From Desulfobacteraceae bacterium (lineage in GTDB: Bacteria; Desulfobacterota; Desulfobacteria; Desulfobacterales; JAABSP01), in NCBI GenBank assembly GCA_011390345.1, contig JAABSP010000048.1, forward strand, positions 1 through 37,862: a DNA stretch of 37,862 nucleotides, read 5' to 3'. The position numbers were made by a program, and so were the translations under genes. A model generated the notes under the pieces. The model did not search any database, was not told the DNA's origin, and saw only the letters and a list, made by a program, of their open reading frames with translations. Positions 1 through 37,862 of this stretch are shown here, piece after piece. How positions within the stretch are numbered: position 1 is the first letter of the stretch; every line of letters starts with the position of its first letter.

Positions 1-1
1 A

Positions 2-835
2 TCTATGGATGAGATCATTTACGAGTTGAAGGATCACATGGCCGGGCTCAACTGCGGCCGGTGGGACTATATCTTCAGCTTCATCAAGCGGTTTAGAAAT
101 ATCCCGACCTATCTCTTCCCGGATCGCGCCCAGATCACCATGACCCGCCACTGCATGCACTCCTATTCGCTGCTGTCGATTCAGACCTGCCACAAGCGCG
201 GGGCTCACGCGATCGGCGGGATGGCCGCGCAGATCCCCATCAAGGATGATCCCGCGGCAAATGAACAGGCCCTGCAGAAGGTGAGAGACGACAAGATTCG
301 GGAGGCACAGGATGGCCATGACGGCACATGGGTGGCTCATCCGGGGCTGGTTAAGATCGCAAAAGAGGAGTTCGACCGGGTCATGGAGGGGAAAAACCAG
401 GTCCACCGGCTCCGGGAGGATGTCTCGGTGACGGCAAAGGATCTGCTGGAGCTGCCGGACGGGACCATCACCGAGGAGGGACTGCGGAAGAACATCGATG
501 TTGCCGTCCGGTACATGGCCAACTGGCTGGCCGGGGTCGGATGCGTTCCCATCTATAATCTGATGGAGGATGCCGCGACAGCGGAGATCTCCCGCACCCA
601 GGTCTGGCAGTGGCTCCACCACCCGGGCGGGGTGCTGCCGGATGGGAGAAAGATCGACCATGCCCTCTTTCACCACATCATGGGTCAGGAGATGGCCAGG
701 ATTCGAAACGAGGTGGGCGGAGACGACTTCTCGGCAAAGAAATATGAACAGGCCGCAAAGCTTTTTGAGGAGATCGTGACCGATAAGGAACTGGCAGAGT
801 TTTTGACTCTGAAAGCCTACGCATATCTGGATTAG
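2..835 (+). CDS. aceB: Malate synthase, C-terminal part (5' end outside window)
   Basis: This is the C-terminal ~277 residues of malate synthase A, which condenses glyoxylate with acetyl-CoA to malate in the glyoxylate bypass. The reading frame is open to the window edge, so the ATG at 5 is internal. Family landmarks visible are the AGLNCGRWDYIFSFIK segment near the start, a GGMAAQIPI stretch, and DGTWVAHPGL. These match the central and C-terminal parts of the TIM-barrel enzyme. The gene ends in TAG and lies 30 bases before the isocitrate lyase start, so the two bypass enzymes very probably form one operon. The only doubt is the unseen N-terminus. Confidence 0.95.
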   Translation, partial: SMDEIIYELKDHMAGLNCGRWDYIFSFIKRFRNIPTYLFPDRAQITMTRHCMHSYSLLSIQTCHKRGAHAIGGMAAQIPIKDDPAANEQALQKVRDDKIREAQDGHDGTWVAHPGLVKIAKEEFDRVMEGKNQVHRLREDVSVTAKDLLELPDGTITEEGLRKNIDVAVRYMANWLAGVGCVPIYNLMEDAATAEISRTQVWQWLHHPGGVLPDGRKIDHALFHHIMGQEMARIRNEVGGDDFSAKKYEQAAKLFEEIVTDKELAEFLTLKAYAYLD

Positions 836-865
836 ACGCTTTTGCTTAAAAGAAAGGAAATCTCG

Positions 866-2203
866 ATGAACGAGATCGATAAAAGAGCCATTGAACAGGA
901 GAAACGGGGCAAGACCAAGGCGGTTGACCCGGTCCGGGCCGCTCGGTTGAAAGATGAGTGGGAGAATTCCCCGCGCTGGAACGGGATCAGCCGGGGCTAC
1001 TCCCCGGAGGAGATGCTCAAGCTCCGGGGATCGCTGAAGATCGAATTTACCTTTGCCGAGGCCGGCGCGGAGCGGCTCTGGTATCTTCTCCATACCGAAG
1101 AGTACATCGCCGCGCTCGGAGCCCTCACCGGCAATCAGGCGGTGCAGCAGGTGGAGGCGGGCCTCAAGGCGATCTATCTCAGCGGCTGGCAGGTCGCGGC
1201 CGACGCGAATCTGGCCGGGGAGATGTATCCGGACCAGAGCCTATATCCGGCCAACAGCGTGCCGGCCGTGGTCAAACGGATCAACAACTCGCTGCGCCGC
1301 GCGGACCAGATCGAGGTGATCGACTGCTGCAAGATGGGGCCCTACTGGTTTGCCCCCATTGTCGCGGACGCGGAGGCCGGGTTCGGCGGAGCGCTGAACG
1401 CGTTCGAGCTGATGAAGGCGATGATCGACGCGGGCGCGGCCGGGGTCCATTTCGAGGATCAGCTCGCATCGGCCAAGAAGTGTGGCCACATGGGCGGCAA
1501 GGTGCTGGTTCCGATCAGCGAATTCGAGACCAAGCTGACCGCGGCACGGCTCGCGGCCGATATCTGCGGGGTTCCAACGCTGCTCATCGCTCGCACCGAT
1601 GCGGATGCGGCCAATCTGATCACCAACGATATCGACGAGCGGGACAGGCCATTTATCGCAGACCAGCCGAGAACCGTGGAGGGGTTTCACTACTACAACG
1701 GGGGGCTGGATGCGGCCATCAACCGGGGAAAGGCATATGCGCCCTTTGCCGATCTGATCTGGTGCGAGACCTCAAAGCCCGATCTCGATCAGGCCAAAAA
1801 GTTCGCGGAAGCCATTCATGCCGAATATCCGGAGAAGCTGCTGGCCTACAACTGCTCCCCCTCATTCAACTGGCAGCGACATCTGGATGATGCAACTATC
1901 GGGGTTTTTCAGCGGGAGCTGGCCGCGATGGGATACAAGTTCCAGTTCGTGACCCTGGCCGGATTCCACGCGCTCAACCTGGGGATGTTCGAGCTGGCCC
2001 GGGCCTACAAATCCGAAGGAATGCTCGCCTATTCCCAATTTCAGCAGCGGGAGTTCGACCAGGAGAAGGAGAGCGGTTATATGGCCACCACCCATCAGAA
2101 GTTCGTGGGGACCGGCTATTTCGATCAGGTGATGAACACCATCACAGCAGGGAAGAGTTCCGTGGTCGCGATGGAGGGCTCTACCGAGTCGGAGCAGTTT
2201 TAG
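866..2203 (+). CDS. aceA: Isocitrate lyase
   Basis: Cleaves isocitrate to glyoxylate and succinate, the first step of the glyoxylate bypass. With the ATG at 866 the protein has 445 residues, normal for the bacterial enzyme. The signature [13 protein letters not shown] is present, with the catalytic cysteine at residue 206 in K-K-C-G-H. The N-terminal [11 protein letters not shown] and the YPDQSLYP stretch are also family hallmarks. A TTG at 842 would add eight residues, but an AAGGAAA ribosome site sits just before 866, so I chose the ATG. It follows malate synthase closely (same strand, 30 bases) and converges with ptsP after a 9-base gap. Confidence 0.96.
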
Positions 2204-2212
2204 GCTTCGGCA

Positions 2213-4519
2213 TCAGCCAAAAGGGGAGCTGTCCAGGATCTCCCGGATCTCTTTGATCGTACTCTTCTCCAGCAGAGCCCTGGCATGTTCTTCGGCCTCT
2301 TTCAGTGTGAAGCTGCTGATCCTTGCCTGCACCAGGGGGAGATGCTTGGGCTCCACGCTCAGCCGTCTCAGGCCGATGCCGATGAGAAAGGGGAGAGTAT
2401 CGGGCTCATGGGCCATCTCGCCGCAGATGGAGATCTCCTTGTCGGCTGCGGCTGCGGCCTTTACAATCCGGTTCAGCCCTCGCAGGATCGACGGGTGGAA
2501 GGGCCGGTAGTAGTCGGACACCTTCTCGTCGGTCCGGTCCACCGCGAGCATGTACTGGATGAAGTCGTTGGTTCCCACCGAAAGAAAATCAGCCTCCTGA
2601 ACAAACCGGTCCACGATCTCGATGACTGCCGGCAGCTCGGCCATCATTCCGATGGCCGGGTTCTGGTGGTGGGGCAGGTTGTCCCGCTCCAGGGCCGCCA
2701 TGCAGTCGTGGACGATGGCTTTGGCCTCTAAAAATTCATCCACGGATGAGATCATGGGGAACATGATCTTTAAAATCCCCGCGTCGGCCCCGGCTCGCAG
2801 AATGGCTCGGATCTGGATCTCGAAATGCTCCTGGTGGCGCAGAGAGAAGCGGATGGAGCGAAGCCCCAGCGCGGGGTTTGGGCCGGCCGTGGCATCGCCG
2901 TGGGCCAGGGTCTTGTCGCCGCCTACATCCAGGGTCCGGATCGTCACCTCCTGCCCCTCCATCTCGTGGATGACCCGCTTGTAGATCAGGTACTGCTCGG
3001 TCTCGGAGGGGAAGACCGGACGGATCAGAAAGGGGAATTCGGTCCGGTAGAGCCCCACTCCTTCGGCCTTCAATGCCTTGGCAGTGCTCAACTGAGCCAG
3101 CAGATTGATGTTGGCCAGCAGCCGCACCCGCACCCCGTCTGCGGTCTCGGTGGTCGGAGACATGATGTGGGAGAGCGGGGAGGCGGCCGCCTTGAGCCTG
3201 CGCTGGGACTGGAAGTTCTCCACCAGATCGTCCGGAGGCCGGATGTAGATGTTGCCGATGTCGGCATCGAGCAGCACCGGGGTTCCGGAGGGAAGCTTCA
3301 TCAGCTCGGGACGGTTGGCGATCACCAGGGGGATCTGAAGGGAGCAGGCCAGGATCGCCACATGGGAGGTGACGCCGCCCCGGACCAGAACGATCCCCTC
3401 CACCTCGTCGCAGGCAAACCTGAGGACTTCAGAGGGGTGGAGGTCTCCGGCGATCACAACGGTTCCCCCCAATGCCTCCTGGTACTCTTCATCTCTGTCG
3501 GTCGTATCGGCATAGAGGTTTCTCAGAATCCGGCCTGTGAGATCCTCGATATCATTGGTCTTCTCCCGGATGTAGGCATGGGGGCTGGTGGAGAAGATCT
3601 CGATATACTGGTTGGCCACGCTCTTGACCGCGTCCGGTACCGGCTTTCCCTCCTTGATGCCCTGGATGATCCGATTCATGAATTTATTGTCTTTTAGAAT
3701 CATGAAATGGGCCGAAAAGATGAGGGTGGCACTCTCCGGAAGCTGTTCGGAAAAGCGGGTTTGAAATGACTTTAGCTGGTCCTCGGACGCCTTTACGGCC
3801 CGATGGAAGTCCTTCAGGGAATAGGGGCTGCCCGAAAGAGAGGGGTCCCGAAGAAGCGCGGTATGGCTGCCGTGGAAGACCACGGCTCGGCCATAGGCAT
3901 ACCCGTCAGAAGCGGAGCGGCCCTGGATGAAGGTGGGAAAAGCCGCGTTTGCCCCGGGTTTCTTTCCTGAGATTGCCGGTGATTCCTCACCAAAGGCGCT
4001 GCCGTAATCCATCAGGAGCCGGGCGTTTTCCACTGCGCCGGCCAGTTGGGAGGCCGCGGCCTTGAGGGCCAGGATATCGAGATTGGTGAAGTGGTTCCGG
4101 GCTTCATGCTGGACCACTAGAACGCCGATCCTCTGCACCCCTCGGGAGATGGGAACCGCGAGAAAGGATTCAAAAGGGTCCTCATCGGCCTCTTCAAAGC
4201 GTTTGAACCGGGGACTCTGGCTTGCACATGCCTCGATGATCGGCTTCTGGCGATCAAAGGCCGCGCCCACCAGCCCCTCCTCGGGCCGCATGGAGACCTG
4301 GTCCACCGCCTTGGGGTTCAGCCCTACCGTGGATCTCAAGACAAGGTTTCCCTCTTCCTCGTCATAGAGGTAAATGGAACAGACATCTGCAGTTAGGTAG
4401 CGGGCCACGATCGCGGCTGTCCGTCGGAGAAAGCTTCGGATATCCGAGCTTTCCGTCAGCAGGTCCGACAGCTCGCTCACATCGCAGAGCAGATCGAAGT
4501 GGCGGTGATGCTTCTTCAT
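2213..4519 (-). CDS. ptsP: GAF-domain phosphoenolpyruvate-protein phosphotransferase (Enzyme I-Ntr type)
   Basis: Autophosphorylates from PEP and passes phosphate to an NPr-type carrier in the nitrogen-related phosphotransferase cascade; cytoplasmic. Residues ~20-165 form a GAF sensor domain. Enzyme I domains follow: an HPr-binding/swivelling region ~200-430 with the phospho-acceptor histidine H386 in GGVTSHVAILA, and the PEP-binding barrel ~450-745 with LDVGGDK, the SVGTNDFIQY motif and the catalytic cysteine C699 in ISICGEM. The 768-residue length fits PtsP. It sits downstream of the PII-ACT fusion and glnD, which agrees with a nitrogen-regulatory role. No Shine-Dalgarno precedes the ATG, and a good promoter -10 box lies only 8 bases upstream (see findings). 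NPr and EIIA-Ntr are not in the window. Confidence 0.93.
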   Translation of the reverse strand: MKKHHRHFDLLCDVSELSDLLTESSDIRSFLRRTAAIVARYLTADVCSIYLYDEEEGNLVLRSTVGLNPKAVDQVSMRPEEGLVGAAFDRQKPIIEACASQSPRFKRFEEADEDPFESFLAVPISRGVQRIGVLVVQHEARNHFTNLDILALKAAASQLAGAVENARLLMDYGSAFGEESPAISGKKPGANAAFPTFIQGRSASDGYAYGRAVVFHGSHTALLRDPSLSGSPYSLKDFHRAVKASEDQLKSFQTRFSEQLPESATLIFSAHFMILKDNKFMNRIIQGIKEGKPVPDAVKSVANQYIEIFSTSPHAYIREKTNDIEDLTGRILRNLYADTTDRDEEYQEALGGTVVIAGDLHPSEVLRFACDEVEGIVLVRGGVTSHVAILACSLQIPLVIANRPELMKLPSGTPVLLDADIGNIYIRPPDDLVENFQSQRRLKAAASPLSHIMSPTTETADGVRVRLLANINLLAQLSTAKALKAEGVGLYRTEFPFLIRPVFPSETEQYLIYKRVIHEMEGQEVTIRTLDVGGDKTLAHGDATAGPNPALGLRSIRFSLRHQEHFEIQIRAILRAGADAGILKIMFPMISSVDEFLEAKAIVHDCMAALERDNLPHHQNPAIGMMAELPAVIEIVDRFVQEADFLSVGTNDFIQYMLAVDRTDEKVSDYYRPFHPSILRGLNRIVKAAAAADKEISICGEMAHEPDTLPFLIGIGLRRLSVEPKHLPLVQARISSFTLKEAEEHARALLEKSTIKEIREILDSSPFG

Positions 4520-4527
4520 CGGAGATA

Positions 4528-4556
4528 TCTATAATATATCCGGAAAAAACTTTCAA
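4528..4556 (-). promoter_or_regulatory. Predicted sigma-70 promoter of ptsP
   Basis: On the minus strand TTGAAA (4556-4551) is followed after 17 bases by TATAGA (4533-4528). The ptsP ATG begins at 4519, so the expected transcription start falls at or within one or two bases of the start codon. Seen directly as sequence match; activity is inferred. Confidence 0.6.
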
Positions 4557-4595
4557 GGATTATCCCGTGTGTGGAGGGGATATAGAAGGGGCCAA

Positions 4596-4621
4596 GCGCC
4601 GCGGGGGATTGCGGCGCTCGA
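4596..4621 (-). other. GC-rich hairpin between the PII-ACT gene and ptsP
   Basis: An inverted repeat, AAGCGCCGC / GCGGCGCTC around an eight-base loop, lies between the stop of the PII-ACT gene and the ptsP promoter. It has no T-tract, so it may be a processing or pausing hairpin rather than a canonical terminator. Confidence 0.4.
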
Positions 4622-4675
4622 ATCGGGCGGTGGTGTAACAGGGCCGATGCTTCACAGAGCGGCCCATGAAAAAGC

Positions 4676-5659
4676 TTATTTGATCTCTTCAGTTCCGCGG
4701 AACTCCAGTGCGGCCATAATGGCCCGTTTGATCCGGGAGACCTGAAGCGGGGACTCGGCCTTCTTTCCTGTGCTGTCTTTGATGTAGAAGGTGTCTTTGA
4801 CCCGGCCCCTGCAGGTGTCGATATGGGACATCCAGATGATGTAGCCGGCCCGGAAAAGGGCGTCAGCGATCTTGAAGAGAACCCCGGGCGCGTCTGTTGC
4901 AGCCACATCCACGGTGGTAAAGAGCAGAGAGCGGTCATTGTCCACATGAACCTGCGGAGAGATGTCCATCCCGGAACCCGGGGCTTTTCTGCCGGGGCCA
5001 GATCCGTTTCTTTTCAACTGCTCTGCAAGATCGATCCTGCCCGATAGGACCGACCCAAGATCCTTTTGGGCCTGCAGAGCAGCCGATTCTTTGAAAGGCT
5101 CTCCCGGAAGGGGACGGACCTTCAGAATATCAAGGGTGCTGTTTCCCTGCCGGTAGCTCTTGGCCGAGACGATGTCAAAGCTGTTCAGGGTGAGGACCCC
5201 GACAATTTTGGGGAATACGCCGGGACATTTCTGGGCCACCACCGTCAGGGTACGGGTTTCTCGGTCCAGGGATTGGGCCATTTTCCAGGTGAAGTGTACC
5301 GGGACTGCACTTTGGGATTCCCTGTTTTCGGCTTTTTTTCGCGGTTTCGGAGGATCTCCGGTATCACAGGATTGGCCCACTGAGGTATAGATCCCGTTTT
5401 TCCCCTCCAGCCGCACCAGCCGGGAGACCGCATCGAGGATCTCGCCGTCCTGGTGGTTTTCTGCAAGGATCTCCACTTTGGCTCTGGGGATGGGGGTGTC
5501 AAGGTAACAGACCTCTCCTCGATGGTGGTATCTTTTCCGCTTGTCGATGTTGTTCTTCACTTCCGATATCATGATCTCCTCGATTCCGCTCTCCAGTAGA
5601 AAGTCATACAGCAGCGCAACCTCATCGAGGTTGATGAGCAGCTCGAATTTCTTCATCAT
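4676..5659 (-). CDS. PII-like domain fused to two GlnD-type ACT domains
   Basis: Unusual 327-residue fusion. Residues ~1-95 resemble a PII (GlnB/GlnK) signal protein: an MKKFELLINLDEV start, a T-loop-like segment HHRGEVCYLDTPIPRAKVEIL that aligns with the PII pattern YRGAEY..DFLPK.KIEI (one-residue insertion, with a tyrosine at the position of the uridylylated Tyr51), and a final GKNGIYTSVG like GDGKIFV. Residues ~125-325 hold two ACT domains closely resembling the GlnD C-terminus (CPGVFPKIVGVL and APGVLFKIADALFRAGY). The start at 5659 is preferred because GAAGGA precedes it and it clears the glnD stop at 5676; a longer frame starts at 5698. It probably senses nitrogen (glutamine/2-oxoglutarate) beside glnD. 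The function is inferred; domain resemblance is seen by eye only. Confidence 0.75.
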   Translation of the reverse strand: MMKKFELLINLDEVALLYDFLLESGIEEIMISEVKNNIDKRKRYHHRGEVCYLDTPIPRAKVEILAENHQDGEILDAVSRLVRLEGKNGIYTSVGQSCDTGDPPKPRKKAENRESQSAVPVHFTWKMAQSLDRETRTLTVVAQKCPGVFPKIVGVLTLNSFDIVSAKSYRQGNSTLDILKVRPLPGEPFKESAALQAQKDLGSVLSGRIDLAEQLKRNGSGPGRKAPGSGMDISPQVHVDNDRSLLFTTVDVAATDAPGVLFKIADALFRAGYIIWMSHIDTCRGRVKDTFYIKDSTGKKAESPLQVSRIKRAIMAALEFRGTEEIK

Positions 5660-5675
5660 CCGTTTTCCTTCATCC

Positions 5676-8348
5676 TCAACTTCCTGGGCCATCTTCATCC
5701 TTCTCTTTCTTCGATTGATCTTCTATGACCGGCAGTACAGCGGCCACGGCCTCTTCAATGCTGCGGATTCGAGCCGGCTCGTCCACTTTCTGTCCCTCCA
5801 GATCCCGCACATAGAAGACATCCACGGCCTGATCCACCCTTGTGGCGATCTGTGCGCTCCGGATATCGAGGCCGCACCGGAAGAGCGCGCTGGTGATCCC
5901 GTAGATGAGCCCGGGCCGGTCGTGGGTATAGACTTCGATGATGGTGAAGAAGCTGGAGCTGTTATTGTCCACTACGATCCTGTTGGGTACTTCCTGTTCC
6001 GAGATGGGCAGGGGCTTATGGCCTGCGCCATACTCCTGCATCACCTCATCCACATCGATTTTGCCCTCCATCGCGGCTCTCAGTTCCCTTTGAACCCGCT
6101 CCCACCGATCCTCTTCAAAGAGCGGGTCCGGCGGCGGCGTCACCGTCAGAATATCGAGGGTGATCCCGTTTTTCCAGGTGTGGAACTGCGCATCGAGAAT
6201 CCCGATGCCATTGACGGTGAGAATCCCTGCAAGCTTTGCAAAAAAACCGGGGCTGTCCTTTCCGCAGAGCGCGATCCGCCGGGCATCCGCGCCTTGAACC
6301 TTCTCAATTTTCCAGAGGAAATTCCCATCTCCCAATTCCCTGTACAGGTCAATGTGGGAGAGAATATCCGAAACCATTGTATTGACCAGGTATCTCGGCG
6401 ACATGACCGCCAGCAGGGGTTCCAGATTCTGCCGCTGTTGCGGGGCCGCCCCCTCCAGGATCTGCGCCTCCTTCTCCCGGAGGATCTCGATCGCCTTTGC
6501 CCCCCCCAGATCTCCGTTTTCCAGAATATTGAGGATATTGAAGAAAAGATCCCGCAGCAGGATCGCGGTCCATTCGTTCCAGGCTTTGGGGCCTGTTGCC
6601 ATGAGATCCGCAACCGTGAGGAGATAGAGCATCTTCAGCAGGTGCGGGTCTTTGATCCGCCGGGCGCAGGCCATTACGGTCTCCTCGTCGTTGATATCCC
6701 TGCGGGTGGCGTTTCGGATCAGAAAAAGGTGCTCTTGCACCAGAAACACGGCCGCGGCGATCTCCTTGGGCCGCATGCCGATCCGACCCAGAATCCGCTC
6801 GGTGATCTCCGCGCCCGACCGGGAATGATCCGAGTCGGGAATTCCTTTCCCGATGTCGTGGAGGAGGCCGGCCCAGAGCAGCAGACGCTTTTTCGAAATC
6901 TCCCGGAAGAGCTGGAGAGAGAGCGGGTCGATTTCACCATCCTCACCGGCAGCGAAGCGCTTCAAGGTCTGCACCGTGCGCAGGGAGTGCTTGTCCACCG
7001 GATAGACATGGTAGGCATCATATTCGATCCGGTCGATGATCTCCTCGAACTCCGGGATGAATCGCTCCAGAAATCGGGTGTTGAGCATCTCGTTCAACAC
7101 ATTGAAGGTCGGCGCGGGGAGCAGGAGGATCTGCTCGAAGGTTTTGACTGCAGGTTTGAACCGGATGAAGTTCTCGTCGATGAGACCGGAGAACTCCCGG
7201 ATCAGCCTGCTCGCCTCGGGGCTTAAGGGAAGCTTGAGCCTTGCGCTCTCCTCGAAGATCTTGATCAGCAGCATCGGGGTCCGGACGATGTTTTCCGGCG
7301 CTGAAAAGCAGAGCTGATCCCGTTTGATCTCGATCCCCTCTGTCCGGGCCCCTTTGGATGAGCGGCGCCGGATGCTGAACCACTTCTTTGCCGCGCCCAG
7401 TTCATGGAGAAACATCATATGGCGCTGTTTCACCCGCTCCATATGGCCGTGGAGATCCCCCAGAAAACGCTCCACCGGCTTCTGCCCGTTCTCGACCTGG
7501 TATCCCATGACTTGGGCTAGCCGGGGCTGGTATTCAAAATGGAGCTGGTCATATTTCCGGCCGATAAAACGGTGCAGAAAGTTCCGGGCCCTCCAGATGA
7601 AAGATAGCGCTTTTTCAAGAGCCTCGTACTCTTCATGGGAGAGAAAGCCCCGGAACTCCAGATCCCGGGGACGGCGAAGGCCGAACTTGACCTGTGCGAT
7701 CCAGAGCAGAGCATGGTAGTCCCGCAGCCCTCCTTGGCCCTCCTTGAGGTTCGGCTCCAGCAGATAGGCTGAATCGCCAAAGAGCCCGTGCCTCTCCCGG
7801 GTCGATTCCACCAGCCAGGAGATGACCCGGTCCGATTTCCGGAAGAGCACCTTCTCCCGAAGCCGCTCCAGCATCTCGGAATAGAGGGGAGACATTCCGC
7901 AGATAAAGCGGGCATCCAGCAAAGAGGTGAGTACCTCGTAATCCTTTGCCGCAAGATGAAGGCATTCGGAGAGGGAGCGGGTGGCGTGTCCGATGTCGAT
8001 GCCGATGTCCCACAACGGGAAGATCATCTCCCGGATCAGTCCCTCGGCCTCGTCCGGTATCCGCTTTTTGAAGAGAAAGAGGATATCCACATCCGAATGG
8101 AGGCACTGCTCCTGCCGGCCGTACCCCCCTACGGCAATGATGGCATAGGGATTCCGCGCGATTCCCATGGTGGGCCCCACCATGCTCTGGGCAAAACTCT
8201 GGCAGAAGTATTCGTCCAGCAGCCGGGTATGTTCCTTTTGGAAATCGACCGGCGCACCCGAAAGAAAAGCGGCCGCAAGCTGCTCCCGCTCTTTGAAAAG
8301 CCTTTTTACCGCATCGATGTAACGATCTTGTATTTGCATATCAAGCAT
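5676..8348 (-). CDS. glnD: Bifunctional PII uridylyltransferase / uridylyl-removing enzyme
   Basis: Senses glutamine and adds or removes UMP on PII proteins. The 890-residue protein has the standard order. The nucleotidyltransferase domain carries GGYGRQEQCLHSDVDILFLF with G74-G75 and catalytic D86/D88. A GlnD linker region follows, then an HD phosphohydrolase domain with H497-D498 in LLHDIGKG and H508. Two ACT domains lie at ~700-780 and ~810-885. A strong AGGAG/AAGGAAAAG ribosome site precedes the ATG. It is followed after 16 bases by the PII-ACT fusion and then ptsP, forming a nitrogen-control gene set. The C-terminal ACT pair here and in the downstream gene look paralogous. Confidence 0.96.
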   Translation of the reverse strand: MLDMQIQDRYIDAVKRLFKEREQLAAAFLSGAPVDFQKEHTRLLDEYFCQSFAQSMVGPTMGIARNPYAIIAVGGYGRQEQCLHSDVDILFLFKKRIPDEAEGLIREMIFPLWDIGIDIGHATRSLSECLHLAAKDYEVLTSLLDARFICGMSPLYSEMLERLREKVLFRKSDRVISWLVESTRERHGLFGDSAYLLEPNLKEGQGGLRDYHALLWIAQVKFGLRRPRDLEFRGFLSHEEYEALEKALSFIWRARNFLHRFIGRKYDQLHFEYQPRLAQVMGYQVENGQKPVERFLGDLHGHMERVKQRHMMFLHELGAAKKWFSIRRRSSKGARTEGIEIKRDQLCFSAPENIVRTPMLLIKIFEESARLKLPLSPEASRLIREFSGLIDENFIRFKPAVKTFEQILLLPAPTFNVLNEMLNTRFLERFIPEFEEIIDRIEYDAYHVYPVDKHSLRTVQTLKRFAAGEDGEIDPLSLQLFREISKKRLLLWAGLLHDIGKGIPDSDHSRSGAEITERILGRIGMRPKEIAAAVFLVQEHLFLIRNATRRDINDEETVMACARRIKDPHLLKMLYLLTVADLMATGPKAWNEWTAILLRDLFFNILNILENGDLGGAKAIEILREKEAQILEGAAPQQRQNLEPLLAVMSPRYLVNTMVSDILSHIDLYRELGDGNFLWKIEKVQGADARRIALCGKDSPGFFAKLAGILTVNGIGILDAQFHTWKNGITLDILTVTPPPDPLFEEDRWERVQRELRAAMEGKIDVDEVMQEYGAGHKPLPISEQEVPNRIVVDNNSSSFFTIIEVYTHDRPGLIYGITSALFRCGLDIRSAQIATRVDQAVDVFYVRDLEGQKVDEPARIRSIEEAVAAVLPVIEDQSKKEKDEDGPGS

Positions 8349-8485
8349 GATCTTTTCCTTTTCTCCTGCAAATAGACAGCAAGAGGCGTACCAACGGAGA
8401 AAAAAGAGCCGGGATATGATTTAACTTTCAGAAATCTATGGGTATTTCAAAAAAAGATGGGGAGAGAGGGGGAGGTTGGGGGTCG

Positions 8486-8526
8486 GACAAAAATGTATTT
8501 GATTGAAAAATTGGAGACAAAAATGT
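8486..8526. repeat. Pair of 11-bp direct repeats upstream of glnD
   Basis: GACAAAAATGT occurs at 8486-8496 and again at 8516-8526, exactly 30 bases apart, in the gap between glnD (starting at 8348) and the next minus-strand gene (stop at 8541). The three-turn spacing suggests a possible regulator site ahead of glnD. No clear promoter match was found next to it. Confidence 0.4.
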
Positions 8527-8540
8527 TTTCTCTGGAAGGG

Positions 8541-9728
8541 TCAGACCAAGGTCGGGATGACGGTGCGGAGAAATTCCCGGTCATCCTGTTCGATTCTGCG
8601 GAGGCCCTCGATGATCAGAAACATGAAGTCGCCGATCTCCGAGGCCTGCATCTTCTCGGGCGAGAGGCCCGGGAAGTATTTGAACCGTCCCCGCTTCAGC
8701 TTGAGCAGCTCGAAAAAGGCCTCCTCCCCTTTTTTGTTTCCATACTCCACATCCACCAGCCGGCCCTCCCGGAAGGAGAGCTGTGCGGTTTCATTGGGGA
8801 GCCGCAGGGTCAGCACTCCGGTTTTCTGATTGATGTTGAAGGTCTGGAAGAGGTCCGGCGGAGGCAGCTCGGAGATCTTTCCGGCCAGATTGGAGGAGAA
8901 CTGCTCGGAGCGGGCTGCGTTGATCTCGGCCATCCTCTTGACCAGCAGCCGGGTGAAACTCATCTGGAGGGAGGGGAACTGCTTCAGGATCTTTTTGAAA
9001 TGATCCGCGCCGATCCGCAGCAACGTGGTCGACTCGGCCACCTGCACCGATGCCCCCACCATGGAGCCGCTCAGGATGCTCATCTCGCCGAAGACCTCCC
9101 CGTTACCGATGGCGGCGATGGGCAGGCCGTCTTCGGAGAGGACATGGACGCTGCCCGATAGGATGATGAAGAGGTTTCGCCCCGCCTCCCCCTTGCGCAG
9201 GGCCAGATCCCCCCGGTTGAACCTGTCGATCCGCAGATAGGAGACGATATCCTTGATCTCCGATTTCTCCAGCCCCTCGAAGATGGAAAAGGTGCCCAGG
9301 TACTGGGTCAACTGCTCGGTATAGTCATGGTTCCGGCTCTCCATCCGGGCCTTGTGGATAAAGCGTATTCGGCCCGTGCAGCCGCTGCACTCATAGAGCT
9401 TGAAGGGGGTCTCCGGCTTCTCCTCACCCGATTCCTCCTGGAGGATATACCGGACGTCTCTGGCCAGAATGAGACAGGGAGCCTTGTGGGAGGGGACCAG
9501 AAAATCGCCCCCGGAGAGCTGGAATTCATCCTCCAGGGTATAGAGGGGGCAGTCCCGATCCTCGATAATGGTGAAGATGGGCGGGGGAACCGGGGATTCC
9601 TTTTCCGGCTCCGGATGAATGGTGATGAGATTGCCGCACTGGGAACAGCGGAACCTTCGCCCCTCTTCCTTTACAAGGGCGTTCCGGATGGAAAAGACAT
9701 TTTTGCATTTATCGCATTTGACCTTCAT
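8541..9728 (-). CDS. Zinc-ribbon / cyclic-nucleotide-binding / DUF4388 (PatA-like) regulatory protein
   Basis: A 395-residue cytoplasmic signalling protein with no enzymatic domain recognised. Residues 1-38 form an MJ0042-type zinc ribbon with C5-x2-C8 and C28-x2-C31. Residues ~75-135 are a spacer with another CxxC (ECSGC). Residues ~146-270 form a cNMP-binding (Crp-like effector) domain with GDLALRKGEAGRNLFIILSG and GEVFGEMSIL. Residues ~285-385 match DUF4388, the domain of PatA-type proteins, with TGVLTLRLPNETAQLSFREGRLV and EEAFFELLKLKRGRFKYF. No helix-turn-helix follows the cNMP domain, so it is not a CRP-type transcription factor. The ligand and partner are unknown. It stands alone between glnD and the small-RNA gap. 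Confidence 0.8.
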   Translation of the reverse strand: MKVKCDKCKNVFSIRNALVKEEGRRFRCSQCGNLITIHPEPEKESPVPPPIFTIIEDRDCPLYTLEDEFQLSGGDFLVPSHKAPCLILARDVRYILQEESGEEKPETPFKLYECSGCTGRIRFIHKARMESRNHDYTEQLTQYLGTFSIFEGLEKSEIKDIVSYLRIDRFNRGDLALRKGEAGRNLFIILSGSVHVLSEDGLPIAAIGNGEVFGEMSILSGSMVGASVQVAESTTLLRIGADHFKKILKQFPSLQMSFTRLLVKRMAEINAARSEQFSSNLAGKISELPPPDLFQTFNINQKTGVLTLRLPNETAQLSFREGRLVDVEYGNKKGEEAFFELLKLKRGRFKYFPGLSPEKMQASEIGDFMFLIIEGLRRIEQDDREFLRTVIPTLV

Positions 9729-9841
9729 AAACCGACCTGATCCTTAAAATCTATTCATCTTTGGCCTACCCTAAAGGAGTTTCTCTGTTTTGTAAAGCAA
9801 ACTTAGAAAACCGGATCGATCGGAGGGAATCTGACATTGCG

Positions 9842-9887
9842 CAAAAAAATCGAAAAAGCCGCCCGGAAAATGGGGAAACCGGGCGGC
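9842..9887 (-). terminator. Rho-independent terminator of the first predicted small RNA
   Basis: On the minus strand a perfect 9-bp stem GCCGCCCGG/CCGGGCGGC closes a 12-base loop and is followed by TTTTTCGATTTTTTT. It is a textbook intrinsic terminator pointing leftwards, 155 bases away from any protein stop codon on that strand, which implies its own short transcript. Confidence 0.8.
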
Positions 9888-9960
9888 CAGTAGTAACCAT
9901 TCATTTGGGATGGAGGTTGAATGGCAATTCCGATTGTCGCCGCCAGCCGGCGACGACAAT
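9842..9960 (-). ncRNA. Predicted small regulatory RNA 1 (~115 nt)
   Basis: Reading the minus strand, a TTGACA-17-CATATT promoter is followed by a stem-loop at 9960-9933 (11 Watson-Crick pairs plus one G-U, 4-base loop). Then comes an unpaired linker containing CAACCTCCATCCC (9919-9907) and the intrinsic terminator at 9887-9842. The only mismatch of the 5' stem on the plus strand becomes G-U in the minus-strand RNA, which supports this direction. The CCUCC is complementary to a Shine-Dalgarno sequence, as in several trans-acting sRNAs. It has no coding capacity beyond a few codons. I recognise no Rfam family. Expression is inferred. Confidence 0.65.
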
Positions 9961-9964
9961 TTGT

Positions 9965-9993
9965 AATATGAGTATCTTTTCTTTAGATGTCAA
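9965..9993 (-). promoter_or_regulatory. Predicted promoter of small RNA 1
   Basis: TTGACA (9993-9988, perfect -35), a 17-base spacer, then CATATT (9970-9965). The predicted start is near 9959, at the first base pairs of the 5' stem-loop. Confidence 0.65.
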
Positions 9994-10018
9994 GGGCATA
10001 ACAGAAGACATGCCTTCC

Positions 10019-10056
10019 GGAAACAGAAGAGCCGCCCTGGAAAAAAACAGGGCGGC
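10019..10056 (-). terminator. Predicted terminator of small RNA 2
   Basis: On the minus strand the 9-bp stem GCCGCCCTG/CAGGGCGGC closes an 8-base loop that is itself T-rich, followed by TCTTCTGTTT. The stem is nearly the same as the terminator of small RNA 1, but the T-tract is weaker. Confidence 0.55.
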
Positions 10057-10113
10057 TGTCGCGTTAAAGGAGGAAAAAGATGAATTAACCTGGCGATTTT
10101 CCTACCAGATTAA
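10019..10113 (-). ncRNA. Predicted small regulatory RNA 2 (~93 nt), same design as RNA 1
   Basis: On the minus strand a TTGACA-16-TATCTT promoter leads into a 9-bp stem-loop (arms 10113-10105 and 10093-10085, including one G-U, 11-base loop). A U- and C-rich single-stranded stretch with TTTTTCCTCCTTT (10078-10066) follows, then the GCCGCCC/GGGCGGC hairpin. Element order, linker motif and terminator stem match small RNA 1 located 58 bases downstream, although the 5' stems differ in sequence. The pair looks like a tandem duplication of one sRNA type. Target and function are unknown. Confidence 0.6.
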
Positions 10114-10117
10114 ACAG

Positions 10118-10145
10118 AAGATAATCCGCATTTGCTCTCTGTCAA
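10118..10145 (-). promoter_or_regulatory. Predicted promoter of small RNA 2
   Basis: TTGACA (10145-10140), 16 bases, TATCTT (10123-10118). The DUF167 stop codon is 54 bases upstream of the -35 box. Confidence 0.6.
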
Positions 10146-10150
10146 GGTAC

Positions 10151-10184
10151 TTTCCCGGATCGGGACAGGTTGTTTTCCCGGATC
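10151..10184. repeat. Two 11-bp direct repeats upstream of the small RNA 2 promoter
   Basis: TTTCCCGGATC is found at 10151-10161 and 10174-10184, 23 bases apart. Relative to the predicted start these lie at about -40 to -50 and -63 to -73, a usual place for activator sites. The binding protein is unknown. Confidence 0.45.
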
Positions 10185-10199
10185 AGGCATGTTTTCAAG

Positions 10200-10526
10200 C
10201 TATCCCTTGCTGTCGGCAAGGGCTGCAACAGCGGCCTTCAGGCGTAACCGATCCGCTAGGGTCGGATTCTTCCCGGGATAGTGGAGAAGAACCGTCTTGG
10301 CCCGGCCCGTCTGGCCCGAAACGATCTCCACCCCGGATTTGGAAACCCCGAGGCATTTGGCCAGAAATTCCGCGCACATCTTGTTGGCCGCGCCTTCCAC
10401 CGGTGGGGCCGTCAGCTTCACCTTCAAAGCATCGCCGTAAAGCCCCACGACCTGGTTTTTTGAAGAGCGGGGCTGGACATGGATGCGGAAGAGGATGCCT
10501 TCGGGCTTCTCCTGTACAAAGAGCAT
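10200..10526 (-). CDS. DUF167 (UPF0235/YggU family) protein
   Basis: A 108-residue protein of the DUF167 family, small conserved cytoplasmic proteins of unknown function. The core is visible: FRIHVQPRSSKNQVVG near residue 15-30, then LKVKLTAPPVEGAANK and a C-terminal VEIVSGQTGRAKTVLL, the standard family blocks. The ATG at 10526 is preceded by AAGGAGA at good spacing; a TTG at 10544 would overlap the hldE stop. It follows hldE by 14 bases on the same strand and is probably co-transcribed. The predicted small RNA genes start just downstream. Confidence 0.9.
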   Translation of the reverse strand: MLFVQEKPEGILFRIHVQPRSSKNQVVGLYGDALKVKLTAPPVEGAANKMCAEFLAKCLGVSKSGVEIVSGQTGRAKTVLLHYPGKNPTLADRLRLKAAVAALADSKG

Positions 10527-10540
10527 GGCAGATTCTCCTT

Positions 10541-12052
10541 TCAACCGGAATCGCGGTTTCGGATGTGGCGGATGATGGTGCTGGCCGAGATGTTCTCCTG
10601 CAGCGGAATCAGAACCACTCGTCCCCCGAGGCTTTCCACCAGCGCCCGGCCCTCCACGGTCTCCTCGGAATAGTTGCTCCCTTTGGTCAGCACGTCGGGA
10701 CGGATCGCCCGGATCAGATTTTCCAGTTCCCCGTGTGAGAATAGGGTCACATAGTCGATCGCGTCGAGCGCACTCAGAATCCGGATGCGCTCTTTCTGCC
10801 CGATGACCGGTCTTCCCGGGCCTTTGAGTGCCCGGACCGCATCATCATCGTCGATTGCGGCAATCAGTACATCCCCCTCTTTCCGGGAGGCGGAGAAGAG
10901 GAGGATGTGGCCCGCATGGAGCAGGTCGAAGCAGCCGTTGGTGAGTACGATCCGCTTTCCCTTCCGCTTCAGGTCGGCCACGATCCGGGAGAGGGCTTTC
11001 ATCGACTGGAACTTCCCGCTGAAGGAGTCTGTAGAGCCTGCCGAGGCCAGTTCCTCCCGGGTCACGGTCGCGGTTCCCACCTTTGCCACCACCACCCCGG
11101 CGGCTGTGTTGGCCAGAGCTGCCGCCTCTTCAAAAGAGAGGCCCGCGGCCAGCCCGAGCCCCAGCACAGAGATCACCGTATCCCCTGCGCCAGAAACATC
11201 AAAGACCTGTCTCGCTTTTGCCGGAATCAGATGGGGCCGCTTTCCCCGCTCAAAGCAGACCATGCCGTGGGCTCCGCAGGTGATCAGCAGGCGGGGGGCC
11301 TGGGTTGCAGATAATATCTTCTCTGCTGCCCGCTTCAGGCTTTGGTCATCTTCGATCTCGATGCCGGAAGCCACTGCGGCCTCTTTCCGGTTGGGCGTCA
11401 GCAGGCCCACTCCGGCATATTTGGTGAAATCGAGCCCCTTGGGATCGCAGATCACCTGCCGGCCGTGATTCCGGCCAATGCCGATGATCCGGGAAAGAAA
11501 CCGGGGGGAGAGGAGCCCCTTTGCATAGTCCGAGAGGAGCAGGAGGTCGCTGTCGGGAATCCTTTGATCAAGATAATCGGCAAGATGATTGAGGGTCTTC
11601 TCTGTAATTCCTTTCCGGGTCTCCCGGTCGATTCGGAGTACATGCTGATTCCCCGCGATGATCCGGGTCTTTCGGGTGGTGAGCCTTCCCTCTTCCCGGA
11701 CGATACCGTCGGTCTCCACATCGAGTTCGGAAAATGCCTCGATCATCCGGTCTCCGTCGGGGCCGTCTCCGATGACGCTGGCCGCAAATACGGTTGCCCC
11801 CAGTGCCCGAAGATTGTTGATCACATTGCCCGCGCCGCCCAGGGTATAATCCTCACGATTCACGGAAACGACCTGCACCGGGGCCTCTGGAGAGATCCGA
11901 TCCACCGCTCCCCAGACATATTGATCCAGCATGAGATCGCCCACAACGAGGATCTTACAGGTTTCAAAGTCGGGGATCTCCCCGCGGTATCCGGTTTTTG
12001 ATTCAGGATTTAATTCAGAATTTAATTCAGGATAGGAGTGCTGCAAAGTCAT
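10541..12052 (-). CDS. hldE: Bifunctional D-glycero-beta-D-manno-heptose-7-phosphate kinase / heptose-1-phosphate adenylyltransferase
   Basis: Makes ADP-heptose for the lipopolysaccharide inner core; cytoplasmic. The 503-residue protein has an N-terminal PfkB-type kinase (~30-335) with VVGDLMLDQYVWG, GGAGNVINNLRALG and the catalytic FDVSGAGDT motif. The C-terminal nucleotidyltransferase (~360-500) has LTNGCFDLLHAGH, the HxGH-type signature, and KGSNYSEETVEGR. The length matches two-domain HldE. A short, almost duplicated peptide (PELNSELNPESK) near the N-terminus is encoded by a small direct repeat and is not part of the conserved core, so the true start may be a little further in. The presence of HldE implies a Gram-negative outer membrane. 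Confidence 0.95.
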   Translation of the reverse strand: MTLQHSYPELNSELNPESKTGYRGEIPDFETCKILVVGDLMLDQYVWGAVDRISPEAPVQVVSVNREDYTLGGAGNVINNLRALGATVFAASVIGDGPDGDRMIEAFSELDVETDGIVREEGRLTTRKTRIIAGNQHVLRIDRETRKGITEKTLNHLADYLDQRIPDSDLLLLSDYAKGLLSPRFLSRIIGIGRNHGRQVICDPKGLDFTKYAGVGLLTPNRKEAAVASGIEIEDDQSLKRAAEKILSATQAPRLLITCGAHGMVCFERGKRPHLIPAKARQVFDVSGAGDTVISVLGLGLAAGLSFEEAAALANTAAGVVVAKVGTATVTREELASAGSTDSFSGKFQSMKALSRIVADLKRKGKRIVLTNGCFDLLHAGHILLFSASRKEGDVLIAAIDDDDAVRALKGPGRPVIGQKERIRILSALDAIDYVTLFSHGELENLIRAIRPDVLTKGSNYSEETVEGRALVESLGGRVVLIPLQENISASTIIRHIRNRDSG

Positions 12053-12120
12053 TCTTTTTTGTCCGTAGGAGATATTCTCTAAAGCGGTATCCGTCGCTAT
12101 CCGTTATGGTTGCGGGGCTC

Positions 12121-12152
12121 CAATAAAAAACCCGGCCTTAAAAAAAGCCGGG
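12121..12152 (-). terminator. Terminator of the tRNA-Ser pair
   Basis: On the minus strand CCCGGC, a T-rich 10-base loop, GCCGGG, then TTTTTTATTG. It lies 21 bases beyond the tRNA-Ser(GCU) 3' end and before hldE. Confidence 0.75.
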
Positions 12153-12169
12153 CCGGGGGATATTTTCGG

Positions 12170-12262
12170 TGGCGGAGAGAGAGGGATTCGAACCCTCGGT
12201 GCAGCTTTCACCACACACTCGCTTAGCAGGCGAGCGCCTTCAGCCGACTCGGCCATCTCTCC
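12170..12262 (-). tRNA. tRNA-Ser (anticodon GCU)
   Basis: Class II tRNA on the minus strand. Acceptor arms GGAGAGA (12262-12256) and TCTCTCC (12180-12174) pair fully. The anticodon loop reads CTGCTAA, giving GCT. A long variable arm is present, and the T-arm has GGTTCGAATCC. The discriminator is G at 12173, and CCA is encoded at 12172-12170. It decodes AGC/AGU serine codons. Confidence 0.97.
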
Positions 12263-12332
12263 GCAATGATCTACTCTGTTTCATTCTCTGGGTTTTCCTG
12301 ACTGGCGTTGCACCAGGCATCTCTTTCAATCC

Positions 12333-12418
12333 TGGCGGAGGGAGTAGGATTCGAACCCACGGAGCTTTCGCTCAACGGTTTTCAAGACCGCCGCCTTCAA
12401 CCACTCGGCCATCCCTCC
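12333..12418 (-). tRNA. tRNA-Ser (anticodon UGA)
   Basis: Class II tRNA on the minus strand. Acceptor arms GGAGGGA (12418-12412) and TCCCTCC (12343-12337) pair fully. The anticodon loop CTTGAAA gives TGA. The variable arm is long, the T-loop is TTCGAAT, the discriminator is G, and CCA is encoded at 12335-12333. Same strand and transcription unit as tRNA-Ser(GCU), 70 bases upstream of it. Confidence 0.97.
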
Positions 12419-12432
12419 TGCACGAAATCCAT

Positions 12433-12461
12433 TTTATACTATTTTTTCCGAAGCGGGTCAA
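12433..12461 (-). promoter_or_regulatory. Predicted promoter of the tRNA-Ser pair
   Basis: TTGACC (12461-12456), 17 bases, TATAAA (12438-12433) on the minus strand, ending 14 bases before the first tRNA nucleotide. It lies in the gap after the moaB stop codon. Confidence 0.75.
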
Positions 12462-12482
12462 CCGTTTTTTGGCGGACCCGAT

Positions 12483-12989
12483 TTATTTCTCCTTCATATG
12501 TTTCACAATATGGCCCAGCTCCGGAAAGATCAGCTTCTCGCAGGCCAGTCTGCATGCTTTTTGGCTGCCGGGCATGCAGAAGATCGCGGTGCTGCCGATG
12601 ATGCCGGCCGTGGAACGGGACATCAGGGCAGCCGAGCCGATCTCTTCATAGCTCAACTGGGAAAAAAGAGGTCCGAAAGCGCTCAACTCCTTTTCAAAAA
12701 GGGGGGCCAATGCCTCCACCGTAACATCCTTGGGTGAGATGCCGGTGCCGCCGTTGAGCAGCAGCACATGGGGCCGCTTCTCCTCGATCACCTGCAGAAC
12801 CGTTCCGGCAATCGCTTCGGCCTCATCCGGGATCACCTCATGATAGATCACTCGATGCCCCAAATCCCTGGCGGCCTTTGCGATCCATTCGCCGCTCCTG
12901 TCTTCGGCCCTGGTCCTTGTGCTGGACATGGTCAGAATTCCCATATCCACGATCGGGGGCCCCTGCTCCTTATGTTCTTCTGTTCCCAT
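12483..12989 (-). CDS. moaB: Molybdenum cofactor biosynthesis protein MoaB/MogA family
   Basis: A 168-residue MPT-binding protein expected to adenylylate molybdopterin before metal insertion. Visible landmarks are LLNGGTGISPKDVTVEAL (the MPT-binding GGTG loop near residue 80), FGPLFSQLSYEEIG and MPGSQKAC. Length and motif order fit MoaB. AGGAGGAGAAG precedes the ATG. It is transcribed divergently from mobA, and together with mobA and moaE marks a small molybdenum (or tungsten) cofactor cluster; moaA, moaC and moaD are not in the window. Confidence 0.93.
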   Translation of the reverse strand: MGTEEHKEQGPPIVDMGILTMSSTRTRAEDRSGEWIAKAARDLGHRVIYHEVIPDEAEAIAGTVLQVIEEKRPHVLLLNGGTGISPKDVTVEALAPLFEKELSAFGPLFSQLSYEEIGSAALMSRSTAGIIGSTAIFCMPGSQKACRLACEKLIFPELGHIVKHMKEK

Positions 12990-13102
12990 CTTCTCCTCCT
13001 TCTCCTGTTGCTGCGGGTGTAATGGCGCAAATCTTCTTGATTTTAGACCATGCTTTCCCTATGATCAAGAGGGGAAATATCGAAGAAGGCAAAGGAGCGG
13101 AC

Positions 13103-13729
13103 ATGGCATTCCCCTGTACCGGCGTCATTCTGGCCGGCGGACGCAATTCCCGGTTCAACGGAACCAACAAGGCATTTCTGGAAGTGGGCGGAACGCGGAT
13201 TCTCGATCAACTCTACGGTCTCTTTACGGAGATTTTCGAAGAGGTGATTCTGGTGACAAACGATCCCCTGGCCTATCTCGGATGGGATCTCACCATTGTA
13301 ACCGACATTTTCTCTGAACGCAGCTCTCTGACCGGCATCCATGCAGGGCTTTTTGCAGCGAGCCATCAGCGGATCTTTGCGGCCGCGTGTGATGCCCCCT
13401 TTTTGAACAGGGATCTGGTGGTCCGGCTGCTGGAAGCGGCCGAGGAGAATTATGATGTGGTGATTCCGGTTACAGCCGCGGGCTATGAGCCTTTGTGCGC
13501 GGTCTATTCCAAAAGATGTTTAAAACCCATGGCCGCGCAACTACAGCAGAAGCGGTTCAAGATCATGGGATTTTTCAAGAGTGTGCGGGTAAGGGAGTTT
13601 AGCGAGGCGATGGTTCGGGAGATTGATCCGGATCTTATCTCCTTTTTCAATATCAACCGGCCCGAGGATCTGGTTCGGGCCCAAGCTTATCTCAACGGAG
13701 AGCGGGTCTCTTCGAAAGAGGCCATATAA
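13103..13729 (+). CDS. mobA: Molybdenum cofactor guanylyltransferase
   Basis: A 208-residue nucleotidyltransferase expected to attach GMP to the molybdenum cofactor. The N-terminal GTP-binding signature is visible as VILAGGRNSRFNGTNKAFLEVGG, where the usual R-M-G is R-F-N-G. AACDAPFLNRDLV follows, with the metal-binding aspartate, and then VIPVTAAGYEPLCAVYSK. The start at 13103 has AAAGGAG at good spacing; the frame is open further upstream but that part overlaps moaB on the other strand and shows no conserved residues. moaE follows after 12 bases, so the two are probably one operon. Confidence 0.9.
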   Translation: MAFPCTGVILAGGRNSRFNGTNKAFLEVGGTRILDQLYGLFTEIFEEVILVTNDPLAYLGWDLTIVTDIFSERSSLTGIHAGLFAASHQRIFAAACDAPFLNRDLVVRLLEAAEENYDVVIPVTAAGYEPLCAVYSKRCLKPMAAQLQQKRFKIMGFFKSVRVREFSEAMVREIDPDLISFFNINRPEDLVRAQAYLNGERVSSKEAI

Positions 13730-13741
13730 TAAGGAGGCCAT

Positions 13742-14101
13742 ATGAAGATCACCGAGATCATAGAGGCTATCAAGGCGCATCCGGATTATGGGAAGGCTGG
13801 AATGGTACTCTACCACAACGGAATTGTGCGGGAGACCTCCCGGGACGGCCGGAAGGTCAACGGACTTCGGGTTGCGGTGGATCATGTAAAGCTGGCCCGG
13901 ATCGTTGGGGACGCCAAAAAGCGGCCCGGGATCGTGGAGGTTCAGGCCTGGATCAATGAGGAACGGGACCTTGGGGTGGGTGATGATGTGATGTTTCTGG
14001 CGGTGGCCGGGGATGTGCGGGAGAATGTCATTGAAACCCTGTCGGAGACGTTGAATGCGATCAAGTCTACGGTGACGAGCAAGACGGAGTTTTACGCGTG
14101 A
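13742..14101 (+). CDS. moaE: MoaE-like molybdopterin synthase catalytic subunit
   Basis: A 119-residue protein, somewhat short for MoaE, that transfers sulfur from MoaD thiocarboxylate to precursor Z. Visible similarity: GMVLYHNGIVRETSRDG (the N-terminal G-x-V-R loop), VEVQAWINEERDLGVGDDVMFLAVAGDVRENV, and a C-terminal stretch with K108 and K114 where the family's catalytic lysines lie. The Y-E-A-Y motif of standard MoaE is replaced by AVDHVKL, so this is a divergent branch. AAGGAGG precedes the ATG. It follows mobA, and its stop codon overlaps the next start. No moaD is seen nearby. Confidence 0.8.
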   Translation: MKITEIIEAIKAHPDYGKAGMVLYHNGIVRETSRDGRKVNGLRVAVDHVKLARIVGDAKKRPGIVEVQAWINEERDLGVGDDVMFLAVAGDVRENVIETLSETLNAIKSTVTSKTEFYA

Positions 14102-15807
14102 AACTCCCTTACGGCATCGCCAACTTCGAAACCATCCGCACCGAAGGCTACTTCTATGTGGACAAGACCCGGTATATCCGAATGCTGGAAGAGCGTCCGG
14201 AGCGGAGCATCATTCTGCTGCGGTCCCGGCGCTTCGGCAAAAGCCTGTTCTGCAATATGTTGGGCTGGTATTACGACCGTCGCCATACGGATCGTTTCGA
14301 AGAACTGTTCGGCGGAACCGACATCGGCACACACCCGACGCCGAAACGCAATTCCTATATGGTTTTGTCGTTCAACTTCAGCGGCATCAACACGGAAACC
14401 CTCGAGAACGCTAATCAGGGCTTTTATCGGAAAGTCCGCTCCAGTGTGGATCTCTTTCTGGGGTTGTATGCGGATCTGTTTTCTCCGGAGGACTGCCGGG
14501 AGATCGTTACACAGCCGAAAGCCAACGATATCCTCGATATTCTGTTCAAGACGGTCAAAAAAGAGGGATTGGGCAAATCCATATACGTCATTATCGATGA
14601 ATACGATCACTTTGCCAACAATCTCCTCTCTCAGGGCAAAACCCTGTTCAAAGATATGGTCAAAACTGACGGTTATGTGCGCCCTTTTTACGAGGCGTTG
14701 AAAATCGGGGCCGAAAGCGTTGTGGATCGGATCTTCATAACAGGCGTCCTGCCGGTTCTGCTCGATTCCCTGACCAGCGGGTTCAACATCGGCACGAATC
14801 TCTCCACCGATCTCTACTTCAATGAAATCTTCGGCTTTACCCAGGCGGAGATCGAACCGATTCTTGAACATCTCGAGGAAGGGGTGAGCCGGGAGGATAT
14901 CCGTACCTATTATGACGGCTACCGCTTCAGTCCCCATGCGGAAAAGACGGTTTATAACAGCGATATGGTGCTCTATTACGGCACAAGATATGATCCGGTG
15001 CATCAGCGGATCGATTCGATGATCGACACGAATGTGGTCAGCGATTATCGAAAGATTCGGGCGGTGCTTTCCATCGGGGAGAGCGCTGTCGAAGAGGAGA
15101 TACTGACCCGGATCGTGAATCGGGAGGAGATTGTCCTCAATGACATCACACAGCTTTTCGCTCTGACGCAGGAGACGGAATTCCGCTTTGATGCCAAAGC
15201 ACTGATCAGCCTCCTTTTTTATATGGGGTATTTGACTATTGCTTCGTGTAGCCGTTTAGAGATCAAATTTAAAATTCCGAACCTTGTTCTTGAAAGCCTT
15301 TACCTCGATTATATGCAGAATCTGTTGATGCACCGGGCCGAGATTCGGATCGACAGTCTGAAACGGGATAAAATGGTTCGGGATCTGCTGGACGGAAAGA
15401 TCGACCTGTTGGTCCAACTGACGGAGAAGATGTTGAAAGGGCTTTCCAACCGGGATTATCAGCAGTTCGATGAGAAGTACATCAAGGTCGTGATGCTCAG
15501 TCTCCTCTCTGATGTCAATTTCTACATCCCTCACAGCGAATACGAAGTCGGGGCAGACGGCTATGTGGATCTCTATCTGCAGGCCGCGTTCGACCCGGAA
15601 CGGTCGGCGCACCATTTTATCGAGCTGAAGTATGTGAAGGCCCGGGCTTCGAAGTCGTCACAGGAGCGCAAAGAGCAGGAGGGTAGGGCAGCACTTCGAA
15701 CTTATCTCGATACCGAGGTTGCGCGTCGGATTCCCAATCTCCATGCTTCTCTGCTGATTTTCCGGAAAGACCGTTGCGCTCGTATAGTTTCCGATCCTGA
15801 AGAATAA
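14098..15807 (+). CDS. AAA-ATPase-like protein with C-terminal PD-(D/E)XK nuclease domain (DUF1703 type)
   Basis: A 569-residue member of the large 'AAA-ATPase_like plus PDDEXK_9' family common in anaerobes, possibly linked to mobile DNA or defence; no proven role. It begins LPYGIANFETIRTEGYFYVDKT, the typical family start, and has a Walker A-like RSRRFGKSL at ~residue 38. YVIIDEYDHFANN near 160 is a Walker B-like motif. The C-terminus carries the nuclease signature GYVDLY...HHFIELKY, i.e. D-x(n)-E-x-K. The start is GTG at 14098, giving a GTGA overlap with the moaE stop, so translation is coupled to a cofactor gene although function is unrelated. These genes spread horizontally, so the coupling may be recent. 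Confidence 0.85.
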   Translation: MKLPYGIANFETIRTEGYFYVDKTRYIRMLEERPERSIILLRSRRFGKSLFCNMLGWYYDRRHTDRFEELFGGTDIGTHPTPKRNSYMVLSFNFSGINTETLENANQGFYRKVRSSVDLFLGLYADLFSPEDCREIVTQPKANDILDILFKTVKKEGLGKSIYVIIDEYDHFANNLLSQGKTLFKDMVKTDGYVRPFYEALKIGAESVVDRIFITGVLPVLLDSLTSGFNIGTNLSTDLYFNEIFGFTQAEIEPILEHLEEGVSREDIRTYYDGYRFSPHAEKTVYNSDMVLYYGTRYDPVHQRIDSMIDTNVVSDYRKIRAVLSIGESAVEEEILTRIVNREEIVLNDITQLFALTQETEFRFDAKALISLLFYMGYLTIASCSRLEIKFKIPNLVLESLYLDYMQNLLMHRAEIRIDSLKRDKMVRDLLDGKIDLLVQLTEKMLKGLSNRDYQQFDEKYIKVVMLSLLSDVNFYIPHSEYEVGADGYVDLYLQAAFDPERSAHHFIELKYVKARASKSSQERKEQEGRAALRTYLDTEVARRIPNLHASLLIFRKDRCARIVSDPEE

Positions 15808-15829
15808 AACAGAGAACAATTGAGCCCAA

Positions 15830-16498
15830 ATGTGCGGAAGATTCGGCCAATACACACCCATCGAGGAACTCCGCAGGTTCTTCCGGATCGACACCGTCAC
15901 CTGCGAAGCCGAGCCCCGGTACAATATCCCGCCGGGAACCGATATCCTTGCGATCATCAGGAAGGGGGAGAATCATCGGCTGGGAAAGCTCCGCTGGGGG
16001 CTGGTTCCCGGCTGGTCCGAGGATCCCTCCATCGGAAACCGGCTCATCAATGCCCGATTCGAGACCGCTGCTGAAAAGCCTGCCTTCAAAGACGCGTTCC
16101 GATCCAGAAGATGTCTGATCCCCGCAGACGGCTTCTATGAATGGGAGCCGCGGAAGAGCGGAACCAAACAGCCCTGGTATTTCACCCTTCCTTCAAAAGA
16201 GCCCTTTGGATTTGCCGGTCTCTGGGAGACATGGCGGGACAGGGAGGGAAACCGGCTCAACACCTGCGTGATCCTCACCGCGGATGCAAGCCCTTCGGTT
16301 GCAAAGGTTCATGACCGGATGCCCATTCTGCTGGAGCCGCAATACCGTGAAGGGTGGCTTGACTCGGAAGAGAAAGATCCAAATGTCCTGACGGATCTGC
16401 TCCGGAATGGCCGCATCCGGGAGCTGCGGGGATATCCGGTTTCGGATAGGGTCAATTCCCCTCGGAAGGACTCCCCGCGGCTGATCGAACCGCTGTAG
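15830..16498 (+). CDS. yedK: SOS response-associated peptidase family protein (YedK/HMCES)
   Basis: A 222-residue SRAP-domain protein that covalently traps abasic sites in single-stranded DNA through its N-terminal cysteine. The start MCGRFGQYTP places the catalytic Cys at residue 2. The other active-site residues are visible as N74 in NRLINARFET, E104 in ADGFYEWEP and H161 in KVHDRMP. Length is normal for the family. It starts 22 bases after the AAA/PDDEXK gene on the same strand. No SOS box was recognised upstream. Confidence 0.95.
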   Translation: MCGRFGQYTPIEELRRFFRIDTVTCEAEPRYNIPPGTDILAIIRKGENHRLGKLRWGLVPGWSEDPSIGNRLINARFETAAEKPAFKDAFRSRRCLIPADGFYEWEPRKSGTKQPWYFTLPSKEPFGFAGLWETWRDREGNRLNTCVILTADASPSVAKVHDRMPILLEPQYREGWLDSEEKDPNVLTDLLRNGRIRELRGYPVSDRVNSPRKDSPRLIEPL

Positions 16499-16502
16499 CG
16501 CG

Positions 16503-16802
16503 TTATTTCTTCTCATCATACCCCTTCTTGAAGGCATCCATCTGCTTCCGGAAAAAGGTTTCTGCATTTTTGCCGACGGTCGCGGCCTTCTTCACGGTTC
16601 CCTGCGCATCCAGAAAGAGGTTGAGCAGACGCACCGGATCATACCCCAGATCCCGGACCTTTCTTCCCGCATCCAGCAGCCGCTTCTCCTCCGGTGAGAT
16701 TTCATTGATATAGACGATCTCTTCTTTTTCCATTGTTCTGTCCGCCTTTGTTTTTTCGGGTTCAAGTGAAGGATCTGCATCTCGTTTTTCCATACTATTC
16801 AA
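16503..16802 (-). CDS. Hypothetical small protein
   Basis: A 99-residue charged protein of unknown function; no family recognised. The N-terminal third is rich in K, E and D and looks unstructured. The C-terminal part (VRLLNLFLDAQGTVKKAATVGKNAETFFRK) is predicted helical by eye. No clear ribosome site is seen before the first ATG; starts at 16793 and 16733 (MEKEEIVYINEIS) are possible. It converges with yedK (4-base gap) and is divergent from the MazG-like gene. Likely real because it lacks a stronger overlapping gene. Confidence 0.55.
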   Translation of the reverse strand: MNSMEKRDADPSLEPEKTKADRTMEKEEIVYINEISPEEKRLLDAGRKVRDLGYDPVRLLNLFLDAQGTVKKAATVGKNAETFFRKQMDAFKKGYDEKK

Positions 16803-16926
16803 CCGATACCGGAAAAATCAAGGGGAGAGAAGGGGAAAATTCCTTTTCCCGGCCCGTCCGGATGTGGTAAATAGAGGATTCGTCAAAGGATTTTGTTAAA
16901 AAGATACCGATCTGGAGGTGAGGCCG

Positions 16927-17295
16927 TTGCCGGAACCATTGACTGTCGAAGGATATCAGAAGGCCGTGGATGAGTGGATAAAAACATTGGGTGTGCGCTA
17001 CTTTTCCGAGCTGACCAACACCGCGATCCTGATGGAGGAGGTGGGGGAGGTGGCCCGGATCATGGCCCGGCGCTACGGGGATCAGAGCTTCAAAAGAGCG
17101 GATGCGTCCCATGATCTTGCCGATGAACTGGCCGATGTCCTTTTCGTCGCGGTCTGCATCGCAAACCAGACCGGGATCGATCTGACCGCGGCGCTGCAGA
17201 AAAACCTGCAGAAGAAGACGGACCGGGACAGCCGCCGCCACTGGAACAATCCCAAGTTGACGGGAGGCGGGGCCGGAGAAGGAGAGAAGCGATGA
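16927..17295 (+). CDS. MazG-like nucleotide pyrophosphohydrolase
   Basis: A 122-residue all-alpha NTP pyrophosphatase-type protein that probably hydrolyses non-canonical or excess NTPs to NMP and PPi. The metal-binding signature is visible: LMEEVGEVARIMARRYG (ExxE in helix 2) followed by DLADELADVLFVAVCIANQTGIDL (ExxD in helix 3). The C-terminus ends in KKTDRDSRRHW. I prefer the TTG start at 16927 because GGAGGTGA lies just upstream; a GTG at 16918 would fall inside that ribosome site. Its stop overlaps the start of the GNAT gene (ATGA). Confidence 0.85.
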   Translation: MPEPLTVEGYQKAVDEWIKTLGVRYFSELTNTAILMEEVGEVARIMARRYGDQSFKRADASHDLADELADVLFVAVCIANQTGIDLTAALQKNLQKKTDRDSRRHWNNPKLTGGGAGEGEKR

Positions 17296-17819
17296 AGCTT
17301 ATGTTCGGAGATGGGAAATGGCAGATCCGGAATTTCCGGGAGAATGATCTTCCCGCGCTGGTCAAGTACGCGAACAACCGGAAGGTCTCCATCAACCTCC
17401 GGGATATCTTTCCCTATCCCTACACCGAGGCCGACGGCCGGAAATGGCTGGAATATGTCCTGAATCAGGAGCGAAAGACGAACTTTGCCATCGCGTCGGA
17501 TGAAGAGCTGATCGGCGGCATCGGCCTCACCTTTCAAGACGATGTCCACCGCCTCTGGGGAAGGCTCGGCTACTGGATCGGGGAGCCCTTCTGGGGGCAG
17601 GGGATCGTGCCGGAGGCGGTCGGGCTCTTTGTGCCATATGCCTTCGACACCTTCGGATTCGTCCGGATTTCAGCCGATGTCTATGCCAGAAACCGGGGGT
17701 CGGCCCGGGTGCTGGAGAAGAACGGCTTCACCTTCGAGGGGCGGATGCGAAAGGCCGTGGTCAAGGAGGGGGAAATCTGCGATATTCTGATCTATTCGGT
17801 TCTGGCCGAGGAGATATAG
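17292..17819 (+). CDS. GNAT family N-acetyltransferase (RimJ/RimL-like)
   Basis: A 175-residue acetyl-CoA-dependent acetyltransferase of the RimJ/RimL subgroup. It shows the N-terminal WQIRNFRENDLPALVKYANN, a central GRLGYWIGEPFWGQGIVPEAV (acetyl-CoA binding Q/R-x-x-G-x-G/A region), and ARNRGSARVLEKNGFTFEGRMR, the canonical C-terminal motif. The substrate is unknown: a ribosomal N-terminus, antibiotic or small amine are all possible. ATGA overlap with the MazG-like gene indicates a two-gene operon. Confidence 0.9.
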   Translation: MKLMFGDGKWQIRNFRENDLPALVKYANNRKVSINLRDIFPYPYTEADGRKWLEYVLNQERKTNFAIASDEELIGGIGLTFQDDVHRLWGRLGYWIGEPFWGQGIVPEAVGLFVPYAFDTFGFVRISADVYARNRGSARVLEKNGFTFEGRMRKAVVKEGEICDILIYSVLAEEI

Positions 17820-17823
17820 GCCG

Positions 17824-18978
17824 TTGCGCGGCGAACCGACTCAAAACCGCATGAAGATCGAGGATTTCAAAGCCGGGGTCTATTGGCAGCAGTTCCGGTA
17901 CAAAAGCTTTCTGCCAGCGCGGGTCAACCTGGAATGGATCTGGGAGGACCCGAGGATCAATGTGCTGCTGGAAAACGCGATCCGGGGTCTGGGGGAGTTG
18001 AACGCGTTTTCGCTGATCGTTCCGGATGTGGATCTTTTCATACGAATGCACATCATCAAGTAGGCCAATACCTCCAGCCGCATCGAAGGGACCAAGACCG
18101 AGCTGGACGAGGCGGTTCTTTCAGAAGAGGAGATCTCCCCGGAGCGGCGGGATGACTGGCGGGAGGTGCAGAACTATGTCCGGGCCATGAACATGGCCAT
18201 CGAGGAGCTGTCCCGGCTGCCCCTCTCCCTGCGCCTGCTGAAGATGACTCATGGGATTCTGATGTCCGGGGTGCGTGGGGAGGGAAAGACGCCCGGGGAA
18301 TTCCGGCGGAGCCAGAACTGGATCGGCGGCGCGTCCATTCCGCCCCATCATTCGGATCTGCCGGATCTGCTGTCGGATCTCGAGGCCTTCTGGCACAACG
18401 AAAAGATCTTGGTTCCCCATCTCATCCGGATCGCGATTAGCCATTACCAGTTCGAGACGCTCCACCCTTTTTTAGACGGCAACGGCCGGATCGGAAGGCT
18501 GCTGATCACGCTGTACCTGGTGAGCCACGGTCTGTTGAACCGGCCATCTCTCTATCTATCTGCGCATCTGGAGAAGTACCGGGGGGAGTATTACGATACC
18601 CTGACCCGGGTGCGGGTATCGGATGATCTGGGGCACTGGATTCGGTTTTTTCTGCAAGCGGTGGTGAGTACGGCGGAGAGCGGCAAGGAGACCTTTCAGG
18701 GGATTCTGGTGCTGCGCCGGGAGATGGATCAGAAGATGGAGACATTGGGCCGGCGCGCGGAGAATGGAAGAAAGCTGATCTCGCACCTCTACCGGAATCC
18801 CGCAATTACCGCAAAAGAGGCTTCGGATCTGCTCGGGGTGCGATATGATGCTGCCAATCAACTGATCGGGGCGCTTGCGGAGATGGGGATTCTGGTGGAG
18901 AGCACCGGCTATCGGCGGAACCGAATCTTTGTTTTCCGCCGGTATCTTGATCTTTTCGGGGCTCAAAACCGGATATGA
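17824..18978 (+). pseudogene. Fic family protein interrupted by a single amber codon
   Basis: An otherwise intact Fic (AMPylation) protein of ~384 codons split by TAG at 18061-18063 (codon 80 counted from the TTG at 17824; an ATG at 17851 is the alternative start). Conserved text runs straight across the stop: MHIIK-stop-ANTSSRIEGTKTELDEA, where relatives have E at the stop position, so one G-to-T change (GAG to TAG) explains it. The autoinhibitory helix SSRIEGT and the active motif HPFLDGNGRIGR (H at codon 214) are perfect, and a C-terminal winged-helix-like domain (AITAKEASDLLGVRYDAANQLI) follows. A restart further in, for example the ATG at 18187, would lose the inhibitory helix. Recent inactivation is the simplest reading. 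Confidence 0.85.
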
Positions 18979-19063
18979 TTTTCCATATTCTGTTTTCGAG
19001 CCCCTAAAAGTGAATATGGATTTCCATATATTGTTTTTATCCCCTGAAAACAACATATGGAAA
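18973..19063. repeat. Two tandem 41-bp palindromic repeats (plus third half-site) at the fic 3' end
   Basis: Units begin ATATG at 18973, 19014 and 19055, exactly 41 bases apart. Each full unit contains CCATAT, TGTTTT, CCCCT and AAAA at the same offsets. The two inverted repeats are TCCATATTC/GAATATGGA (18982-18990, 19012-19020), with an inner TTTT/AAAA, and TTTCCATAT/ATATGGAAA (19021-19029, 19055-19063), with an inner TTGTTTT/AAAACAA; both have 9-base loops containing CCCC. The first unit overlaps the fic stop codon. They could be operators, hairpins or recombination sites. Confidence 0.75.
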
Positions 19064-19109
19064 TTTGGTATCGAGGGCCTTCATTATTTTATATCTTACG
19101 CTTGGTGCA

Positions 19110-19349
19110 TCAGGCAGATTCCGCCACCTCTCGCGTCGGCATCACCAGCATATGATATCCGTAGTCCAGCAGAATATCCAGAACCTTGTCGGAGGCAAAC
19201 TCCCGCATCTCGATCTCCCTGTCCTCATCTTCAGGCGCGGTCACTTTGATCCACAATGTCGAAGGGTTTTCCGCACTTTTCATCACCCTGACCAGTTCGA
19301 CTTCCGGATATCTTTCTTTGATCTCCGCGATCAGTCCTTCGAATGGAGG
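19110..19349 (-). pseudogene. Orphan C-terminal gene fragment, no start codon
   Basis: On the minus strand an open stretch of ~79 codons reads FEGLIAEIKERYPEVELV, then SAENPSTLWIKVTAPEDEDREIEMREF and DILLDYGYHMLVMPT. It has protein-like composition and amphipathic pattern, but an in-frame TGA at 19352-19350 and no ATG/GTG/TTG start. It begins just downstream (on that strand) of the broken transposase fragment, so it is probably the tail of a small protein whose 5' end was lost when the mobile element inserted or was deleted. The family is not recognised. Confidence 0.5.
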
Positions 19350-19376
19350 TCAGCGCCTTTCTTACGCTATAGGAAA

Positions 19377-19592
19377 TCAATAATCCTCGACGTATTGCTT
19401 CACCGATATTTTGCGGTGATCTCCTGTGGTCAGAATATGGGCCAGCCATATCGTGGCCGTCCATCCCCAGCTCAAATCCCGCTGCTTCCAATGTCGCGGA
19501 ATGTGCCGGTCCAATATCTCCGGCAGGCCCATCTTTATCATCTGAGCGATCAGCAGCTCCACATCATCAACCCGTTCGGTGATGATAATCAT
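19377..19592 (-). pseudogene. IS1634-type transposase, N-terminal fragment
   Basis: About 71 residues (ATG at 19592; the frame is open to a TTG at 19643) resembling the start of IS1634/IS4-group transposases: MIIITERVDDVELLIAQMIK, then LPEILDRHIPRH, then LSWGWTATIWLAHILTTGDHRKISVKQYVE. The family protein is several hundred residues long; here it stops at a TGA shortly after the first conserved block, so only the 5' end of the gene remains. No catalytic DDE residues remain. This marks an old insertion and deletion between fic and the lipoprotein gene. Confidence 0.7.
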
Positions 19593-19824
19593 ATCTTTTT
19601 CGTTAATGACCTGCTGATCTTCTTCTTCTAAATTGATTAACAAGATTGCTACCTAAGCATATCGTACTAGTTGATTGAGGAGACAACAGACTGTGTTAAA
19701 AATGCATGTAGACTTTACAGGAAAATTATCATATAGTCAATCTGATATAGCGAATGGTAAGATAGCAATGCTGTTAAAACTGATATTAAGGAAAATTATG
19801 GTGAATGAAATGAATGCTGATATT
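19593..19824. other. AT-rich intergenic stretch, nothing recognised
   Basis: This ~230-base segment between the transposase fragment and the lipoprotein gene is clearly richer in A and T than its neighbours. I see no gene, terminator or repeat in it. It may be the residue of foreign DNA associated with the insertion scar. Confidence 0.5.
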
Positions 19825-20406
19825 TTATTTACCATTTTTCATCCTTTCCTCTAAACTGAATTTTCTTTCACATTCTAAAAAGGTATTATTAAAAATCCGA
19901 TCACTACCGAATATTCCATGATGCGTTACAATGCTACTAATGAATTTCCTATGATCATTGAAAGAAAACTCCTCCGGCCGTTTTTCGAGCCTGACAACCC
20001 TGTTCTCTTTGTCAAACCCTTCCCACAGCCCGACGCCGCATTTGTAATACCGGTTCCAGCAGACATAGCCGCACTTGTAAACCGACAGGTGGGGGTTGTC
20101 CGACGCGAAGACATGCCAGTCCCAGAAATTATCGATCCAGACCCTTCCCCGGGCGTCCGAGACGGTTTCCACGACTCTTCTTGCGACCGGGATTCCGCTG
20201 CCCCCTCCGCCGAGGCCCCCTGCGGACATCGAACCCCACCAGACCGCGAGTGCGACCGCGCCTTCCACGGGCTCGCCGGTTTCCGCATCCACGATGACCG
20301 CAGTCGGTTCGGGTTCCGCACCCCCGGTTCCCGGGAGTCCGGCGCAGGAGAAAGCTGACAGCAGCAGGAATGCGGCAAAAACGAACGCTGGTTGTCCTTT
20401 TTTCAT
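19825..20406 (-). CDS. Predicted lipoprotein of unknown function
   Basis: A 193-residue exported protein. The N-terminus MKKGQPAFVFAAFLLLSAFSC has a basic start, a hydrophobic core and a lipobox with Cys21. The next region, PTAVIVDAETGEPVEGAVALAVWW, resembles a carboxypeptidase-regulatory-like beta-sandwich start (D-x-E/x-G-x-P-I/V-x-G-A). A tryptophan/tyrosine/cysteine-rich middle (VYKCGYVCWNRYYKCG) follows. The C-terminal ~50 residues are more AT-rich in coding sequence than the front. AAGGAA precedes the ATG. No family is recognised beyond this; it is probably a periplasmic or outer-membrane-anchored protein. Confidence 0.7.
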   Translation of the reverse strand: MKKGQPAFVFAAFLLLSAFSCAGLPGTGGAEPEPTAVIVDAETGEPVEGAVALAVWWGSMSAGGLGGGGSGIPVARRVVETVSDARGRVWIDNFWDWHVFASDNPHLSVYKCGYVCWNRYYKCGVGLWEGFDKENRVVRLEKRPEEFSFNDHRKFISSIVTHHGIFGSDRIFNNTFLECERKFSLEERMKNGK

Positions 20407-20769
20407 ACCGATTCCTTTCTTTCCGCGTTAAAAGCTCTCGATATACCAGAGCCCGCCGATCCCTTTTGAAAAGCGGATGCAGCAGGTGATACAGCGCATT
20501 AGTGACGGGCTGGCCGGTTGCACTGTCAGGAATAGGATGGGGCGCAAGGCAGGACCTCCGCCGGCACAGGAGGCCATGAATAATGAACGGATTCGATGGG
20601 CTTGGGCGGATCAGATCGGTCCGCAGGTATGATGCGTTGAACCACTGAGAGAAACCGCCGGGTACGTCGCCCCCCGCCCGGTGGGGTGAGAGGGGGGGAA
20701 ACCGTGAGGAATCCCCCTGCTCAATCGTCTGGATCAGCCATGAAATGTGCGTTCACGGCAAACGGCTGT
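20407..20769. other. 363-base gap with a possible group II intron 3' relic
   Basis: No gene is supported here. At 20655-20717 on the plus strand an 8-bp hairpin (CCGCCGGG/CCCGGTGG) is followed by GTGAGAGGGGGGG and a second hairpin (GGGGG ... CCCCC). This order resembles domains V and VI at the 3' end of bacterial group II introns, but the domain V loop is altered. The remaining sequence shows nothing recognisable. Confidence 0.35.
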
Positions 20770-23382
<2,613 letters not shown>

Positions 23383-23391
23383 AAAATGCCT

Positions 23392-23420
23392 CCTGTCTTA
23401 TATAACCTGTCTTTATATAA
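23392..23420. repeat. Tandem duplication in the clpB leader
   Basis: CCTGTCTTATATAA (23392-23405) is followed at once by CCTGTCTTTATATAA (23406-23420). On the minus strand the copy nearest the gene contributes the Shine-Dalgarno region, and the two self-complementary TTATATAA cores can pair with each other just before it. Confidence 0.7.
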
Positions 23421-23475
23421 ATGGTTGCAAAAATTATGGATGAAACTGAATAAGTGTCCAGACTTATTTAAGATA

Positions 23476-23503
23476 ACAATAAACAAAGGCCGGGGGTTGT
23501 CAA
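23476..23503 (-). promoter_or_regulatory. Predicted promoter of clpB
   Basis: Minus strand TTGACA (23503-23498), 16 bases, TATTGT (23481-23476). A perfect 7-bp hairpin AATAAGT/ACTTATT (23468-23449) begins at the expected transcript 5' end. No sigma-32 or CIRCE-type element was recognised. Confidence 0.5.
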
Positions 23504-23550
23504 TCCTTGGGCATCGGGAAAAAATTATAAAAAATTAGAAGGAAAGGGGG

Positions 23551-23579
23551 TTGACGGATCGAGAGGGATAGGTTATATT
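23551..23579 (+). promoter_or_regulatory. Predicted promoter of ssrA
   Basis: TTGACG (23551-23556), 17 bases, TATATT (23574-23579). The expected start near 23586 gives a precursor with ~47 extra bases before the mature tmRNA 5' end, which is usual for ssrA. Confidence 0.7.
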
Positions 23580-23632
23580 TACACCGTTATCGACGCGATC
23601 TTTATCATAACTTCTTTACGCTATTCCGTACT

Positions 23633-23991
23633 GGGGGCGAAACGGCTTCGACGGAGGCAAAGAAGCATCGACTGCATACCGAGGTTCTGCTGCTCGTAAA
23701 ACGGCGGAAAATAAACTTAATCGCAGACGATTACGATTACGCATTGGCCGCTTAATTGCGGCTGACGTTCTGGCGGACTCTCCTCCCGTGGAATCGCCGG
23801 AGCGACGACTTAGCGGGATAGCAGATCATGGATTGCCGGTTGCCCGATCTGCGAAATTTTAGACTGGCTGGCGGTTGTCGGTATCCTGCCTGAAGGAGAT
23901 CGCAACTGCGAGAATTAAAATTCAGGATAAGTATGTAGATGTCGCTGTGGAATGTCTTCGGACGCGGGTTCGACTCCCGCCGCCTCCACCA
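23633..23991 (+). ncRNA. ssrA: Transfer-messenger RNA (tmRNA)
   Basis: A 359-base tmRNA that rescues stalled ribosomes by trans-translation. The 5' GGGGGCG pairs with the 3' CGCCTCC (one G-U), followed by A and CCA. The T-arm GCGGGTTCGACTCCCGC and the 5' GGGGGCGAAACGGCTTCGACGG are diagnostic. The tag reading frame starts at the resume codon GCA (23723) after TTAATC and gives ADDYDYALAA, then TAA at 23753-23755. The tag ends in the protease-recognised LAA. It is flanked by clpB on the other strand and a toxin-antitoxin pair downstream. No integrase was seen next to it. Confidence 0.97.
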
Positions 23992-24209
23992 TCCCCAAAA
24001 AAATCCAAAAAAATTTCTGTATCCTTCCCTATCCCACACCGATGAGGATGCCTGCGGATTGGTGCATCCTTTGGCCCCTATCCCACGCAATCTTCCATGT
24101 TTCTTCATCTCTTTTATTCTGGTAAGGTATATCTGCTGTATGGATAAAACCAAAATGAAATTGCAGGCATCCTTGAACATCATTTTTCAATATGGCAAGG
24201 AGAAATATT

Positions 24210-24413
24210 ATGAAAGCATATGAATGCTATGCAGATATAGCCGCGGATGGAAAGTTGTCGATTCCATCAGAAATCTTCGAAAGATTGACAAAGCAATCCA
24301 AAATCCGATTGATGATTCTGGTCGAGGAAGAAGACTCTGAATGGGATGAGTTTGCCATGAAACAATTTCTGGACGGCTATTCAGAGGAAGACGCCTTGTA
24401 TGACGATTTATAA
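24210..24413 (+). CDS. Predicted type II antitoxin of a PemK/MazF-type module
   Basis: A 67-residue acidic protein, starting MKAYECYADIAADGKLSIPSEIFERL, which resembles an AbrB-like or short beta-strand DNA-binding start (G-K-L-x-I-P). An acidic C-terminus (EEEDSEWDEFAMKQFLDGYSEEDALYDDL) follows, the kind that neutralises a toxin. The ATG at 24210 has AAGGAG at 7 bases. It overlaps the downstream toxin start (24400) by 14 bases, so expression is coupled. The family is inferred from position and shape rather than a firm match. Confidence 0.7.
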   Translation: MKAYECYADIAADGKLSIPSEIFERLTKQSKIRLMILVEEEDSEWDEFAMKQFLDGYSEEDALYDDL

Positions 24414-24726
24414 ATTCGGCCAAATCGTGTTGATCGGATTTCCGCATACGAATCTGCGCAATATATCCAAAAGACCTGCCATTGTGCTGTATGACGCTGG
24501 AGATCGTGACATTCTTGTTGCAAGGATTACTACGCAGAAATATTCAACGGAGTCGGATTATACAATTCAAAGCTGGAGAAAATGCGGCTTGATTGCGGAG
24601 TCATGTATTCGGCTTGGGAAAATGGCTACAATCGAAAAGCGATATATTTTAAAGGATATAGGCATACTGCTCGAAGCAGAGGCCCAAGCGTTGAAAGCAA
24701 TCTTGAAGAGGGTATTCGATTTTTAG
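24400..24726 (+). CDS. PemK/MazF-like endoribonuclease toxin
   Basis: A 108-residue protein with the typical PemK/MazF fold sequence: YKFGQIVLIGFPHTNLRNISKRPAIVLYDAG, then DILVARITTQ, then ESCIRLGKMATIEKRYILKDIG. In the family these are the first SH3-like strands, the S/T-rich catalytic loop and the last strand. Toxins of this type cut mRNA. The start lies inside the end of the antitoxin gene. The gene ends 15 bases before the convergent solute-binding protein gene. Confidence 0.82.
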   Translation: MTIYKFGQIVLIGFPHTNLRNISKRPAIVLYDAGDRDILVARITTQKYSTESDYTIQSWRKCGLIAESCIRLGKMATIEKRYILKDIGILLEAEAQALKAILKRVFDF

Positions 24727-24741
24727 ATGAGAAGGAGAAGA

Positions 24742-25500
24742 TCAGCGGATATACTGCTTCAGCACAGCATCGTAGGTCCCGTTCTCCTTTATCCGATCAA
24801 ACGCCTGTCGGAGTTTTTCCACAAGAGCCGGATCGGTCTTCCTGTTGATGGCGAAATGGTAGTCGCTTACCCCGGCCTGGGTAACGTCGAAGACCTTTTC
24901 CATATCCTCCAGGCTGTACCCCTCGTTCTGCAGATTGTAGGAGAAGACCATTTCGTTGTTCGGAATCAGATCGAAGCGGTTTCCGTATAATTTCCGGATA
25001 TTCAGGGTCTCATCCACAGCTTTTTCCAGGTTCTCCTCCGGAATGCCGATCTTCAGCAGCTCGGTTACGGAGGCATACCCCCGGACAACACCGATTTTAT
25101 ACCGCAGGATATCTTCCAGGCCATCGATTTTGATATCGGAGCGGCTTTTCAGCCTGTACAATGAGAGTGTCCGGGGATAGACCGGACCGATCCACTCATA
25201 CAGATCCTCGCGTCTTTCGATTCGGGCGCAGAAGACCATTGTGTTTTTGTCATGGTTGAGCATGGTCTCGGCCCTTTTCCAGGGAAAGGTCTTCATTTGC
25301 GCCTGAACGCCGGCCTCCCGAAACATTTCCCGAAGGATATCGATGGCAAATCCGGCCGCTTTTCCCTCTTCGGTATAGGTAAATGGCGGATATTCGGTAT
25401 CCAGAACGGTCATCCTTCCGTAACCCTCTCTCTCCGCTCCGACCGTAATTGCGGAAGCTATCAAAGAGCAGATAAAAAGGCCAATCAGGGTTTTTCTCAT
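24742..25500 (-). CDS. Family 3 extracellular solute-binding protein
   Basis: A 252-residue periplasmic protein with a signal peptide, MRKTLIGLFICSLIASAITVGA, then the SBP_bac_3 fold: YPPFTYTEEGKAAGFAIDILREMFREAG, ending VEKLRQAFDRIKENGTYDAVLKQYI. It binds an amino acid or similar small ligand. No ABC permease or ATPase gene is adjacent, so it may be an orphan binding protein or a sensor partner. The start at 25500 has AAGGAAGG upstream; an in-frame ATG at 25530 would add ten hydrophilic residues and spoil the signal peptide. It lies downstream of the Old Yellow Enzyme stub on the same strand. Confidence 0.88.
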   Translation of the reverse strand: MRKTLIGLFICSLIASAITVGAEREGYGRMTVLDTEYPPFTYTEEGKAAGFAIDILREMFREAGVQAQMKTFPWKRAETMLNHDKNTMVFCARIERREDLYEWIGPVYPRTLSLYRLKSRSDIKIDGLEDILRYKIGVVRGYASVTELLKIGIPEENLEKAVDETLNIRKLYGNRFDLIPNNEMVFSYNLQNEGYSLEDMEKVFDVTQAGVSDYHFAINRKTDPALVEKLRQAFDRIKENGTYDAVLKQYIR

Positions 25501-25534
25501 CACAGCACCTTCCTTTTGATTCCCGAACATTCGG

Positions 25535-25807
25535 TTATGTATCTTCTTCCAGCCTTGCCTTCCACTCCTTCATCTTTCCGTGGGGCCACCGCACACAGAA
25601 GGCCGGTTTCTTCTTCATCACCAGCTTCATGCAGGTGTGGTCCCAGCCCGGATCAGACTTGATGATCTCGTTCTCTTTTCCCCTTTTCACCAGCGTACTT
25701 ACGGTTCCCCCTTCTCCGGCATAACCGAGATAGAGCGGGGCCATGGTCAGCCGGTTCTTCAGGCCGATTCCTGAGATTTCGATTTCGGAAAAGAGATGTT
25801 TGTACAT
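25535..25807 (-). pseudogene. Old Yellow Enzyme-type flavin oxidoreductase stub with unrelated tail
   Basis: A 90-residue frame. Its first ~37 residues (MYKHLFSEIEISGIGLKNR, then LTMAPLYLGYAGEGGTVS) match the N-terminus of NADH:flavin oxidoreductases of the OYE family, which are normally 350-680 residues. After this the similarity ends and ~50 residues (KSDPGWDHTCMKLVMKKK, then PAFCVRWPHGKMKEWKAR) of another origin follow. AAGGAGG sits 6 bases before the ATG, so the product may still be made. The simplest view is a deletion that joined the start of an oxidoreductase gene to the end of another. The tail family is not recognised. Confidence 0.6.
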
Positions 25808-25934
25808 GGCCGGCCTCCTTGTCTTTTGCATATGAATGCCGTCTTCTCTTTGACTATCAGAAAATCGGGCCCATGCCAACGCCATTTTTTCAACGGCTCA
25901 ATTCTCCAGAAAGCACTCGGAGAAGGTTTGGCTT

Positions 25935-27128
25935 TCAAAGGGGCCTCGGGCCGATCTCTTTTTCCGGATTTGCGATGAAAAAAAATCCTGCGGCCCCCAG
26001 TGTCATCAGCAGAGCGATCCCCAGAAACCGGTCATACCCGCTGACATCGATGATCCATGCCCCCGCGAAGGGGCCCAGAAAAGAGCCGACATGGACCGTC
26101 AGCATCATCATGTTGGCATTGTAGCCCCGGTATCGGGGCCGGGTCACCAGATACATCAGCGAGTTGAGCGGCGGGACGCAGAGCCCCATCCCCAGCCCGA
26201 AGACAATCGCGATGGGAAGAATCCAGGCCGGGTCCGGCAGCCACAGCAGGAGAGCGAAGCCCGCACCAGTTGCGATCAGCGCCGCAATCACCATCCCGAC
26301 CTTTGATACCGTATCGAAGATGCGTCCGCCGAAAAGGCGGATTACAACCATGACGCCCATCTGGATGGTGAAAAAAAAACCGGGGTTTTCCATCCCATTT
26401 TTCACGCCGTACCCTTCAAAGAGAAAAAATAGGGCCGAAAAGAGGGTGAAGTAGAGGCTGTTTACGAGCAGAATGTTGATCACCGGCTTTCGGAAGAGGT
26501 TCTTCCTCTCTTCTCCCGGGCCAAGTACTTCTTTGGATTTGCTGCCCGAAATTTCCATTCGAAAGACCAGCCGGCGCTGCATGCCGAAGATCATGCTTGC
26601 GGCCGTCAGCATAAGAATACCCGTGGCCATATAGATTTTTGTCGGGGAATCGATCATCGGGGAGACCAGCTCCGTCACGGCCGGCATGATGGAGTAGGGC
26701 GACAGCAGCGCCACTGAATAGAGGCTGAAGCCCATCCCTGTCTTTTCCGGCGGAAGGATCGCCACCAGGATGACCATGCAGGCGGCCATGACCAGGAATA
26801 GGCCGGCGCCGTTGGCCATCCGAAGGATCACCAGGGGCCAGAAGCGATCCGCATAGAGGTAGGCGATGCCGCAGCCGGCCACTATCAGGATGCCGGCCAT
26901 CATGCAGGAGAGAGCATTGGAGAGGCGGATGTGTCGGCTGACTGTCAGGTAGAGGGCCATCGCGGCCAGGGAATAGATGCCGATGATAAAGCCTGCGGCT
27001 TTTCCCCCGAATCCGAGGTGCTGTAGATAAAGATGGAAGTTGAAGAATACCGAGACATTGCAGATCGCCAGAAAGGTGATGATGCAGAGTGCAATGAATT
27101 CGTAATTCAAAAAATCGTTTTTGTTCAT
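25935..27128 (-). CDS. Major facilitator superfamily transporter
   Basis: A 397-residue integral membrane protein with about 12 hydrophobic segments: ALCIITFLAICNVSVFF near the start, AAGFIIGIYSLAAMALYL, then a cytoplasmic central loop (SKSKEVLGPGEERKN) between two six-helix halves. The substrate is unknown. The length is usual for MFS drug or organic-acid transporters. The start is at 27128; the promoter is predicted at 27200-27228 and shares a palindrome with the divergent mntA-hepT promoter. The OYE stub and solute-binding gene follow on the same strand. Confidence 0.88.
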   Translation of the reverse strand: MNKNDFLNYEFIALCIITFLAICNVSVFFNFHLYLQHLGFGGKAAGFIIGIYSLAAMALYLTVSRHIRLSNALSCMMAGILIVAGCGIAYLYADRFWPLVILRMANGAGLFLVMAACMVILVAILPPEKTGMGFSLYSVALLSPYSIMPAVTELVSPMIDSPTKIYMATGILMLTAASMIFGMQRRLVFRMEISGSKSKEVLGPGEERKNLFRKPVINILLVNSLYFTLFSALFFLFEGYGVKNGMENPGFFFTIQMGVMVVIRLFGGRIFDTVSKVGMVIAALIATGAGFALLLWLPDPAWILPIAIVFGLGMGLCVPPLNSLMYLVTRPRYRGYNANMMMLTVHVGSFLGPFAGAWIIDVSGYDRFLGIALLMTLGAAGFFFIANPEKEIGPRPL

Positions 27129-27199
27129 ATCCCGGGCTTCAGGCCTCCTCCATGTTTATCCGGTGACATTTCTGTTTTGACGGCGGTTCCGCACCGTGG

Positions 27200-27228
27200 T
27201 TTTTAGACAAGACGGTTCGGATTGTCAA
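27200..27228 (-). promoter_or_regulatory. Predicted promoter of the MFS gene
   Basis: Minus strand TTGACA (27228-27223), 17 bases, TAAAAA (27205-27200). The -35 box is part of the palindrome at 27224-27239. Confidence 0.5.
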
Positions 27229-27239
27229 TTGGAATTGAC
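27224..27239. promoter_or_regulatory. Palindromic operator covering two divergent -35 boxes
   Basis: GTCAATTGGAATTGAC is a perfect inverted repeat (7-bp arms, GG centre). The left arm is part of TTGACA of the MFS promoter and the right arm is part of TTGACG of the mntA-hepT promoter, so a bound protein would block both. Confidence 0.6.
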
Positions 27240-27262
27240 GAATGTTTGAAAAGCTTTATAAT
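27235..27262 (+). promoter_or_regulatory. Predicted promoter of mntA-hepT
   Basis: TTGACG (27235-27240), 16 bases, perfect TATAAT (27257-27262). The predicted start near 27269 lies 43 bases before the chosen mntA ATG and rules out upstream starts. Confidence 0.75.
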
Positions 27263-27311
27263 ATCCGGGTCGAAGATGGCCGGTTCAACGTCAGGGAGTG
27301 GCGGTGAAGAC

Positions 27312-27662
27312 ATGAAGAAATACTGTGTCGATATGAACGAGGGTAGCGCAAAAGTGATCCGGACGAAACAGGATATTTTTACAATATTCAACCGGAACAG
27401 ATCGAGCCTCAAAGGGATGGGGGTAAAAAAGATCGGGCTGTTCGGTTCTTTTGTCCGTGGGGAACAGGGCCCTGACAGTGACATTGACCTGCTGGTCATC
27501 TTCGAACCGGGGCGAAAAAATTTCGATACTTTTATGGAACTCTCCTTTTTTCTTGAAGATCTGCTGCAGCGGAAAATTGAGCTTGTTACGGTGGAATCGC
27601 TTAGTCCCTTTATCGGCCCTCATATATTAGAAGAGGCAGAGTATGCGGATGTCGCCGGATGA
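27312..27662 (+). CDS. mntA: MntA-type nucleotidyltransferase antitoxin
   Basis: A 116-residue minimal nucleotidyltransferase. The signature [25 protein letters not shown] fits G45-S46-x10-D57-x-D59, the catalytic pattern of MNT proteins. In MntA-HepT systems MNT inactivates the HEPN toxin by adding AMP groups to its tyrosine. The ATG at 27312 follows a strong promoter; an in-frame start at 27222 would lie upstream of it. The 3' end overlaps hepT by 20 bases. Confidence 0.88.
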
Positions 27663-27987
27663 ATACCTCCGACATATGCTCGTTGAGATCGACTATCTTT
27701 CGGATTCCGCACAAGGGGTGAGCAGAGAGCGGTTTCTTCGGGATGGAACGCTCAAACGTGCTTTTGTTCGAAGCATCGAAATCATTGGGGAAGCATCGAA
27801 GAATATACCTGCTGAACTGAAGAAAAAGTATCCGGAGGTACATTGGCGGGCCATTGCAGGTATGAGAGACCGTCTGATTCACGGCTATTTCGGCGTTGAT
27901 TACGAGATCGTCTGGGATGTTGTAAAAAACAAGATCCCCGATCTTCGTGAAAAGATTCGGCAGATACTGGAACAAGATTTCAAGTGA
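27643..27987 (+). CDS. hepT: HepT-type HEPN-domain ribonuclease toxin (DUF86)
   Basis: A 114-residue all-helical HEPN RNase toxin. The active-site motif RDRLIHGY gives R75-x4-H80-x-Y82, exactly the RX4HXY pattern in which tyrosine is the AMPylation target of MntA. The length and the [14 protein letters not shown] and [16 protein letters not shown] blocks fit DUF86. It overlaps mntA by 20 bases; a second ATG at 27649 is possible. It probably cuts tRNA or mRNA when unmodified, acting as an addiction or anti-phage module. Confidence 0.9.
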
Positions 27988-28038
27988 TCAGCCATCTGTC
28001 CCTTTTTGGCCATGATCTCGACTTCCAAAAGAGCGAGT

Positions 28039-29292
28039 ATGAGCAATTTTTACCACAACATCTTCTATTATTACCGGGGCGCACAGGAATCGGATAAGAA
28101 CCGGGAACGGCAATTGGAGGATAATACCACCAAAGCCCTGATCAATACCCTGGAGTACGGCGGCAGAAAAGTCAGGAATGGCTTTTTGGAATGGATCGGC
28201 GTTGAGAAGCCGGAAAACATACGGTTCGAACTGCAGAAAAAGACCATCGGAAAGGGGAGGATCGAGAGAAAATCGAAACGGGTTCTGCTCGCTCTCGTTC
28301 CCGCAGAAGGCAAGGCTACGCCTCTGGTTGAATCCGGAAAGCAGGAGAGCCGTCCCGACGCCTGGATCTACGGCGATGATTTTGCTGTTCTCATCGAAAG
28401 CAAAGTGGTCGGATACCTCGATGCCGATCAGATGCGCTACCATTTTCAGAAACTCACGATCGGTGAGAAGAGGTTTCCGGTATGCGAAGAGCGGACATGG
28501 GCCGAGTTACACGCCTTTTTCAAATCATTGACCCCGGAGCTTACCGAGAACAGCCGCTGGATCGTCAACCAGTTTATGCGGTATCTGGAGTATTGCAATA
28601 TGACCGATTTTACGGGTTTTGAAAAGGAGATTTTCGATTTCTTCTTCATCCACGACAGCGAGGAAAGCAAAAAATGGGTCAAAGAGACCATAAAGAGTTT
28701 TGCCGAGGAGACCTCGCAGAGCCTTAAAGCGGTAGAGCCCTTTTATGAGGATTACGATGTCGGCAGTCTCAGCCTGAAAAAGATGCAGACCAAAGAAGAA
28801 GAGAATCACGCTTGGGCGGCCTTTGGGCCCAAAGACTCAAAATACAGAAACTACGCCCATCAGACCATCATCTTGAATTCTCAGGGGATAGAGGTGCTTG
28901 TCAATGTTGAGCTGAAAAGTGCTGTTGACAGGCTGAAGGAAAAGGTGCTCCGGGATAAACAGACCTTTGTGGAGATTATCAGGAATTTGAAGCCGGAAGC
29001 GTCGATGGTTGTCCAATTGCAGGAACGAAAGCAGATCCAGGCAAGTCTCTATTCATACCATCAGGTATTTGCAATTGAAGTCGATTATCTGAAAAAGGAT
29101 GAACTGGGAGAACACGGCTTTGATTATCTCGTCACGATGCTGCAGAAAATCCCGCTGCCCTACTTCACCGTCAAGGCAAAGATCAGCAGGAGTGCGGTTC
29201 TTTCCATGAAAGACCAGAAAAAGCAACTGGTTGAAAAAGTGATCCATATCATGACGGAATTCCATTCGATGGTGCGGTATATCAACGAGTAG
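28039..29292 (+). CDS. Solitary PD-(D/E)XK-type nuclease, possible defence protein
   Basis: A 417-residue soluble protein. An early helix NRERQLEDNTTKALINTLEY carries a conserved-type glutamate. SRPDAWIYGDDFAVLIESKV follows: D107-x12-E120-x-K122, a good PD-(D/E)XK core, with DADQMRYH nearby giving the usual Q-x-x-x-Y element. The remaining ~280 residues show no recognised domain and contain a charged coiled region. No methyltransferase is adjacent, so it is not a classical restriction enzyme; it lies after MntA-HepT and next to a type III restriction remnant, which suggests a defence island. The ATG at 28039 is chosen over 28006 because GAGCGAG precedes it. The family name is uncertain. Confidence 0.65.
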   Translation: MSNFYHNIFYYYRGAQESDKNRERQLEDNTTKALINTLEYGGRKVRNGFLEWIGVEKPENIRFELQKKTIGKGRIERKSKRVLLALVPAEGKATPLVESGKQESRPDAWIYGDDFAVLIESKVVGYLDADQMRYHFQKLTIGEKRFPVCEERTWAELHAFFKSLTPELTENSRWIVNQFMRYLEYCNMTDFTGFEKEIFDFFFIHDSEESKKWVKETIKSFAEETSQSLKAVEPFYEDYDVGSLSLKKMQTKEEENHAWAAFGPKDSKYRNYAHQTIILNSQGIEVLVNVELKSAVDRLKEKVLRDKQTFVEIIRNLKPEASMVVQLQERKQIQASLYSYHQVFAIEVDYLKKDELGEHGFDYLVTMLQKIPLPYFTVKAKISRSAVLSMKDQKKQLVEKVIHIMTEFHSMVRYINE

Positions 29293-29461
29293 CAGAACGG
29301 TTGTTCCTCTCTTCGCTCTTTTCGGCCCACAGCTCTCCCAGGATTCGTTTCTCCTGCCAGTCCTCATTGGAATACCGATCCGCGCCCTTGTACTCCACGA
29401 CGAAATTCCGGCTCTTTTCAAAATGTCTGAAGGCTAGGATCTTCTGGACGTTCGTTGATTC
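29282..29461 (-). pseudogene. C-terminal remnant of a type III restriction-type helicase/nuclease (Res)
   Basis: On the minus strand the last ~59 codons read VQKILAFRHFEKSRNF, then VVEYKGADRYSNEDWQEKR and ILGELWAEKSEERN. This is the characteristic tail of Res subunits and related DEAD-box endonucleases (V-V-E-Y-K-G-A-D-R, E-K-R, G-E-L-W-A). No preceding helicase domain exists, and the frame loses similarity upstream of 29461, where the addiction-module gene begins soon after. It ends in TGA overlapping the 3' end of the PD-(D/E)XK gene. A decayed restriction gene is the best reading. Confidence 0.65.
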
Positions 29462-29528
29462 CTGTGCTAAATGGAGACAGGATATCCTGTATCGGAAGAA
29501 GATAGAAGATGATCTGTGAAAGCGTACA

Positions 29529-29708
29529 ATGATGAGTACTATGGATGAAATTGAACAGGCATGGATGGATGAAGCAGAGCGAAGGTGGCAGGAGATAAAG
29601 GAGGGGAGGGTAGAGTGCATCCCGGCCCAAGAAGTCATGAAACGGGCAAAGGCCGCTTTGGAAAAAGAAAATCGTCTTTCGGCCCATAGGAGCGGATCGG
29701 ATTCATGA
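29529..29708 (+). CDS. Addiction module component (TIGR02574-type small protein)
   Basis: A 59-residue acidic-helical protein: IEQAWMDEAERRWQEIKEGR, then VECIPAQEVMKRAKAALE. It matches the pattern of short antitoxin-like proteins IEQAWLDEAERR...G..IPAEEV that usually precede a RelE/ParE-type toxin. The ATG at 29529 (or 29532/29541) has no strong ribosome site. Its TGA overlaps the ATG of radC (ATGA at 29705-29708). The expected toxin gene is missing; radC takes its place. Confidence 0.75.
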   Translation: MMSTMDEIEQAWMDEAERRWQEIKEGRVECIPAQEVMKRAKAALEKENRLSAHRSGSDS

Positions 29709-30367
29709 CCAAGCGCATGGCAGACCTGCCGGCAGAGGACCGCCCCCGAGAGAAGATGCTGAAAAGAGGCGCCGGCGCCCTCTCAGACGAGGAACTGGTG
29801 GCCCTTCTCCTCGGCTCCGGCATCAAGGGCCACGACGTCATGACCGTGGCCCGGCGGATCGTCCATCTGGTGGACGAGCGCCACGGAAATCCCAAGCTGG
29901 AGCATCTTCAGAGCCTGGACGGCGTGGGCCCCGCAAAAGCGGCCATCATCGCAGCCGCGCTGGAATTCTCCCGCCGCCGCATCCGTCCCGAGGGCATCCG
30001 GATCAGCACCCCGTCCGACATCCTCCCCCTGATCCGCCACTACAGCGACCGGAAACAGGAGCACTTCCTCTGCATCTCCCTGAACGGCGCAAACGAAGTC
30101 ATCAGCACCAGAGTCGTCTCCATCGGCCTGGTCAACAAGACCCTGGTTCACCCCAGAGAGGTCTTTGCCGACCCCATCACGGACCGGGGATCGGCCATCA
30201 TTCTGGCACACAACCATCCGTCGGGGAACATCGAGCCGAGCCGGGAGGATATCGCGCTCACCCGGCGGCTGAAAGAGTCGGGGGAGACGCTGGGGATTAC
30301 GGTGCTGGATCATATCATCTTCGCACGGAAGGGGCATTACAGCTTTTTGGAGAATGGGAATTTATGA
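29705..30367 (+). CDS. radC: DNA repair protein RadC (JAB-domain)
   Basis: A 220-residue RadC-family protein. An N-terminal helix-hairpin-helix region has SLDGVGPAKAAIIAAALEFSRRR (~70-92). The JAB metalloprotease-like fold at ~100-218 has the metal motif H169-N-H171-P-S-G and D182 (AHNHPSGNIEPSREDIALTRRL). The biochemical role is not settled; relatives are common on mobile elements and in defence regions, though full-length RadC such as this can be chromosomal. It overlaps the addiction-module gene by 4 bases. Base use (many GCC/CTC/ATC codons) is more G+C-rich than both flanking genes. Confidence 0.95.
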   Translation: MTKRMADLPAEDRPREKMLKRGAGALSDEELVALLLGSGIKGHDVMTVARRIVHLVDERHGNPKLEHLQSLDGVGPAKAAIIAAALEFSRRRIRPEGIRISTPSDILPLIRHYSDRKQEHFLCISLNGANEVISTRVVSIGLVNKTLVHPREVFADPITDRGSAIILAHNHPSGNIEPSREDIALTRRLKESGETLGITVLDHIIFARKGHYSFLENGNL

Positions 30368-30402
30368 TGAAAAAAGAAAAAGAAAGGAGAGGATTCGAAA
30401 AA

Positions 30403-30765
30403 ATGGAACACATAGAATTGCACAAAATCCTGGCAGATCAAGGCATCAGAGTCTTTGCATTTACGTTGAGTTTAGATCCTCTTTTCCTGATCCATCCCAA
30501 CAAAACCGTGGAAGAATGGCGGTCCGATACCAGAAAAATCATCGCGGAGATCGGCGCTCTTCAGGACGAAAACGGCAATGTCGAAGACAAAATTTACAAT
30601 ACGCTGCTGAGTAAATTCAACGATGCAGGCTATTTTGAAATTGTCGACATCGTTGCCGATGTCTTTGAAGGACGCATTGCCGCTTACAGCGCCGGAATCG
30701 AAGATGATCCCTCACATGAAGATCAGGCGGACGGCTTTGGCCATTTCGGATGGGAATCAGAATAA
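30403..30765 (+). CDS. Hypothetical protein
   Basis: A 120-residue acidic soluble protein with no family recognised: MEHIELHKILADQGIRV, then NKTVEEWRSDTRKIIAEIGAL, ending in an acidic tail EDDPSHEDQADGFGHFGW. The ATG at 30403 follows AAAGGAGAGG; an in-frame ATG at 30364 overlaps the radC stop. The last 16 bases overlap the next gene. It is probably translated with its neighbours as part of an operon of unknown function (30403-32084). Confidence 0.6.
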   Translation: MEHIELHKILADQGIRVFAFTLSLDPLFLIHPNKTVEEWRSDTRKIIAEIGALQDENGNVEDKIYNTLLSKFNDAGYFEIVDIVADVFEGRIAAYSAGIEDDPSHEDQADGFGHFGWESE

Positions 30766-31331
30766 TCAAGCCGTACAAACAACGGGAGGTGCTGGCAGAT
30801 GAATCTGTGAAAGCCGGCAGAAGAAGTTATGAAAAGGGCAGGAGACGCTTTGAAAAGATGACCAAAAAGCAGATTACCAAAGCAGAGGCGATTGTAGATG
30901 TTCTGATGGAGAGCGGCGCAGTATGCCCTTCGGCGATGGCCGAAAAGGTGAATCGGAAAACGGATTTCTCCATGTCTGAAAATGAGGCGAAGTCATTGTT
31001 GGCTCATATGCGGGGAGGTACCGATCTGGGCTGTTTCATAAACATGCACCGGGATGACAGAGGACTGGTTTTCGAGATGATGGAAGAGGCCAGGGTGCTG
31101 ACCCCGAAGCAGGCACTTGACCTTGTACAGCGGGTGAAGGAAAAGGATGATTACACGCTGGATCAGGCTGCTGAGGATTATCCGCATCTCGATCCCATTA
31201 TCCGGGAGAAGCTCGCAGAAAGGGCGGCGCTGAAAAGACGGCGCAGGATGGAAATGATATGGTATAAAATACGCCGATGGTCGGTATATGGCTCTATTCT
31301 GCTGTTGATTCTCCTTTACCTGTTTTTTTAG
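30750..31331 (+). CDS. Hypothetical C-terminal tail-anchored protein
   Basis: Up to 193 residues, mostly charged and helical, with one hydrophobic segment at the very end: WSVYGSILLLILLYLFF. That makes it a tail-anchored inner-membrane protein with a large cytoplasmic domain. A middle section (VVDVL-type IVDVLMESGAVCPSAMAEKV and LTPKQALDLVQRV) looks like two helical repeats. The start is uncertain: ATG at 30750 overlaps the previous gene, and ATG at 30858 has AGGAGA upstream. No homologue is recognised. Confidence 0.6.
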   Translation: MGIRIIKPYKQREVLADESVKAGRRSYEKGRRRFEKMTKKQITKAEAIVDVLMESGAVCPSAMAEKVNRKTDFSMSENEAKSLLAHMRGGTDLGCFINMHRDDRGLVFEMMEEARVLTPKQALDLVQRVKEKDDYTLDQAAEDYPHLDPIIREKLAERAALKRRRRMEMIWYKIRRWSVYGSILLLILLYLFF

Positions 31332-31373
31332 ATGATCGGCCCAAGGAAACCACGGAAGGGAGAGCTTTGACAG

Positions 31374-32084
31374 ATGAATATAGAGAGCCGGTTTTCCAAA
31401 TACCTGTCCCGTTTCAACAGCCTCATGGGCCTGATCGGCGGCATATTGCTGATCTGCGTTCTCCTGTATGCAGGGTACATGATCGCAGATAACATGTTCG
31501 CAAACAGAGATGTCCGCAACATCGTCAACGTGCAGACCGACGGCGATCTGGAAGAAGAGTGGCAGATCGGCTATATGTCATCGATCCAGGGAACCCCTTA
31601 TGTCATGATTCCGTTGAACTCGGACCAGCGGTATGCCCAGTCCTACTACAGCAAATCCGCATCTTCCGTTCGGAACTATCTCTTCATCGATGGCCAAAAC
31701 AACGAACGACACTGGCTTTTCGACACCAATGAATACCTGGTCATCGAGATGGATCTCCTTTCAGTCGGAAATGTTCAATCGGACAAAGATGAAGTGCGGG
31801 CGATCCTCTACAGAATCGTTAAGGCCGACACGAACGGGGATGAGCGGCTGACCCATGAAGATATGCAGAGCATTGGCCTCTCATCTCCGGACGGGAAGAG
31901 ATACAAGGAGATCCTGGTCGGAATCGATCGGTTCATCGGCCATCGGCTGATGGATGAAAAGATCCTGCTGCTGGTTTTTCAGCGGAAAGAGACCGGCTTT
32001 TCCGCAAATGTGGATTTGGCAGCCTTTGAAGTCTATAATGAAACGGAGCTGCCCAAAGTCGGCTCCGAAACGATCACCCCGTAA
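31374..32084 (+). CDS. Hypothetical membrane-anchored protein with one EF-hand-like loop
   Basis: A 236-residue protein with one N-terminal membrane helix (SLMGLIGGILLICVLLYAGYM, ~16-36), then a large periplasmic-type domain. The sequence DTNGDERLTHEDM (about residues 150-162) matches the calcium-binding EF-hand loop pattern D-x-N-x-D-x-x-L-x-x-E-D. The rest (IQGTPYVMIPLNSD, NYLFIDGQNNERHWLFDTNEYLVI) is beta-rich. A GGGAGAG element lies before the ATG. It follows the tail-anchored protein by 42 bases and precedes the DUF3786 gene by 10, so the genes may form one operon. The family is not recognised. Confidence 0.65.
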   Translation: MNIESRFSKYLSRFNSLMGLIGGILLICVLLYAGYMIADNMFANRDVRNIVNVQTDGDLEEEWQIGYMSSIQGTPYVMIPLNSDQRYAQSYYSKSASSVRNYLFIDGQNNERHWLFDTNEYLVIEMDLLSVGNVQSDKDEVRAILYRIVKADTNGDERLTHEDMQSIGLSSPDGKRYKEILVGIDRFIGHRLMDEKILLLVFQRKETGFSANVDLAAFEVYNETELPKVGSETITP

Positions 32085-32094
32085 AGGAGCAACC

Positions 32095-32931
32095 GTGGCG
32101 CTCTCTATCGTCGATATCTACCAGAAGCTGCTGCCCAAAACCAACTGCCGGGAGTGCGGCTTTCCCACCTGTCTGGCTTTTGCCGGCATGGTGGTCTCGG
32201 AGAAGCACCCGCTGGAAAACTGTCCCCACATCCCGCCGGAACTGCTGGAACCGGCCAAAAAGGAGCTGTGGGCACAGTATGCCGAAGGAAAATGGCTCAA
32301 AAAGGACCCGGCCGAGAGCGCTCTGGCCTGGGCAAAGGAGCGGGCCGCGTCCATGGCCGTCGAGGATCTGCCGGGCCGCATCGGCGGCGAGATCATCGAG
32401 ACCGATTCCGGACCGGCGCTGCGGCTCCCCTATTTCAACGAGTTCCTGATCATCCGTCCCGGGACCCTGGAAAAGGCCGATGGATCGCCCCTGAACCGGT
32501 GGGAGCAGGTCTTTGTCTTCAACCATCTGGCCCAGGGGGGCGATGCGGTCCCTTCGGGGGAGTGGAAGGCGTTTCAGGAGTTTCCCAACACGGTCTCCAA
32601 GGTCAAATCCATGATCGCGCATGTGGAGGAACCCCTGTCAGAACATTTTGCCGGAAAGCGGGAAGAACTCAGGTCCGCCGGGCAATCCGTCGGCGGCGAA
32701 GATGTGACGGATCAGTATCCTTCGGCCGATCTGGCCATGAAATTCACGCCCCTGCCGAGGGTTCCGGTGCTGCTAATATATTGGGAGGCTGACCCGGCTG
32801 AAGCGGTAGCGGCAAAAATCAAGCTCCTCTTTGACGAGACCGTTCCCCGGCATCTGGATATCGAGTCAATCCTGTTTCTGAGCGAGCGGCTGCGCCAACT
32901 GCTGCGGGAAGAGGAACCGGAGCGGATATAG
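32095..32931 (+). CDS. DUF3786 protein with N-terminal 4Fe-4S domain
   Basis: A 278-residue cytoplasmic protein. The N-terminus has NCRECGFPTCLAFAG and NCPHIP, i.e. C18-x2-C21-x4-C26-x16-C43, the 4Fe-4S pattern found in the CODH/corrinoid protein gamma subunit. The remaining ~200 residues correspond to DUF3786, a family frequent in anaerobes with C1 metabolism and of unknown activity (EIIETDSGPALRLPYFNEFLIIRPG, WEQVFVFNHLA, VPVLLIYWEADPAE). I chose GTG at 32095 because AAAGGAG precedes it; the open frame upstream overlaps the previous gene. No acetyl-CoA synthase genes are nearby. Confidence 0.85.
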   Translation: MALSIVDIYQKLLPKTNCRECGFPTCLAFAGMVVSEKHPLENCPHIPPELLEPAKKELWAQYAEGKWLKKDPAESALAWAKERAASMAVEDLPGRIGGEIIETDSGPALRLPYFNEFLIIRPGTLEKADGSPLNRWEQVFVFNHLAQGGDAVPSGEWKAFQEFPNTVSKVKSMIAHVEEPLSEHFAGKREELRSAGQSVGGEDVTDQYPSADLAMKFTPLPRVPVLLIYWEADPAEAVAAKIKLLFDETVPRHLDIESILFLSERLRQLLREEEPERI

Positions 32932-32979
32932 TATCGTCGCTTTTGTTAATCAGACCAATTTACCATCAGGAGATTTATA

Positions 32980-33246
32980 ATGGATTTTTACACATATATT
33001 CTCAGAAAGAGTGCAGGCTACTGGGTTGCGCTGTGCCTTGAAAATGGGATTGCAGGCCAGGGAATGGAAAAGGAGGAGGCCGTCGAAAAAATGAAAGAGG
33101 CCATCGAATCCTTCAAAATGGTTTCCGAATCAGAGCCGGATCTCTTTACCGCTCCGATTTCCATAAAGGAACTCCACGAATTTCTGACCATTGAGGAAGG
33201 GAAACCATTGGCAGAAGCCTATGAATTAAGAGCGATCCATGCCTGA
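32980..33246 (+). CDS. HicB-like antitoxin-family protein (orphan)
   Basis: An 88-residue protein with the partial RNase H-like fold of HicB: YTYILRKSAGYWVALCLENGIAGQGMEKEEAVEKMKEAIE. It lacks the usual C-terminal ribbon-helix-helix, having only ~25 residues after this domain. AGGAG precedes the ATG. No HicA toxin gene is found on either side, so it is an orphan or has another role. It is followed by a 262-base region without a clear gene. Confidence 0.75.
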   Translation: MDFYTYILRKSAGYWVALCLENGIAGQGMEKEEAVEKMKEAIESFKMVSESEPDLFTAPISIKELHEFLTIEEGKPLAEAYELRAIHA

Positions 33247-33508
33247 TGATATTCCCTCTCTGCAATATCCCAGTGTACATGAAATGTTCATTACCCATTC
33301 ACGAATGGCTGTTTTCCACCGCTTCCTTTTCTGTTCCAAGACGATCATATTCTCGTAAAATATCTGTAATTCATATGGGTTAAGCTTTAGCTCCCCTTTC
33401 CGGCACGATTCTTGATATTCTTTTCGGCAATCGCGTCGGAGGTGATCCGATTTTGGAGGATGAAAGTCGGATCGACGAAAAAGAGAAAGCCCGGAAAGGA
33501 GGCGGCGG
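33247..33508. other. Gap with a possible decayed minus-strand gene
   Basis: No plus-strand gene is seen. On the minus strand the stretch from ~33460 to 33243 is open and reads in part RKGELKLNPYELQIFYEN and KRKRWKTAIREWVMNISC, which looks protein-like. However, its upstream part lies antisense to the YceK-like gene and no start with a ribosome site is visible. It could be the 3' remnant of a gene. The family is not recognised. Confidence 0.3.
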
Positions 33509-34114
33509 ATGAACAATGCAGCAAAATGTGGGATCGGAATATTGGCGATGCTTTGGCTGTTCACGGCTTCCGGCTGCGGAACCGGCTTTACCATGATGGC
33601 GTCGGAAGGGTTCGACAAACAAGTCGCGGCGGCAAAGGCATCGGGGAAAGATCCGAAGGCAATCCCGAAACCTTCGGCTCCGACTCCCTTTCCCTTACCG
33701 CATATTTACAGCGGAACGATACTGGATTTGACGGCCTTTAGCATATCGTTTTTCGGGCTCTTCAGCGGTGATCCGTTTCTTTTCTATGCCTCTGCGGCTA
33801 TTCTGCCGGCTTCCGTCGTCGATCTTCCGTTCAGCTTTGCAGCCGATACAATGCTGCTGCCTCTGACGGTCTACAAACAGGTGGTTTACGGAAATATCAC
33901 GGCCCGGAAAAGCCGGCCAGCAGTTCCGGAGAAGGTTTCCAAAAAGAAGGAAAAACCCTCCTCTCCGCCGCTGGTCCATTACGAAGAACCGATACTTGTT
34001 CCGGTCTATCCTGCTCCGAAGTCGTCAGCGTTCGGGGCGATACCCGTCCATCCTTCGATCCAAAAGCCTCCCGAAGAAAAATCTGCCGGAAAGAACCGCA
34101 CCATCGGTAAATAG
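33509..34114 (+). CDS. YceK/YidQ-family (DUF1375) lipoprotein
   Basis: A 201-residue lipoprotein. The signal sequence has a lipobox LFTASGC with Cys23. The DUF1375 core is visible: an early G-T-G-F segment and YSGTILDLTAFSISF, then PASVVDLPFSFAADTMLLPLTVYKQ, which closely resembles YceK of enterobacteria. A lysine/proline-rich C-terminal extension of ~65 residues (~residues 137-201) is extra, since YceK is normally ~75-110 residues. AAGGAGG lies before the ATG. Likely outer-membrane-associated; function unknown. Confidence 0.8.
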   Translation: MNNAAKCGIGILAMLWLFTASGCGTGFTMMASEGFDKQVAAAKASGKDPKAIPKPSAPTPFPLPHIYSGTILDLTAFSISFFGLFSGDPFLFYASAAILPASVVDLPFSFAADTMLLPLTVYKQVVYGNITARKSRPAVPEKVSKKKEKPSSPPLVHYEEPILVPVYPAPKSSAFGAIPVHPSIQKPPEEKSAGKNRTIGK

Positions 34115-34134
34115 ACCGATACCATTCATCTGCA

Positions 34135-34581
34135 TCAACGGATGCCTGAAAGCATCTGCAGCAGCATCAGCGCATCCGCCATATCGATGCGCTCGTTGCG
34201 GTTCCGGTCATTATCCATGAGGTTGTCTGTAGAGACCGCAATCCCGGCCAAAGTCTTCAGCACCATGATGACATCATTCAGATCCGGCTTCGGGATTTCC
34301 AGATCCTCCTGAAGCCGGAGCATCAGTTCGGCCGGCTGATCTATCCGATCCGATTTCAGATCCCAATGGTCGAAGCCTTCGAACCAGCGGGTCTTTCCCA
34401 CGCCGCCGTTCAGGTAATCCGCGCTGTCCGTCGGCACGAGGCCGTCGTTGTCTTTGTCATACATCTTTTCCAGTAGAACCCCGCAGAAGCAGAGCTTCAT
34501 CCGAAAGGTGAAGGGGCGGTTCGAATCGTAAGGGCCTTTAAAAACGTACATGTAATTGTTTTTTCCGGGCAGAATTCCAGA
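34135..34581 (-). pseudogene. 3' remnant of a hydrolase/dockerin-like gene, truncated by the insertion sequence
   Basis: The last ~148 codons of a secreted protein. DKDNDGLVPTDSADYLNGG and WFEGFDHWDLKSD look like the C-terminal part of a lipase or esterase (N-D-G-L-V-P...D-H-W-D, where the catalytic histidine would be). It is followed by two dockerin-like repeats, PDLNDVIMVLKTLAG and DRNRNERIDMADALMLLQMLSG. The frame runs straight into the left end of the ISKra4 element at 34582 and the N-terminus is not found beyond the right end, so the insertion was accompanied by a deletion. Confidence 0.65.
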
Positions 34582-34608
34582 GGGTGCGGCTCCTTGCATT
34601 ATAAACTT
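34582..34608 (+). repeat. Left terminal inverted repeat of the ISKra4 element
   Basis: Begins GGGTGCGGCTC and ends AAACTT. It pairs with 36248-36274. Confidence 0.8.
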
Positions 34609-34726
34609 GCTCAAGTATTATCAAGCACTTAAGCAATAGTCGACAATAAAATCCTTGATAATTTTGGCGGCTTACGATATGAAAGATTTTTCTCTTTTCT
34701 ATCCACCCTGAATTTGGAGGTTCAAA

Positions 34727-36232
34727 ATGGTACAGCTTGTAAAAATAAGCGATGAAAAAAAGCAGCACTATGGCGATGCAGTTGAGGCCTTCGAGAAACT
34801 CATCGAAGAGTTGTCCGATTCAGATATTGCCGCAGGAACTTTGGGAGACGCCGAAGAGTTCATTCAGCAGAGGAATATGGAAATCAAGCGGAAAATGGCG
34901 GAGGGATATCTGAATGAGCGCAGCGCCAGAGAGGAGAAGCTCAAGAAGCTGGAGAGCGCAGATGGCCAAGCCCGTACACACAGGGTGCCGAATCGTCGCC
35001 ATCAGATCGAAACAATATTCGGCGAGGTGGAGTTCAACCGTATCGGCTACCGGGGTCCGGGGCTCGGCCTTCTCTACCCGTTGGATGCGGAGCTGAATCT
35101 GCCGCCGGACAAATATTCCCATGGACTGCGCAGGGAAATCGCCCACCTGATTGCTGACCAGTCATTCGATGCTGCGCTGGAAACCCTGCAACGATATGGA
35201 GGCGGAATGATTCCCAAGCGCCAGTTGCAGGAGCTTACTGCTACCCTGATCCTGGATTTTGGAGTCTTCTACAGCCGCCCTCTGAAGATCCTGAATCCGA
35301 ACGACCGTATCCTGGTGATCACAGCCGACGGCAAGGGGATCTCGGTCTACAATCAGGACCTCCGGGAGGCGACCCGAAAAGCAGCGGAGGCGGATCAGAA
35401 GAAGAAGAAAAAGCGGCTTCAGCCGGGAGAAAAGAGGAGCCGCAAGCGCATGGCCACCGTGGTTTCTGTGTATGAGATCGCCCCCTATATCCGAACGCCC
35501 GAGCAGATCCTGGGGGAAAAAGTGGAGAAGCCGCCTCCTCGTCCCAAGCCCCAAAACAAGCGAGTCTGGGCGGATGTGACTGAGGATATGGGCACTCTGA
35601 TCGAGCAGGGCTTTGAGGAAGCGCTCCGCCGGGACCCCGATCAGAAAATGCACTGGGTCGTACTCATCGACGGCCAGCCGGAACTGATCCGGCAGGTCGA
35701 AAAAAAGGCCGAGTTGTACGGAGTGAATGTCACCATTACCCAGGATTTCATCCATGTCACAGAGTACCTGTGGAAGGCCGGCCACGCTCTTTACCCGAAA
35801 AGCGCTGAAAAGCGGGAGGAGTGGGTATACGGACGCAGCAGGGAACTCCTGCGCGGCAATGCCCAGAATGTCGCCACCGGCCTCCGCAGAACAGCCACCC
35901 TCTATAAGCTGAATGACGAGCAGCGAGTCCCGGTGGATACAGCCGCGGACTATATTGAAAACAGCCAGTCCCGGCTGCGCTACGATATATCGCTGAAGCA
36001 TGGTCTTCCCATTGCAACGGGCGTAATCGAAGGCGCATGCCGTTATATTGTCAAAGATCGGATGGACATCACCGGTGCCCGTTGGCGGCTGATATCCGCC
36101 GAAGCTGTCCTTAAACTGCGTTCACTGAAGGCCAGTGGTGATCTGGATGATTACCTGCGGTTCCACTTCCAACAAGAGAAAGATCGGAACTATTTTTGGG
36201 TGGTGAAGGGTGAGAAGCAGGCAGTCAGATGA
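34727..36232 (+). CDS. ISKra4-family transposase
   Basis: A 501-residue DDE-type transposase. The three acidic residues can be placed at D201 (VITADGKGIS), D315 (VVLIDGQPEL) and E435 (GVIEGACRYIVKDRMDITGARW), the usual ISKra4 blocks. A lysine-rich linker (KKKKKRLQPGEKRSRKR) lies after the first D. TTGGAGG precedes the ATG. The gene is complete and undamaged, so the element may still be active. Codon use does not differ strikingly from the host's. Confidence 0.95.
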   Translation: MVQLVKISDEKKQHYGDAVEAFEKLIEELSDSDIAAGTLGDAEEFIQQRNMEIKRKMAEGYLNERSAREEKLKKLESADGQARTHRVPNRRHQIETIFGEVEFNRIGYRGPGLGLLYPLDAELNLPPDKYSHGLRREIAHLIADQSFDAALETLQRYGGGMIPKRQLQELTATLILDFGVFYSRPLKILNPNDRILVITADGKGISVYNQDLREATRKAAEADQKKKKKRLQPGEKRSRKRMATVVSVYEIAPYIRTPEQILGEKVEKPPPRPKPQNKRVWADVTEDMGTLIEQGFEEALRRDPDQKMHWVVLIDGQPELIRQVEKKAELYGVNVTITQDFIHVTEYLWKAGHALYPKSAEKREEWVYGRSRELLRGNAQNVATGLRRTATLYKLNDEQRVPVDTAADYIENSQSRLRYDISLKHGLPIATGVIEGACRYIVKDRMDITGARWRLISAEAVLKLRSLKASGDLDDYLRFHFQQEKDRNYFWVVKGEKQAVR

Positions 36233-36247
36233 GTTGACGGCAAGAAT

Positions 36248-36274
36248 AAGTTTCTATGAAAAAGAGCCGCACCC
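36248..36274 (-). repeat. Right terminal inverted repeat of the ISKra4 element
   Basis: Reads GAGCCGCACCC at its outer end; complementary to the left repeat. Confidence 0.8.
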
Positions 36275-36292
36275 AAAAGCATACGATTAAAA

Positions 36293-36868
36293 TCAGTTAG
36301 AGAGTGGTTTGTGGGGGGTGATGCTCTCACCTGACAAAATTTTCCTCCGCAGTTCACTTAATCGTTTCGACCAATGCGACCCCGTTTTTAAACCTTTTCT
36401 CGCTGCATCCAATGCGAGATCTCTCCGCCCCATAAATGCCAGGGCTTCTGTCAGGTAAGACCAAACCTTCCCATCTTTCGGCGCACCGCGTAAAAAAACG
36501 GTGTAATCATTGACGGCATTTTGAAACATTCCGAGCGCCATAAAGCAATCAGCCCGAAATCGGATTGCATGCGGATATTTCCTGCTATTCACAAATCGAT
36601 TAAAATCCTTTATCGCACGAGCATACTGTCCTATGCGGCCCAATATATGGGCACGCTTATAATATAAATCAGCTCTTTTCGGTTGTAACTTAATAGCGTT
36701 ATTTATGTAAGCTATAGCTAAAAAATGTTTTCCTTTTTGCCTACTGTACTGATCAGCCTGTTTAGCAAAATTGTCAGCACGCTCCTGTCGTGTTGCAGCT
36801 TGAGAAGGTATGCACCCCAAAAAAACGATACTGATCAGAACAACCAGCGCTAAATAATGTTGTATCAT
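36293..36868 (-). CDS. TPR-repeat exported protein
   Basis: A 191-residue protein with an N-terminal signal peptide: MIQHYLALVVLISIVFLGCIP contains a possible lipobox (VFLGC, Cys19), and SQAA would fit signal peptidase I instead. At least three tetratricopeptide repeats follow: AIAYINNAIKLQPKRADLYYKRA, AIKDFNRFVNSR..., and AVNDYTVFLRGAPKDGKVWSYLTEAL. It is probably a periplasmic scaffold. Its stop lies only 18 bases from the right end of the ISKra4 element, so the insertion narrowly spared it. This gene and the next are noticeably more AT-rich than the left part of the window. Confidence 0.75.
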   Translation of the reverse strand: MIQHYLALVVLISIVFLGCIPSQAATRQERADNFAKQADQYSRQKGKHFLAIAYINNAIKLQPKRADLYYKRAHILGRIGQYARAIKDFNRFVNSRKYPHAIRFRADCFMALGMFQNAVNDYTVFLRGAPKDGKVWSYLTEALAFMGRRDLALDAARKGLKTGSHWSKRLSELRRKILSGESITPHKPLSN

Positions 36869-36952
36869 GAGCTATCTTCGACTCAATACTTTTCCTGTTT
36901 AACACTTGCAGATTTTTCCTAAGTCAGATTGACGTCAGGCAAAAAACACCTA

Positions 36953-37861
36953 TCATCCGGGCCTGTCCAAACCCTGTCGCCGAAGCCAATCATTCTTTAC
37001 AATCAAAATCTTACCATTTCCAGTTCTTTCCGCGGCCCCCCATTCAATGGTCCAATTGACATTTTGGTCGATCTTATTCTTTAAATATTCTCTCACCTCA
37101 TCTTCGCTGAGAGTAAAGGAAGCCCCCCTCTTTAGGTTCACTTTGATATCATTTGGTCCTGTCTGAATGAACTGATACTCCAGCAACCCTTCAATCCACC
37201 GCATCACGAGGGTCAAGCCCGGCATGGTAATGGTCTTATCCCCCAGATAGATGACGTCACCCGTACGGCCATCGACCGGCCCGATCCTGGGCCATGTTAT
37301 CCCGGATTGGGATCGATCAAACGTCTTCCAGTGGAGCTGATCCCCTGTATCGTAACGAATAAAAGGAGTTGCAAAATTTGTAAGGGTTGTCCCAATCCCC
37401 CTGCCGATTTTCTCCAACTGGTCGATTTGCATCCCTTCATCATCCACGATTTCGAGTATGCCGCGATGAAAAGATACATGAAGACTATCTTCTTCAGGCC
37501 CTTCAGAAGCGTGCAAACCGCCGTCATTCAGGCCCCACTGGTCCAGCACATTCTCAACTTTCAATACCTCCTTTATCCTATCCCTGACTTCCGGCCTCAA
37601 AGGTTCGGCGGTGGTCACGACCCCTCTCAATTTAGCAGGCCGGATTCCAAGTTCATCAAGATGCTCACAGATTTCCCTGATCGCCGTCGGATACCCGTAT
37701 ATAAGCCGAATTTCATTAAAATGCCGACTTCTGGTCAACGCGATCACGCGATCCCGGGTGATATTCGATCCACTGCTGACCCAACGGCTCAACAACCGAT
37801 CTCTCCAAGTCCGCTTGTCGCCCAAACCGACCCCCACCGATTCGCCGCCTACAATTAAGAA
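36953..37861 (-). CDS. PaaK/CapK-like adenylate-forming enzyme, partial (5' end outside window)
   Basis: The C-terminal ~302 residues of a phenylacetate-CoA ligase-like protein. Landmarks are IYGYPTAIREICEHL and RGVVTTAEPLRPEVRDRI (nucleotide-binding half), GLNDGGLHASEGP, and TPFIRYDTGDQLHWK (the Y-R-T/D-G-D motif), then the C-terminal lid. Such CapK-like enzymes occur in polysaccharide and lipid assembly clusters. The GTG at 37837 is internal; the frame remains open to the window edge. The substrate is unknown. Confidence 0.82.
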   Translation of the reverse strand, partial: FLIVGGESVGVGLGDKRTWRDRLLSRWVSSGSNITRDRVIALTRSRHFNEIRLIYGYPTAIREICEHLDELGIRPAKLRGVVTTAEPLRPEVRDRIKEVLKVENVLDQWGLNDGGLHASEGPEEDSLHVSFHRGILEIVDDEGMQIDQLEKIGRGIGTTLTNFATPFIRYDTGDQLHWKTFDRSQSGITWPRIGPVDGRTGDVIYLGDKTITMPGLTLVMRWIEGLLEYQFIQTGPNDIKVNLKRGASFTLSEDEVREYLKNKIDQNVNWTIEWGAAERTGNGKILIVKNDWLRRQGLDRPG

Positions 37862-37862
37862 G

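Follow-up and report, generated by a model that had tools for sequence, protein, structure and literature searches.

Between a DUF167 gene (10200–10544, minus strand) and a gene whose product carries zinc-ribbon, cNMP-binding and DUF4388 domains (8541–9728, minus strand; Pfam), the window, meaning the whole 37,862-nt stretch of Desulfobacteraceae DNA that was analysed, contains a gap occupied by two minus-strand units. Elsewhere in the window lie two tRNA genes (12173–12262 and 12336–12418, minus strand) and a tmRNA gene (23633–23991, plus strand), and a search with the cNMP/DUF4388 protein gave nine matches within its own genome, itself included, as well as several in related genomes.

The initial annotation had assigned to each unit a TTGACA promoter (spacers of 16 and 17), a 5′ stem-loop and a GCCGCCC/GGGCGGC terminator stem, and all three were recovered. 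A promoter scan placed a sigma-70-type promoter, TTGACA-16-TATCTT, at 10118–10145 (read from 10145 to 10118 on the minus strand) ahead of unit 1, and another, TTGACA-17-CATATT, at 9965–9993 (9993 to 9965, minus strand) ahead of unit 2, two promoter-like sites where 0.7 were expected from shuffles (9700–10260, both strands). Each of these near-consensus promoters is followed by a 5′ hairpin starting at the expected +1, by CCUCC and by a GC-rich terminator stem. The exact arm pair GCCGCCC/GGGCGGC, with its arms 4–28 apart, occurs five times in the genome (4.79 Mb), and the terminators of units 1 and 2 account for two of these occurrences. When 817,505 bases of the source genome were scanned on both strands for a promoter (5/6 + 4/6, spacer 16–18) followed by a strong terminator, with thresholds picked in knowledge of the units, exactly two units were obtained, units 1 and 2, both with CCTCC between promoter and terminator, while block-shuffled copies (n = 3) gave none. 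Folding of the minus-strand RNAs likewise went beyond that of shuffled sequences, with z-scores of −4.7 (unit 1) and −5.5 (unit 2). Given the promoter counts, the folding scores and the outcome of the combined scan, the pair is unlikely to be a product of chance.

Neither unit was found by BLAST with the locus or by single-unit models in three genomes of the same family, BLAST of the locus against plasmids gave no match, and Rfam 15 at gathering score, applied to the whole window, identified the tmRNA and two tRNAs only and neither unit. The gap was not conserved beside the cNMP/DUF4388 gene at 12 loci inspected among the matches listed, nor beside the DUF167 gene in 13 relatives inspected (L084 left out) of 45 matching genomes. 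In 10 of these 13 relatives (L074, L075, L077, L078, L081–L083 and L085–L087) tRNA-like sequence was seen by eye 3′ of DUF167, which is the place that the two units occupy in the window. Across 389 genomes of the order, the pattern CCTCC..GCCGCC..GGCGGCTTTT had 18 matches, compared with 16 for the reversed control; the best-looking of the four matches inspected (L108) stands after an ATP-sulfurylase-like gene, named by eye, and was set aside.

Predicted RNAs and their folds

Unit 1 is predicted, from the promoter and terminator scan, from folds and from relatives of its core, to specify a small RNA of about 92 nt (10021–10112, minus strand). Its 5′ hairpin (10086–10112, minus strand) has nine pairs, two of them G-U; the single G-U position reported initially is what is counted if the loop-closing pair is omitted. 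Next to it lies the anti-ribosome-site core UUCAUCUUUUUCCUCCUUUAA (10064–10084, minus strand, with CCUCC at 10073 to 10069), and then the terminator stem AGCCGCCCUG/CAGGGCGGCU (10030–10057, minus strand), detected by scan, fold and arm search, with a weak U tail (CTTCTGTTT). The hairpin loop, AGGAAAA, can pair with the linker instead, and two nearly equal folds are predicted: one has the 5′ hairpin together with a free CCUCC, and in the other GGUAGGAAAA, near the 5′ end, is paired with UUUUUCCUCC. The unpaired probability of CCUCC was ~0.54 for 10021–10111, a balance that varies with the chosen ends.

For unit 2, scan and folds predict a small RNA of about 115 nt (9845–9960, minus strand). It begins with a 5′ hairpin of 12 pairs, one of them G-U (9933–9960, minus strand), and continues with a second hairpin, GCCAUUCA/UGAAUGGU (9896–9925, minus strand), whose 14-nt loop shows ACCUCCAUCCCAAA and holds CCUCC (9916 to 9912) with an unpaired probability of 0.98–1.0. 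The terminator stem, GCCGCCCGG/CCGGGCGGC, is followed by UUUUU (9858–9887, minus strand); having a loop of 12 where the terminator scan had a limit of 8, it was absent from that scan and was seen by fold and arm search. The CCUCC stretches had been described as single-stranded, which is right for unit 2 as regards exposure, although there the motif sits in a hairpin loop, and is right for unit 1 in about half of the ensemble. The layouts thus differ: unit 2, with three stems to the two of unit 1, carries its CCUCC in the loop of the extra, second hairpin. The bodies are unlike as well, their similarity score of 14.0 being reached by 297 of 500 shuffles, whereas the score for the two terminators was reached by none of 500. 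The units had been proposed as paralogues of the same design, a description that is supported for promoter and terminator at most.

When reverse-complemented, the linker of unit 1, UUCAUCUUUUUCCUCCUUUAA, reads exactly as a strong ribosome site followed by its start codon, TTAAAGGAGGAAAAAGATGAA, and so mirrors TTAAAGGAGG-AAAAAG-ATGAA (GGAGG-N6-AUGAA). The plus-strand complement of unit 2 reads GGAGG-N4-ATG, so that each of the two units is the mirror of a ribosome site and a suitable start codon. The G-U stem pairs would become A-C on the plus strand, which favours the minus strand in both units, as had been argued for the 5′ stem of unit 1.

A sigma-54-associated family in the order

The covariance-model search proposed in the initial annotation was run per unit; it led from unit 1 to relatives and found none for unit 2. 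In BLAST with the locus across 58 genomes, the source genome included, five short matches were obtained besides the self match (21–40 nt, E 0.002 to 0.008). Two of them (L010 and L011) are gene starts in two other genomes, where the complement of the unit 1 21-mer forms the ribosome site and the start of the gene. When 146 genomes were searched with a model made from the single unit 1 sequence (R1), 13 of them, again including the source genome, yielded 15 matches in total. Eight of the 14 non-self matches, from three genomes each of families f45 and f50, have the core followed in register by a strong terminator and, judged by these sequence features, are clearly real relatives; the other six look like chance. 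The unit 1 21-mer is identical in three of the eight (L122, L124 and L134), and identity over these 21 nt was found in three of five f45 copies, with similar cores in f50. All eight also have an upstream sigma-54 element, TGGCA-N6-TTGC in six and a variant in the other two, one with CGGCA and the other with CTGC.

A second model (R3) was built from unit 1 and these eight relatives. By its E-values, which are per genome and rough, it matched, among the 389 genomes of the order, 226 at E ≤ 0.01 and 159 at the stricter cut-off of E ≤ 1e-4. In a phylum sample of 395 genomes, at least 17 of which belong to the order, nine were matched at E ≤ 1e-4, seven of them in the order (source genome included). 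A weak family match accompanied by a sigma-54-like element, CUCUUUCCUCC and a terminator was seen outside the order as well (L225, 1501–1583, minus strand, in genome G671). A −24/−12 element was present 24–41 nt before the core in 58 of 61 inspected family hits, which are mostly best-scoring R3 matches, include eight from the R3 training set and had their cores anchored by a loose pattern, compared with 31 of 2525 control windows. Of the three remaining hits, two come close to the consensus, and no such element is present in the third, from G544, which lies outside the order.

The family core reads approximately AACCUAAUAAUUUCUUCAUCU(G/U)UUUUCCUCCUU, which is complementary to a ribosome site together with ATGAAGAAATTATTAGGTT, and its CCUCC part varies more than its UUCAUCU part. 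The family sRNA, to which loci L143–L191 belong, has the core UUCAUCUUUUUCCUCCUUUAA, with all 21 nt identical in some copies, and a strong terminator, in a total of about 75–90 nt. Copies stand in tandem in four genomes (G207, G003, G001 and G116) and on three contigs in another (G132). At gathering score, Rfam had no match at 20 family loci.

A sigma-54 activator motif was detected on the same strand in the upstream kilobase of 15 of 59 hits, about a quarter, a count that includes five loci without identification, and Pfam confirms a sigma-54 activator at one locus, L161. Inspection of flanking ORFs by eye gave 15 loci with an upstream response regulator of the sigma-54-activator type (L123, L125, L126, L155, L157–L162, L166–L168, L175 and L186), a set that overlaps the motif set and is not identical to it; on re-checking the 16 hits at these 15 loci for the motif, 10 passed, and in the remainder it was further off or cut. 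At several activator-neighboured loci a convergent TPR protein lies downstream of the sRNA. By analogy with Pxr, Dv_sRNA2 and Qrr, discussed below, the regulator probably activates the adjacent family sRNA. The matches listed from the literature on Desulfobacterales contained no such family and no translation-blocking RNAs. We consider this family to be the most valuable outcome of the finding: if it is what it appears to be, it would represent an RNA regulon under sigma-54 control that is common in the order, and for which a porin gene would be a concrete candidate target.

Candidate targets at gene starts

The source genome has a canonical family copy of its own, with TGGCAAGGCTCTTGC and the full core (contig C150, 77652–77733, minus strand; L172, 1153–1234); R3 counts a third match in this genome, without coordinates. 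Pairing with gene starts was assessed over 437,862 bases and 340 crudely called genes, with mRNA structure ignored and with 60 dinucleotide-shuffled cores as the comparison for the core of the own copy; duplex energies spanning long internal loops were left out of the evidence. Target prediction against ribosome sites, which had been put forward as a check on the units, did not set them apart from shuffles: across the 340 gene starts the best energy was reached by 10 of 60 shuffled linkers for unit 1 and by 52 of 60 for unit 2, so that target prediction supports neither unit alone.

For the core of the own copy, the best gene-start pairing, −34.9 (L232, 9219), was stronger than the strongest of 60 shuffles (−32.7), and mean pairing over all starts, a level reached by six of 60 shuffles, was not clearly different. 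The second-best pairing, −32.6, about equal to the strongest shuffle, fell on a porin-like gene (L245, contig C41, start 18679, minus strand; Alginate_exp PF13372, E 1.4e-6), with whose start unit 1 pairs at −25.9, third of 340. This start reads AAGGAGGAAAAAAAGATGAAGAAATTT, and the leader of the gene holds TTATTAGGTT, the complement of the other half of the core, with one wobble against the own copy. This leader is the single place in 817,505 bases of the source genome where TTATTAGG[TC]T is present. The order of the two porin sites does not allow them to form a single uninterrupted duplex, and, if both are used, they would therefore have to be paired apart or by two RNAs. On these sequence matches the porin mRNA is a candidate target.

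The motif GGAGGAAAA..TGAA was found at six places besides unit 1 in 817 kb, four of them before exported-looking starts (L245, L248, L273 and L287), with signal sequences judged by eye, which hints at a role in the envelope. In a 400-kb sample of another genome (G150), TTATTAGG[TC]T was not present and no target was found. When near-perfect single targets of the family core were sought in 25 genomes, 11 of 36 rows lay off sRNA genes, all with three mismatches, compared with six control matches.

Reading of the two units and known systems

Taken together, these results lead us to favour, with a probability of roughly 0.6, two independent minus-strand sRNA genes, each ended by a terminator, whose RNAs would act in trans as antisense over the ribosome sites of mRNAs. 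We infer that each unit would be transcribed from its own sigma-70-type promoter, giving an RNA with the 5′ hairpin and the terminator at its ends, and that by pairing over a ribosome site in the cell this RNA would block the 30S subunit and repress mRNAs with strong ribosome sites. Unit 1 would alternate between a fold showing its core and one hiding it, the core being masked until a target pairs, and unit 2 would present CCUCC in its hairpin loop. Likely clients of unit 1 would be mRNAs starting AAGGAGGAAAAAnATGAAR, for example that of the porin gene. Weighing against this reading are the failure to find either unit in the three same-family genomes, the hiding of CCUCC in about half of the unit 1 ensemble, the target energies that shuffled linkers also reach, the folding of the plus strands beyond shuffles and, for unit 1, a non-significant family profile score, given below. 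For both units the sRNA reading is likely, and the anti-ribosome-site mechanism is a plausible proposal. The central proposal of the initial annotation, minus-strand small RNA genes with stretches complementary to ribosome sites, is supported by promoter, terminator, fold and rarity, and for unit 1 also by the recurrence of its core in further intergenic units that end in a terminator. What it had observed is real and better than chance, and is partly confirmed, with the corrections given above; its interpretation is partly supported. If the RNAs work as read, they would be translation blockers of a simple kind, each with its own promoter, in a group for which the literature matches listed held no such RNAs.

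Unit 1 shares with the order-wide family a terminator directly after the anti-ribosome-site core and the anti-ribosome-site plus anti-AUG stretch UUCAUCU-UUUUCCUCCUU. What sets it apart is its promoter, which is of the sigma-70 type, its 5′ hairpin and the lack of the upstream half AACCUAAUAAUUUC (anti-MKKLLG), its profile match starting at position 23; no −24/−12 promoter was found 24–41 nt before its core (L121). Unit 2 has only CCUCC and a terminator in common with the family. With a profile made from 49 distinct cores, unit 1 left out, unit 1 obtained 6.8 bits (E 0.37), the best score in the window and not significant. The match covers the anti-ribosome-site half alone, and a plain gene start (L010) outscores unit 1 on the same profile (14.3 versus 6.8 bits). 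Unit 1 may thus work like the family, and may share its origin as a sigma-70-driven offshoot, and we leave its membership unclaimed because of the missing sigma-54 promoter, the missing AACCUAAUAAUUUC half and the non-significant profile score.

These same three features favour a rival explanation, in which the likeness of unit 1 to the sigma-54 family is convergence, since any RNA complementary to an optimal ribosome site followed by ATGAA would look this way, and the two units are orphan sRNAs specific to the lineage and unrelated in origin. We give this explanation even odds. It is favoured further by the occurrence of the complement of the 21-mer as ordinary gene starts, and by the canonical family copy that the source genome already has elsewhere. 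Against it, a model made from the single unit 1 sequence picked out eight family members among its 14 non-self matches, in two taxonomic families and with terminators in register. More speculatively, and with considerable doubt, unit 1 could have escaped sigma-54 control within an undescribed order-wide regulon, in which NtrC-type regulators would activate sigma-54 sRNAs with a core that is the mirror of ribosome site and opening codons (AAGGAGGAAAAnAGATGAAGAAATT) in mRNAs for exported proteins, the porin mRNA above all. The lineage would then have gained a sibling that is driven by sigma-70 and masks itself with its 5′ hairpin, alongside a second anti-SD RNA, of the loop type.

Leader or terminator debris, with one terminator ending the DUF167 operon, the other shielding the cNMP gene and CCTCC present by chance, is an unlikely source of the two units. 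The terminators do stand in a gap flanked by two genes of one strand, a usual position for terminators, and the unit bodies are unlike each other. Moreover, no relatives of unit 2 were found with its covariance model (R2), which matched, besides unit 2 itself, a plus-strand stretch overlapping both units (E 2e-4) and five sequences in five genomes (E 6e-4 to 0.09); the latter were taken as chance, CCTCC being present only in G007 and there as part of a stem. What speaks against debris is that each terminator is preceded by its own near-consensus promoter and by a stable hairpin at the predicted +1, a promoter–terminator combination that was seen nowhere else in the 817 kb scanned. A plus-strand function, in which the CCTCC complements would be true ribosome sites of tiny frames (M-N-stop; MAIPIVAASRRRQFVI), is highly improbable, for although GGAGG stands 4–6 bases before ATG in both plus-strand sequences, a terminator-like site of five pairs lies on the plus strand at 10153–10165 and the plus strands also fold beyond shuffles, if more weakly (z −4.3 for unit 1, −3.0 for unit 2), no plus-strand promoter-like site was found within 9700–10260, the first frame consists of two codons, and the minus-strand G-U stem pairs turn into A-C.

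Returning to the preferred reading of two trans-acting antisense RNAs, their likeness to the alpha-proteobacterial anti-SD sRNAs, suggested initially, holds for design, namely stems, a terminator, a loop or linker that carries a CCUCC-type motif, and presumed blocking of ribosome sites. It is a likeness of design only, since the best Rfam score, that of suhB/mmgR (RF00519) against unit 1, was 19.1 bits, far below the gathering score of 41. For alpha-r14/NfeR1 and SmelA075/SmelA099, two to four similar hairpins are reported, with CCUCCUCCC in their loops (PMC10746234, PMC3927594). Compared with alpha-r14/cuckoo anti-SD sRNAs as described there, the units have one CCUCC per RNA and no repeated CCUCCUCCC hairpins.

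For the wider family, nearer precedents than the alpha-proteobacterial sRNAs are Pxr, Dv_sRNA2 and Qrr, which it resembles by description. The second of these is from Desulfovibrio, which lies outside the order of the source genome. In Myxococcus, the sRNA Pxr is described as lying downstream of the sigma-54 regulator nla19/pxrR, with a sigma-54 promoter and with paralogues in some species (PMC5568312, PMC10217877); a triple stem-loop is reported for it. On these accounts, Pxr and the family have in common a sigma-54 promoter, paralogues and a response regulator of the sigma-54 type upstream of the sRNA, whereas the units in the window have no sigma-54-type regulator as a neighbour. In Desulfovibrio vulgaris, Dv_sRNA2 is given as a downstream target of the response regulator DVU0679 (PMC3333781), so that here, too, a sulfate reducer combines a response regulator with a downstream sRNA target, as the family appears to do. 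Finally, the units differ from Qrr of Vibrio in their sigma-70-type promoters, while the wider family is like Qrr in its sigma-54 dependence, its several copies and its NtrC-type activator.
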